DNA of 64,000 bases, taken from Chytriomyces cf. hyalinus JEL632. Lineage: Eukaryota > Chytridiomycota > Chytridiomycetes > Chytridiales > Chytriomycetaceae. The first letter of the stretch is position 1, and each line of letters starts with the position of its first letter. The stretch lies in the NCBI GenBank assembly GCA_025435555.1, contig JAIWWG010000080.1, positions 94,124 through 158,123 on the forward strand. The letters are read 5' to 3'. This document shows, in pieces, positions 1 to 64,000 of this stretch. Under the pieces are notes generated by a model that worked only from the letters and a program-made list of their open reading frames with translations, was not told where the DNA came from and made no database searches. The position numbers and the translations under genes are program-made.

Positions 1-51
1 GGGATTGTCCATCAGTCCCACCAGAGAAAACAACAAGATTCGAAAAGGTGC

Positions 52-760
52 TTACATGAGGAACTCTGTTGTTGAGAACGGAATTTCTTCCAACACTGAG
101 TTTTTCAAAGGCGCGTATAACTGAATTTGTCTGATTTCGACAGATGAACATCCAAAATTCGGACTAGTTTTCGATTCAAGAAACTTGATTTTACCGGACA
201 TGGGTATCTTTTCCATTCTGGTGGTTTGCAAGAATGGCCACTTGAACAAGATGCGCGTGCAATGCATGGCCCGTGGTTTCGTCGCGAAGATCGACAGAAA
301 TCCATCCGCTTGGCTCTGGAATTACATCACAAAAGTGATCGCACAGCCGAACAATCAGATGCACATCAGAATCAGGCCACACCCTCAAGTTCCAACAGAT
401 GCAGTTCCTGCACGTCTTGAGGGGTGGATCCTGCACGGATGGATATTTTGGATGGGCAGTAGCTTTCGTCTTGTCGGTAGTCGAGATAGATGCGCATGAG
501 ATGCAAGTCTGTTTTGCGCAGGAATTGGATGTTGACGAGATGTGGTTGAGGGCCTTGGGTGAGAGAGGGAGTCAGAAACAATGGAAGCTGGGTCAGCTGA
601 ACTTACCATCACTCTGCCAGTAGGTGTCCAAGTTGCCGTCCCACAGAGACTCTGCACCAAATCCGCCACCATGCTTATGCGAAGACGCTGACCATGCGCC
701 AATTGCAGACACGTTTCGAAGGCCTTCGCAGTCTTCGCCTTCTTTTGCTATGAGTGACAT
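52..760 (-). CDS. APC10: Anaphase-promoting complex subunit 10 (APC10/DOC1)
   Basis: DOC-domain subunit of the APC/C ubiquitin ligase that helps bind D-box substrates with the co-activator. Four exons, 607-760, 383-553, 195-315 and 52-130 (complement), phase-checked, give 174 aa. Introns are 53-67 nt with GT...AG ends. Diagnostic family strings are visible: DTYWQSDG split by intron 1, then QPHLVNIQF, DESYCPSKISIRAG, PSGWISV and AILANHQNGKDTHVR, ending in a Leu/Met tail. The length is close to the 185-aa human protein, whose N-terminus is a little longer. The start is the ATG at 760; an upstream in-frame methionine is less like the family. Nothing odd was seen. Confidence 0.95.
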
Positions 761-866
761 TTTAAGTAAAAACTTTGTAAACATAAATTTGCGATGTGCT
801 TTTATCACTTCTTTGACGCAACAGGCAAAATGAGACAGAAGAGAGCTATTTCATCAACTTCTTCGC

Positions 867-1577
867 CTACTGAACGTGGTCTAGCCCGGCGATTTTATCC
901 ACATACTGCTGGACATTGGCGTACTGGCTGAGATCAAGCTCGAGAGCACAATGTACGCGCACGCATCGGCAACGCTAAAGTCATTGCCAACGAGGTATGA
1001 CTTTCCTTCAAGCTCCACTTGGTTCAAGTACTGCAGCTTCTTGTTGTAAGCTCCGAGCACGTATCCACGAACCTCTGGAGACAAGCTGGAATTGAAAAGC
1101 GGCGCGCAAATTGCATGCATTTCAGACGAAACCCAGCTAAGTTTGGTCGCGAGGAGGTATCTGGAAACATGTTTTGCATCAGGATACAAAGTGCTGATAT
1201 GGTGGACCTTTGAATAATTCACCAGGCCCGACTATTCCACCAGCCTGATCTGCAACCCACTGCAATGTGGCGACATTCTCGTTGAGGACAGTTCCATCTG
1301 GCAGCACAATTGTGGGCACGTTTCCCTGTTTCCGCGGATCATTTGTCCAGTATTCTTTGTGACCACCGCCTGACGCCAATCGATCATTCAAATTACCTTT
1401 GAATTGACGGCCAAGAAGTCCGATCCTGCGATGGGCCTGCAACACCTTCTTTGTGTGGATGTCTGCCTTGTACGCGTTCAGAACAGTGCCAAGCAGTCCA
1501 GCCCGGTGCGCCGAGATGAAGCTGGCCGCACCGCAGCTTGTTGCGGTGTAGAAGAGAGTGGCAGCCTGTTTGGACAT
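867..1577 (-). pseudogene. Glutathione S-transferase-like gene with two reading-frame breaks
   Basis: Three consecutive reading frames together resemble a two-domain GST. From the ATG at 1577 the thioredoxin-fold half contains GNVPTIVLPDGTVLNENVA and a WVADQ segment. A second frame gives the helical half (HVSRYLLATKLSWVSSEMHA, then GNDFSVADACAYIV). A third frame gives the C-terminal LDLSQYANVQQYVDKIAGLD segment and stops at 867. Junctions lie at about 1165-1215 and 941-950. No GT...AG intron of normal size joins the first junction in phase without deleting conserved WVADQ sequence, and the second has no intron signal. It is either a decaying GST or a gene with assembly indels. It is divergent from SEN1, with 71 bp between start codons. 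Confidence 0.6.
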
Positions 1578-1648
1578 GGATATATTTTAACCAATGGTTC
1601 AGCACAAAAGTGAAGGGGTTTTTTTCTTTTTGACTGAGCTCTGAAAAT
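1578..1648. promoter_or_regulatory. Shared divergent promoter region, GST-like / SEN1
   Basis: Only 71 bp separate the ATG of the GST-like gene (minus) from the ATG of SEN1 (plus). The interval holds a T-rich stretch around 1617-1632. No specific factor site is claimed; the call rests on gene geometry. Confidence 0.4.
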
Positions 1649-4600
1649 ATGAGCAACGAGGAAGAGACGGACCTTCACCAGCACCTGCTTTCAGGGTCGG
1701 ACCTCGAATCGAACACGCGGTGAGACAATCACGCATCTCGCAGAGATGTTACTGACGCCGGAACAAGCATCGTGACAGCGTATGCTCTGGACCCAAACAG
1801 CGACACTTCCAACCAGCTGCACAGAATTCTCGCGTCCTTTTCCTGCTTCGAATGCACAGACTTCTACCACAAGACCGCCTCTGGCATCACGGACCAGGTT
1901 GCAACGGCCGTCTTCAGAGACAAGGACGCGGCCCGTGTCTCGAATGCTTTGCGTAGTCTCGATGCCGATACCCCACGGGAAAGGCGTATGCGATACTCGG
2001 TATTCATAGTATCTTAAACCCATCGCAAGCTTATTGAAGCTTTATTAACGGCTGTATCATCAGATGATTGCACTCGAGGTGCTGAACCATCCGTACAACT
2101 TTCTGTCAAACGCCGATACAGATGAGCTTTTCACTCATGCGCTCGTCGTCTGTCAGGTATAACTTCTCATGAATATCGATAGATTGCAGAACGCTCGTTT
2201 TTCTCATGCAACTTTCTGTCTCCCCGTTCCCAGCGGGAGAAGGTGCTCAAGCTGCGGACTGGACTCATGCCAGGTCTCATTATCCTCGCTGCCCATAAAG
2301 ACGATCCTCCTCGATCGTGGGCCCTCAGCTCACTTGGAGCCATGGATCCATCGCGTTTTACTTCTGGTCGCGATTTCGATGCTCTGTTTCCCGTTTTGCG
2401 AATTCTCGTCGACAAATTGAAGGCTGCCGAAGACAGCGGAAATGCCAACGATTTGAATACTTCATCCGATAAATCTATTTTATGGACTTGTCTGGCCTCA
2501 ACCTTGTCGTGCTTCACATTGGATGCTGTCAAAGTTTTCATGGAGCAATTCCCAGGCATTGATAGCTTCACCACGGACACTCTGCTTTCGAATCATTATT
2601 TTCCGCATGTTCTCACTTGCTTTGCGAAATTTCGTAATGCGTCCCCGTCAATCCCAAATCAATCTGCATCCTTTTTGATTCATATATGGACAACAATCCT
2701 CAACAACAATTGGTTTCAAATGATTGTCAAAACTTCACTCTGGCTCGATGACGCAAGTCTCAACACAAATGCTGCAGACTTTTGGACTGCCTGTTTTTCT
2801 TGGATGGATCCTCTGATTTCGTCCCTGTTTGCTCTTGCGAATCTGGAATCATCAGGCGACTCGAACGAAGCTCAAACTCTTTTATTGAATACCCTTGGAG
2901 CCTCGGAACTCTGGACTTCGAATGCACAGCTCGAATTTGCGCGCATCGCTCTCGCACCCATTCTTTCTCGAACGGGATCGCTTTGTCTCTCGAAACCTAT
3001 TCTCGACAAACTATGTGCACGTTGTCTCGTTACTGCTCCGCCTAAAGGTGACCCGGAAATGGCGCTAACGCATGTGGTGCTGGAATGCTTGGACAGCGAT
3101 ATGGATACGCTTGAACAAGCGTTTCAAGACATTTATCGTGACTGTAGTGGATTTGATCCACAGAATCCAGGTGCTGCATTGATTCATTCAGAGTCTTGGA
3201 GAAGTCTTGTGACTGCTGGATCGAACCGTCCGGTCTTGTTCAAACATGTGTTTAAATCCTTTGGGCGCGTGTTTTTGTTTGATAAAGTGAATTTGGAGAG
3301 GAAAGGGGCTCCAGAAGGAGGTTGGACGGATTCGCAAAAAAAGTACATGGAAGCATTCAATCGAGGAGTGAATGATGTATGGGTGGTTGTACATCGCAGT
3401 CTTGGATTCTCGGCCTTGAATGTTTCTTTGAGTGATATGCTGTATTGTCTTGTTTGCCGGAGCAATGAGATTTCGGACTTGGCAGCGAATATCTTGATCA
3501 AGAGGGCGTCGTCGGAATCGTAAATATCCTATTTTTTGTAAAACGCAATTTTGATCTAGCTAAACCATGACTCACACATACAGCTGTGCCGGCATGCTTC
3601 ATTGGCTCACCACAAAAAATGAACAAAACACGGTCGAAACAGTCATCGACATTCTCAACACATTCCGTGACCTCACCGCCATGGGCGGTCCGCCTCTGCT
3701 AGGTTGCGCTGAACGCATTCAAAGTCTCCTCATTGAACTCTACACCCTCGTGTTTGAAAGCGACGAAAGTTACCGTTTCAACACTCAGAAACCGAACCTT
3801 TGGATCAAAACATGGCCCTTCTTGAGCGCGATTTTGAAATCCAGTGCGCAATGGGCGAAACAGGATCTTAGCATCAAAAAGGACATCAAGGGGATTATAG
3901 CGGGTACGTTTGAAATCGTGCGATTGTTGCTTCGGAACAGCAACAGTCTCACTTCCGAGCTCTTGATTGCGAGCGCGCAGTATGTGTACATGGATACCAT
4001 CTTCAACATGTTTCAATGGTACCGAGTTTTGGACGATAAAATTCGTGAGGAGGCTGTGAGCGTGTCGCTTGCATATTTGAAGGTTGCTGAAGGGTTCCGG
4101 TATAATGTGGGCGATACGTTGCTTGAAACGATTCTTACGTACACGGATGGGAGTTTAAAGAGTCGATTGACGGACGCGCAGAAGCAGGTGTTGGAGGATT
4201 GGGTGATTCGGTTTTTGGATCGGATGGATGCCAAGAAGGCAAAAACTGTGGAACCTGTGCCGGTCGTGGTGCCACCGAAGCAAAAGACAATGGATGCGTT
4301 TTTCAAAAAGGAAGAGGCGGTTACTGCAAGTGGGGCTGTTAGGAGAAAGGCCGACGAAGTCAAATTGCCGCAACCGGCGAAGCTTATCAAAGTGACGGAA
4401 ACTGTCAAGAAAGGTGTGTGTTTTCGAGTTGTTTTGTTTGATGATATATAATGGATACTGAAATCAAAAGTGCTGCATACGCAGCGCCAGCACCAAAGTT
4501 GGAATTGCATCCGTCACTGCAAGCCGGAAAATCAAACGAGCCTGCAGCTCCGGCCCCAGTGTCAAAACTTTCCCAACTTCGCCTCGAACATCTTGCAGAA

Positions 4601-7600
4601 CAAAAGCGTCTCCAAAACGAAGCTGTCCGCAAACGCAATATCGCCGCCATCATTGCGCGAGGCGATTCTTCAGACTCGGAATCGGATTTCCGCACCGTTA
4701 CAGGAGGAATCAAAATACTGGACGCAGATATGAACGTCGTTGATGCATCCGCTTTGAAAAAGAAACCGGCTCCCGCACCCGTGCCCAAAAAACCTGCACG
4801 TTTGCGAAACTTGAACGAGCTATTCAAAGTGTTTTTAAAATGGCGCGTCGATGACTCGGGAGATGTGCCAGCCGACTTTCCGTTTGAACTGCGTTCGATC
4901 CCTGCTCGGTTTGAAAATAACGATGATTACGGGAATGTGTTTGAACCACTGTTGCTGCTCGAGTGTTGGGAGCAGTTCAAGACTTCAGTTGAGGAAACGG
5001 ACTTTAGCAAGCATTTTGCATGGACTTTGGATGAGTGTTTGATGGTGGACGAATTCCATGGTAATATTTTTCTGAATTTTAGGTCATTTGTCAGTCCTCT
5101 GATTTGGGTGATTTTTTTGGCAGACATCACTTTCGTTCAACAGTTTGAAGACACTCGAGGACGTATCAGCGACGCTGACCTCGTCTTTGTACAACAAACT
5201 GGCGGAGCCTCTTCATCCGATCGCAAAAGTTTCCTTGGAAAAGTTCAAAAGATGTGGGTTCGAAAGGGCGAAAGCACATACATTGTTCGCGTGTTTCTCA
5301 AAAACAACCATACCGTCGTACCGCTCCTTTTCAACAACTCCAAATGGAACGCAACAAAGCTGTTTAGCATGACCACGGTGTTGCGTGAATATGAGAGTTT
5401 GCTGTCTCTGCCGAAAGTGGCTCTGTGTTCGGAGATTATCACGCCCCTGTACCGGAAAAAATTATTGTTGAAGGAAGGAAGTGTTGAGCGTGCGATGAGC
5501 ATTTTTGGTGCAAATCGGCCGCAGGCGGAGGCGATTGCTACGGCCACTCAACGGACGAATGGATTTGTTCTTATTCAGGGGTTTGTTATGCACGTTTTGT
5601 GTCTGGCGTGTCTCGTTGTTAACCCATTTTTGCTTTTAGTCCTCCTGGTACCGGAAAGACCAAGACGATTCTTTCATTAGTTGGTTCACTCCTTACGACC
5701 GCTGCTACTGCCATTAGTGCACCAGGCTCTGGTAATGCCATCAAGGCACCGGGTGGAGGAACTGCAATTAGAGCGCCAGGCGGAGGAACTGCGATTCGTG
5801 CACCGGGCGGTGGAAATGCGATCAGAGCGCCGGGTGGTGGAACTGCGATTCGAGGACCTGCTTCATCCATGTGTGCACGTGGTGGTGTTATTGCTTCCAA
5901 AACAGCTGGGTCTGCGACTGGAAAAAAGAATCGACTTCTTATTTGCGCGCCGTCCAATGCTGGTACGTTTTCCAGTTGTGGTTTCGAATGTTCATGTGCT
6001 TAAATATGGTTATTCTTTATCAGCTTGTGACGAAATTGTGCGAAGACTGAAAGCAGGCATTCTGAATGCTCAAGGCAAAGAATTCCAACCCAAAATCGTG
6101 CGTCTCGGAACATCCGACAGTATCGGCCCCGACATTCGTGACCTGACGATCGAAGCGCTGGTCAAGGAAAAACTAGCCGCGGATGCAGAATACCGAAAAC
6201 TCAGCGCTGACACGACCGATAATTCGCAATGGGTTGCACTGGAAAAACATCAAAGCGAACTTCTCGCTGAGAGGGAAGCTCTTCGAGTGAAAGAAAAGAA
6301 GGAAACCAATTCTATAAAGGAGTTGGAGCTCATTACCAATGCTATTGGACGTGTGACGGAGAAATTGAAGACTGTGGATGAAAAGTTTAAATCCATGAAG
6401 CAGAAGCGGTTGGAACGAGAAGGAAGTGCAGATCACGTGAAGGCAAGAGTGAAGGCTTCTGTTTTGCTGGACGCCGATGTCATGTATGCGCTTTTTTAAA
6501 CGTACCGAGCTTTTTCTTTTCAATGAGTAACCGTACTTCAATCGCAATTGCAGCATGGCCACCTTGTCAGGTGCTGGACACGAGATTATGAGTACTCTGC
6601 AAAACTTCGAGTTTCCCACCGTCATCATTGATGAAGCGTGTCAGTCTGTGGAGCTAAGTTCCCTGATTCCCCTTCGATATGGCTGCAAAAAATGCATCAT
6701 GGTCGGAGATCCTATGCAACTGCCGCCCACTGTGCTTTCAACTGCTGCAAAGCGGTATGGATACGAAAATAGTTTGTTTCAGAGAGTCATGGGCTTATAT
6801 GGAGACAGTGTCTGTTTGCTGAGGTATGTCAGCGGATGGTCCAAAATGAATGTCTCACAATCATCTTTTTTCAGTATTCAATACCGTATGCACCCGCACA
6901 TTAGTGTGTTCCCATCAGCCCAATTCTACGGCTCTCGTCTGATTGACGCGGACAATATGGAAGTCAAATGCAAAGCCGATTGGCATGGACATGATAACTA
7001 CCCCGCATATAGATTCTTGAACATTGGATGGGGTCGAGAGCTTCGTGAACGGCACTCGCTGTACAATCCGGATGAAATTGTCGCGTGTGTGAACTTTGTT
7101 GCGAGATTGTGTGCGTCATTTCCAAGCTTATCGGTAATCTGTTTTCTTCTCTCTCTGCTTTCATGAAACTTACTAAAATGATTTTCCATCAAGTTTGCCT
7201 CGAGGATTGGAGTGATTACTCCTTACCGCATGCACATGTTGAAAATGCGGGACAAATTCAAAGAGCGCTTTGGCGCCAACATTTTGGATTATGTGGACAT
7301 CAACACGGTTCGGACTATTTTATTTGTTTCCTGTTTTCGAAACTAACGTGCTGTTGCGTGCAACAGATTGATGCTTTCCAAGGAAGAGAGAAGGTTTGAT
7401 ATCTGCCATACCACCATTTTAACTGCAGTTGACAGATAAAACTTGTTTCAGGACATTATTATTCTATCAACTGTCCGTGCTGGACTCGGTCAAGCCATTG
7501 GATTCTTGAAAGATAAAAGGCGTATGAATGTGGCTCTGACCAGAGTAGGCATCCTCTTTGCTTGCAATTCTCATTGCTCACACTCAAAATCCCAGGCCAA

Positions 7601-7763
7601 AAACTCTCTCTTTATTCTGGGTCGCGAAGTATCGCTTTCAAACAATGACGACTGGAGAGCGTTGGTGGAAGATTGTCAGGCACGAAACATGTTCTTTGAC
7701 CTGGATCGGAAAGAGTTTGGGCCATCCGCTAAAGTTACAGAAGTGACTAATCTGAAAGAGTGA
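1649..7763 (+). CDS. SEN1: Sen1/senataxin superfamily 1 RNA:DNA helicase
   Basis: Helicase of transcription termination and R-loop removal. Fifteen exons, phase-checked, give 1,752 aa: 1649-1719, 1768-1999, 2064-2156, 2234-3519, 3584-4413, 4485-5060, 5124-5580, 5640-5962, 6024-6483, 6554-6823, 6875-7133, 7194-7307, 7367-7393, 7452-7544 and 7596-7763. The N-terminal half matches the helical SEN1_N region. The C-terminal half carries Walker A GPPGTGKTKT, motif Ia LLICAPSNAA, motif II IIDEACQ, GDPMQLPPTV, QYRMHP, GVITPYR, DAFQGREKDIII and NVALTRAKNSLFILG. Two oddities: a 27-bp minisatellite between Walker A and motif Ia, and a PIP-box-like motif at 4281-4304. The first exons are short and match senataxin's N-terminal Cys/His-rich pattern, which supports the ATG at 1649. 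Confidence 0.95.
4281..4304 (+). other. PIP-box-like motif encoded in SEN1
   Basis: Codons read QKTMDAFF followed by two lysines. This fits the PCNA-interacting consensus Q-x-x-(I/L/M)-x-x-(F/Y)-(F/Y) with basic flanks. It sits in a Lys/Pro-rich, probably disordered stretch between the N-terminal domain and the helicase core. Function is inferred from the motif only. Confidence 0.5.
5719..5853 (+). repeat. Coding minisatellite, five 27-bp units, in SEN1
   Basis: Five consecutive 27-bp units, in frame, encode nine-residue repeats of the type APGGGTAIR. The first unit is the most diverged; later units differ mainly at third codon positions. The array lies just after the Walker A motif and before the APSNAA motif, a loop position that varies in length among Sen1/Upf1-like helicases. 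Confidence 0.9.
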
Positions 7764-8461
7764 GCGAGGGTTATCTGCTTGTGGCGAGAGGCTTCGTTTT
7801 TTATTCATAATATTAAGACAATACGGACACAATGGGTCCATGAATGCAGGCGTGAATACAAGCGTCATTTTTTTACTGGGTGTTTTACGGCAGCCGCGAA
7901 TACAAGCACTGATGCAGATGACAGTGTGGGAAGGAGCAGAGTCGCAAAAGTGTCCACACCCCAGCTTCGTCTGGTCAAAATAAGCAGCAGCCGCTAGCAC
8001 ACGCAGCACCTGACAACGAATTTCTGCCCTATTCGAGAAAAGAGCGAAAAGAAGCTGAATGAGCCTAACTGGTGGGGCCTTGTATCAAAACACACACACA
8101 CAGATAAAACTCTGGGATGCTCAGTTGTTTATCGAACGCGTTTTTTTCTCATACTCGAAAGTGACAAGTTCCTCAACCACATTGGCCAGCGACCTTTGAA
8201 CGTTTACATCAAGTTCGTGTTCCAACGTTTGAGGTTTTAACTTCTAGTCAGTTTTGGTGATAATCTATCGCTTCAAATCTGCACATGTTGTTGTGTCCAT
8301 TTGAGGGCACTTTGGCTGCCAGTACCTCCAAATAACTAAAGGCGAAAGTGGACAATTTCATGTGTTTTTGTTTAGTGTTTCCCACAAGGCCAAGTTCCCC
8401 GCATAAACATTGAAACAAAAGGCAGCTGTTCACAAGTTTGAGTTTCATTGCTTCAGCCCTC
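7764..8461. other. Convergent intergenic region, SEN1 / PSMA6
   Basis: About 700 bp lie between two convergent genes. A short (CA)n run occurs at about 8091-8102. Open frames on both strands are short and match no family I recognise. I see no gene here. Confidence 0.5.
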
Positions 8462-9624
8462 TTAATCGCGCTCCACAATACGTGTAATGTGCGTTTCAAT
8501 TTCGGCAACACTCAATGCACGGAACACAGGATCATCCTTCGTAACAATGCCCAATTCAATGTCTGTTGGCTTGAAGTCGATCGAGAGAACAGAGCTCAGA
8601 GTTGTGATTGCAAGCTGATGGTTACGTATCGCAAATTAGCCAAAGGAACTCGTTTGACTCGAAAAAAGAATCAAGAACATTTTGTATCTCACCTCCACAG
8701 TTTCCTCTACACTCAGTACAGGCTCCTTTTTCAGTTTCTTTTCCAAATGGTTCATGGCTTCCTGTCCCTTTGTTCCAGCGCTGGTGCCCTTGTAGCCAGC
8801 AAAGTATCCAGCAGGGTCACATTTGAAAACTTGCGCTCCAGCTTCATCATCGTATCCAATAAGAATCATTGCTAAACGGTGTACGAAAAGGATACGTTAG
8901 CTCCAAAGGTTGAGCAAATCCGCACCAAGGAAAGAGTACGAACAGACTCCATAGGGTCTCATAGCAGCATGCTGAGTATACACTTGAGCCAGATTTGCAA
9001 CTCGTTTTGCGAGCATGTGAACGGGAATTTCGTAACCAAACTTGTATTTCCATTCGGCAGCCTCCATTCTGGCGCGGGCAACCTGAGCACGCGCATCGGC
9101 TTGTTACAAATAATTATTCGAGAAGCAGATCGAGCAGGTACAGGAAAGACGGCATGCATGCGGTAAAAACGGGGGAGATGACGCGTCAATAAAAATAAAA
9201 TAAAAACACCAATCGCCGAATTGGAAATGACAAACCGATCAGGCCAGTCATGACGCATCCGATTCCTGGAGTCAGCTGGAAGATGTGCGTGACGGTGGAA
9301 GGGTCCAGCAACTTGTCGGGCACTTTCTTTTGCGTGCAGACAACGGCGCAGTCCTTGCCTTTGAGCGCGACACTTGTGATACCGGCACTTGTGATAGCCT
9401 TGAATGCGTACTCGACCTGCGGTTATTGTTGTTATTGCGGGGCGTTGAGCACTTCGTGTTTTATCGTGGCTGCTTAGTTGCGGGTACCTGGTACAAGTGT
9501 CCATCAGGTGAGAAGATGGTAATGTGTCGATCGTCTGTTTAGCAGGACTATTTTAGTACTCGGGTAAGCGCATCGTGGTTTGGGGTGGTTGCATACAGCC
9601 GCCTGCTCCTCCGCCTCGACTCAT
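8462..9624 (-). CDS. PSMA6: 20S proteasome subunit alpha-1 (PSMA6/Scl1 type)
   Basis: Alpha-ring subunit of the 20S proteasome. Six exons (9597-9624, 9488-9534, 9236-9416, 8944-9099, 8693-8871, 8462-8614, complement) give 247 aa, phase-checked; human PSMA6 has 246. The start reads [19 protein letters not shown], then [14 protein letters not shown], the alpha-subunit signature. It continues with [58 protein letters not shown] and FLEKK-like NHLEKKLKK, ending in an ERD tail. The intron at 9100-9235 is longer than its neighbours (136 nt) and A/T-rich. It is divergent from MED22 with a 51-bp gap. Confidence 0.96.
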
Positions 9625-9675
9625 TTTGTTGCGATATTTATTTAAACTTTATTTAAATACGTAAATATTTCCAAA
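9625..9675. promoter_or_regulatory. 51-bp bidirectional promoter between PSMA6 and MED22
   Basis: Only 51 bp separate the two start codons. The interval is very A/T-rich, with TATTTAAA-like and TTTAAAT strings near 9638-9668. Both 5' UTRs and both core promoters must fit here or overlap coding sequence of the partner. Assignment is from geometry. Confidence 0.6.
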
Positions 9676-10173
9676 ATGGAGAATGAACTCAACAAGTCGC
9701 TTGACGGGCTGATTGGACAGATTGAGCGGAGCATGGACCACATTGTCGCAGTGGCAAAAGTACGACCGCGTTTGTTGCATTGCTGGCGAGAGATCCTCAC
9801 CTGTCTGATTCCTTAGATGCGCGACCCTTCCTCCTCAGCCGCCTCGTCTGGAGACAGGCAACACAGACACAAAGGACAGACTGCGTGTGGCGCAAGAGCA
9901 TCAAAAGACAACGGGCGCAACCGCAAACATTGTATGTCGCATCCAATGTGCATGCGCTCCTTCAAATGAACTCATCCGTAACAGATCCACTCTGCCGAAT
10001 CGCTGCTCAGTCTGACGGCGGGTATCAAACAACAGCTTCTCCTTAACGACTTTGCAACGCTGAATGCAGGGATTGCGTCGCGTGTGTCGGTGCTGCAGAC
10101 GGCACTGGACGGGGACAGGCAGGCCTTCAGCACGGCGTTACAGAGAATCGCGGAAGAGAGCGGGAAAGATTGA
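9676..10173 (+). CDS. MED22: Mediator subunit 22 (Med22/Surf5)
   Basis: Head-module subunit of Mediator. Three exons (9676-9759, 9839-9931, 9985-10173) give 121 aa, phase-checked. The family pattern is weak but continuous: an N-terminal helix ELNKSLDGLIGQIERSMDHI, the central RLRVAQEHQ helix, then ATANI joined to IHSAESLLSL and KQQLLLNDFATLN, equivalent to the conserved AANIVRAGESL...FLILNDF of animal Med22. The protein ends soon after the last helix, without the animal C-terminal tail. The first acceptor at 9838 was preferred over one at 9815 because only it keeps the conserved frame. Confidence 0.85.
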
Positions 10174-10268
10174 GCGCAACCCATCAGAGAGAAACAATAA
10201 TAAGTAAAATAAATGAGCATTTCACTTTCTTTTTTCTTTTTGAACATCTGGACAAACCAACCAACAAC

Positions 10269-13200
10269 ATGGCCAGCGAGAGTGACATGAACGCAATGGT
10301 CTCGACGCTCGTGTCGCTGTTTGCACACACGGGTGAGTGTGTGGTGCATGCATGCATGTGTCGAGGATGTGGCAGCAGAGGAGGAGAAGAGAGAAGAAGA
10401 GGAGAGAGCGGGAGCAGTGGATTCCATCGCAACTCATCCATCTTTCACATCTTATCCAGTCGCTCCTGACGCTACAACGCGCACGCATGCCGAACAAGGG
10501 CTTAAACAGGCTGAGACTCACGACGGTGTGTGCCAAGCTATGATGCGAATTGTGATGGGTCAGGAGGCGGATGCAGGCGTGAAGAAGAGTGGTATGTATC
10601 CTTTTATTGCATTTGGCTGATACCCCCTGACGCCTGGAGCCCCTGTTGTCCAGCTGCCATTTACTTCAAGAACAGAGTGCTCAAGGGTTGGAGAGACGCA
10701 GACAGCGTCTTGGCTGAAACAGTTCTCGTTGGCCCCATGGACCGTATTTTCATCAAAGCGCACATTGTGAATGCAATCATTGCTGTCCAGCAAGATCTGA
10801 GGTGTGCCTTTCCACGTGTAGTTATTCTCTCGCAAAAACGCTGACTCAATTTCAAGCGTATTCTTTATCTCCGCCCTTGAACGAGTTCTGCAAAAGGACT
10901 ACAAAAACTGGCCTGAATTCCTTCCCTCAGTCATTGCCTTGCTCGATCCGAAAAATCCCCCCGCAACTATCTACGGGGGCCTCAACGCCCTGCACGCGCT
11001 CACAAAAAGCTTATGGCACGCGAATGACCCGCTCCCGCAATTTAACGATATCATAGCAACTAGTTTTGGGGGCTTGCATGCAATTGCTGTTACCCTTTGC
11101 CCAGAATCGAGCCCGGAAGCTGCTGCCATGTTGAGAATGGTGACTTCCCCGCCATCAACAAATCACATGACCGCATCGATATTTAATTCGATTCCTTCCT
11201 TTCGTCGCTTCGCAGATTGTTAAAATCTATCTGAAATCCATGTCGCGTGAACTGCCACCCGCGCTGCAACAATCGTCGTCGCTTGTTCCGTGGGGGACTC
11301 TGTTCGTGAATGTAATACAAGCCTGGAACTTTTCAGTCGTTTTCCATCGACACTCACATGACTATCCTGCCCTCTCGACTTAGATCATCGAAAAGGACTT
11401 GTCATTTGTAAATGAAAAGTTTCCCAACGAAGAAGAGCGCGAAAAGCAGCAATGGTGGAAGGTAAAGAAGTGGGCCTTCCGGTGCTTGCACATGTACCTG
11501 ATGAGGTATGATGTTGTCTTGTCTTTGCGCTATTCCAAGGAATTTACCACGAATCGCTCTCTCATTTCTGTGATGACACAGATACTGTGGCCGTCGCGAA
11601 GAAAAAGAGTACGCCGAATTTGCCGGGGTGTTCATCCAACACTTTGCTCCAGGAATTGCGACTGCATACCTCAACCAAGTCAACAAATGCATCCAAGGTG
11701 CATGGACAACTCGTCATGTGCGCCAACAGCTCAGCACATTCCTTGCCGACTGTGTCAAGTACAAGGCTACCTGGGCGGTCATGAAGCCACACGTGGGCCC
11801 ACTTCTCACGCAATACGTCTTCCCACAACTTTGCTTCAGCAACGAGGATGCGCAGCTCTGGGAGGAAGATGGAGTGGAGTATGTGCAGCGAAAAATGGGC
11901 GATTACAGTTATGAGGAGCGCGTCAATCCTGTGGAGGCTGCTGAGTATCTTCTGCACGCGATGGTGAGCAAGAGGTTTTCGCAGGTGTTCCAGGACGTAA
12001 TGCAGTTTATTATGCAAGTTTTGCAAAGGTGAGGGGGTTTTCGTGATTATTCGAATCGGTACTGCCCACTTTTCTCTGACAAGATTGATATCATCAGTAC
12101 GCAAGATGCGACAGCAAATGAAGCCGCAGCGAGAAAAAAGAGTGGAGCTATCCGCATGATTATTGGAATTTCAGACCTTGTTATGGATGAAAAGGTAAAG
12201 ATATTTCATCCTTCCACTCAAGCATACCATGGTGCTGATCCCCGATGTCCGCCTGAACAGAAATCTCCTGTTCACAATCAAATGGAAGTCTTCTTTGCCC
12301 AGCACATTTTCCCTGAATTCAAATCACCATTTGGATACATGCGCGCTCAATCGTACGAGGCTCTTTTAATGTTTGATGGCCTCAATTTCAGTGAAGAGGT
12401 TTGACACTTGTCACCCTTTTTTGGCTGTTTCCATTTTTGACGATATTTCCTGGACAGCACCAAAAAATTATCTTTGAGTCCGTTCTCGCTGGTATTCAAG
12501 ACAGCGAACTGCCCGTGAAAGTTTGGGCGGCCCAGACCATTTCTCTGATTATTGAGTACAAAGCAATTGCTGAGGCAATGAAGCCATTTGTTCCAAACCT
12601 GATGCAAAGTATGAGACCTAGATAATGAATCACAAGGCTCGAAGTTATTTTAATCAGTTCATTTTTCATTGCAGCTCTCTTGGCGTTGACAAGTGAAATC
12701 GACATGGACACACTGACCACCGGCATGGAGAACCTGGCTGCGTACTTCCCACACGAGTTGGCACCATTCGCCGTGCAATTGTGCACACAAATGCGAGACT
12801 CCTTCGTGTCGATTGTGCGTGATCTCAGCGCTGCCGGAGAAGATGACTTTGAAAAGACGTTGTCGCCCCTTGAAACAGCAGCTGGGATTTTAAAGGCAAT
12901 CTGCAGTCTGATCAGTGCTGTGGAAAATGCACCGGTGATTTTGGTGGAACTTGATACGCTGCTTGCACCAGTGATTATCGAGGTTTTCAAAAACGATTTC
13001 TCAGGTGCCATTTTGAAAATTTTCTTTCCGCGTTGCGATTCTTGGCATCTTACTTGTTGCTTCCAGATTTGGTGACGGAATGCTTGGACGTTATTGATAC
13101 TCTTGTTTCTTGCACCAAAACTGTTTCCGCACTGGACTGGCAAGTTTGGGCGGAATTGTACGGCGCTTTCAACCGGGGCGTGATTATTTTCGTCGAAGGT

Positions 13201-14489
13201 TTTACCCTGTGTATGCGATTATGAGTGAACATGTTTTTAAACAGATTTTCGAATCCTGCAGATATCATTGGCTCTGTGGACAATTATATTCGTTTTGGTA
13301 GAAACTACATTTTGGCAAACCCATCAATCGGTTTGGAAATGGTGGAAATGGTCAAAAAGGTAACTGCTGATTTGGCATACTGTTTTTTGCTTGTCCCGTT
13401 TTCTCATGACATGTCCCGCCGGCCCAACCTCAGATTCTGACTCCTGAAAACCAAGAGATTGAAGATGATGACCGGTCATACGGATGCATGATTGCCGAGA
13501 GTTTGATGCTCAACCTGCGTGGACACATAGATCCCTTCATTCCCACATTTGTTGCCCTTGCGCTCAACTTTTTGAAGCAGGAGCAAGATTTGCAAAATAT
13601 TTTGAAAGTGCACTTGCTTGAGATGGTATCATCAGTTGCTACGATTTCAAAATGTTTCATCGCTAATCTTTCGGTTTCGGGTGGGAAAATTAGATCATCA
13701 ACTGCCTGTACCACAGTCCTCTCGCGACTCTTCAATACCTAGAACAAAGCAACGCAACATCCACCTTTTTCTACATCTGGTTCAAGGAGCTCGAAAGCTT
13801 CTCGCGCGTGCATGATAAGAAGTTATCGATTCTTGCTTTGACAGCCGTGCTGAGTTTGCCTGTGGGCACGATTCCAAGCTTGCAAGGACATATCGGCACA
13901 TTGCTGCAAAACTTGATGAAACTGTTCCAAGAGTATCCGGGTGCACTTGAGAGTGAGTTTTTTTTTTGGCGCTGCGTTTGACAGTTTCATTCTGAATCCC
14001 ATTCTTTGTTGACAGCACGGAATGAATACTTGAAGCAGATTCAGAGGGACGATGATGATGAAGATGAAGATGAGAATGATCAGACAGGTCAGAAACGTCC
14101 GGCCAAGTTTTTAGAGCTCAATTTCTCAACCAGTTTGTTTTATTGCAGCTTCAGAAGAAATCAAGGAAGCCGACGGCGACGCGTCAGACGACGATGACGA
14201 CTATTCTAAATTCCTCAGTCAACACAAGGGTGGCGATTACGACTACAATGACTTTGGCGACATGGGATTGGAAGAAGACCCGTACTTTGAGACGCCGTTG
14301 GACACCGTTGATCCATACATTGAGTTTGCTCGATTCCTGAAGCAGTGCCCGCCAGACCATGTTTTGATGACATCGCTCAATGTGGAGCAGCAGAGCTTTT
14401 TGCAAACTGTTGTAGCCACAGCCGAGACCAACCAGCGGAAACTGGAGGAGGAGGCGATTGCTGCTGCTCAGAAGCAACTTCAACAGTGA
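10269..14489 (+). CDS. IPO7: Importin-7/8 family karyopherin (Nmd5/Sxm1 type)
   Basis: Beta-karyopherin that carries cargo through nuclear pores with Ran-GTP. Seventeen exons, phase-checked, give 1,033 aa, almost the length of human importin-7. The N-terminus has the importin-beta repeat pattern (THAEQGLKQAE, AAIYFKNRVLKGW). The middle carries HEAT-repeat sequence such as the RYCGRREEKEYAEFA region, LPVKVWAAQTISLII and KPFVPNLMQ. The C-terminus has the acidic tract typical of importins 7/8 (DDDDEDEDEND, then SDDDDDYSKFL) followed by a short conserved tail beginning DPYFETPLDTVDPYIEF. Introns are mostly 55-76 nt; intron 1 (10333-10459, 127 nt) is purine-rich. Confidence 0.94.
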
Positions 14490-14643
14490 TTGTGTGTGCT
14501 TGTTGGGGGCGCTCTGTTCTTTATTCTTTATTGGTTTGGGCTCTGGATGAGTCACTCGTAGTTTTCTCTCATCCCCGTTGGTTTATAAAGTAGCTGCTTT
14601 TATTTCTTTGCAAAATACTTGTTTCAAATTTGCGGGTGAGTCT

Positions 14644-16543
14644 TCAAAGTTCCTGGACGAGAGTTGAAACGCGCTGTTGGCTCCTCCGCTCATTCTCCTT
14701 GAATGCGTTACTCTCCTCCATCAATGCACAAATGGACTTGTGCTTCTGCCACGACTGAACCTGGCACTGACGATTACAGTACCACTCGCTTTTGCATTTG
14801 GAGCATCGATTCTCTGCAAGGCGCCCGCATTTCCCGCATTTTGGGTCTTCGAGGAGAGAGTCGAGGTTATCCAAGTCGTACATTGCAGCCATGCTAATGG
14901 AAGAATTTGACGAGCGGTTAAGTAAACGGAAACAGCGTCTTTGTCGCGATACAGACCTTTTCGCCAGCGCCATGGAGGACATTCCCTCCGCTCCATTAGT
15001 TTCATCCTGAATGAGCGCCGTGAACCGTGCCGAAAGTCGAGGGACGTTGCATTTGCTCATAATTTCGCTCGAAAGTGCCGGCACCTATTGTCAGGAAAGT
15101 ATGAGGAACTTGCGTTGATTGATGAAGAAAGGTATTTGGAAGTAAAACACACCTGCTCAATTAGGAGCGCTTTTTTTTCAATGGAGGTGGGCACGTCCAT
15201 GATTAGCAGTTCATCCAAGTGTCGCTGGACTTGTGCAAGCATCGGCAGTTGGTCGACTAGGATGGGCTCCACGTAGGATCTTAGCTGTGTAGGATTTGTT
15301 TGTTTTAAACAGTAGCGTTGGTTTCAACAAGCAACATTGTACATACCCGAAGAATTACGGCCTTGTTGTGGTCAGTGTAAATCAATTTCCTGCGGCACTC
15401 TGCGTCCAGTAGGAGGTTATACAGTGCCAACCAGACCTGTTCCGATTGTTGTATGCTTAGTTGACGAGACTGAACTAACAAGAGGTACAGTGCCGCAAGA
15501 AACAACAACAACAACAAACATACCTGTGCTTCAACTTTCCCAAGACGCTGCATTTCCTCGTCCTCAACATCCTTCCAAGCTCCCGCTTCAAAACGCGAGT
15601 ACTTTTTTTTCAAACCGGATTTCTGAATCCATGGCGCGTTTTCAATCAAAAAGACGCAGGTGCAGATCATTTCATTGACGTTGAGAATGCGTGTTAATAC
15701 GTCCAACGGAACATCGGAACAAGCATCGGTGATGTATCGGAAGATGGACAATGAAGAGACGGCGATCGCGAATTCGAGGTCACCCTGACTTTTGAGGAGT
15801 GATTGTTGTTCGGTGTGGGCCATTGATGGCACCTCGATGGTTTCATCCCTGAAGTAAGATAGTCAAGACTGATTCTGTCTCATATTTCAAAATGCAACGC
15901 ACCAGGTGTTGAGATACGTCATTTTACGGTGGCAGTAGTCGACAACGTCCACGAGCAAGTCAGACACTTGCAGCACCGACTCTTTGTTGTAAAATAGAAT
16001 TTCGAGCAGATTTAACAACGTGGCTTCGTGGTACAACTATTGCGTGCAATATGGTTGAAGTTGTTGCGTGAGAGGTAATCGGATTTATGAACTGAACTCA
16101 CGATCATGTACGACTTGATGGAATGCGCAGCCGCAACGCCCAAAACCTTCGGAAACACTCTTCGCTTCCACGCTTCGATGGTCAACAAGTCACGCACCAG
16201 GAAATCAATCTGCGTTTTTTGCTCGGCATCAAAACAAAAAATATGACAACGAGATTGAGCGTAAAAAACCTTGGCATGTGTCAAGAAGACTTCCGTCACA
16301 AACTCTTCGCACTGCGCTTGCACGTTTAGATGTGATTGGATGTTGAGGCGCTCCAGGTTTTCGTGGTTCATGAACCAGCGCGCTGTTCCAATGTCTTCGA
16401 AGGTGACGGACTTGGACGCGAGCTCGGATACGAGCATTTCTGCTTCGAATGCGCTGATTCTGTTGATTTGTTGTTGTTGTTTAAGCGCAGGGATCAGTAA
16501 GACGATGGAAAACGCGTCTGTGGTTGTTGACTGACTGTGCCAT
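14644..16543 (-). CDS. ZMYND10: ZMYND10-like dynein-arm assembly factor
   Basis: Cytoplasmic factor that matures axonemal dynein heavy chains; present only in species with motile cilia. Exons (complement): 16536-16543, 16102-16459, 15903-16036, 15524-15848, 15347-15436, 15153-15284, 14957-15084 and 14644-14893, phase-checked, about 474 aa. Matching strings include HENLERLNIQ, LTIEAWKRRVFPKVL, LYHEATLLNLLEILFYNKE, VVDYCHRKMTYL, FAIAVSSLSIFRYITD and VWLALYNLLLD. The C-terminal MYND zinc finger has its CxxC, CxxC, YCxxxCQ and KHKxxC ligands. The tiny first exon is the weakest part: coding similarity begins at about 16459, and the true start may differ. Confidence 0.92.
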
Positions 16544-16735
16544 GATTTATCGACGGATTTGTCAAAACAAATAAATAAAATAAACAAATGTCCATTACAG
16601 ATTTTTCACAATGAAAGAAGATATTTGACAGAATATACACGCTCATTTATTTAATAAATAAACACAAGAAAGAAGCGATTCAGTGTCAGCCGAGATTGCT
16701 CTCGTTTCCAGTGGGAGCCGCGAGGAGGCCCTGAA

Positions 16736-17134
16736 TCATATCCCACCACTCACCTCAAACATCCCGGTATCCAGTGCCCATTTCCATACTTGATCCAGCG
16801 GTGAAATTATTCGCAATGGGGATCGAACAAGTGGGGATGAACGCGAAATCTGAGGGATGAAAAACACAACACAACATGGTTCGAATCCAAGCAAGCGTCC
16901 GTCCAAGAGTAGCGACTTGACTTGAGGGATGCAAGACAGGAGACTGAGCCGGTGTGGCATGAGGGAAGCCACCAGCCAGCCAACTGAGTGGCTTCAATAT
17001 GTCCACACCTGCTCGTACTCCTGCCCATCTTTCCTGTACAACACCACGTCACGCTCCGATTGACGCGTCATCTGCACGGTCCCCCTCTCGGTGCTGGAAC
17101 CATTTTTTGCTCTTTTGGTGGGTGCAGTTCCCAT
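16736..17134 (-). CDS. Small hypothetical protein
   Basis: Two exons (17009-17134 and 16736-16849, complement) joined over a 159-nt GT...AG intron give a phase-consistent 79-aa protein. The N-terminus is basic and Ser/Thr-rich. A segment RKDGQEYEQ superficially recalls eIF1A, but the rest of that fold is absent. The second exon has a plausible helix ending in VWKWALDTGMFE. A further exon toward 16686 is possible. I do not recognise the family. It lies tail-side of ZMYND10's start and might be an artefact. Confidence 0.35.
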
Positions 17135-17678
17135 TGCTTCTTTAACATGCAGAATGGCCGTGCTCTTAACAGGTGCAGTTTCCCTTGCTCTTGAGAGGGG
17201 GGGGGGGGGTATGCGGACCGGCGCGTCTTAGGGCGGGTTGGCGTGACGTGGTCTTGGCACAGGGTGATGACATGCAAGGGTAGGGAGGACTGGCTTGTCT
17301 TGACAGATAGGACAGCGTGGGCCTGACTTGTCTTGATGGATTCACGGGTCATCGACGAGAGGAACCTGCTGTGAAGCAGTGGGGTATCATCGGTTAGAGT
17401 GAGGTGTTGTTTGGGATGGTGGGAGTTTGTTTTGGTTGCTCACTTGTTTTTTTTGGATGTTTTTTTGACAACATTTTGACGCGCTTTTTATACGCGTCAA
17501 AGCGTGCGCAGTCGTCAAGAGAAATGGACCAATCAGAGTGCGTCAAGTCGTCCCGCCAAAAGTGCAAAGCGTCAAGAACAAACTCACCAACATCCAACAA
17601 CAACCCACCACCAGCATCCCCCAACGCTGACACCCGGACAGACCGCATCGGCAGGGCGAGCATTCTCTATAACTGCAA
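17135..17678. other. Unassigned region with a G13 tract
   Basis: No convincing gene. A run of 13 G occurs at 17197-17209, and several Ser/Thr/Pro/His-rich open frames occur on the plus strand at 17.50-17.68 kb, which look compositional. It may hold the 5' end of the small plus-strand gene that follows. Confidence 0.4.
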
Positions 17679-18066
17679 ATGCATCCCAGCGAGCACCCCA
17701 GCGAGCGTCAAGGCCGTATCCTTCGACTGCAGGGATATCTGCATCTGCAGCATCCGAGTCAGCGCAGCGCCGTATGGATTCAAAATATTGACTTCATATT
17801 CGAAAGAGTCAGCGGCCCAGATGGATGGCCTTCCCTCTGCAGGCTGAGTGAGCGGGCTTCGTGGTGGCAGCGACATGTGCAGGGAAGCTGGTCACTTTAC
17901 GCGAGTGTCCCCAAGAAAGAAGTGCATATGCATGCAGCAATAGATCCGTACCAGCAAATATACCAAGGATTCCCGCACAAGTGAGTTAATCTTTTGTACC
18001 ATGACAACCAAAACATCGCCACGCCCATCATTCAGTTGTATGCGAGTCCAGCATGATGGCCGGTAA
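17679..18066 (+). CDS. Hypothetical 110-aa protein, two exons
   Basis: An uninterrupted frame from ATG 17679 to 17980 is followed by a well-formed 55-nt intron (GTGAGT...TTCAG, 17981-18035). A short last exon ends in TAA at 18064-18066, and the total is in phase. The start MHPSEHPSERQGRILRLQGY and the later segments WIQNIDFIFERVSGPDGW and EVHMHAAIDPYQQIYQGF look like ordinary globular protein. Residues 10-40 alternate in a way that could form a small beta-barrel, but I cannot name a family. Minus-strand frames overlap this stretch and are less coherent. Confidence 0.45.
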
Positions 18067-18374
18067 AGATGTCCAAAGCATCGTGAAGTTCCCTTCGTTT
18101 GGTTGTAACGGCCGGCATCATCTCGCAACTTTGAAATTTGCGCGTCTGTTATCCACTCCACCAGGTCTGAAGGTATCGCGATTGGCATCGATGCTCAGGT
18201 TCGAAGAAGAGGTCAAATATTGCAATCGCACAGCTGCAAAGTGTTGTTTTCGAATTCGATGTGTATTGCACAAGAGCCACGACGCAATGTTCTCGCCAAA
18301 CCGATCCATAAAGAAATCAAGGGACCATAAGAATTAAGAATAATCGGCGCTCCGTCTTGTCTCTGTCTTCAGAA

Positions 18375-19039
18375 TTAAAAAGGGGTCCTGCATTTTATCG
18401 GGGTGTGAGATGGTCAAGAACAGCTTCAGACAACTTTTGACGATCAACTAATTGAAACTCACCTCAATAAAGTATCATGAATCTGATTGCTTACGTCAAT
18501 TATTCTGTTTGAAAATCAGAACGTGGGAAGGCGGTTTAAGGCGACCAGGGACAGAATCGGTTGAATAAGGCTTTCGTGCGGCTCTCATTGCCATATTGAA
18601 CTTTTTCCTTCACCGTATGGGTATGCAGGAGTCACGACGCACAGTTTGGGTTGCCACAGGAGCTTAACTGAAGGTGTCAGTTGCCTCGACCAGTACACCA
18701 CATACAATTCGACTTGGAATAGACCTGTCTGCGCCAGGACCCAAATGATTATCAGTACTCGAGGATATCGCAGGACGGGACCAACTTGGCGAGGTTGGCA
18801 ATCGGATTTGCCTGTTCAGAGAATGATTTTGAGTAAATCTCTCTCATCAAAGTCAACGGACAGCGTTCTTCAGCTGAAACTGTCTTTTTCGCGTACGACC
18901 ACCGAAGTGGCTCATTCAGTAGTGAGCAGATCCTGTATGTAATGCGACTAGTCTCGTTCCCTTCCACAAATATTGGCAAAATAAATGCATGGCGACAGAA
19001 ATGGACTCCCTTCTCAGTTAAAGCGTGGTCAAAACACAT
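18375..19039 (-). CDS. Possible hypothetical gene, exon structure unresolved
   Basis: Minus-strand frames give several plausible exons: one with EGNETSRITYRICSLLNEPL and MREIYSKSFSEQANPIANLA (about 18756-19039), one with LFQVELYVVYWSRQ and VKLLWQPKLC, and a short one with IIDVSNQIHDTLL that ends at a GTGAGT donor near 18468. I could not join all of them in phase. The plus strand of the same stretch also has an open frame ending near 19069. No family is recognised. It begins only about 45 bp after the MOGS stop codon. Confidence 0.25.
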
Positions 19040-19083
19040 GTATTGGGCTCAAATTCAAGCACCTCTGTAACACCACACATAGC

Positions 19084-20488
19084 CTAATAAATCTCTGCCA
19101 TCATCAAAAGCACCAACGCAGTCCAGCCCGTAAACGGATGAGATCTTTGGCCTTTCCCATCAATCGGTGAATACTGCTCCCAAGTATACCCAGTTCGCTC
19201 ATATTGCTGGTCACAAAGTACCAATTAAGTTGCTTCAGGAAGATTGCGTACAACAAGAAACAAACCTCAAAAACGTTCTGTACAATGTTGTCCCTCAATT
19301 TTGTGTAAATGTCACCTGCACGTTTAGAGTACGGCTTGTCGAGAGACTTGTAGTGGTACAACTGCTTGAGCACCAAGTACTGAATGTTCATCCAGATTGG
19401 GCCACGCCAGTAGTTCTCACCCGTCGCTGTTTTTGAAGCAGAATGGCTGTTTTAAAACACCTCAAAGAAGCCCACAAAGACGACAAACCAAAAAATTTAT
19501 CGCCCTTGGACAGCGATGCCAATCCAAAGTCGGTCCATAATGTTTCAGGATCCGAAATCAGATCCAAAAAGGATTCAATCCGCGGTGAGTCCTCAGGAAC
19601 AATATTCAAAATGAATGGAAAGAGGTTCAGGTATCCCAGGTGAACTACGTGAGTTGATTCTCCTGTTCAAAAAAGGCAGGTAAACATTTCGAAGTCGGCA
19701 TCAGCAAAAGGATGGAGTTGCTCTTGGATAAGTACCATTCACTTCGACAGCGTCACAGTATGCCTGCGATTCCTCATTCCAATGATAATCTGAAAAGAAC
19801 AATTAGAAAAGACGCATGGCAAGAATATGATGTTCCAATACCATCCAATGCTTGCTGAATATTTGAAATGTGCTTATCGTACTTTTTCACATCTTTTTCG
19901 ATTCCAAGTTCAGTTGCAACAGCCTTCAATGCTTTTGCCATAGATCCAACCCACGAAATCAAATCAACATGAATTTCACTGCCCTGTGGTGGCATTGCTC
20001 GTGGATAATCATCAAGACCTGACCAACACAAAAAAGGGTGACACTCAGAAAACAGCTTTGAGGAATCCGAGTCAACCAGACCTGAAGTCAGTGTATGGTA
20101 ACCAGACCGCCCGCGCCATCGGTAAGCCTCCGAGCTTTTTCCTTCTCTGCCATAATTGTCGACATCGCCCCACTGCGTTCTCCGGAACCAGAAATATTGT
20201 CTCTTGAACTGCGGGTAGACGCGCATGAGGTACTCTTTGGCCAGTTTTGGGTCATCGAGGTGCAGTCGCGAGAGTGCTTCATTATCCAGCGAAGATTTGT
20301 AGTCGGGTTGTGACGCAGATGCGGCGACCGGGACTTGGTTTTGGGCTTGATTCAGTCGCTCCATAAATTTGAGAAGACTCATGAGGAGCGTTGGTGGGTT
20401 TGCGAAGTGAGCGTACTGAATTTGGAACTCGGCGGGAACCTGCAAAAATCAAATCAACTTTTAAAAAAGCAGGTACATTCAACAATCC

Positions 20489-20520
<32 letters not shown>

Positions 20521-22547
20521 ATTTGAGTACCTTGCTTTCACTTTCAGCACCCAGAATTTGCTCCCGTGCAACCCACCCATTCGCGTCAATTTTACTGCTC
20601 CAAGATGAAATAATTTCAAGACTCAGATCATTATCCCACGCGCCAATCAAGAGTTCATGGAACCCTTCATCCCACAAGAATCCTCGAGGAAAAAATGGTC
20701 TGGATGGAACCGCACTAAACAGGCTGCTGGGCCCTTCGCGTTTAGGAGCGGGTTGCGGTTTTTTTGGTGCAGATGGATCCGAGTCATCGTCATCCCCGCT
20801 GAAATAGTCGTCTCCTTCTTCTCTTCCCGAATCCTGGCTCAGAAAATCGACAGGCTCAGATTCTTCCCAATCTTCAAGCGATCGATCGACAATGTTGGTT
20901 CCGTGGAAGTATCTAGTGAGCCAGGCGTCAGTCCCGTTTTCGAAAGGTCAAAACGGCCTTCAAAAGAAACAACAAACCCGACACCTCCCAGCATATTGCT
21001 CAACATCATCTCTCCAAATTCCACTTGTCGCTCATCGTATCCCTTATCTTTCAGATGAAACGTTCGCTCAAAACGGTCATGAAACACTTGGGAAGCCGTT
21101 TCAAGTTTCTTTGTCAACGCGTCTCCAAGCAGCGGTTGAGCTATTTCGCGGAACGCACAAAAGTCAGTACATCGTCATTTGCAAGATGTTTGGCAAATAC
21201 CACCTTCCACTGACAATGAATCGCTTTCTGGATGGGCCGATTTCGAGACAAAGGCAACATCGAACTGACAAAGCGCTGCATGAGAATGACAGCGACAAAT
21301 GAAATGAAATCACTGAAGAGTTAACTCACTTGAAACGGCGCCTTCAGCATTTTTTGGAAAACAAACACGTTTCCCTCAGTAACATCATTCGATTGCAACA
21401 AGAACCCATGAGCAGGATTGGGCGGGTTTTGCGAGTGTTTCGAAATGCAACTTTGAGCATCGCGAAGCAACTGCTCAAGCACCATATCTGCAGAGAAAGA
21501 TGTCGAGATATTCAGGACAGGGTGTTTCACACAAAACACGCAAACGTGCATACCTTTCACTTTCCAAGTGTCCTCTGGTTTCGCGTTGTATGCAGTGTAC
21601 TGCGTTTTTCGAACGTCGCCAAGAGATCTGCGGCTTTCCTTCTCAGCAAAGTACGGCACTTCATTGTTTTCGTCTGATTGTTTCGAAAATGTGGTGAGAT
21701 TCGGCGCGCATGAATTCGTTGCAACGCACCATCATGCATGTAAAACGAAAAGTCGCCCAAGCCATTCACATTTCCGTTCAATTGAACGGAATCCAATCCC
21801 TATCAAGAATTGTTGGTGAAAAACGAATCAGTACAAAAAAGACCGACTCACTCTTGATTTGCCGTTCGTGTTGACGATTTCCAAGTTTCCATCGCCAGCC
21901 AACGCCATGTAGAAATACACAGCGATCGCAGAGCCTAAAACATTTTCGAACGGGTTAACATCGCTACTACATTTCGCCGATGCGCGATTTTCGGAGTACG
22001 TACTTTCGCTTTCGTTCATTGGAGTACCGGACACCCTGACAACCCAGTCACCACCTGACAGTGCAAAAAACTCATGAACAAAAAAACCTCATCGAAAAAC
22101 AAAATCAAAAATACCATGATCTCCGCCGGGAGACTTGAGCAATTCAGTTTTAATGTGAACATTCGCATCCTTATCCTTGATCGATTGAGATCCAAATGAT
22201 CGCCCGTCATGTTGAAGCCAGGCATAGGAATCGAGTTCGTCACCCTGCTCGCAAGAGTGCCGCATCTCTTTGTGAAAATAAAACAGAAAATAAAATAAAA
22301 TAAACGGATGCATGAATGATGGATCGCTGCATTCGTTTGAAGAGAAAGACATACTCTGGTAGTGGATGTACTCGTGCACATCGTGCCACATGAGCCCAGT
22401 CAGCACAGTCTCCGGTGTGCGACTGCGCGTGCCAAAGTAGACGTTCGGTCGATACGACCCCCACGTCAGACTCGCATTACTGCTGGCTGATGAAGCTGTT
22501 GCCGTTGCACTGGCCGCGAGGACAGCGAGTGACAGGACCAAGTGCAT
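19084..22547 (-). CDS. MOGS: Mannosyl-oligosaccharide glucosidase (ER glucosidase I, GH63)
   Basis: Removes the terminal glucose from the N-glycan precursor in the ER. Sixteen exons, phase-checked, give 826 aa. The start [20 protein letters not shown] is a signal peptide or anchor. Family strings in order: [62 protein letters not shown], a block with [66 protein letters not shown] and [21 protein letters not shown] Ser/Asp-rich linker ([16 protein letters not shown]) precedes the FFPRGF block. Intron 10 (20440-20530) contains a 27-nt homopolymer (T on the sense strand). Confidence 0.95.
20489..20515. repeat. A27 homopolymer inside MOGS intron
   Basis: Twenty-seven consecutive A on the plus strand, read as T27 in the MOGS pre-mRNA, between donor at 20530 and acceptor at 20440. 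It lies too far from the acceptor to be its only pyrimidine tract. Confidence 0.95.
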
Positions 22548-22601
22548 TTATGTTCAATTTAAACTTTTTAAACTTTATCGAAGAAACGCCAAGTTTTTGT
22601 T

Positions 22602-23928
22602 TTGCAAAGTGACGCTTCTTGCGCGATACCCGGTCCCGCCCGTGCCCAGTTCCTGTGTCCAGGATATGTACTACACCGAAGTGCTTGTGCCACAACTGGT
22701 GCCGGTGATAGTGCCAGCCAAGGCCACGTGGTACCTGATCCCGCACCACGCCACGTGTGTGTACCATGCTTGTGCACTTGGACACTTTTCGGACACGGAT
22801 CAGTGCAAGCAGAAAGCAGTTAATTATGCTATTGTCTGTCTACGTCTGCATCCATCACCAAACGCTGTTATTCCAGGCCCAGCACTTGACGGACATTCTC
22901 AACAGCGTCATTGCAAAGTATCCGTACTGGAACGAGACAGAAGGTGTGACTCTGAGAATCCCCTTTATAGAAATCAACAGCTGAAAAAAAAAACGCGTTA
23001 TGCGCAGGCAGAAACCACGTGCTCGTGTTCAGCTGGGACCAAGCATCGGAAGTGCTCGGATACAACGCCCCAATCCGCGATCCAATCTCTTCTTGCGTGC
23101 ATATAACCACGCTTGGCTCAACCGATGCAAAAGTTGCCAGGAACTACAACCCCGTCAAAGATGTTGTGATTCCGCCTTACGCAAACTATGCAATACCTCT
23201 GTCGATATTCAAAAGACCAGACTGGCTGGACATTCAGCATCTGTTCAATTCAGTCGGGTTTTTGAATGATGGATGGATATTTCGCAAACGCCCGATCTTG
23301 GCGTATTTCCGGGGAACCATCATCAACGATCCAAGGTACAGCCACGGAGTTCGGCAGTATATTCGCGAACTTGGAGCAGTGTGGCCAGAAAGATACTTTG
23401 TGAGAGAAGGACACACGGATCTCATGTCGTATTGGCAAGAACTCGGAAATTCAACGTAACTGTCACTGGTTATCCATGTCGCTGTACCCGAGTCTGAAAT
23501 ATTCAATGAAACAGATTTTCACTCTGTCCCTCTGGCTGGTCACCGTGGTAACGCAGTATCCTTCAATTTTCTTGTTCAAGCACTGAACCCATTCAAAAAG
23601 GTCCCCAAGACTATTTGACAGCATCATTGCAGGGTCCATTCCAATCATTTTCGCAGACGACATCCTTCTCCCTTTCGAATCACAAATACCATACCACACA
23701 TTCACGCTACGAATTCGAAATGCCGACGTTGGCACGCTCGATACCGTGATCCAAGCTGTAACAGCAGCTGATATCGCCAAGAAGAAGCAAAGGATGATTC
23801 GATACCGAGATAAACTGGTTTGGAATGTTCCTGCCAGGCCGGGCGACGCGTTTGACTCGCTTTTGGAGGAACTCAGGAGAAAGTCGTTGGAACAAGAACA
23901 GAAAGTAAAAGACCATCAAGAATTTTAA
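22602..23928 (+). CDS. Exostosin-type glycosyltransferase (GT47)
   Basis: Membrane or secretory-pathway glycosyltransferase of the exostosin fold. Exons from about 22602 to 22818, then 22877-22943, 23008-23455, 23515-23547 and 23601-23928, are in phase. Landmarks: MYYTEVLVPQL, HLTDILNSVIAKYPYWNETEG, RNHVLVFSWDQ, KDVVIPPYAN, RPILAYFRGT, the TFSLCPSGWSPW block, then RLFDSIIAGSIPIIFADDI LLPF and an FTLRI segment, all of which match the exostosin C-terminal donor-binding order. The 5' end is unresolved: no in-frame ATG precedes 22668, so a short first exon and the signal anchor are probably missing. It is divergent from MOGS with almost no intergenic DNA. Confidence 0.85.
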
Positions 23929-24035
23929 AGAGAAATTCTATATCCATATTTTTATAGGAAGAATTATGTTTTGGGCGCAAGACTTGGCCCTCATTCGAAA
24001 AAAAACCAATTGTTAAATATAAATATGAAGAAATA

Positions 24036-25582
24036 TCAAACTCGGAGTCCAGCGTTCAACTCATCCACCAATCTCATCACATTCACATCACTCGCGCGAA
24101 CACCACAGCGATCCATGTTACGCACACGAATTTGCTTGTCAGTCAAAAAGGTAGGGTACTGGTATACACTCGTTGGCTCGGGAGCCTTCAAGCCATCTGC
24201 ACGGACATAATCCGTCTCCTTTTCACACGCTGGGCGAATGACCATGGGACAGTGGGAATCCTTCTTTGCAACTTCAGAGTTGGCAGGTTTCACAGAAATA
24301 TGGCTACAGAAGGACTTGTGGATCACACAACCGGCTGGCATGATGTAGTTGGAAGTTTTGGATGCACAGGTGACTTGGACTTGACTGGTACCGTTGATGC
24401 CTTCAGCAACTGTGACGGTGCCGGAAGGAAGCTTTGTGGCAGCGCGTTTGGCGAGACGAGTTTCATCTTGACGACGAGTTTTGGTAGTGTTAGTTGCCCA
24501 TGGGTTGGTGTTGGCAGTTTGACCCTTGGGGCACTTGGCAGCAGTGTAGTCAATGTCACCAGCGCTCTTTGAGTAAGTGTAGCAGAGAAAGTCGTTCTTT
24601 GTGTCAAACACGTCTGCAGCGGTTAATCCGATCCATGAGTCCAATGGGAGGGTGGGGCTGACTGGACGCGAGTTTCCGAGGAGTGGGTTTGGGTTCTTGC
24701 CAGTAGACAAGTTTCCCTCGTAGTCACTCACATAGGTGGGGCACAGCTGCTGCCATTTCCAGTAAATCTTGTCAACGTAGGTGTGGTGGAGGTAGAAGAG
24801 GGGGTCACGCGGGGACCAGAGCGGGTTGCCCATGTCGCAGTTGCTGCCCATAACCATGTGCCCAGTACCTATGTTCGCGCAGAAATGTTTTGCAAATGAA
24901 AATTTTCAGTTATAACCTCAGGTTGGGTTACCGTGGTAGTTGGCGGTGTCGTCTCCACGCAGCTGCTCGTAGGTGGTGGCAGTGGAGAGCACGTTGGCGG
25001 CAATGTACTTTGCGGACCACATTGTTCTGCTGCCACAGCGGGTCACACAGCTGCGGCCGTTGTCGCCGAGGTCTATGAAGCCTGATGCCTTGCTGAACTG
25101 TCCGTCAGTGAGGCACTGCTGCGTGCGTGTCAGGCTGCCAAAGTAGTCCTTGGAGAACAGGTCGAGCTTGTTCCATGTCTGAAAGAAAACAAGTGCCAGA
25201 CACAACTCCATGCAACAACTGGTAAGTTACTCACAGTAGGAACAGCTCCTTCATCCAAGTAGATGAGGCCACCAGTCCACCCGGCAGACTCCAAGGCTTT
25301 CTCGTAGAGTCTCAACATGGCGCAGTGGAAAACCAAAAATTCAGCATTGGCGTGGGCCCAGTGAGCGTTGGCAGCGTGGGTGGTACTAAAGTCATCTGTG
25401 GACATCTTGGTTGGGTCCTTGTACTGGTTGCTCATTGGCCTGGCAGTGATTTTCTTGACGGCGGCAATGTAGGCGTTCTTGTCGGCAGCTGAGAGTTGGC
25501 CCCACTCGAGTCTGACGGTGATCTTTGTGCAGACGGCGTTGGCGGTGATGGCAAGAAGTGCGAGGGAGAGAAGGATCTGCAT
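24036..25582 (-). CDS. Secreted tyrosinase-family copper oxidase
   Basis: Type-3 copper monophenol/diphenol oxidase, probably extracellular. Three exons (25235-25582, 24932-25178, 24036-24868, complement) give 475 aa, phase-checked. The start MQILLSLALLAITANA is a signal peptide. The CuA region reads HAANAHWAHANAEFLVFHC: the usual HR after the aromatic is HC here. The CuB region reads SPRDPLFYLHHTYVDKIYWK, fully canonical. The C-terminal part (from about residue 320) is Ser/Thr/Lys-rich, then Cys-containing, with a dibasic KTRRQDE site that could be a propeptide cleavage point. Substrate is not predictable from sequence. Confidence 0.9.
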
Positions 25583-26639
25583 GTTCTGTTTTGGGAGGGA
25601 GTGTTGTCTGTGATTCAACAGCGACGCTGGTCCGTAAATAGAGTTTTCAGGACTTGGGCTTGTTGTTTTTAAACGGCGATTTTCAGCGTCGATTTGGACT
25701 GATCAAATTTCTCTTTCGTGCACTTTTGACTCGTGGAGATGTCTTCATTGAAAGCTGGTTAGCTTGGCTGTCAGACATGCAGACGTGTAAGGCTGATGTG
25801 CCAGGGCGGCTACAGGCAACTGCTACCGGGTACCCAACACCAGAAGCAGTAGCCAGCTTAACGTAATTTTATTTCATTCCATTTCTCTCATGGGAGGGGA
25901 GGTCTCTCTGTTTCATAATTTTTTATTTGATGCCGATTCATTCCTTCCGTGAGGCTTGGACCGAGAAGACTTGGCATCCATCGTACACTGTTTGTCACTC
26001 ACTGTTTGCCAAGCGCGTTGTCGATCGCGCAGACATGACATCTCGTGCTCCTCCTCCTCCTCCTTTACGAGAGTGTGCCCAGCCAAGTCAGCCAGTGTCC
26101 ATTACGCAATGTGAAACGAAAGCCCCATCCATGAATATAAAATATATTGAAGAGCAAATTGTGTGTGATTGAAAACAAATTGGTTCGAGACAATCTCCAG
26201 CTGCGACAAGCAAAGCAAGCTGTGGTGTAAAGCCCCAGAGCCAGTCAACGTACGGCGTATGCAAAACTAACTGCGCCATTGCTCGGTCACCATCGCAACC
26301 AGGTCTTGTCCACGGCAAATTTGTTGACCAGGTCATATGAAAGAATCAAAATTTTACACTTGGCTTGATCGGCGGCCATTTCTCAAACCCTGACAACACA
26401 ACGGCAGTGCTCTGTCTGCAGATGCCATTCCAGATGCTCGAGTCGTATGAGGCTGAATGAACACCACCAGGCCCAACTGGTTAACAGAGCAGTGGCAGCT
26501 ATGCCGCTACTGAACACCACCAACCCAGAGTACAACAAACGAAGAAACCAAACAGCGTACCAATCAACGCAATTGTGTCTAAATCCACTTTTCGAACCCT
26601 CCTTTTCCAGCAGTAATTGTCAGCAACCGATTGCAAATC
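25583..26639. other. 1.06-kb intergenic region, divergent
   Basis: Between tyrosinase (minus) and the C2/coiled-coil gene (plus). It contains a short (CTC)n run near 26046-26065 and A/T-rich DNA near 26130-26160. Open frames are short and unconvincing. The 5' UTR or an upstream exon of the following gene may lie here. Confidence 0.4.
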
Positions 26640-29600
26640 ATGATCGCAAATCCTCGCCCAAGTCGGACCAACCCGCCACTTGCAAAACACGCATCCTTCA
26701 CCGAACCGAGTACAAAGGAATCCCCTCCTGCGGAAATCCCAACAACGCTGGAAATCTCAGTCTCGGAGGCCGAGTTTGAAGATGAAGGAAACTTTTATCT
26801 CAAGTTTGAAACAACCTTCTGGGGCAAAACCGCCGCCGATAAATGCCCTCGCACTGACGTATCCACACCTCCATCCCGACATCCAACCTTTAACCCAAAT
26901 GTGTTCTCGTTCATTCTGCCGGAGAGAGAGAGACCAACGAGCGGCGCCAGCCAAATCAACGCAGAGCAGGGCGGCATCCGCGTCGTTATTTCAGCGATCC
27001 GCGTCGAGAAAACTAAAGACGGATCTGGCGCGACAATTAACAAGATTGGGTCTCACACGTTCGAGTGCAGTGATTTGAGCGCGTTGGATGGCCACAAAAG
27101 TGACGTTTACACTGCGCTAAAGAGCGACGCACTTCCAGGATCCCATTCAAAAACTGTCGGCCATTTGCGGCTGGTGTTTACTTTGAGCGGCGGTTCTTCC
27201 CGAAAGAGTCCAAATTCTGCCCAAGCTGTCGCATCACAGGCATTGCTTGACGATGAAGGAGCGAGCGAATCAATGACTATCAGTATGTAGTATGAACTTT
27301 CATACCATCAGTACGACGTTAATCCTGTTTCAATCGATTCGCGAACCAGAAAAGCCAGTTGAAATATTTATCCACGACACGGGCTCCACTTCTGGCCAAA
27401 AACTAACACTCTTTATCCACCACATTTGGAATCTCCCGCCACTCACCAACGTCGGATCCGGCGAAATCACGCTCCCAAAACCGTTCATATCCATCAAAAC
27501 TGCAAAAGAAGCTGCAACCAACGTCAGAGCAAAACTCGTCACAAATACGGCTCCAGCAGGCCGCGAAGCCACGTTCGGCGAAAAATTCAGTCTCATTTGC
27601 GAAGAGCCGTACTCGTCGCAGCAACAAAGCGAAATCCCCGAAATCTTCATTTCAATTTTGGACGAAAGCTCGAAACGCTACATTGCCAAATTCAACCTGC
27701 CCATTGCTGCGAAACATTTTCCGTCCCATCGACAAGTGAACTTGGTGTTACGGTCTGTCAGTACGATTCATAAAGAGTACACGCCGTGTCTTCGAGTTTC
27801 TGTGCGCAATGAGGACTGTGCAGTGACTGCGGCGCCACAGCTACAGAAGGATTACACAAAGGCAATGGTTTTTTTGGAGTTGTGTTTGAAAGGCGTTGTC
27901 AGTGCTCTGCCGTTCGGCGCCCATTTTATCGCAGTGCTCAAAATCACAAACAGCATGAACGACTACAAGGCCAAGATGGCCCAACTGCAGAACCGGTTTC
28001 GGGTAAAAAACTTAAGAATTAAAACCAGTTACTGTAGTGGGTACAAGCTTCTTATACACTGGCCTCTTGTTTCCAGGAATCCTGCCCAACAACATTCCCG
28101 CAACTTTTGCCAGCCGCTCAGCTCGATTTTGACTCGAACGGAACCCTCATTAGCGACTACCCACTCACAAAAGACGCGCCAGTTCCATTCTTGATTCACG
28201 ATAAACCAAACCAGATCATACCGCACAGGGGAAAGGCGGACGCAACGTATTACCAAATGACGACGGCGACAGGATACACGCAAAAGCCTGAATGGAACGA
28301 GCATTTTGTGTTCTGTATGGATTTGGTGGGGCCGTCAGCCTTCCTTTCCTCACTCTTACGATTTTTGTACGAGAACTAATACAAATATGCAATGTATAGA
28401 TGTCAGTAGGCGTTGAAACAGCCCTCGTCATTGAAATGTACAAAGAACCACCAATCAGCGATGACCGACGCGCATCAAATTCCAATTTCGCGATTGACGA
28501 AATCATTGCGTTCGGGATCGTTGCTTTGGGAGACTTTTCAGTAATCCCAAATGCCGAGACGCGGAAAGTGTTGGCCATAGACGATGTTGCGCTGCGATTT
28601 GTGGGTCAGTACGATGGTATGCCTGGGACAAGTAACATCGCTTGCGCCCTTGATATCAAAGTGCCAGAAAACTGGGTGAGAAAAGAGGCCTTAAGTTGAT
28701 GACGTGCCTCGACTGACAACCCATTTCTTTTGGGTAAAGGACGCTTTGAAGCCAGAAACCATTAAGCCGAAACCAGTCAAGAAGGAACACAGATCCGTAA
28801 AGACAAACCTGGAATGCTCAATCGAACAGCTGCTGGAAATGGTCAAACGGGAGCGCGAGGTGGAAATGAGTGCGGCAGCGTCGGCAGCGGAAAGGTGTGT
28901 TTGCAAGGAATACAATGGATGACTGATTCTCGTTGTCAAGTCCAATGCAGGCGAAACACATGACGTTCACATACGCAGACGTGGAGCAGCGTCAACGCCT
29001 CATTGACAAGCTACTCCACGAACTCGAAACTCGCTCAAAGGCCGTCCAAAAAGTGGGCCAAGACTTGGTCGCAAGTAAAGAGCGAAACGCGAAACTGGAG
29101 GTAAAACCAACTTCAAAATTCAAAGCACTCGCAACACAAAAATAAAATAAAATAAAAAGAACTAACCCCACCCAACGCACAGGAAAAAATCAAACTCCTC
29201 GAAGACAAACTGCGCGAATCCGAAATCAAAACCAACAAACTCCTCAACACGGTCGACATCCAAGATATTCCGCGTCTCGAACTGGAGAAGCGATACGCGT
29301 CCATGGCTGAGCGTCTCCAGAACGAAATCGTGAAACATCGAAACCTGTCTGCACAACTGGAGGTGGCCCAGTTGGCCCAAATCGAGCGGAACGATGTCGA
29401 GAAAAAGTTCCTTGAAATGCAGCAAGCGCATATGGCACAGCAGAAACTGTTGCACGCGTTGCAGAGCGACAAGGAGGCCGAAACCCTTTTCAAGGCGACC
29501 ATCAAGAAGCAGGAACACGTGATAGCACGGCTTGGATCGTATTTGAAGGAAAGAGTACCAGCCAACATCCAAAGTATGTTGAACGAACGACCCACCTCTT

Positions 29601-30303
29601 CATTCACTCTTCTTAATCTTCGAAATTCCACAGGTAAAATCGAAGACGCGATCAAGGCAAGTGAACCAGACGAACTGGAAGTCAACCTTTACAAAGTCTT
29701 GGCCGATGAAAACACGGCGCTCAAGCGACAGATTTCGGAAATAGAAAAGAGACAGGTGTGGTGCATTTGTCAGCCATGGCTAGCAGCTAACAACTGAGCT
29801 CATTTAGAATACAGAAGCCCCTGCACCCAAGTTAAATGATATTCGATACCAGTCCCAGATATACGGCAATAGCGCTAATTCGCATGGAGTGCCTGAATCA
29901 ACGTATGTTGAAGTTCTCATGCGTGCAGAGTCCAGCGAAACACGCGTAGTAGTCCTGGAGGAAGAGGTGACTCCCCTTCAAGCGAAATACAACGAATTTA
30001 ACTATTAACAAAAATCTGCAAACAACCAAGCTCGCAAGAAACGCGAAACGATTTGCGAAGCAGTTGGCAGGCATGCAAAAAACGCTCCATGAACGCCAAC
30101 ACTTGAATCGAACAGCACCAGAGTACGGCATCTTGAAGGACATAAAAAAGGCAGACGACAAGCAACCAGCACAGCGTAAAAACCTGTCTTGGTCTAGACC
30201 GGCGTCTTCCTCAGCGGCTTCGACAACAGATGCACCACACCTGCTGAATCCAATAACACAGCAAACGAAGCTTCGAAAGAGAGAGAGTGAATATTATTTT
30301 TAG
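26640..30303 (+). CDS. C2-domain / coiled-coil protein, CCDC33-like
   Basis: Ten exons (26640-27282, 27350-28002, 28077-28325, 28400-28675, 28740-28894, 28941-29100, 29183-29573, 29634-29755, 29808-29966, 30031-30303), phase-checked, give 1,026 aa. The first ~600 residues look like two or three C2-type beta-sandwiches: KLTLFIHHIWNLPPL...PFISIK, and later QMTTATGYTQKPEWNEHFVF. The last ~350 residues are heptad-rich coiled coil (VEQRQRLIDKLLHELETRS, KLLEDKLRESEIKTNKLL). This C2-plus-coiled-coil order recalls CCDC33 of ciliated and spermatogenic cells; the name is a tentative assignment. The start ATG 26640 opens a Pro/Ser-rich tail, and an upstream start is possible. Confidence 0.75.
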
Positions 30304-30352
30304 TTGAATAAGTACAAAAAGAAATACACGTGCATCATAGCAAAACTAAGAA

Positions 30353-33300
30353 TCAAAAGTTATCTGGAAGCACAAACGTTCCCATCCCTTTCATCTGATC
30401 CTTCATAAACAGCGGGATTCGGAGTTCCCGCAATCTTCCAGCCAGTGAAGCAGGAGGCTTCAACACATACGCGGGAGTCTCCACAGCCACAACCGTCTGG
30501 CATCGCAACCACAAATCATTCCCATCCTTCAAAGAAACCGCCTCAACCACTTTCGTTGCATGCTTCTTCAACACGTCATGCTGCCGAACCTCTAAAAAGG
30601 GCCAAACCATGTCCAAAACACGCGATAAATTTTGAACAGTCATGGCTGGCATCGCACGAACAATTTGCCCCAGCGACATCAAACATTTTGCCACAATTTT
30701 GAAAACAACCGAATGCACGTCGCGCATTCCAGATACTTCCCGCTTTGATTTTTTCCTCCTCAACACCTGCGATGAAGTCCCCCCATGCTGCAAGGACACC
30801 GGAACCCCAGAAAAGGCAGCCAACACTGATTCCACGCGTGGCAACAAGTCCGTAACAAATCGCTTCAACAAAAATTCCTTGGACACGCTGGCAAACGTTT
30901 CAATGAGATTCAGCGCGTCCATGACCACAAAATGATGCTCGCTCGTCAAAAGCGTAAGGATACTGGGCCAAAGGGTATGAACGAGAGGATTCAAGGTACG
31001 CGGTTTCCCTGCCAAGAGACAGCTGCTATTGGCAGACAGGCGCAACAGCAAGCTCTCCACCAAAAACCCACTTTCCTTCTGAGCGTCCTTAAGAACTACA
31101 ACCAACCTTTCCAACGCCCCAAAAACCGTCCCAATCAATGCACCATCTCCCTGATTGAAATCAATCGCCATCAAAATATCCTCAAAAGCGTCATCCAAGA
31201 ACGGCAATGCCGCAGCCCCACACACATGCAACAACGCTCTCAACATCAGCGGCGTGTTTGGATACTCTGCCAAATACCGCAACCGCATCGTCAACGCGTT
31301 CACAAGATAATCCACATTGTCCACAACAAGCGCTACAGTGCTGGGACTCCCCACACTCTCTCTAAACGCATCCAACGTCTGTAAGGCAGTTGCTGAAACC
31401 ACTCGATTCGGGTCCCCGATTTTTTCAATCACAAGGTACAAAGTGTCCATCAAAAACGGTTCAAAATCAGCGCCCAGCCCTTTGGAAGCGATTGAAAGAC
31501 CTTCAAGGACGAGACACGTGCTGATGATGTTACTGTTGAGAGATTTGATGGCACCATGCGTCTCAAAGCGTTTCGAGCCACGTATTGTGGAGAGGTTCAG
31601 CAGATTTGAGTTCAAATACGTCATGATGAGGCTGTGGAGCATATCTTTGTCCCTGCTTGGAGTAAGCGCATGAACATCCGTAGCTTTCGCGTTGACATTA
31701 AATCCGCGGCAAAACTCGTTCAGCAGAAACAGCAGTGCATCTTGCTCGATGCCAACACCTTTATCATCAAAGCAGGATACTAAGCGATTGAAGATGGAGA
31801 CACTGTTCCCGTGACATGCTAGCAGCTGGAGCATGCGCGAAACCCCGCGCACAACAGGTTCACCCTGATTCATCTCAAATTGTTTCGCCGCGCGAACAGA
31901 ATGGTCTGCGTCCATGGACAGTACAGGCGAAGCATTCAACGCCAATGACGCAAAATCTCGGTCCTCAATGACTTTCAAATTCGATTTTGAAAACGACACA
32001 ATTTCGGCGCCTGAATTCTTGGTATCACTTCCGCCATGGATCATCAAAAGTAAATTTAGCAGCGCATCCAAATCTGCGCTGAATTCTAATCGTGAGACTT
32101 TGTTCTCGAGGCAGGAAATGTATCCGCATGCAATTCGCAGACAGTCGGCTTTTGTATCGTCGTTTACACTCTTCAGCGCTACATTCAAGGCACCCATTGC
32201 GTGGTTGAAGCTCTCCGTAAACACATCTTCCCTAGACTGCACAATATCTCGAGATGGGTACTTGCTTATCATCTGTACAGCCGACGCTTCATCTTCCACG
32301 AATGCGACAAAAGTGTCCAACAAGATAAAATGACACTGATGGTGACCAAGAGACCGCCGACATTTCTTGAGAATGCAGCAACAGACTTGAGCCGCATTTT
32401 TTCGAACAGTTTCGCTTTGATGTATTCGCATTTTGATGTTGGTCAACGTGTGCGAAAAAACGATTGCAAGTTTTTCGAGCGTTTGCGTCAGCCAATCTAC
32501 TGTTCGAATATCATCAGGCTCCTTCGCTGGAACAACAGTAGAAGTGGAAGCTGAATTAAAAAGGCGCATGAGTATGCATCGATTTCATGTTAAATCACGC
32601 ATCCATTGCCCACCTTCTTCAATTCGATCTAACCAGTCACCGTCACCCAAAACCTTCACAACCACACATTCCAAAAGCACCAAAGATTTCGAAATCACAC
32701 TCGCCCCCAGTTTATCAAAACCATTCTTTTGAAACATGAGCGCCACAGCAGAAACAATCCCCGGCATGATTTTCGCCGCGTCAACAGCTGAAAGGCAAGC
32801 AGAGACAATACATAGTAACGCATCAAGACACAACGCAGAGAGACGTTTGTTTGAAACGGCAGCGGATGAGAGCGTATCGAGAATGGCGGTGATTGTGGAT
32901 GCAAAGTACGAAACGTGAATTGGGTTCGAAGAAGGAGTTTCGAAATGGAGTGGGTGTGCATGCGTGTCATTGGATGAAAGAGTGGCAACCAGGCATTGAA
33001 GTGCATTTTCTTTGATTTCGTCCGATACGGGACCAGGGGCTGCGTGTTTTGGCAATTTGTTTGGGTGCAGGACTTCCATATCGAAGAAGGAACGGGAGGG
33101 CGAAAACGATATCACGGGTCCTTTTCGAATGGAGTCGTGAGTAATCATGACTGTAAGGAACAACAATGCATTTCGCCAGTTACCATGTGAGCATCGCCCC
33201 TCCTTGTGCAAGAGTAGCCATTGCCCGCAAAACCGCTTCCCTCTCTCTCTGCGTGGACCCTCGCGCTCCCGATTGACTCGTTGCCCCATCACTGTCGCCT

Positions 33301-33515
33301 GTATCATCTGCGCACACCACGCCAAACAAAGCCCGCGTCAGAATGTCCACATCGTGCGAGTGACCCTTCTCGAAACATCCCTTGGCAATAAGACCCGCTT
33401 CCCCCGCAAGCGAAACAACTTCTTCCGCACGATTTGACTCGCCAATCTGAATGCCAATCAGCGTCAGACGAATAATATGTGTGCATGCCGTCGCATCCTG
33501 TGTCCTTGAAAACAT
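30353..33515 (-). CDS. TTI1: TTI1, TELO2-interacting protein of the TTT complex
   Basis: HEAT-repeat subunit of the Tel2-Tti1-Tti2 complex that stabilises PIKK kinases (TOR, ATM, ATR). Main exons are 30353-32550 and 32599-33150 (complement), joined by a 48-nt intron in phase. The large exon contains DNVDYLVNALTMRLRYLAE, PLVHTLWPSILTLLTSEHH and VVMDALNLIETFA, typical of the conserved C-terminal half. An upstream exon (about 33184-33515, starting MFSRTQDATACTHI) has a good donor. By my count it joins one base out of phase, so the 5' end is unresolved. Expected length of the family (about 1,000 aa) fits. It is tail-to-head with a GHITM copy. Confidence 0.85.
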
Positions 33516-33533
33516 TATTTTTATTACGTTTTT

Positions 33534-34636
33534 TTACTTCCTGTGAGCGAAGTCCAGAAACTCCAAATACAAATCAACAGCCTCATTCACAACATCGCGT
33601 TTCTCCTTCCCCGCCATCACATCGTGGCCGCGATGAATCACCTTCTCCATATCCCGGAGCACCATCCCCTGAAACAGCAGCATACCCACAAACAGATACC
33701 CCTTATGGATTGAAGACAGTGCATGCATACTCTGCGGCAAAAGAGTCCGAATATTCATCGCAAGAGCCGTAGAAACAACCGCAGCTAGCAACGGCCCGCC
33801 TGTGTAGACGTAGTTATCACTCTTGGTCGTTGCACCAATATACGCAGTGCTGCCAATAATCCCAGCTCCATAGATACCGACTCGCGCGAGAAGTGCTGGT
33901 GATACAATCAGTGCAGAGGTCACAAACGCTCCTTTTGCGAGTGCAAATCCAGTGAATAAGCTGTATTTTAAACGAGAGTGTTCCGGAGGAATTGCAGTTG
34001 TAGCGTTCGAGAGGACTCCGGATGCCATCAGTGTCCCGAGAGACATGCCCACGGCGTGACGCTGGCACAGCACATTAAAGATGGGATTGGCACTGAAAAT
34101 GTATGTCGACGCTGCCGTGAGCAACAGGCCAAAACCGACCACCGAATACGTGTCGTTGAGGTACTGTCGAACAAATTCGTTGGATTTTTCGACGGCCTGA
34201 CTGGGATGATCCGTTGTGTGTTGAAAGTCAATTTCGCCGTCCAGCAGCTCCGTCTCTTTGTTAAGCAGCTTGTCAATTATGAATCCTCCTGTTTGCATGT
34301 ACTCGTCAGTGGGATGTTTAGGGATGTGTAATGGGTTGCACGCTCACCTCCTGCAATCACGGCAAGTCCCAACGAAAGCTCCGCAGACTTTCGAAGCATA
34401 CGTCCCAGTTGTTTAAATGAGGTTCTAAAGTCGGATGCAGCATTGATAGTGATGCTGGTTGTGCTGGATAGATTTGCTGCTGAAAGGTTGCTGGTGTGAC
34501 GGAAGCCATTGCGAATGCCGAAAGGCTTGAACGGAGAATGAGGTGCCAAGTGTGGATGAAGCAGTGATCGAGTTGATGCGCTACGTGTGTGTTGGAGTAG
34601 TTGCAAGGGCGGGAGGCGCCCTTGGATATGAGGCAT
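33534..34636 (-). CDS. GHITM: GHITM/TMBIM5-like mitochondrial membrane protein, copy 1
   Basis: Bax-inhibitor-1 family multipass protein of the inner mitochondrial membrane. Two exons (34348-34636, 33534-34288, complement) give 347 aa. The Ser/Arg-rich N-terminus (TRSASTRSLLHPHLAPHS) looks like a mitochondrial presequence. The core has about seven hydrophobic segments with conserved LNDTYSVVGFGLLLTAAS, MASGVLSNAT, GATTKSDNYVYTGGPLL, KGYLFVGMLLFQGMVLRDME and the C-terminal KRDVVNEAVDLYLEFLD. An intron splits the presequence from the membrane core at the same place as in copy 2. Confidence 0.9.
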
Positions 34637-34895
34637 GGGATGATAAGATGGGCGTTGATTGCCGCTCAAATTTGTGTGTTGATTGAACTGTTGATAAACA
34701 CACGCTGTTCTTCTTGTCGAATATGAGATCGTAGTTTATTGCACGCGATTCTTGATCGATACTGTCGCGCCAAAATGAATACCAGTTCCTTCTATCGTCG
34801 ATACTTGGGTCGATACGGTCGAAACCAAAAACAAAGAATACACAGAGCAAACTCGGCTGCCAAACACAGTCCCAAGCAAATATGAGGTCCCTCTT

Positions 34896-36021
34896 TCAAG
34901 GTAAAATGCTCATAAAATCCAGATACAGGCGCAACGCTTCGTTCACCACGTCCCGCTTCTTCTTCCCTTGCTCAACCAGCTTCCCATTCGACACCACCTT
35001 TTGCATGTCCCGAATCACAAAGTACCCAAACACGAGCAATCCGCCGTACAAGTACAATGAATACAGTTTCGGCATGCTGTGCATTGTGCTCGGCAAAATG
35101 TTTTTGACGTTCATTGCAAGCGTAGCGACAGTCAAAGTTCCCATCAACGGTCCGCCAATGTGGATGTAATTGTCGCTTTTCGTGGTAGCCGCGACCGTTG
35201 CAAGACTTCCAATTAACCCGGCCGTGTAAAGCCCGGCTCGTCCCAGCAACGCCGGAGAAATGACCAACGCCGATGATAAAAACGTTCCCTTCGTGACAGC
35301 AAATGCACCAAACAGCAGGTATTTCGCATAAGAGTAATCGCTCGGAGTAAAAAGGGTTGCGTTGCTGATGACGCCCGAGGCCATGATGGCGCTAATCGTG
35401 ACAGCAACGGGACTGATTGTCATGAGTCGTTGGAAGCGTGGGTTCAGATGCAACGCATAAGCACTTGCACCAGTGAGAAAGACTCCAATTGCGACAAAAA
35501 CGTAAGTTTCGTTGAGGTAATTACGCACGAAATGGTTGCTTTGAACCAAGTGGGAAGGTGGTTTTTCGGCCTCGTCGACATGGTACAGATCGGCATCGTC
35601 CCACTCGGTCTCTCCATCGAGAAGTTCAGTTTGGGCGTTGAAGACTCGGTCAATTGCGAACGAACCTGCGCAAGGATCGTGGTTTTTCAATTTCAGAAAA
35701 CAGTCCGACACAATTTCAAGTTCAAGTTTTTCAGCGCTCACCTCCAACAATGACTGCAAGACCCATCGCAAGATCAAACGACTGCTTGGCACGGGCCCAT
35801 GTATTACCCGTTGTGGACGCAGCGCCTTGACCGGGGGGATCGGACATGGAAAGCGATGGGGTCGTTGACGTTGAAGGGAAGAGAGACTCTGAGGCATTGG
35901 GATCCCTGCTTGCACGCCACAGGGAGAATGCCCTTGTCTGTGCTGGTATACTAGTGGGCGCAATGCGTGCAGTGAGTGGCCTGGCCACAAGCAGAGTCCT
36001 GGATGCACTCCGAACCCACAT
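34896..36021 (-). CDS. GHITM: GHITM/TMBIM5-like mitochondrial membrane protein, copy 2
   Basis: Tandem paralogue of the preceding gene, same strand and exon plan. Exons 35742-36021 and 34896-35665 (complement) give 349 aa, phase-checked. The presequence MWVRSASRTLLVARPLTARI is unrelated in detail to copy 1, while the core is clearly homologous: LNETYVFVAIGVFLTGASAY, MASGVISNAT, AATTKSDNYIHIGGPLM and KKRDVVNEALRLYLDFM. An acidic loop (ETEWDDADLYHVDE) between the first exon and TM1 is longer than in copy 1. 259 bp separate the two genes. Confidence 0.92.
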
Positions 36022-36059
36022 TTTTAAGATCGTTTATTGACATGCCCACAAAAATGCAT

Positions 36060-39000
36060 TCACTTCTCCTCCTTCGGGATGTGCGCTCTGGCCTCGTGAA
36101 GCGCTTGTTCCACAGTGTTCTCGACGTAGAATCGGACAATCTTGACGGTCTTGTCCTGCCCCTTCCTTAACACACGCGCAACCCCTTGCTTCTCGGATGC
36201 AACGGCGTGGCTTTCGTTGGCTGCGTAGAACGGATGCAGAATAATGCAGTGTGATGCTGGCATCAAAGTGAGAGATATGTATTCGTGTCAGTGAAATCTT
36301 ATTGAAGAGGTGAAAGGTATGGGTGTCGGTGTACCTTCCGTAAGATTCAACCCGCTCACAGAGTCGCGTGCAGAAAGCATAAGAACCTTTACAGGTTTTT
36401 GTGCATCGCATTTTGCAATCTTGGCTGGCTTCGAACTAGTCTCAAGTTCAGCAACGCGCTTTCCCTTCCCTTTCAGATCCACAGGTTCAACAACTACGAC
36501 AGATTCATCCTTCGCTGATGTAACACTTGCCACAGGCACTGGCTTCGACAAGCCAGCACGAAATGATCGAATCGCACCTTCTCGCTGCAGCCAGCCACTT
36601 TTTACACGAGCAGTTGAAATCCCGTACGTCCTCAGAGCGGCTGAGACGAGGTCTGCGAGATCAGAGAACTGGATAAATACAATGAACCGATGATCTTCGG
36701 ATTTCAGGCTCTCTTGGTTAATGTACTTTACAACTTCGCGAATTTTTGAACCAAACTGTGTTAAACAAAAAAGCCTTGTCAAGATACAAGTTCTGATGGA
36801 AGAATCAAATGACCGCTTACCAGATTTGGATCCAGACTTTCAGGGTCATCTGTTTCATTCAGATCCTCATTGACTCCATCTTCAACGATTGGATCCATTG
36901 CCGGCGGAGGCGCAAGCGCCTTCATCACTTCGCCAACCTGAAACTGTTCACGACAAGTGGGACACCGCCCCTGCGCTGAAATGGCGTCTGCGCATTCTCC
37001 ACAGAACGTGTGCCCGCAAGGAACGATCCCAATCTCACCCTGAACATCATCTTCAAGACAAACATTGCATTCCATTTTCTGCCCTCCTTTCGAGAGATAT
37101 GTGTTGACAAAGTTTTCAAAAAACTTGAACTGAGATTGCGTTGCGGTCAATTCATTGCGAGACTTTTCAAGTTTCGTTTCCAAAGTCTTGACTTGCGCAA
37201 CTGTTTTGGTGTCCTTCTTCTCTTTTGCGAGGACTTGTAGTTCAATCTCCAATTTTGGAATCAGTTTCTTCAAGCTCGCAATTTGCGCGGCCCGGTTTCG
37301 TTGAACCAGTTCGGTAACTTTTTCAATCGACTGAGCTGCGAGGACACCCAAATTTCCCCCTTCATCTCCAATTTGATAATGATTGCACAGTTTGAGCAAA
37401 TGCACAACCCCCAACCGCAAACTCGACTGATAAAACGCGCGTTCAATCGGCGTCTGAACGCAGCTAAACGTTTCAAACACGGGCGCTGGGTACGTGACTT
37501 TCGGCTCATTCCTCCTCACCCGGTTCTGAATGAACCGGAACGCTTCCACGCGTGGAACGACCCATGTCGATTGTGCATTCAAGTGCAACAAGTCAGCGTA
37601 CTTCCAAACCGTGTCCATCGAGTCAAACGTCGGTGTCCCAGTTAAACCCCACAAGAAGTCGGAAGAAAGCAGCTTGACTTGTTCTCGGATTTCATGTTTT
37701 TTGGATTCAAGGATTTCATGGAATTCATCACAGATGATGCGGTGGAAATGGCACCATGTGAATGCAAACCCGCCAACACGGGTGGTAACAAAAGTTTCGC
37801 GATCCGCAACGGAATTTTGGAGATCCAGTTGCGTGGGGTGGTCAGTCAACTTCCGGCCCTCGTATCTCGCACCACGGTAATTTTCGTTGATGAGAAACTG
37901 GTACGATACGATCACGAAATCGGCGGTGAGAATATCTTCTAGAAATGTTTTGATGTAAGCTGCTTTTCCTTTTAGTTGGATGACTGTGACTGTGTCGCCC
38001 AGACATTTTCGAATTTCGTCTTCCCATTGGCTTGCAATGTTGTTCGGTACGAGAATTAGCGTTGCTTTGGAACGGAATAATCCCTTGTGCATCGAGTATA
38101 GGTAATCTTGCATTTCAAAGGGCCGGGAGTGGCACAGGGCGAGAGTAGTGATTGTCTTTCCGACTCCGGGTTTGTCCTGGCAATTGCTTCTATTGAGAAA
38201 ACAACCAGTGGGACCATGTAATAAACTCACCGCAATAATACCGCACTGCGCATTTCGAGATTGAATTGCCTCCCAGTTGTCCTTTGAGGATTTAAATGTT
38301 TTCGATTTCGCGTCAAACAACAAGTCCCCCAACCCATCGTCAACTGGAAACAGATTTGGCGCGTAGAAGAGCGACTGCTCTCCATCTTCAATACCTTGCA
38401 TCCATGCCAAAGTGCGCAGTTGGTAATCATACAGCGTCAAAGCAAACGGTGCTTGCGGTCCCTCACAAGGCACAATATCAAATGTGGCTGGTACTCTTAA
38501 AGTAGACAGGTTGCAGCTGATTCCCCCCTCGGCCGAACGAGTCCAGACATGATCCAGGCCGGAATAAATGAACGGGATGCCGCCGTTGGCCCAGTAAGTT
38601 TGAATGATTGTGTTGTTTAACGCTTTCTCCGTTTTCAAAGCGTCCATATTGTTATCAGGCCATCGAATTCGTAGTTCCAGATCTGCAAGCCTTTCATCCA
38701 ACTCGTTGCGCGTGCACTTGAGCGTGACTTTGAAGCTTGTTGCGTCCAATAGATCGTCAGGATTCATCAGTGGGAACGCATCCAACATGGGGAACTTTTC
38801 TAGAATCATGTCTTGGATGTATAATATCGTTGAGCCGGCTGGGTATGCATGGTTCAGCCAATGCCTTGGGCGGCCGGACCCGTACCGATCGAACGTCCTT
38901 GGGCGCATTGCGATGGGTAGTGTCGTTGTGGCTTCGTTCCTCCACTCCTGAGGCTGGTCCCATGGACGCTGCGCCGTTAACACGGCCAGATCGATGCCAT

Positions 39001-39163
39001 CCTGACCCAGCAAAGGAATGACGGCGCGGTCATCCATAAAATTGGCCAAATCTGCATCGCTTTCGAGATCAAATGTCAGAGACCGACTAAGTTTCTTTGC
39101 GACTTGTACGCTTGGCGCGGTTGAGGGTCCAGGTGTGGATGTTGAGATTGTGCCGGCGACCAT
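36060..39163 (-). CDS. SNF2-family ATPase with RING finger (Rad5/SHPRH-like)
   Basis: Putative DNA translocase/ubiquitin ligase. Exons 38231-39163, 36821-38176, 36335-36755 and 36060-36256 (complement), phase-checked, give 968 aa. Helicase motifs: YDYQLRTLAWMQ, GIIADKPGVGKTITTLALC (I), ATLILVPNNIASQWEDEI (Ia), CDEFHEI (II; the usual DEAH/DEAQ is DEFH) and LWGLTGTPT (III). A C3HC4 RING follows (CNVCLEDD...CGHTFCGEC...CPTC), then QFSDLADLVSAAL and a C-terminal VRFYVENTVEQALHEAR. The RING sits between the two RecA lobes, as in SHPRH/Rad5/HLTF. No HIRAN domain is seen. A second ATG at 39256 is possible but lies in unrelated sequence. Confidence 0.88.
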
Positions 39164-39415
39164 TTTTGTAAGATTTATTGCAAGTCCGCTGTGCCTGAAA
39201 TCCATGCATTTGTTCAAATATCTGTGCCTGGCAAACGCTGGGCTCCTGTTTCTCAAGGTTCTTTTTGAAGTGGGGAGTGGACGGGTAACAATTTAAGTGT
39301 AAATATAAACAAAAAACGCGAACTCTATTGGTGTTTGTCGAGCCATGAAATGAATAAAAAAAGTCCGAGGAGATGGAGGGGAAAAAGAGAGGAGGATCCC
39401 TAGGATTGAGCTTTT

Positions 39416-40531
39416 TCATTCCACTACCCCGCGACGAAGTCGCCCAAGAGCGTTCACTCTCCCCTCTTGTTGATCCAAACACTGTTTCAAATTGGCTCGG
39501 TAGTGCTTGAGCGCGTGGTATTCATACTCTTCAGCCAATGCTTGGCCAGTCATGTCACTAAAGCTGTGGGCCGGATCCTCAAGGGCATCCCACAATGCGT
39601 CGTACTTGCTGTCTGCAAATTTTTCGGCTCGTGGATACACTTGTTCGCAGAAGGACTTCCACAGATTTTTTTTTTGGGACTACTTTGGAGTATTTAGGAA
39701 CGTTGGGAGCAGCATTCACGCGTGTTTGGGTGGTAGTCGTGGTCGAAGCAGTGGTGGTTGGTGGTGTCAGTAGAGGTCGTAGAAGTGAGTGTTGAAGTGG
39801 AGGTGGTAGAGGTGGCAGTGGAGGTTGTAGACGAAGTTGTTGAAGTTGTTTTTGTGGTTGTTGAAGTCGAAGTCGTTGGAGTTTACATCTCTCACTTTGG
39901 TGAATGTAGCCGTGCAATGTTTGACGTTTGACAATAGCAGGGCCCTTGTTGATTCAGTGCACAATAAGACATGCATATGTCAAACGCACCGAGGAAAATG
40001 AGTAGGTTTTGCAAAAGTCGCCCGTCTTTGCGCACCATGAACCCCCCAATGTTCCGCACGCCTTAAAATTACACCCGGTCGCTTGAATTGTGCCCAATCC
40101 CGCTCCGGCGCATTGGACGCCATTATCGGCAGTGCACCTGACACCGACTCCCAGATATGAGTCACGGCATTGGCACGCCCCGGAAGAGGCACAATAAGCG
40201 CCTTTTCCACACGCAGTGGAGTCCGCGACTGTCGAGCCAAAACAAACGCAAGAATTGCTTTCAGTTAGGAAAGTGTTGCTTGGCAGGTTGCCGTCAAGCA
40301 GGACATGCGTGCGACTGACTTGCTTGCGACGGTGGTGACGAAGGCCACGGTACAAATCTCGTTCATTGCGCAGGTGATAGGGAATGGGTAGTCGTACGAG
40401 GTGCTCACACACGGGCAGCCGGCGGGCTGAGAACAAGTGTCCCCATTCAAAAAGTTGTTGGCAGGGAATTAAGCGACTTTCTGAAACAGCTGGAAGTGAA
40501 GCAAGAGCGCAGGGATGTGGAGAAATCTCAT
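39416..40531 (-). CDS. Secreted Cys-rich, Thr-rich protein; exon structure uncertain
   Basis: Start ATG 40531 gives MRFLHIPALLLHFQLFQ, a probable signal peptide. The next frames are Cys-rich: SQPAGCPCVSTSYDYPFPI, then GAYCASSGACQCRDSYLG, GVQCAGAG, KACGTLGGSWC and TGDFCKTY. A Thr/Ser-dominated linker follows (39.72-39.87 kb), then a non-repetitive tail ending at the TGA at 39416-39418 (RAEKFADSKYDALWDALED and LAEEYEYHALKHYRAN). The three parts are in different frames and joined by one or two presumed introns. A run of 10 A near 39671-39680 lies where one frame change is needed. It resembles fungal cell-wall or effector-type secreted proteins, and its function is unknown. Confidence 0.5.
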
Positions 40532-40607
40532 TGGAGTGAGTCGTGTGCGTAGTTTTTTGGAAAGTTTTGTTTGTTTTTTGGAATTGTCAGATTAAGAGTT
40601 TGCAGAC

Positions 40608-41065
40608 TTTGCAAAAGAGCTTAACTTCGCACGCTTCTTCATTGGTCTCACTGCCGCAAACGGACTCTTCATTGCCCACGCCATCACAGCAACATTGTCG
40701 AAGCAATCGGCACCGTCGGGCTCACCTTCAAGGACCCAACTGACATTGAAGCACACTCTGCCGAACTTGGGTACTGGCTGTCAAAAGCCTGGTGGGGCAA
40801 AGGAATCATGAGGAGCGTTGTTTGCGAGTATCTGGACAAGGTAGCGAGGCCATTGAGCATCGTTCCTCGTAAAGAGCAGAGCGCGAATCTTGTCAAGATT
40901 ATTCCGTACGCCATTGCCGACAATGCTGGGTCGTGCAAAGTGCTGAAAAACAGTGGGTTTGCGCTGGAGGGTAAAATGAAACAGTTTCGTTCAAGAGGGG
41001 CGTTTGGTCAGATGGACGGCTGTATGCGTACTTCTTGTAGGGTTGTTGCAATAAACCAGTGCTAG
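40608..41065 (+). CDS. GNAT-family N-acetyltransferase (RimJ/RimL type), 5' end uncertain
   Basis: Acetyl-CoA-dependent acetyltransferase. The core reads EAIGTVGLTFKDPTDIEAHS, then AELGYWLSKAWWGKGIM (motif A, with the acetyl-CoA loop W-G-K-G), IPYAIADNAGSCKVLKNSGF and ALEGKMKQ, the classical order of the family. Upstream, FFIGLTAANGLFIAHAI fits the preceding family segment but lies in another frame, so either a short intron or a one-base break occurs near 40688-40700. The N-terminal ~60 residues and the start codon are not resolved. Substrate is unknown. Confidence 0.7.
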
Positions 41066-41190
41066 TGTTGACCCATTTGTCTCTCATCGGTACCATGATG
41101 CGTTAGTTATGGTCCAGTCATCCGAATCACTTCAAACCATAAATAGTTCAGAAACCGTAACTATTTACGTTAAATAAAGTTTGCCTTAAA

Positions 41191-42889
41191 ATGGTCTTCC
41201 TCCGGCCCATCCTCGCTCAAACGCAGGGCATCCGCCGCTTCTCCACCGCGAAACTGCGCGATATTCTCTCCAAAGATATTAAAATCACTCCCTCGAAAAC
41301 GCTCAAGTCCATTCCACCCAACAAGGACTTGGTCTTTGGCCAGTCGTTTGCGGACCACATGCTCGAAATTGTGCGTGGGGATGTTCTCTTTTCGATGTGA
41401 TGTATCGATTAGGTTACTGATGGGTCGCTGTCGTTTCGTTTGCAGGACTGGAACAACAAGAGCGGATGGGAAGCACCACGCATCAAGGAGTACGGAAACT
41501 TGTCTATCTCACCGAGCGCAACTGTGTTCCACTACGGGCTCGAATGTTTTGAGGTACTGTCCATATCCGTGCTCAGATTGTCTCTTTTCGTTCCTTCCGC
41601 CGTATTTTTTTTTTATCTTTTTATCTATATTCCCGCTGCGCTGCTCGTTATCTGACACGAGGGAACCTGGGGATGCAATCGTTTTGCGCAACCGCTGTAG
41701 CGATCCGCGGCTGAGGGAAAGTTGGACGCATTCCGATATTTTCCGAAATCTCCTTTTGTGACAACTCAAACTCCGCACGCGCCACAAATCGTTCCTGGCG
41801 GATGACAACTGCGATTACTCACTCTTTTTGGCATACTCCATTACCCTCATTAGGGCATGAAAGCGTACAAGGACAAGAACGGAACTATCCGAATGTTCAG
41901 ACCCGACATGAACATGAACCGTTTCCTGAAATCATGTCAGCGTCTCACGCTCCCGGAATTCAACAAAGAAGAGCTGCTCGAGTGTATCAAGAAGCTGCTG
42001 TTGGTGGATCAGCGATGGATTCCAAGTGAACGCGGGTACTCGCTGTATCTGCGTCCAACCGCTATTGCTACACAAGAATCATTGGGTACGCTCCGCATAT
42101 TCGAAAATCCGGTTCGATCTTTTTGTTAATTGTAAACACTGTGTTGATTGTATCCAGGTGTGGGCCCAAGCTCAAAATCCAAAATCTTTGTCATCAACTG
42201 CCCTGTGGGTCCATACTACAAGACTGGATTTGCTGCCGTTAGCTTGAGTGCCACAAGTCACTACGTGCGTGCCTGGCCTGGTGGAACTGGAGACGCGAAG
42301 GTTGGAGGCAACTATGCCCCTGGTATCCGTCCACAAATGGAAGTCGGACAGAAGGGATACGCTCAGAACTTGTGGTTGTTTGGCGAGAACGACAACTTGA
42401 CTGAAGGTAAGAACGCAATGCAATCCTTTATGCTCCTCAGATTAAACCCATTTTCCTCACACACCACCAACCAAAAAACCAGTCGGAACAATGAACCTGT
42501 TTGTCTTCTGGAAGAACGCACAGGGAGAAGTCGAACTCGTGACTCCACCTCTCGACGGCACAATCCTACCCGGAGTCACCCGTGACTCCATCCTCAGCCT
42601 CGCACGGCTGTGGGGCGAATTCAAAGTCAGCGAGCGTAACGTGACCATGCCCGAAGTGACTCAAGCCATTGACGAAGGACGCTTGCTCGAAATGTTTGGT
42701 GCTGGAACTGCTGCCATTGTATCCCCCATCAAAAACATCTTTTACAAGGGAAGGGACTGGCCGATTCCGTTGGACCCCAAGGACTCGAGCAGTCAGGCGG
42801 GTGTACTGACGAAGCGGTTTGCTGACACGATCATGAGTATTCAGTACGGCGAGGTGGAGCACGAGTGGAGTGTGGTTGTGAAGCAGTGA
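41191..42889 (+). CDS. BAT1: Branched-chain amino-acid aminotransferase, mitochondrial
   Basis: PLP enzyme interconverting Leu/Ile/Val and their keto acids. Five exons (41191-41370, 41446-41553, 41854-42085, 42158-42406, 42483-42889), phase-checked, give 391 aa. The N-terminus MVFLRPILAQTQGIRRFST is a likely mitochondrial presequence. Family strings: PSATVFHYGLECFEG, MKAYKDKNGTIRMFRPDMN, GYSLYLRPTAIAT, RAWPGGTGDAKVGGNYAP (the Lys that binds PLP), LFVFWKNAQGE and EMFGAGTAAIVSPI. Intron 2 (41554-41853) is 300 nt, several times longer than the other introns of this gene (72-76 nt). Confidence 0.95.
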
Positions 42890-43056
42890 TAGCCTTTCTT
42901 TCTTTTCGGCTGGCTGTTTCATCACGAGCAAACGTGCTTGTATTTTTTCCGATTAAAGCAAAGGATACTGGATCGCATTCCATCGCAATGGAATACGATG
43001 CATTCAGGTTGACCGAGTTCTGAATTCAAAAAAACAAAAACAAACTGATAAATAAA

Positions 43057-45045
43057 ATGGAAGTCGAGTCTGGGGATGTCATTCGCCTCATTCAGCAGTT
43101 CTTGAAAGAAAACAACCTTCTGAGAACTCTGGCAACGCTCGAGGTGAGAGCGCAGGATTCTTCAAGCAAGCAGTAACAGTAACCCCATACCCTTCAGCAA
43201 GAAACATCGATATCCCTCAACACGGTCGACTCGCTGGACGCATTTGCATTATCCATCACGCAGGGTCACTGGGATGCCGTTCTACGGACTGTTTCCGGGT
43301 TATCGCTTCCACAGGTGCGTCAACCCTGGCCTCGATACCACGAAACTCACGAACTCTCCTCACACGCACAGCGCAAACTTCTCGACCTATACGAACACAT
43401 CACCATCGAACTGATTGAAATGCGCGAAACCCAAGCGGCTCGCTCGCTGCTGCGACACACGGACGTCATGCAACTGCTCAAAGATTTGTTTCCAGATAGG
43501 TATCTGGCTCTCGAATCGTTGCTGGCGAAATCGGGATTCGATGCAAAGGAGGTTTGGATTTCGAGTTTGTTCAGGGATTTTATCGAGGAGGGGTGCTGAA
43601 TTCGAATACGTCACATATCCCAGGCGTATCCAAATAAGGCGACAAAAGAAAAGCGGCGTGCGCTGATTGCCCAAAGTCTCGTCAGCGAAGTCTCAGTCGT
43701 CCCCGCGAGCCGCTTACTTACACTCCTCGGCCAATCGCTCAAATACCAGCGCGGTCAAGGCCTGATCCCCGAAGAAGATATCCCCAGCTACGACCTATTC
43801 CGCGGAATCGTGCCACAAGCAAAAGTGGAGCAAGATTCGCCAGCCACTGTCATGTATCAGAGCATCAAGTTTCCGAAAAAGGCGCATGCGGAGAGTATCG
43901 CGTTTAGTGGGGATGGGCAGTTTATGGCGACTGGCGCTGTTGATGGGATTATTGAAATGTGGAGTTATTTGACGGGCAAGTTGAGGCTGGATTTGAAGTA
44001 TCAGGCCGAGGTCTTTTTTGTTTTGTTTTTGGTAATTCTTGTGCTGATGTTCGCGTGAGCAGGATAACTTTATGACGATGGAAACCGCGGTTCTGTGCCT
44101 TGCATTCAGCAAAGACAATGAATTCCTCGCGTCAGGAGCGCAGGATGGGAAAATCAAAGTGTGGAAAGTGTCGTCGGGGCAGTGTGTTAGGAGATTTCCT
44201 ACCGCGCATACGCAGGGCGTTACATCTGTTTGCTTCAGTCGAGATGGTTCTCAAGTTCTCAGCGGAAGTTTTGATCAAAGTATTCGGTGAGTTTTGAGTC
44301 TTTGGCACGTCTTTGCCGCGCTTTCTAACATGGCTTCGTTCCTCAGGATTCATGGAATCAAATCAAGTAAAATGCTCAAAGAATTTCGAGGGCATGTCTC
44401 GTTTGTCAACGATGTCATGTTTTCTATTGACGGGTACAGAGTCATTAGCGCAAGCAGCGATGGAACTGTCAAAGTATGCAAAATATTCGTTTTCGAAATG
44501 TGCGCAAAAGCTCATGGTCTCGAATCATTTTTTAGATTTGGGACGCGAAAACGGCAGACTGCCTATCCACGCTAACTCTCCACGAAGGCGTCTCCGTCAC
44601 ATCCGGCGTCAACAGCGCAACAGTCAACCGCGTCATACAAATGCCCAACAACAGCGACCTTTTTGTCGTCAGCAACAAGAGCAGCTACATTTACATTGTA
44701 TCGGTGCGTGGACAAGTTGTGAAATACTTTCGAATTGGGAAAGGGCTTGGTGAAGCGCCTGCGCCAGAAATTATCGCGTCGTGTGTTAGTTCGAAGGGTG
44801 AGTTTATTTATACTGTTACGGAAGATGGGATGCTACATTGGTTTCATGTGGAATCTGAGGGGATATATCCTCAAAGCAGTATCAAGGTATGTTTTGGTCA
44901 GTGAAAGGGAGGGTGCTTGTGTGTTGACAGCACTTCAAATTGACAGGCATCCGAGTCTGAAGTGATCAACATCACACATCATCCATTCTCCAATATCATT
45001 GCAATGACTGCCGAGAACGGGCGTCTTTCCCTGTTTAAGCCTTGA
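43057..45045 (+). CDS. SMU1: SMU1 spliceosomal WD40 protein
   Basis: Splicing factor of the B complex that works with RED/IK. Eight exons (43057-43143, 43198-43314, 43372-43551, 43624-44010, 44063-44286, 44347-44473, 44536-44886, 44947-45045), phase-checked, give 523 aa against 513 in human. N-terminal LisH/CTLH helices: [37 protein letters not shown]. Then [20 protein letters not shown] and [19 protein letters not shown], followed by WD repeats ([61 protein letters not shown]). The stop codon is embedded in TGAATAAA, so the poly(A) signal overlaps it. Confidence 0.97.
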
Positions 45046-45049
45046 ATAA

Positions 45050-47241
45050 ATGCGCGGTCTTGACGACGTGCCGTTGAAATTGCCCAAGATGAAAGTTTGA
45101 AATATTTACCAACTGTAGCACTTGGCACCTCCAATCTTCTCAACTGAGGCCGACGAGCTCATAGATTTGCATTCATACGCCAGTATCCTTCGCTTGAACC
45201 GTCAACTGCAGACCCTTCTATCAATATCATCACTGGTCCGTGATCCTGCATATATGTATTCCGACGGCCAGACGCTGACCCCGAAACTGAAATCGGAATT
45301 GTTGGACCGCCTCGATTCGGCCACCACATATGCCGAATGGCTCAAAACAGCGATATATTTGGACAGGTCCGATTACCACTTTTGCTTGCCCAACCTTGAA
45401 ACAAAAATTCGACAACTACAAAACGCAGCTTCCAATCCGAATTCGCAAACACGGCCAGTTCACCCATATACGATCATAACCTCATCCGTGACAGGTTCGA
45501 TCGCTTGCGTGCCGCGCGAACAAATGCCGCCAACGGGAACCCGGATTACAACGAGATTGTGTTTAACTTGCGATCAGGTGTCTATTGACTCGAGTTTTAT
45601 GATTTACTCTCTGCTGATCACCGCTCTTGTTTTTATGAAGGCTTGCTGAGAAATCTGGGCGCGTTGAACTACCTCAGACTGTACTCGGTGTTGTATACGG
45701 GCACGAAGCGGCTGATTGAGGATTACCACCAGGAGGTACCTCGACAACACGCAACACACCCATTGATTCCATGCCCTCTGACTAGTTTCTGAAAAGCAGG
45801 TTGTCGCGAACATCAACGTCATATCCCAACACCACTCCGACCCAGAACGCAAACGAATATTAATCCGCGACACACGCCAATCCTTTGGATGCACCGCCTT
45901 AATTCTCCACGGCGGATCCACGTTCGCGCTGAGCCACTTGGGCGTGGCCAAAGCACTCTTTGAAAACGGGCTTCTTCCAAGAATTGTTGCAGGATCATCC
46001 ATCAGCGCATTATTAGCATCCTTGATTTGCGTGCACACGGATGAAGAGATAAGCAGGCTATTTGATTCGACAACGATTGATTTGAGCGCGTTTGAGAAGA
46101 GGGACAAGAAAAGTGGTGGAAGAGGAAGCTGTGGCGGTTTATTTCGACGGGGTATTTGCTGGATTCGACCGTGTTTGAAGATGTTGTTGTCATGAATTTG
46201 GGCGATATTACGTTTGAGGAGGCGTTTCAAAGGACGAATCGGATTTTGAATATTACTGTCCGGTCCACCAGGTGCGTGGAATTGTTTATCACCCAGTTAA
46301 TTAGGTGCTGAATTACTTGTTTTTTTTTTCAGAACGAATGAAGTGCCCAGGTTGCTGAATTATTGAATGCTCCGACTGTCGTTATCCGAACTGCGGCCTG
46401 CGCAAGTTCTTCCGCGTTGGGACTTTTCAAATCTGCAGATTTGAAAGTCAAGACAAATGGAGACTTGATCTCTTGGGGAGGATCAGGTATGTCAGTCTGC
46501 TGGTACCTATCAATGTTTTAACCCGTTCTTCTGTGGCACGTTTGACAGAAATCGAATGGAGTGACTCAAACATGTAAGTTCTGATCCTTGCTAATCCTTT
46601 CACCGACAGGAGCTTATCTGCGCGCTACTGTTCAACAAACAGCGAATCTCCCGAACTCAAATTATCTGAGCTTTTCAACGTGAACCACTTTATCGTGTCC
46701 CAGTCATCACCGCTCGCAGCGCCATTTCTCCCAAAAGCTCCACAGCAAAGTCAAAACGATTGGCTACAAAAGCTCATGTCGTTCATTTTTGGCGAATTCA
46801 GACATCGCGTTCATCAGCTTGCGCATTTTGGATGGGTCCCTGCGACTGTTGCGCCCCTTTTTTCAAACAAGATTTTGGGACATGTTACCATCTCGCCATC
46901 GCCAACACTTGAGGTGATTTTTTTTTCTTCCTTCTTTCACACCAGTACAGCGGAACTGATCCATCTTGACTCAAAAAACAATTGAACAGGATTTTTATGC
47001 CATGTTTTCAAACCCAAGCCGCACAACGCTGCAATACTGGCTGGCAAAAGGTGAAAAATGCACATGGCCGTACATTGGTCTCATTCGAAATCGGACCATG
47101 GTGGAACTCGCGTTGGATGCGGCGCTGAGGGAATGTCGTAAATATGACGCGAAGTTGATTGCGGAACGGCCTGCCAACGAAAAGGGGGGTCGGTTGAAGC
47201 CTCCGCCTCCGCCGAGAAGAGCTTCGTTTGATACACGGTAG
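45050..47241 (+). pseudogene. Patatin-like triacylglycerol lipase (DUF3336/Tgl3-5, SDP1 type) with frame breaks
   Basis: Family members hydrolyse triacylglycerol on lipid droplets. The DUF3336 part (AEWLKTAIYLD, SSPIYDHNLIRDRFDRLRAA, GLLRNLGALNYLRLYSVLY) and patatin part (ALILHGGSTFALSHLGVAKA, DITFEEAFQRTNRILNITV, RLLNY then LNAPTVVIRTAACA, LSELFNVNHFIVSQSSPLAA) are clear, with normal introns between exons. Two positions need a one- or two-base shift with no intron available: about 46104-46120, and 46358-46366 between RLLNY and LNAP. The nucleophile elbow reads GSSIS where GxSxG is expected; the acid motif keeps WSD. It is either a decaying paralogue or a gene with assembly indels. The proposed start, 4 nt after the SMU1 stop, is uncertain. 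Confidence 0.65.
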
Positions 47242-47486
47242 CGTTGTGAGAAACAGATTTCAAGAGTTTGCGCGGTGTAAAAGAGGAGTTTTAATTTAAG
47301 ATGTTGGAAATATGAAACTGGTGAGATTTGAAGACCTGTACGAGTTTCTCGTGGCGCACCAGGTCCAAATAACGCAGTTTTCACCGCATAAACGAAATCT
47401 AGTTTGCAAGTACGCTGGCGCGATCAATACGTTAAGGCTGCTGTTCGTATGTGAACAAGTTGGTTTTATTTTGTTCTTGAGTGGAA

Positions 47487-47799
47487 TCACGCATTTTTGT
47501 TGGTTGCCCCACTGTTCTTCAACAAAAACATTCCCAGGAATTCGGTCGGATTTTGCGGCCTATCCAAACCCAAAAAAGCAAAGCCGAGTCAGGAACGCAT
47601 TATGGAAGCGATACAAGGTTCATCACCGTTCTTTCGCAACGCACTTCAGCCCTTCAATCAAGACAGGGACAACGGTTTGTTCCAAGTACGATCGCGGAGG
47701 AAGTGACTGCGGCTGGAGCTTTACATTAAGGAGTTCCTTTTCGGATTGGACCGTGTCAATCAGTGCACGCGTGAGACCTGCGGAATCGGGCGTTTTCAT
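47487..47799 (-). CDS. DPY30: DPY30, COMPASS core subunit
   Basis: Small dimeric subunit of SET1/MLL histone H3K4 methyltransferase complexes. Two exons (47627-47799 and 47487-47559, complement), phase-checked, give 81 aa. The Dpy-30 helix-turn-helix is complete: QSLPPRSYLEQTVVPVLIEG then LKCVAKER, spliced to RPQNPTEFLGMFLLKNSG. The human protein reads the same pattern (LPTRAYLDQTVVPILLQGL). The intron (47560-47626) falls between the two helices. Confidence 0.93.
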
Positions 47800-47882
47800 T
47801 TTGGAAATTGTCAGAGTTTTGAACCCTGCAAACGTATTTCATGGCTCAGCAGGTATTCCTGCATCCTGCAAGAGACACTGTT

Positions 47883-48227
47883 TTATTTCGCATCCATGGA
47901 GCCTTCGTTACCAGTTTGATTGTTTTCACGAATACATCGATCACAGTCACAATCAAAGTAATACTCTTCCTTCAACGCTGCCCTTCGCTCCTCTCGTTCA
48001 AGCGACTGATCCATATAACAGTGCGCCAATGCCTCGCCTTTCGAAATATCCCGTTTTGCTTGAAACACAAGCACTGGCTGCGCTTGACGGACAAAGTCGC
48101 CTTTGCGAATGTCGCGCGCTGCGATGGTGTAGCGTCCTTGAGTGTCACTGCTCACAATGTCGATGGGAAAGTCATTCGCTGCAATGTATGCTTGAGTCCA
48201 ATTCGGGACTGGGAGTTGGGTTGTCAT
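47883..48227 (-). pseudogene. Collapsed SET-domain fragment
   Basis: A single uninterrupted 114-residue frame joins two ends of a SMYD/SET-type protein. The N-terminal part GRYTIAARDIRKGDFVRQAQ is like the first strands of a SET domain. Directly after it comes KRDISKGEALAHCYMDQSLE, EERRAALKEEYYFDCDCDRC, like the C-terminal catalytic tyrosine region plus the Cys-rich post-SET motif. The 100 or more residues that normally lie between (the NHS motif core and any MYND insert) are absent, with no intron to hide them. It could be an internally deleted relic or a mini-protein. It lies immediately upstream of DPY30 on the same strand. Confidence 0.55.
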
Positions 48228-48327
48228 CGAGAAAAAAAGCAGGACCAAATTCAAGAGACGCTGTTTTTATTTCGCGCGTCTCCCCATCAAAATGACAATG
48301 ATACTGACTCTAAATCCAAGCAACGCT

Positions 48328-49678
48328 TTAGTTGTCAAACACAAAAGTCATACCAACCTGAACAACAGTTTTACATCAGTCCCACGCCCCTACCGCGAAA
48401 TAAAAAAAAAACTCTCACCTTGTGCACATTCTCGTGAAGCCTGGTAGTGTCAAAGCTACCTCCCAAGCTGACTTTAACACCGGGTCTGAGCACCTGCGTA
48501 TATCCAAGGCCCAAGATACCAAAGTTGTTGACCTTGGACTTGATGAACGTGGACTTGTCCAAGACGTACTTTGAACCAACTTCAATTGCAACGTGAGATG
48601 TCGCGGCTTGGTCCCATGTGGCACGGGAACCGACTTGCAGCTTGGAGCTAATGTTGTGGAAGTAACCGGCAGTGAAGTGGGTGAACTTCTTGGAACTGAG
48701 GATATGTTTTCGCGGTTATGAGCATCAAAGGTTTGCCATATCGATGGTAAGATCACGTTCACAAGAACTTACGCGTGGAAACCAAGAGTGTATTCGGGAG
48801 TCTTGTATCCGACGGCAACGTTGTAACGGTGGATCGTAGAGTCTCCAGAGTTGTACGCAACGTCTCCTCCAAGAAGCAAACCCTCCGATCTTGAGAAACC
48901 ATCTGCATCAGATCATCCGTTTTCCTTTCTTTGAAATGAAAAGCGGTCCTCACCCAACAACGACATCAGTGTGGATCGTGGCTCCAGTCTTGGCAAGCAA
49001 GTCGATGCTGGATCTCGCAAAGACGTTTGCTTGCTTCAATTCGAGACCGGCTTTAGCAGACGTGGTCCTGATAATTGCGCAAGGTGATAAAATGTGGTTT
49101 AAAAATTGGCACAACTGGGGATTAAGCAAATTCTGCGTACCCTGCAGATGGACGCATGGCTCCGTGCAGGTCCAGTTTGAAACCTTGCGAAATCAAATCC
49201 TGCACTTCGACTTGCGCAGTCAACACATTGGAGGCGTGGTACGTGTTGGTGAGCGTGACACCTTCGAAAAAAAAAAAAAAAAAGATGCAAATCGATCAGT
49301 CATCCATCTCGGGAATTCAACTATAGCCTGAGGTTACCGTTCGCTTTGTCCGTGAACTTTGTCTTCAAGTCCGACACAATCTTTCCGGTGGTGCTGTCTT
49401 TGATGTTGTTGACGGTAACCTTCTGCAGAGTTGCGAATACGAGACCGGTTGATGGGTCAGTTGCCGTCGATATAAGCAGGACAACAAGGTACGAACAATG
49501 CCATTGCTGGTGGACTGGTTGATTTCGAGTTTGGCGTTTCCGAGTGGGAAGTCCTTGGTCTGATGGAGAAGGAAGGGGCAAGGGGTCAGTGTGGATTGCA
49601 GTGCTCTGCCATCAAACGCAAACAGACCAGCAGATCGTTCAAGTCCTTGGAGAAGTCGGAGTAGTTTGGGACTGCCAT
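48328..49678 (-). CDS. POR1: Mitochondrial outer-membrane porin (VDAC)
   Basis: Voltage-dependent anion channel. Eight exons (49628-49678, 49497-49559, 49338-49422, 49141-49261, 48954-49067, 48773-48889, 48419-48695, 48328-48357, complement), phase-checked, give 285 aa, the family's usual 280-285. Start MAVPNYSDFSKDLNDLL; then TKDFPLGNAKLEI, KVTVNNIKDSTTGKIVSDLK, LLLGGDVAY, EVGSKYVLDKSTFIKSKVNN, GLGYTQVLRPGVKVSLGGSF and the end VGMTFVFDN. The 19-strand barrel with its N-terminal helix is intact. Intron 3 has a 17-nt homopolymer (T on the sense strand) next to its acceptor. Confidence 0.96.
49267..49283. repeat. A17 homopolymer beside VDAC 3' splice site
   Basis: Seventeen A on the plus strand, read as T17 in the VDAC pre-mRNA, a few nt upstream of the acceptor of intron 3 (49262-49337). 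It can serve as an extreme polypyrimidine tract. Confidence 0.9.
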
Positions 49679-49784
49679 TTTTTATCAGGTTTGCCTTTTT
49701 ATGAGGAGACGGATGTTCGTGATACAGGAAATTGGGGGGCCACTATAAATATTAATATTTACGATCATAAAAAAACACGCGCAA
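49679..49784. promoter_or_regulatory. 106-bp divergent promoter, VDAC / PPME1
   Basis: The start codons of VDAC (minus) and PPME1 (plus) are 106 bp apart. The interval is A/T-rich with TATAAATATTAATATTTA near 49744-49761, a TATA-like string usable in either direction. Assigned from geometry and composition. Confidence 0.5.
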
Positions 49785-51205
49785 ATGAATGTGAGCAACG
49801 CACCAACTGAGCGCACGGTTCTCATCGGGGAAGATGCATTCCGGTACGTGTTCTACAGAGTATCAAGATGTTCGTTTGTTCCATCGCGCTCACTTGCGTC
49901 TGTTTCAGTGTGTACGATTGGACACCTGCAGTGGCTGCCTCGACCGATACTTCGAAATCCCCTGACACAGATGCATCTTCAAATCCCGTCTCGCAAACCA
50001 TGCCTACGAAGCCACCACCGCTCTTTGTTCTGCATCACGGCGCCGGATCCAGCGCGCTGTCGTTCCACTTGTGCGCAGTGCGTCTCGTAGATCTTTTAGC
50101 GCAAGATCAGGGTTTGAGTCGCGTGGGTCCAACTGTTGTTGGTCTCGATGCGCGTGGACATGGTGAGTCTTTAAAGTTTGTTACAGTCAAATGCATCATA
50201 TCGCCAATCCATTCAATAATTTGTTGTGATCCTGGCATGACAGGTGCAACTGTATGCAAGAATGAAGCGTTAGAGTTGTCGCAGTTATCGGATGACTTGA
50301 TTCGCGTTGTCGAGGCAGTTCGAAGAGATGCGGACCAGGAAATTGTGCTTGTAGGCCACTCGATGGGCGGCGCTGTGGTTGTGGACGCGTGTCAGAAGGG
50401 CGGCATCAAGAATATTGTCGGTGTTGGAGTGATTGATGTGGTGGAAGGTGAACAGGGTTTTGTTTCAAAACAATCTCTTGGATCGATCGCGAACTTTGAA
50501 CTTGAGAAAAACAGGTACTGCGATTGAATCTTTGGCACACATGAACAGCATTTTGAAAGCAAAGCCTTCGAAATTTCGATTTGTCGAAGACGCAATCAAG
50601 TGGACGTTAGTGCAATCTTATCATTTTCGCATTATTCGAATTGAACCAATGATTTTGCTTCCAGACTGCGAAGCCATCTAGTTCAAAGTAAGGAGTCTGC
50701 TCAGATTTCTGTCCCACCTTTGCTTGTCAAAAAGGGCGAACCTCCCATGTATCATTGGAGGACAGATCTGGCTGCATCAGAGCCTCATTGGAGAGGTGCG
50801 TTTTGTCGAAACCTCGTTTCAAGGATCGCAAACATTGAATTCGACCCATCCCAGGATGGTTTGATGGTCTTTCGGCGAAATTTTTGGGACTCAAATGTGG
50901 GAGACAGCTGCTTCTTGCAGGAACAGACCGGCTCGATAAAGAGTTGATGATTGGGCAAATGCAAGGTGCGGGCCAAAAATGCGTTTTGCTGTGAAACGCA
51001 CCACTAACCCGATATTTCTGCAGGCAAATTTCAAGTTGTTGTTTACCCAGAGTCGTGGCACTATGTGCAAGAGGACGTGCCTGGAAAGCTTGCTCTCTCA
51101 CTGTTGGAGTTTTGGACACGCAATCAGAAGCTTGTGATTATCAAAACATTCCCGATCCCCGCAAAGCCGGCTCCTTTGCTGGCATCAACGACATTGACTG
51201 TTTAA
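49785..51205 (+). CDS. PPME1: Protein phosphatase methylesterase 1 (PPME1/Ppe1)
   Basis: Alpha/beta hydrolase that demethylates the C-terminal Leu of PP2A. Seven exons (49785-49843, 49909-50162, 50244-50447, 50515-50605, 50665-50795, 50855-50965, 51024-51205), phase-checked, give 343 aa. The nucleophile elbow is VLVGHSMGGAVVV and the acid site lies in LLAGTDRLDKELMIGQMQG. The histidine lies in PESWHYVQEDVPGKLA. GVIDVVEGTAIESLAHMNSI and YHWRTDLAASEPHWRGWFDG match family blocks. The stop TAA is followed at once by AATAAA (51203-51210). Confidence 0.95.
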
Positions 51206-51500
51206 ATAAAACATGTGTTGACTCTTTTGTCACTTTGAACATGTGTTACTCTATATGCAGATGCAATATATGTATGTATATATATATATGATAAATAGGA
51301 TAAATAAGCTTGTGCGAGAATGAATCTGGACCACCCTGGACCACCCCCAACCAGTCGATAATAGTTATGTATTCAAAGTTTTGAACTGTCGCAGTCAACA
51401 AATTCTGTCGACAAAGTATTGATATGTTACTGAATTTTTCGTATCATGCAATCAAAAACTACGTATCATGCAATCATCTTGACCTTGTCGCCTCGATGGG
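51206..51500. repeat. A/T-rich stretch with (TA)n and a short direct repeat
   Basis: An alternating TA run lies at about 51274-51290, and CTGGACCACC is repeated directly near 51330-51350. No gene is seen. This begins a 2.6-kb stretch without housekeeping genes. Confidence 0.6.
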
Positions 51501-51699
51501 GTTGACCGAAGTTGGGATGACGTCTCAATCTTCAGTGCAAGGGTGTACATGAATGAGTTTCTCTGGCAATGCTGATGGCTGTCATACAATCCCGAATGGG
51601 CCGCACATGACAGACAGTATGCAATGCGGGCACAGGATCCACTCGAGCTTATATCCGACATGTTTCGATTTGCTCTCACGCACTGGCAGGAACAAGCCA

Positions 51700-52339
51700 T
51701 TCTATCCCACTCAGAGACTACGTTATATCTGAATACAACCGCTGCTTCCAAGACAAAGAAGATGTGATGATTGAGGAGGAAGGCTTCAACTGGGCCTTGC
51801 ATGTTACCTGGGACACGAATCTCATTCGCCAAATCATGAGGACGCTTCCAGAAAGCGAGAAGTGCCACATCGCATATCTTGACCTGGCCCTCGTTGGTAA
51901 TCAAATTGACAGTGTTCTTGCTAGTGATGGTATTCACGTGGCAGTCCTGTGCCTCAACAAGCACGCACAAAATGTCCCACTCTTTCGACTTCAAATCCAC
52001 CATGGGGAAACAAATGGCTTTGGCGCCGAACCCGACGATTCGTTTGTAATAGTGGGTTCAATGGTTGTTCAAAATCGTTTGGGGTACTTTCGAGACTTTT
52101 TCGAAGAGTTGGTCCGTGATTTTGGGATGGACGCACTGCAATTTCTCTTCAACTACCTTATCGAATTGCCGATTGAATGCGGGGCGTGGGGTGTGTGTAA
52201 TGAAATACCTGTGTGTACAGTGAAAATCCGATTTACCGACACACTAAGAACCAAGCCCTTCTTTATTCTTGATCTGGCACACCCTTCATATCAGATACGT
52301 GCTCAAAGCAGGAGCTTGCATTCACAGAGCCCATGAAAT
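51700..52339 (+). other. Open frame, possibly glycosyltransferase-like
   Basis: A frame ending at about 52336 contains EDVMIEEEGFNWALHVTWDT and DDSFVIVGSMVVQNRLGYF, then DFFEELVRDFGMDALQFLFN. The acidic EDV motif, a later G-S-M-x-V block and a (R)DFGMDALQFLF helix resemble the order in some inverting glycosyltransferases. An overlapping minus-strand frame (51452-52003) is equally long. I could not establish the start or splicing, and coding status is open. Confidence 0.25.
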
Positions 52340-52794
52340 ATTTCGACGTGGGGTTGAGGAAATACACATTTTTATCGGCCTGTTGGAATCCCGATGCTGT
52401 GAGGAATTCAGCAAGTGGCTGCTGTACCATCCTGGAAGGTAAAACTTTTGCAAAGTTCCTTGATCTGAGTAAAATAAAACATTTCGATCGATCATGACAC
52501 TTGATCACGTCAGCAGCGAGAAGAGCGCAACCAGAAACCTTTTCGGGAGACGCATTGGTTGGTAAGCACAGTTCAAGGCGCAAAAAAAAAATTTCGAAAC
52601 GAGCGCATACCCATCTGGAGAGACCCATCGTCATGAAACATTGCCGCAAGCATTTTGGACACTTGAGGAACCTCCGTGTCTGTCTGCAAATGAATTTGGT
52701 GGGGAACCTTTGCAACTGGGTGTCGCGCACGTGCGAGAGCAAATAAGACCAAAGCCCACGCCCCCAGGAAAGTAATCCATTTGATACGCGTCAT
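52263..52794 (-). CDS. Hypothetical secreted or membrane protein
   Basis: ATG 52794 opens MTRIKWITFLGAWALVLFAL, a strong signal peptide or anchor, then a polar stretch VPHQIHLQTDTEVPQVSKML and a GTATGC donor near 52609. Later frames include GCALLAADVIK, a short intron, and a tail TASGFQQADKNVYFLNPTSK ending at 52263. Exons are plausible but not fully joined. No family is recognised. Its 3' end overlaps the plus-strand open frame. Confidence 0.4.
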
Positions 52795-52857
52795 TCGTTC
52801 GTCAGCTTAGACAAATTGACTTGTTTCTTTGCTGAAAGCAAAAGAGTAATGAGCCTT

Positions 52858-53738
52858 TTACAGAGCGGAATTGGCGACTGGCGGGTGTGGCGCGCCGAGC
52901 AGTGCAGACCAACAACAGGGAACTTCCGCGATCTTTTTAACGAGGTTCTCAGTTTAGCACCGTATCACTTGCGCTACTCCCTAGACCCTAAACATGGGAG
53001 CCCGTTGCTAATCCATCCAACTGAGGAGTCTGAGATGGATAAAACGGTAGTCATCGTGGATTCAAGAACCTTTGCAGTGGATTGCGCAAGGAATGAATAC
53101 AGTAATCGATGCCCCGGAAAGCTGGGGATTTACGACCGGAACCGAGTTTGCCAATACTGAATGGGACCAAGGTACATTTTACGCTGAGGAGGCAGAGGAT
53201 GGGACGGGCATTGAAGGTGTTCCACTACAACGGTGAATGGATCGTGTCAACGAACCGACGGATTGATGCAAGTCGCGTTCGCTGGTACTCTCCTTGCTCA
53301 TTCTACGAGCAACTGTGCGACGTGCTTCAGACGGCAGAACCGTCTGAGGAGTTTGAAAAGTATCTCGATAAAGCGTGCACATACAGTTTTATTCTAAATC
53401 ACCCAGAGAATTATCATGTTGTGCTCCATCTGGTTCCCTCGCTTGTATTTGTGTCCAAACGCGACACGAAAACGGGTGTTGAAATGATGATTGGGTGGGT
53501 CGACTGGCCTTTAACAAGGTCGCGCCCGAGACGTTCGTGAATCAAAAACGTGGCATCCTCTTCTCTTTTTGGCCAACGCCAACACGTCCAATAAGGTACA
53601 AGGTTGATCATGCATGGTTTAGACACGCATACGAACTCCGCAAGAACAAACCAACGATGACTCGCTTGTTCCAATTCAGAAAAGAAGAAGAAGGAAATGC
53701 GCGCAGTATTTAAATCATTGGGATTTGACATGAGGTAA
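52858..53738 (+). pseudogene. Decayed RNA-ligase-like gene of the type seen in large DNA viruses
   Basis: An intronless stretch whose frames, read in sequence, resemble nucleotidyltransferase/RNA-ligase-like proteins I associate with nucleocytoplasmic large DNA viruses. Landmarks are MDKTVVIVDSRTF, an EEAEDGT element, KVFHYNGEWIVSTNRRIDA, LDKACTYSFILNHPENYHVV, and a C-terminal YELRKNKPTMTRLFQFRKEE. At least four frame changes (about 53085, 53205, 53490, 53693) lack splice signals, so the gene is not functional as sequenced. The lysine expected in a KxDG adenylation motif is not visible. The viral affinity is from memory of the family pattern and is not proven. Confidence 0.4.
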
Positions 53739-53809
53739 ATCTCCAATTTTATCAAGAAAGTTGACGTTTTTCAGTTGTCCATCAAGGCCCAACTGCCCCC
53801 CCAACTAAA

Positions 53810-56560
53810 ATGCTCCGAGGACTCTACACGCGGCACTCCCGCAAGGTCCAGATGCTGGCAGCAGGCGTCGGCGGTATCGGCGTCTACTCCCTCGTCAAGA
53901 GCCAGTCCCACACCCACGCAGACGCCCTGTCCCATCTCGCTGCCGCCACATCCACAGACCCCGCACAGCTGTGGGTCCCGCCAAGTCGCGATGAAATGCT
54001 TCGGTAACTGTCTTTTTTATTGACCGCAAGAGCGTTTCTTCTTTTTCAACACGTGTGTTTCGACAAAAGTCGGCTCGGCTGCCCCGAGACGCCAACGCAG
54101 CCCGTGTCAAAGTCATGGTTCTCATCGAGTTCATCGGCAAGCAAGGCCGAACCCGCCGAGGCAGAACCTGAGTTTGATTTGCTTATCTGCGGCGGTGGCG
54201 CGACAGGAGTCGGCTGCGCACTGGACGCGGCAACACGTGGCCTGAAAGTGGCTCTGGTTGAACGCGACGATTTCTCTTCAGGTTTTGCAAAAAGGGTTTA
54301 CTTTCAACTGACTTGGCTGACACCTTGGGTTTGTCTTTCTTAAAAAAAAGGAACCTCATCCAGATCCACGAAACTTGTCCACGGCGGTGTGCGATACCTC
54401 GAAAAAGCTTTCAAAGAACTCGATATCGAGCAATACAAGCTCGTTGTCGAAGCTCTTCACGAGCGTTCCATTTTCCTCAAAATTGCTCCATACCTGAGTT
54501 ACCAGCTGCCCATCATGCTTCCCATTTACGCCTACTGGAAACTTCCATACTATTTTGTCGGTGCGAAAGCGTACGAATTTCTCGCTGGAGCCGAGGGGAT
54601 TTCGAAATGTTACTTTTTGGGGAAACGGAAGGCTTTGGAAGCTTTCCCAATGATGAAGAGTGATAGACTTGTTGGAGCTATGGTTTACTATGATGGTAAG
54701 AAATGATTGCTCTTATTTCTTGCAAGAACATTTGAATGCAATGAACTGAAATCATGATTTTACTTCAAAAAAAAAAAAAAAAGGCGCGCACAATGATTCG
54801 CGCATGAATGTTGCCATTGCACTTACCGCCGTTGCACATGGCGCCGTTGTTGCAAACCATGTGGAAGTTGTTGAACTGGTCAAAAAACCGCGATCGAAAT
54901 TCTTTGGGAAAGCTGGATTTGGAAAGGACGAAATTTGCGGTGCCGTTGTTCGAGACGTTCTGACTGGTAAAACTTGGACTGTGAAAGCAAAGGTGTGTAC
55001 CACAAGAAAAAGCTCAAGTTTTTTTATTTTTCGCAGCATCTCATAACGACTTTTTTTGTAGGGAGTCATCAATGCTACCGGACCCTTTTCTGATGGACTT
55101 CGAAAATTGGACACTGGATTGACTACTCAAGAAATTGTCGCACCGAGTGCTGGGGTTCATATCATTCTGCCAAACTACTTTAGTCCTCGTAACATGGGTT
55201 TGATTGACCCTGAAACGAGCGATGGACGCGTCATTTTCTTTTTGCCTTGGCAAGGAAACACAATCGCAGGAACCACTGGTGAGCGCGCAGCAGAAATTTC
55301 TGATTGTCTTTGCCACCAAACTAAAATGTCTTCAAAAATCAAAAAAAAAAAAACGCAAGACTCACCCACAACTGTAAGCGCCAACCCGATGCCAAGCGAA
55401 GAAGACATCACCTGGATTCTGGACGAAGTGAAAAACTACCTCGACCCCGGCATCAAAGTCCGCCGTGGCGATGTTCTCGCAGCATGGAGCGGAATCCGCC
55501 CTCTCGTGCGAGACCCTGCCGCCAAAAACACTGCCGCACTTGTTCGTAACCACATGATTAACGTTTCTGAAAGTGGTCTGTTGACGATTGCTGGAGGAAA
55601 ATGGACCACGTACCGAGCCATGGCGCAAGAAACGATTGACAAGGCGGTGGAAGTGTTTGATTTGGGGGAGAAGGCGGGTCCTTGTATCTCGGAACGTACG
55701 ATTCTTGTTGGAACTGCTGGATGGACTCCTAATATGTTTATCAAATTGATTCAAAACTTTGGAATTGAGACGGAAGTTGCGGAACATCTTGCGGATAGTT
55801 ATGGTGGACATGCATGGGCAGTTGCTAGTATGGCGCACATGACTGGTTTGAGATGGCCGATCCATGGGTTTGTAACCTTTTTTGTTCAAGTTTTACTAGT
55901 AGTTGTGATTCTGAGTTTTACCAATTTCACAGAAAGAAGCTGTCTCCCCAGTACCCATACATTGAAGCCGAAGTCCGGTATGCAGTCCGTCGCGAATACG
56001 CATGCACGGTTGTGGACGTGATTGCGCGCCGCACCCGTTTAGCAATGCTCAACGCACAAGCCGCCAAAGAAACGCTCCCCCGCGTAATTGAAATCATGGC
56101 CGAAGAATTGCACTGGACACCCCAACGCCAAGCACAAGAACACGCAGACGCGCTCCAATTCTTGTCGTGCATGGGTCTACATTACTTGGAAGGGTTAAAC
56201 GACAAGAGTCCCGAAGAACGAACATTTTACACGCGGAATCATTTTGTTCCTGAAGAACTTGTTGCGTATCAAAAAGAGTTTGCGCGGTGGGATAAACAAG
56301 GGAATGGGCGGATACGTGCAAAAGATTTGGGGAAAGCGTTGAAGGCGCTTGATGTGACTGATGCGGATGTGTCGGTGCAGCAAGATGCGTTGGCAATTGC
56401 TGAAAAGATGGAGCTTGGGAAGCAAGGGTTGTTGGAGTTTGGCGAGTTTTTGGAGGTGTTGAGTGAGATTAAGGAACGGAAGCAATTGAGCAGGTTCAAG
56501 ATGGAGGAAGGGGAGGCACGGACGATTGTTAGTACGCTCAAGTCTGGTGGTGGAGTTTGA
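53810..56560 (+). CDS. GUT2: FAD-dependent glycerol-3-phosphate dehydrogenase, mitochondrial
   Basis: Inner-membrane enzyme passing electrons from glycerol-3-phosphate to ubiquinone. Seven exons (53810-54003, 54070-54281, 54351-54695, 54784-54992, 55062-55278, 55360-55867, 55933-56560), phase-checked, give 770 aa. Basic N-terminal presequence; FAD motif [89 protein letters not shown]. The C-terminal ~100 residues contain an EF-hand-like pair ([20 protein letters not shown]), as in animal GPD2 and longer than yeast Gut2. Intron 3 ends in a 16-A run directly before its acceptor. Confidence 0.95.
54767..54782 (+). repeat. A16 tract at GUT2 3' splice site
   Basis: Sixteen A run directly into the acceptor G of intron 3 (54696-54783). 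An A-tract in place of a pyrimidine tract at this position is unusual. Confidence 0.9.
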
Positions 56561-56783
56561 TTTTTTGTGTTGAAGTGTGATGGGTGGGATGAGTGGGATG
56601 AGTGGGATGTGCATTTCTTGTTTTGATTGTTGTTTCTTTGTCAAGAGTCAATCGTTTTATTTTGATGTTGTGCTTGCAATAAGATAGCTTGGCTAACACC
56701 TACTTGCAAGTAGTGTCTTTCGTGTAAATCTTTTGAACAATCCTCGCTTCAAACAAAAGCATCATCCGCAAATATATAAAAAG

Positions 56784-57260
56784 ATGGAGACGGCAAAGAA
56801 GAGCCAAGTGTCACTACAAGCCGAGATCAAGTACAACCAGCGAGTGAAGGAGGAGAACCGGCTGCAGCACCAACGCGATATCATCAACCGTAACCGCGTG
56901 GTGCAGTTTGTGAGCAACTGGCAGGACAATGCCGTTGCGGTCTCCATCAAGAGCGAGCTCAAGAAGATTAAGGAGAGGTATATTCCGGTTGTTGTTGGTC
57001 ATGTTTTTTTGAAAGTGTGGCTGAGGTGACGTGCACGTGGTTGGGCAGCGCAACTTCCGAGATTGAGATGGCGAATCATGAGCTTCTGGTGAGAGAATAG
57101 AATGGATGTTTTTGATGGTTGCCTGCTAAAAGTGGATGGATGGATGGGAAAACAGGTCCTTCGCAGACGTGACATGGCCGAGCTTCTTGAGCAGGATGTA
57201 AAGACACACAAGACGGAACTGTCGGAAAGAAAGTTGGCGTTTTACGAAGACAATTATTGA
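56784..57260 (+). CDS. CFAP141: CFAP141-like ciliary protein
   Basis: Small helical protein resembling CFAP141 (C1orf189), a microtubule inner protein of axonemal doublets. Three exons (56784-56977, 57049-57088, 57156-57260), phase-checked, give 112 aa. The matching part is the C-terminal helix LLVLRRRDMAELLEQDVKTH then ELSERKLAFYEDNY, equivalent to the [20 protein letters not shown]...KAFY end of the human protein, and a central VVQFVSNWQDNAVAV. Similarity is short, so the name is tentative; a flagellar role fits ZMYND10 in the same window. Confidence 0.65.
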
Positions 57261-57926
57261 GAAAAATAAAAGAATAAAAGAAGAGAAATAAAGAAGAGAA
57301 ATAAAGAGGGAAGAAGAAGATGCGTAGAATGAAATGGAAGAAGAAAGAAGAAGAAAGAAGAAGAAAGAAGAAGAAAGAAGAAGAATGAAAGAAGATAAAT
57401 AAAGACACAAAGTGAATGTCACAAATTTGAAACTGGGTCTCAATCAAGTGAATAAAATTTATTTTTAGATTTTTTGTATGGGCTTGACAGGCTTGTGTGA
57501 AACAGATTTTCCAAAAACATTTTGACTGAGTGACAGAGCACACTTCGATTGACAAGAAGTGCAGCTGCCTTGCCTCAGAAGGATGGATGGATGGATGGAT
57601 GGATGGATGGATGGATGGATGGATCCCCCCCCCCCCTCTCTCCCCCCCTCCCCCCCATCAATGCCCCAACCCACCCACACTCAAACACTCAAACACTCTT
57701 CACCAAACATGACACACACACACTCACACCCACTCACTCTCCCACTCAATCCCACGCCACCGCCTCCCCAAATTGGGCCGCTGTGATTGAAAATGAAACT
57801 TTTTAAGCATATTTAAAAAACTGCGCATCTCATCTCGCCACCCATTTTCCCATTTTCCCATTTTCCCATTCGGGTACAAAAGGATCGATCCCCGCCAGAC
57901 TTCCTTTCCCAGCAAACTCACAAAAC
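57261..57926. repeat. Simple-sequence region between CFAP141-like gene and OPT
   Basis: A purine-rich (GAA/GAAA)n stretch at about 57290-57390 is followed by (GGAT)11 at 57581-57624. This runs directly into C12 at 57625-57636 and further C-rich, CA-rich and CCCATTTT-repeated DNA to about 57870. No gene is seen. It is the 5' flank of a probably highly expressed transporter gene. Confidence 0.85.
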
Positions 57927-60463
57927 ATGGCTGACTTTGAACACGCCCATCAGAAGCCTGGCGACAAGGCAGACGAGCCTCAGTTTGTCACAGAGGAGAA
58001 GCTGCAGGCCATTGCTCAGGACAACGACGACGACTACGTCGATGAGATCTATGACATCATGTATGTTACCCCCTTGCTTCCCCCTCATTTGTCTTATAAA
58101 CTAACTAACCAACCCCCCTTCCCCCCCAACTCTGACCAGCGACGCCGTCGTTCCACGTACCGACGACCCAACCCTGCCAGCCAACACCTTCCGTGTCTGG
58201 TTCCTCGGTATCACCTTTGGTATCCTGATCTGTGCCGCCAACACCGTCTTCACCTTCCGTTCCAACTACTTTGCCGTGACTCCATTCGTGACCGTGCTGA
58301 TTGCCTACCCATGCGGTCTCATCATGGCCAAGGTACTGCCCCAAGGCATGCTCAACCCCGGGAAATTCAACTACAAGGAGCACGCGTTGATCTACGTCAT
58401 GACTTCCTGCATGGCTTCCCCACCTTACGCTCTGTACAACATTGTTGGACAAAAGTACCAGCTCTACCAGACCGACTTGTCTTTGCTCAGTGGTTTCGCT
58501 TTTGCCATCGTTACTCAGTGCTTCGGTTACGGTTTCGCTGGTAAGACTGAATTGCCAACGCGCTCTCTATCCCCCCAAATGCTGATTTAGCCTTTTCCCC
58601 ATGTTTGCAGGTCTTACCCGTCGTTACCTCGTCCGTCCAGCTGCCATGTTGTGGCCATCCAACTTGGCCACCATTGCCATGTTGAACTCCCTCCACGGAA
58701 CCGATGATGGTCAAGGCAACCGTTACCCAATGACCCGTTACAAGTTCTTCTGGCTCGTTTCCTCCGCCATGTTCTTCTACCAGTTGTTGCCAAGTTACGT
58801 CATGCCCATGATCGGTGCCCTGTCCGTCATTTGCTGGTTCACCAACAACAAGAAGGACAACAAAATGGCTCTCCTCCTCGGATCTGGATCCTACGGTGGT
58901 GGTGTCGGTCTCCTCTCCTTCACCTTTGACTGGTCCCTTTGCAACGTTTACGCTCCAATCACCACTCCTCTCTGGGCCATGATGAACCAGTTCATGGGTC
59001 TCTGGCTCTTCTTGTGGGTTGTTGTCCCCATCCTCTGGTACACGGAAGCTTTCTACAAGGACCAGTCCATTGGTGCCAGCTCCGAGTACGGTTTCACCTT
59101 GAACGCTCCATCCACCTTCACAAAGAACGGAAAGCGTATCTCCAACACCAAGTTTGTCATCCGTAGCCCAGACGACCACAACTCCCTCATTCTCAACCAA
59201 ACCTTTTACGATGCCAACAAGCCCATCTTGATCACCACCTACTTTGCCATGGAGTACGCCAACTCTTTTATTGTGTTTATTGCTGCGTTGGTTCACGTTG
59301 GTTTGTGGTACGGAAAGGACATTTGGCACCGTTTCCGTGCTACATTGAAGGACTTGGACAGAAACGACATTCACGCTACCCTCATGGATGCTTACCCAGA
59401 AGTGCCAGACTGGTGGTTCATGGTTCTTCTTGCCGTCAACACTGTCATTGCCATCATTGTCTGCCAGTGGGGTGGTTTCGACTTGCCATGGTGGGGTACC
59501 ATCTTGGCCATGTTGCTCGCTCTTGTTTCCATCATCCCCATCGGTACCATTCAGGCCATTTCTGGTCAACAGATTGGTTTGAACGTCATGTCCGAGTTCT
59601 TGATTGGACTGTTGCTCCCAGGTCGTATCTCTGCTGTCATGGCTTTCAAGACCTTCTCCTACATGGCAATGTACCAGGGTCTCTTCTTGGTTGCTGACAT
59701 GAAGCTCGGACACTACCTCAAGGTCCCACCCAGAGTCATGTTCATGGCCCAGTTGGTTTCAACCGTTCTTGGATCCATTGTCTCCACCGGTACCGCCGCT
59801 GCCATTTACGAGTCGTTCGGCAAGGCCACCAAACCAGTCTCCCCAGAATTCCCAGCTGGATTCCAATGGTTGATGCAGGTCCAGGCTGAAGACCCAGCTT
59901 CCGGATGGTCTTCCAACAACTACAACACCTTCTTGTCTGCCGGAGCCATTTGGGGAGCCATCGCCCCAGCCCGTTTCTTTGGACCCGAATCTCCATACTT
60001 TAAGACGTTGATTGGATTCGCTGTCGGTGCCGTCCTCCCAATCATTCCATGGTACTTGCACAAATTGCAACCAGACTCTTTCTGGCACTTGGTCAACATC
60101 CCATTGATCTTCATCTTCCCCGCATACGCTGGTGCCCGTCGTTCCGACATGATCACCCCTTTGGTCATCTCCGTCATTGTCAACTACTTTGTCAAAAAGT
60201 ACCGTCACACTTGGTGGAAAAAGTACGCATACGTCATGTCTGCCGCTTTCGACTCTGGAACCGGTGTCATGCTGTTGATTCTGTTCTTTATGGTGCAGTT
60301 CAACCCCAAATACCAGATGCCGTTCCCAGCTTGGTTCATGAACTCTGGAGATGTTGAGAGATGTCTGCCCGATGCTGCGTTGACTTGTATGGAGCATGCT
60401 ACGATGGGTGGTGCTTATGGAAATGAGTACTTGCCAGAGCAGGATCCTCTGTGTAACGAGTAG
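57927..60463 (+). CDS. OPT-family oligopeptide transporter
   Basis: Proton-coupled oligopeptide importer of the plasma membrane. Three exons (57927-58060, 58140-58540, 58611-60463), phase-checked, give 795 aa with an acidic cytosolic N-terminus and about 14-16 hydrophobic segments. Family strings: IDAVVPRTDDPTLPANTFRV, TVFTFRSNYF, NPGKFNYKEHALIYVMTS, YGFAGLTRRYLVRPAAM LWPSNLA, VMPMIGALSVICW, GGGVGLLSFTFDW, EYGFTLNAP and PARFFGPESPYFKTLIGF. The NPG motif is typical of OPT. Codons end in C or G far more than in neighbouring genes, which suggests high expression and also opens long antisense frames. Confidence 0.94.
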
Positions 60464-61490
60464 AGTGTGTTTCCCACACGCACTGTAGAGTTTTTCTTTT
60501 TTGTTCGAAAGTGTGAATGGCTGTGGTTTGTTGTTGCAAAGAGGTTCGCATGCAGTGGACATGCCCGTTTGACTTCCACCCCAGTCGCTTTAAATAAAAA
60601 GATAATGTAAATCTAAAATGTGCTCTTTTTTTGGTTGATGTTGTTGTTGGAGGTGGGATGTTGTGTTTTCTGAGTGTCGAACCCCTTGGAAATTTTAACA
60701 AATCCAAAAATGACCCAAGACCACGTTTTCCAACCAATCACCTTCATAACAAAACAGTTCAAATTGTCGCTCGAACACTGCCCGTCCTTGAACACATTGC
60801 AGCTTCTGTGCATGTCCCGCCTTGAACGCACTCGCCAACAGCGGCGTACTCCCCCCCCCCCCCCTCCCCCCTCCGCGAATGGACGCCGTATCACTGCAAC
60901 AATACTGAAAACGTGCCGTTTGAAACTTGTGTTTAAATGTTGATGCGAGTGTGAAAGAATGATGACCAAAAAGGGGGGGCGGGATTTGCACGCGGTTCGT
61001 GACTGACAAATGACGTTTGACAGTGATTCGGGGGGGATTTGATCGGTTTCAATCCCCGCCGTCATGAAAAACTCGGGCACGGAAACAGAACGGCATTTGA
61101 CGATATCGAGTTGAGTGATTTTTTTGGGGGGGAAAGGCAGAGTCGACACAGAGAATGCAAATAAACATTTTCAAAGCTTAAGACGAGCTTTTTTTTCTTT
61201 TTCTTTTTTGGACTTGATCCCGGCCCCGTGTATCGGTTTGATTCGGATCGTGAATGATGATGGGAACGCGGTACACCCGAGTTTGAGAGTGTTTATTTGA
61301 AAAAGGATTGATAATCAAAGCAAGGATGGGGATAGTCCGTATTTTGACACATCTTACTTTGACAACAGTTTGGTGGCTGTGCGCAAGGAGGAATAGTTGG
61401 ATTTTTGATTCATTTTTGGTGGGTTTTCTTGACAGTGCAAATTACATGGTTTTCTCTTCTCATCTCTTTTATTGTTTTTTGAAAAAAGAA
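60464..61490. other. 1-kb intergenic region with C and G tracts
   Basis: AATAAA-like signal at about 60593-60599 for OPT. Then C-rich tracts near 60850-60873 and G runs near 60970, 61030 and 61123. Open frames exist on both strands but look compositional. I see no gene. Confidence 0.45.
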
Positions 61491-62999
61491 ATGCAGACAT
61501 TTGACGTGATTGTCATTGGCGCCGGTTCAGGATCAAAACTGATCCGACCAGTGGCGAACTTCGGGTTAAGAGTGGCAGTGATTGAGAAGGACAAGCTTGG
61601 CGGCACGTGTCTGAACCGGTGGGTGGGAGCAACGCGCACAGACACAAAAGAACTAACCAAAAAGAACCTATATCTATTTTACAGAGGATGCATACCCAGC
61701 AAGATGCTCATCCATCCAGCTGACCTTGTCACGTCTTTGAAACATGATTTACCAAAGTTTGGCCTGCCAGATATGAGCGGACTGAGAATCAACCAATCCG
61801 CGCTCGTTGAATCCGTGTGTCAAGAAATTGACCAAGATTCCGCGTCTATTGCGCCTGGTTATGATCAGCATCCAAACATTACTCGATTCCAGGGTGTGGC
61901 GTCTTTTACGGACGTACCCCGCGTTTTATCCGTCACAACGCGTGAAGGAACCATGGTGGAGCTGACGGCAACCAAGATCTTTATTGCTACAGGATGTAAA
62001 GCCATGATTCCCGAGATTCCTGGATTATTGGAAACACCATTCATGACGTATAAGGAGATTTTACGGAGCCCTACTACTCATGAATCCATGATTGTGATTG
62101 GCGGAGGATACATTGCGAGCGAGCTTGGGTATTACGCGGCACGGGTGGGAAACACGCGTGTCACATTTCTGGTGCGGGAGAAGCTGTTGCGTGGGGAGGA
62201 TGAAGAAGTTCGAGTCGAGTTTGAGCGGTTGTTTAAGAATGAGTTTGATGTGCGATTGGGACATGTACCAACCCGCGTTTCGTTTGACGGGGATCAGTTT
62301 ACGGTCTATGTGGAGAGTCCTGAAGGCGTTCAACAGGTACGAGCCAAGGCTCTGTTTGTTGCAACGGGTGTGACTCCCGATGTTGCAGAGTTGTCGTTGG
62401 CGCGTGCTGGGATTCAGACAACACCGGCTGGGTTTATCCACGTCAATGATACGTTTGAAACTTCAGTGCCAGGTGTGTTTGCATTTGGGGATTGCATTGG
62501 ACGGTACCTGTTCAAACACGTGGCCAACTTTGAAGGAGAATGGCTGTTCAAGACATTGTTTGCCCGCGAGACATCAGTCGAGTTCATAAGTCGATGGGTT
62601 AACACGGAGGGCGGGATACTGTACCCTCCAATTCCACATGCCGTGTTTACGAGTCCACAGATTGCAGGTGTCGGGCATACGGAGGCGCAAGCAGTGCGTG
62701 AGTATGGTGAAACGGGAGTACTAGTGGGACGGTGTAATGTCGCGGATGTAGCCATGGGTGCAGCGCTGCGAGCCACGTCAGGATTCGTGAAGCTTATATT
62801 TCGAAAGAGTGATTTGCGGCTGGTTGGGGCACACATGATTGGGGAGCAAGCGTCGACGGTGATTCACACTTGTATCGCGTTTATGCAGATGCGGGCAACT
62901 CTTTGGGATGTCGTTGAGACTATATATATTCACCCGGCGCTTGTGGAAGTTGTGCGGGATGCAGGGCGTGACGCGTTTGGCAAGATGGGTCGTTCGTAG
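61491..62999 (+). CDS. Pyridine nucleotide-disulfide oxidoreductase (lipoamide dehydrogenase / mycothione-reductase-like)
   Basis: Flavoprotein disulfide reductase. Two exons (61491-61618, 61685-62999) give 480 aa, phase-checked. FAD motif DVIVIGAGSGSK; redox centre GGTCLNR spliced to GCIPSK (CxxxxC); NAD(P) motif MIVIGGGYIASELGYYAAR; second FAD motif FAFGDCIGR; C-terminal HPALVEVV with the catalytic His-Glu pair. The second Rossmann loop (TFLVREKLLRGEDEEVR) does not clearly choose NADH or NADPH. It lacks a mitochondrial presequence, unlike E3 of the 2-oxoacid dehydrogenases, and the overall pattern is closer to bacterial mycothione-reductase-like enzymes. Transfer from bacteria followed by intron gain is possible. 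Confidence 0.88.
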   Translation: MQTFDVIVIGAGSGSKLIRPVANFGLRVAVIEKDKLGGTCLNRWVGATRTDTKELTKKNLYLFYRGCIPSKMLIHPADLVTSLKHDLPKFGLPDMSGLRINQSALVESVCQEIDQDSASIAPGYDQHPNITRFQGVASFTDVPRVLSVTTREGTMVELTATKIFIATGCKAMIPEIPGLLETPFMTYKEILRSPTTHESMIVIGGGYIASELGYYAARVGNTRVTFLVREKLLRGEDEEVRVEFERLFKNEFDVRLGHVPTRVSFDGDQFTVYVESPEGVQQVRAKALFVATGVTPDVAELSLARAGIQTTPAGFIHVNDTFETSVPGVFAFGDCIGRYLFKHVANFEGEWLFKTLFARETSVEFISRWVNTEGGILYPPIPHAVFTSPQIAGVGHTEAQAVREYGETGVLVGRCNVADVAMGAALRATSGFVKLIFRKSDLRLVGAHMIGEQASTVIHTCIAFMQMRATLWDVVETIYIHPALVEVVRDAGRDAFGKMGRS

Positions 63000-63016
63000 C
63001 AGTGTCACTTGAACAA

Positions 63017-63116
63017 CAAACAAACAAACAAACAAACAAACAAACAAACAAACAAACAAACAAACAAACAAACAAACAAACAAACAAACAAACAAACAAA
63101 CAAACAAACAAACAAA
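63017..63116. repeat. (CAAA)25 microsatellite
   Basis: A perfect 100-bp tetranucleotide array starting 17 bp after the stop codon of the oxidoreductase, hence in its 3' UTR. The minus strand reads (TTTG)n. Confidence 0.97.
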
Positions 63117-63278
63117 ATCTGACAATTCAATTGGACAATTGGGACGTGCGTGACGTGCGTGGCATTGCAAAAATGTTTGCGTGGCTTTATTTGAAAGCTG
63201 TTTTGATTAAAACAGTAAATTTATTTCAAACAAACTGATAAATATTTAAATAAACTGGAAACTAAAAATAAACAGACA

Positions 63279-63279
<1 letters not shown>

Positions 63280-63311
<32 letters not shown>
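63280..63311 (+). repeat. (CAGA)8 microsatellite in ATG22-like 5' UTR
   Basis: Eight tandem CAGA units end 4 bp before the ATG at 63316, so the repeat forms the immediate 5' leader of that gene. Confidence 0.95.
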
Positions 63312-63315
<4 letters not shown>

Positions 63316-63317
<2 letters not shown>

Positions 63318-64000
63318 GGCTGCTACTTCTGCTGAACAAGCTACAACGACAACAACCACTCTCGCCCTCGATACCTTCACTTCCGTCGAGAAGGGTCTTA
63401 TCCACGACGACACTGATGATGATGCCCTCTTGCACGAGTTTGAAGACATTGACAGCAGTCCCGTTACTGTCACTGAACTGCGGGTATGTGTTGTGTGATG
63501 TGTGCTTGATGCAACTGGGTCTTGACGTCTTCTTGTCTCTCTTCTTTGTATCTCCAGGCCTGGTACTTCTTTGGCTTTGCCTGCGATCCCCTCTCGTACG
63601 TCCATGCCTCCCATGCCCTGCGTCCATTCATGCACACTGACACCCCCGAATACAGATTCAGCTTCGCCTTCTTCATCCCGCTCATCTGCCAAGGCATGAG
63701 CGCCGGCGCTGGTTTCGAAGCTGGTAAGTACATCGGCTTTGTCCGAACCCACCCACACTTGTCGCTGAAGTATTCTCTTTTCTTCACCAGCAAACCATTC
63801 TGTGCCGTGCAACACAACAGCTTCTGGCTACGACTGCGTTGTGAAGCTTGGAGACACTTACATTGGCACATCGTCCTTTTACTTTTACGGAACAGTGACT
63901 GCCACGATTGTGCAGTTGATGATGCTGATTGGGATCGGGTCTATTGCAGACCACGGAGGTGTTTGTCTTTGTTCTGTCTCACATGATGCCCAAGTGCGCT
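63316..64000 (+). CDS. ATG22: ATG22-like vacuolar permease, partial
   Basis: Vacuolar amino-acid effluxer family. Exons 63316-63483, 63558-63723 and 63791-63958 are in phase; a further GT donor at 63959 leads out of the window. Strings: acidic N-terminus with DDTDDDALLHEFED, then AWYFFGFACDPLSYV (family WYFYGFACEPFS), FAFFIPLICQGMSAG, CVVKLGDTYIGTSSFYFYG and MMLIGIGSIADHG, matching the family's C-V-x-x-G...TSSF...SIADH order. Only the first ~165 residues are present. The start follows a (CAGA)8 leader. Confidence 0.85.

Follow-up and report, generated by a model that had tools for sequence, protein, structure and literature searches.

A decayed RNA-ligase-like gene in DNA of probable giant-virus origin between two genes of Chytriomyces cf. 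hyalinus JEL632

Results

Gene content of the locus

The window in this study is the whole 64-kb stretch of Chytriomyces cf. hyalinus JEL632 DNA that was analyzed. Chytriomyces hyalinus is a member of the Chytridiomycota. In the window, viral-type DNA and host genes are joined on one contig, and a relic has a hydrolase gene on one side and a glycerol-3-phosphate dehydrogenase-like gene on the other. The features are given below with window coordinates, and matches of family proteins are counted at E<=1e-3.

49811..50524, + strand, flanking fungal gene: alpha/beta hydrolase exon (PF12697, 1.1e-12)
51477..53730, + strand, whole inserted segment (relic): four blastn blocks, 83-91% identical to contig C84
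51478..52469, + strand, disrupted coding sequence from one or two genes: pieces in frames 1, 2, and 3; the counterparts on C84 are frames of 195 aa and 209 aa
52849..53079, + strand, RNA-ligase-like relic, N-terminal piece: matched by 43 of 55 family proteins
53081..53206, + strand, RNA-ligase-like relic, motif I position (EEAEDGT, without the lysine): 42-residue piece, matched by 5 of 55
53202..53510, + strand, RNA-ligase-like relic, motifs Ia and III (STNRRIDA ... NHPEN): matched by all 55
53498..53662, + strand, RNA-ligase-like relic, motif IV/V positions (QKRG ... YKVD): matched by 42 of 55
53661..53729, + strand, RNA-ligase-like relic, last piece ahead of the truncation: 23 residues, 91% identical to C84
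54344..56018, + strand, flanking fungal gene: FAD-dependent oxidoreductase with glycerophosphate-oxidase C-terminal domain (PF01266, PF16901), on separate open stretches at 54344-54703 and 55062-56018

The region 52858-53738 contained several partial open frames and no long one. The original prediction had described it as a decayed, intronless RNA-ligase-like gene, and that description was borne out. The two sequence blocks that it quoted, FHYNGEWIVSTNRRIDA and LDKACTYSFILNHPENYH, were both present inside the open frame 53106-53540, and four frame changes divided one RNA-ligase-like protein into five pieces over 52849-53729, in frames 2, 3, 1, 3, and 1 (counted from base 51000). The lack of introns was confirmed by the second copy of the gene on contig C84, which was one frame interrupted by a single in-frame TAG. 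As for the extent, a ligase-like remnant does lie at 52858-53738, but the relic reaches left to about 51477 and its right edge is at about 53730. Near the first frame break the relic also lacked a short conserved block, and its C-terminal part was missing: of the 166 residues in the second C84 frame, the last 84 had no counterpart. The four frame changes plus this truncation agree with the proposal of an endogenised relic, and the window copy is presumably functionless now.

A family profile made from 18 relatives (see below) was run on the window in six-frame pieces of at least 30 residues. It found four open pieces of the relic, with E-values of 3e-39, 2e-13, 3e-12, and 0.011, and elsewhere in the 64-kb window nothing matched below E = 1 (the next best was 1.5). 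In control searches on 20 shuffled versions and one reversed version of the relic region, the best profile E-value was 2. None of the window pieces of the relic region matched a Pfam family over the cut-off, the middle piece matched phage RNA ligases (phrog_562) only faintly (E 0.13), and an Rfam scan of the window between 44 and 60 kb matched nothing.

The other broken coding sequence of the segment likewise had no Pfam match over the cut-off, and its predicted model had a pLDDT of 38; its ankyrin-repeat-like look is an impression only. No hallmark family of nucleocytoplasmic large DNA viruses (NCLDVs) was found on the window pieces, and the link from the relic to such hallmarks runs through C84. 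Base composition did not set the relic apart from its flanks (GC 0.476 vs 0.465 and 0.488). At the left edge of the relic, window 51440-51477 holds a 15-base direct repeat (CGTATCATGCAATCA twice), which is possibly a trace of the joining event.

A second copy on C84 and viral genes on C42

Contig C84 of the same assembly (29,125 bases) carries a second ligase-like copy with 80% protein identity to the relic over 99 residues. The two copies differ at about 14% of positions and run colinear along about 2.4 kb of C84. A 393-aa frame adjoins the ligase-like gene there, and next to this frame is a fragment of a family B DNA polymerase (PF00136, 4e-37). A database protein of Chytriomyces cf. hyalinus JEL632 is 100% identical to the C84 copy, and the copy is annotated as a gene.

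A polymerase 90% identical to the C84 fragment over 320 residues was found on contig C42 (69,440 bases), where it is split over two overlapping frames. After it come a stretch of DNA related to the beginning of the 393-aa frame (78% over 362 bases) and, beyond that, an RVT_2 element. The same contig encodes an NCLDV major capsid protein in an open 429-aa frame (51175-52461, - strand; PF04451 2e-18, PF16903 1e-22), together with the minor capsid proteins P8 and P11. The major capsid profiles matched none of 14 control genomes. The closest database protein to this capsid was the Chytriomyces hyalinus gene model HDU78_005243 (94% identical over 80%), and the next relatives were 12 proteins at 41-48%. 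Searches for the A32 ATPase and VLTF3 found no match in the genome; among the controls, the former matched in 2 of 14 and the latter in none. The retroelements inside C42 and C84 suggest that both contigs may be parts of chromosomes.

Some further genes on C42 were observed. The long frame of its RVT_2 retroelement (41524-45906, - strand) also has an RRM domain at residues 183-242, and the contig (L018, L019) also has coding sequence for a Fic domain, a RING finger, and a kinase-like protein, along with a weak match to otubain. Gene types of these four kinds are common in giant viruses.

The protein family and its altered active site

When the C84 copy was searched against 5.8 billion proteins, 20 relatives were found among 332 candidates, its own record included. 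With the alignment of 18 relatives as the query, 53 relatives, including those 18, were found among the 7992 candidates scored. The family members sit on contigs of up to 372 kb, among them those of P0032 (372 kb), P0049 (324 kb), P0040 (187 kb), and P0011 (152 kb); P0002 is an intact member from a metagenome. For motif analysis, 51 of 55 proteins were aligned (alignment A3), leaving out P0018, P0044, P0048, and P0052, which are a fungal gene model that spans a relic plus shorter or partial matches. The fungal one, Chytriomyces hyalinus HDU77_005172 (P0018), takes in another relic of the ligase-like gene, with 79% identity across 30% of the query.

The RNA-ligase-like character of the gene, which had been read from the letters alone, was upheld in two ways. 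The family profile matched only T4 RNA ligase 1 in the PDB, and the predicted structure of an intact relative had the nucleotidyltransferase fold of T4 RNA ligase 1; the best named viral structure matches of that relative were the RNA ligase/ICP-46 proteins of marseillevirus and iridovirus. Of the domain profiles, PF09511 matched 5 of the 51 members at E<=0.01 and TIGR02308 matched 3 of 6 scanned members, all far below its cut-off; the window pieces had no match.

The family resembles T4 RNA ligase 1, the giant-virus RNA ligases, and iridovirus ICP-46 in fold and in motif order. The residues of motifs I, III, and IV and the second lysine of motif V are replaced in nearly all its aligned members. 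Based on the alignment to T4 RNA ligase 1, the nucleotidyl lysine of motif I (K99 of T4) was absent in 50 of 51 members and kept in P0055, while P0053 and P0054 had a lysine one place before that position; both the window piece and C84 had Ala there. Glu was found in a single member at motif III, where the other 50 had Ile or Val, and in a single member at motif IV, where 48 had Arg. Judged from these alignments, this is apparently a family with the ligase fold and without the ligase active site. We give perhaps an even chance to the idea that the intact protein would bind RNA ends or a nucleotide without ligating, as a sensor, a shield, or a partner protein.

In a tree of the 51 proteins, the C84 copy grouped with P0033, P0047, and P0049 at 91/81. 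The branches were long and the root was set at the midpoint, and we do not regard the C84 copy as firmly placed.

Origin of the relic

The possible giant-virus affinity in the original prediction is now a well-supported inference. The C84 copy lies in synteny with a polymerase, the C42 partner of that polymerase lies beside NCLDV capsid genes, and the best named viral structure matches are giant-virus RNA ligases. Judging from the C84 synteny and these structure neighbours, the family as a whole probably has a viral home. In a collection of viral contigs, searches with family members or alignments found no family-bearing contig. Searches of the same collection with the capsid alignment and with the polymerase found no relative either, so the missing family match says little and is taken as a limit of the collection or the method. 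Other sources were also tried and rejected. For a prokaryotic source, 76 pattern stretches were found in prokaryotic genome contigs and none was a relative; for a phage source, the middle piece was compared by tblastn with 50,697 phage records, of which 3 matched, with a best E of 1.

A pseudogene of the host tRNA ligase (Trl1), with no viral link, deserves consideration because the fungal tRNA ligase shares the fold and the host has a PF09511 gene (C189:139052-139955), which we take to be that tRNA ligase. But the family profile with all filters off had no match at E<=10 to the C189 locus, and PF09511 found C189 alone (3 matches), neither the window nor C84. The relic is not the host's own PF09511 gene, and we rejected the tRNA-ligase pseudogene as having almost no chance of being right. 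The frame changes might instead be sequencing errors in an otherwise intact gene, which is very improbable: the gene also lacks its C-terminal end and the short conserved block, the adjacent coding sequence in the segment is likewise disrupted, and the copy is about 14% different from C84.

Whether the window and C84 copies come from one insertion or two was judged from differences at codon positions 1/2/3. Between window and C84, the ligase-like frame had 21/16/61 differences (295, 295, and 294 sites; p 8e-9) and the 209-aa frame 9/15/35 (p 8e-5), and the polymerases of C84 and C42 had 7/11/67 over both pieces (p 6e-18). In the 195-aa frame no codon position stood out (11/10/16, p 0.43). Between the 209-aa frame and the point where ligase homology begins, the counts were 11/18/13 (p 0.40), and this stretch was taken to be non-coding; gene model P0001 of the database includes part of it as an N-terminal extension, to which the codon-position result gives no support. 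Differences this heavy at third positions mean that the ligase, 209-aa, and polymerase frames acquired most of their divergence while the genes still worked. These comparisons favor separate insertions of related viral strains as the best explanation of the window and C84 copies. A single insertion followed by a segmental duplication inside the fungal genome would account for their colinearity, but decay after a duplication should spread evenly, which is not what the ligase frame shows (21/16/61, against 11/18/13 in the adjoining upstream stretch); the 195-aa frame helps neither side, and we consider a single insertion unlikely. It is less likely still that the captured gene was domesticated by the fungus for a time, duplicated, and then lost. 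Selection in the host would also yield a third-position excess, and the C84 copy has only one stop and is annotated as a gene; however, the viral-type polymerase two frames off shows the same excess between C84 and C42, and the ligase-like gene has no introns.

Discussion

Taken with the viral setting of C84 and C42, the relic very probably represents giant-virus (Nucleocytoviricota) DNA that was inserted between the Chytriomyces hydrolase and glycerol-3-phosphate dehydrogenase-like genes and has since decayed, with a gene of the T4 RNA ligase 1-fold family as its main remnant. Viral DNA of at least 2.25 kb would have been inserted between the two host genes, and the segment would then have decayed through frame changes and truncation. 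The donor, we infer, was a virus infecting Chytriomyces. A broader reading is offered tentatively, at somewhat under equal odds: that giant-virus DNA has entered Chytriomyces chromosomes repeatedly, and that the relic may belong to a widespread viral pseudo-ligase family whose active site gave way to a new group of conserved residues (Arg at motif IV, Asp at motif V) and which would bind RNA ends or nucleotides for another purpose.

NCLDV endogenisation as a kind is already known, and double-stranded DNA viruses of fungi are described as known mostly from genome traces (PMC10640383). NCLDV genes are reported for Gonapodya prolifera, Rhizophagus irregularis, and Allomyces macrogynus, lying in G. 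prolifera and A. macrogynus in small islands among host genes (PMC5294986). R. irregularis has a 1.5-Mb region of giant-virus type, and the account of it devotes a section to missing major capsid homologues (PMC10640383). Our locus is like these fungal giant endogenous viral elements (PMC10640383, PMC5294986) in having NCLDV genes inside a fungal genome. It differs in that the window relic is a piece about 2.25 kb long and in that the JEL632 assembly has a 429-aa capsid frame, whereas the R. irregularis element is described as without major capsid homologues (PMC10640383). Amoebidium appalachense, of another host group, is similar in carrying repeated giant-virus insertions in one host, with most of the genes described as without introns (PMC11244446). 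Two giant-virus genomes have been described from crustal fluids (PMC9894930), and these are said to hold genes of fungal origin (PMC10640383). On the ligase side, STIV 097R is given as both ICP-46 and T4 RNA ligase pfam09511 (PMC2689277), and the term "RNA ligase" does not occur in the main texts of PMC10640383 and PMC5294986. In the literature searched, Gong and co-workers 2020 apart, we found no account of Chytriomyces or JEL632 with giant viruses, and none of a catalytically inactive giant-virus RNA ligase; what we did not find in these papers is this host, the contig with the capsid gene, and the ligase family apparently lacking its active site.

With its capsid, polymerase, and separate relics, the Chytriomyces assembly marks a candidate host in which to seek a live virus. 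The family of the relic, with a conserved ligase fold and, by alignment, seemingly no active site, could serve as a test case for what a fold does without catalysis. Two minor observations concern C84: it also holds a 987-aa frame (L005:3-2963, - strand) with many WD40 repeats (PF00400, 9 stretches), and window 16668-16738 has a short nucleotide match of 75% to it (L004:3112-3192).
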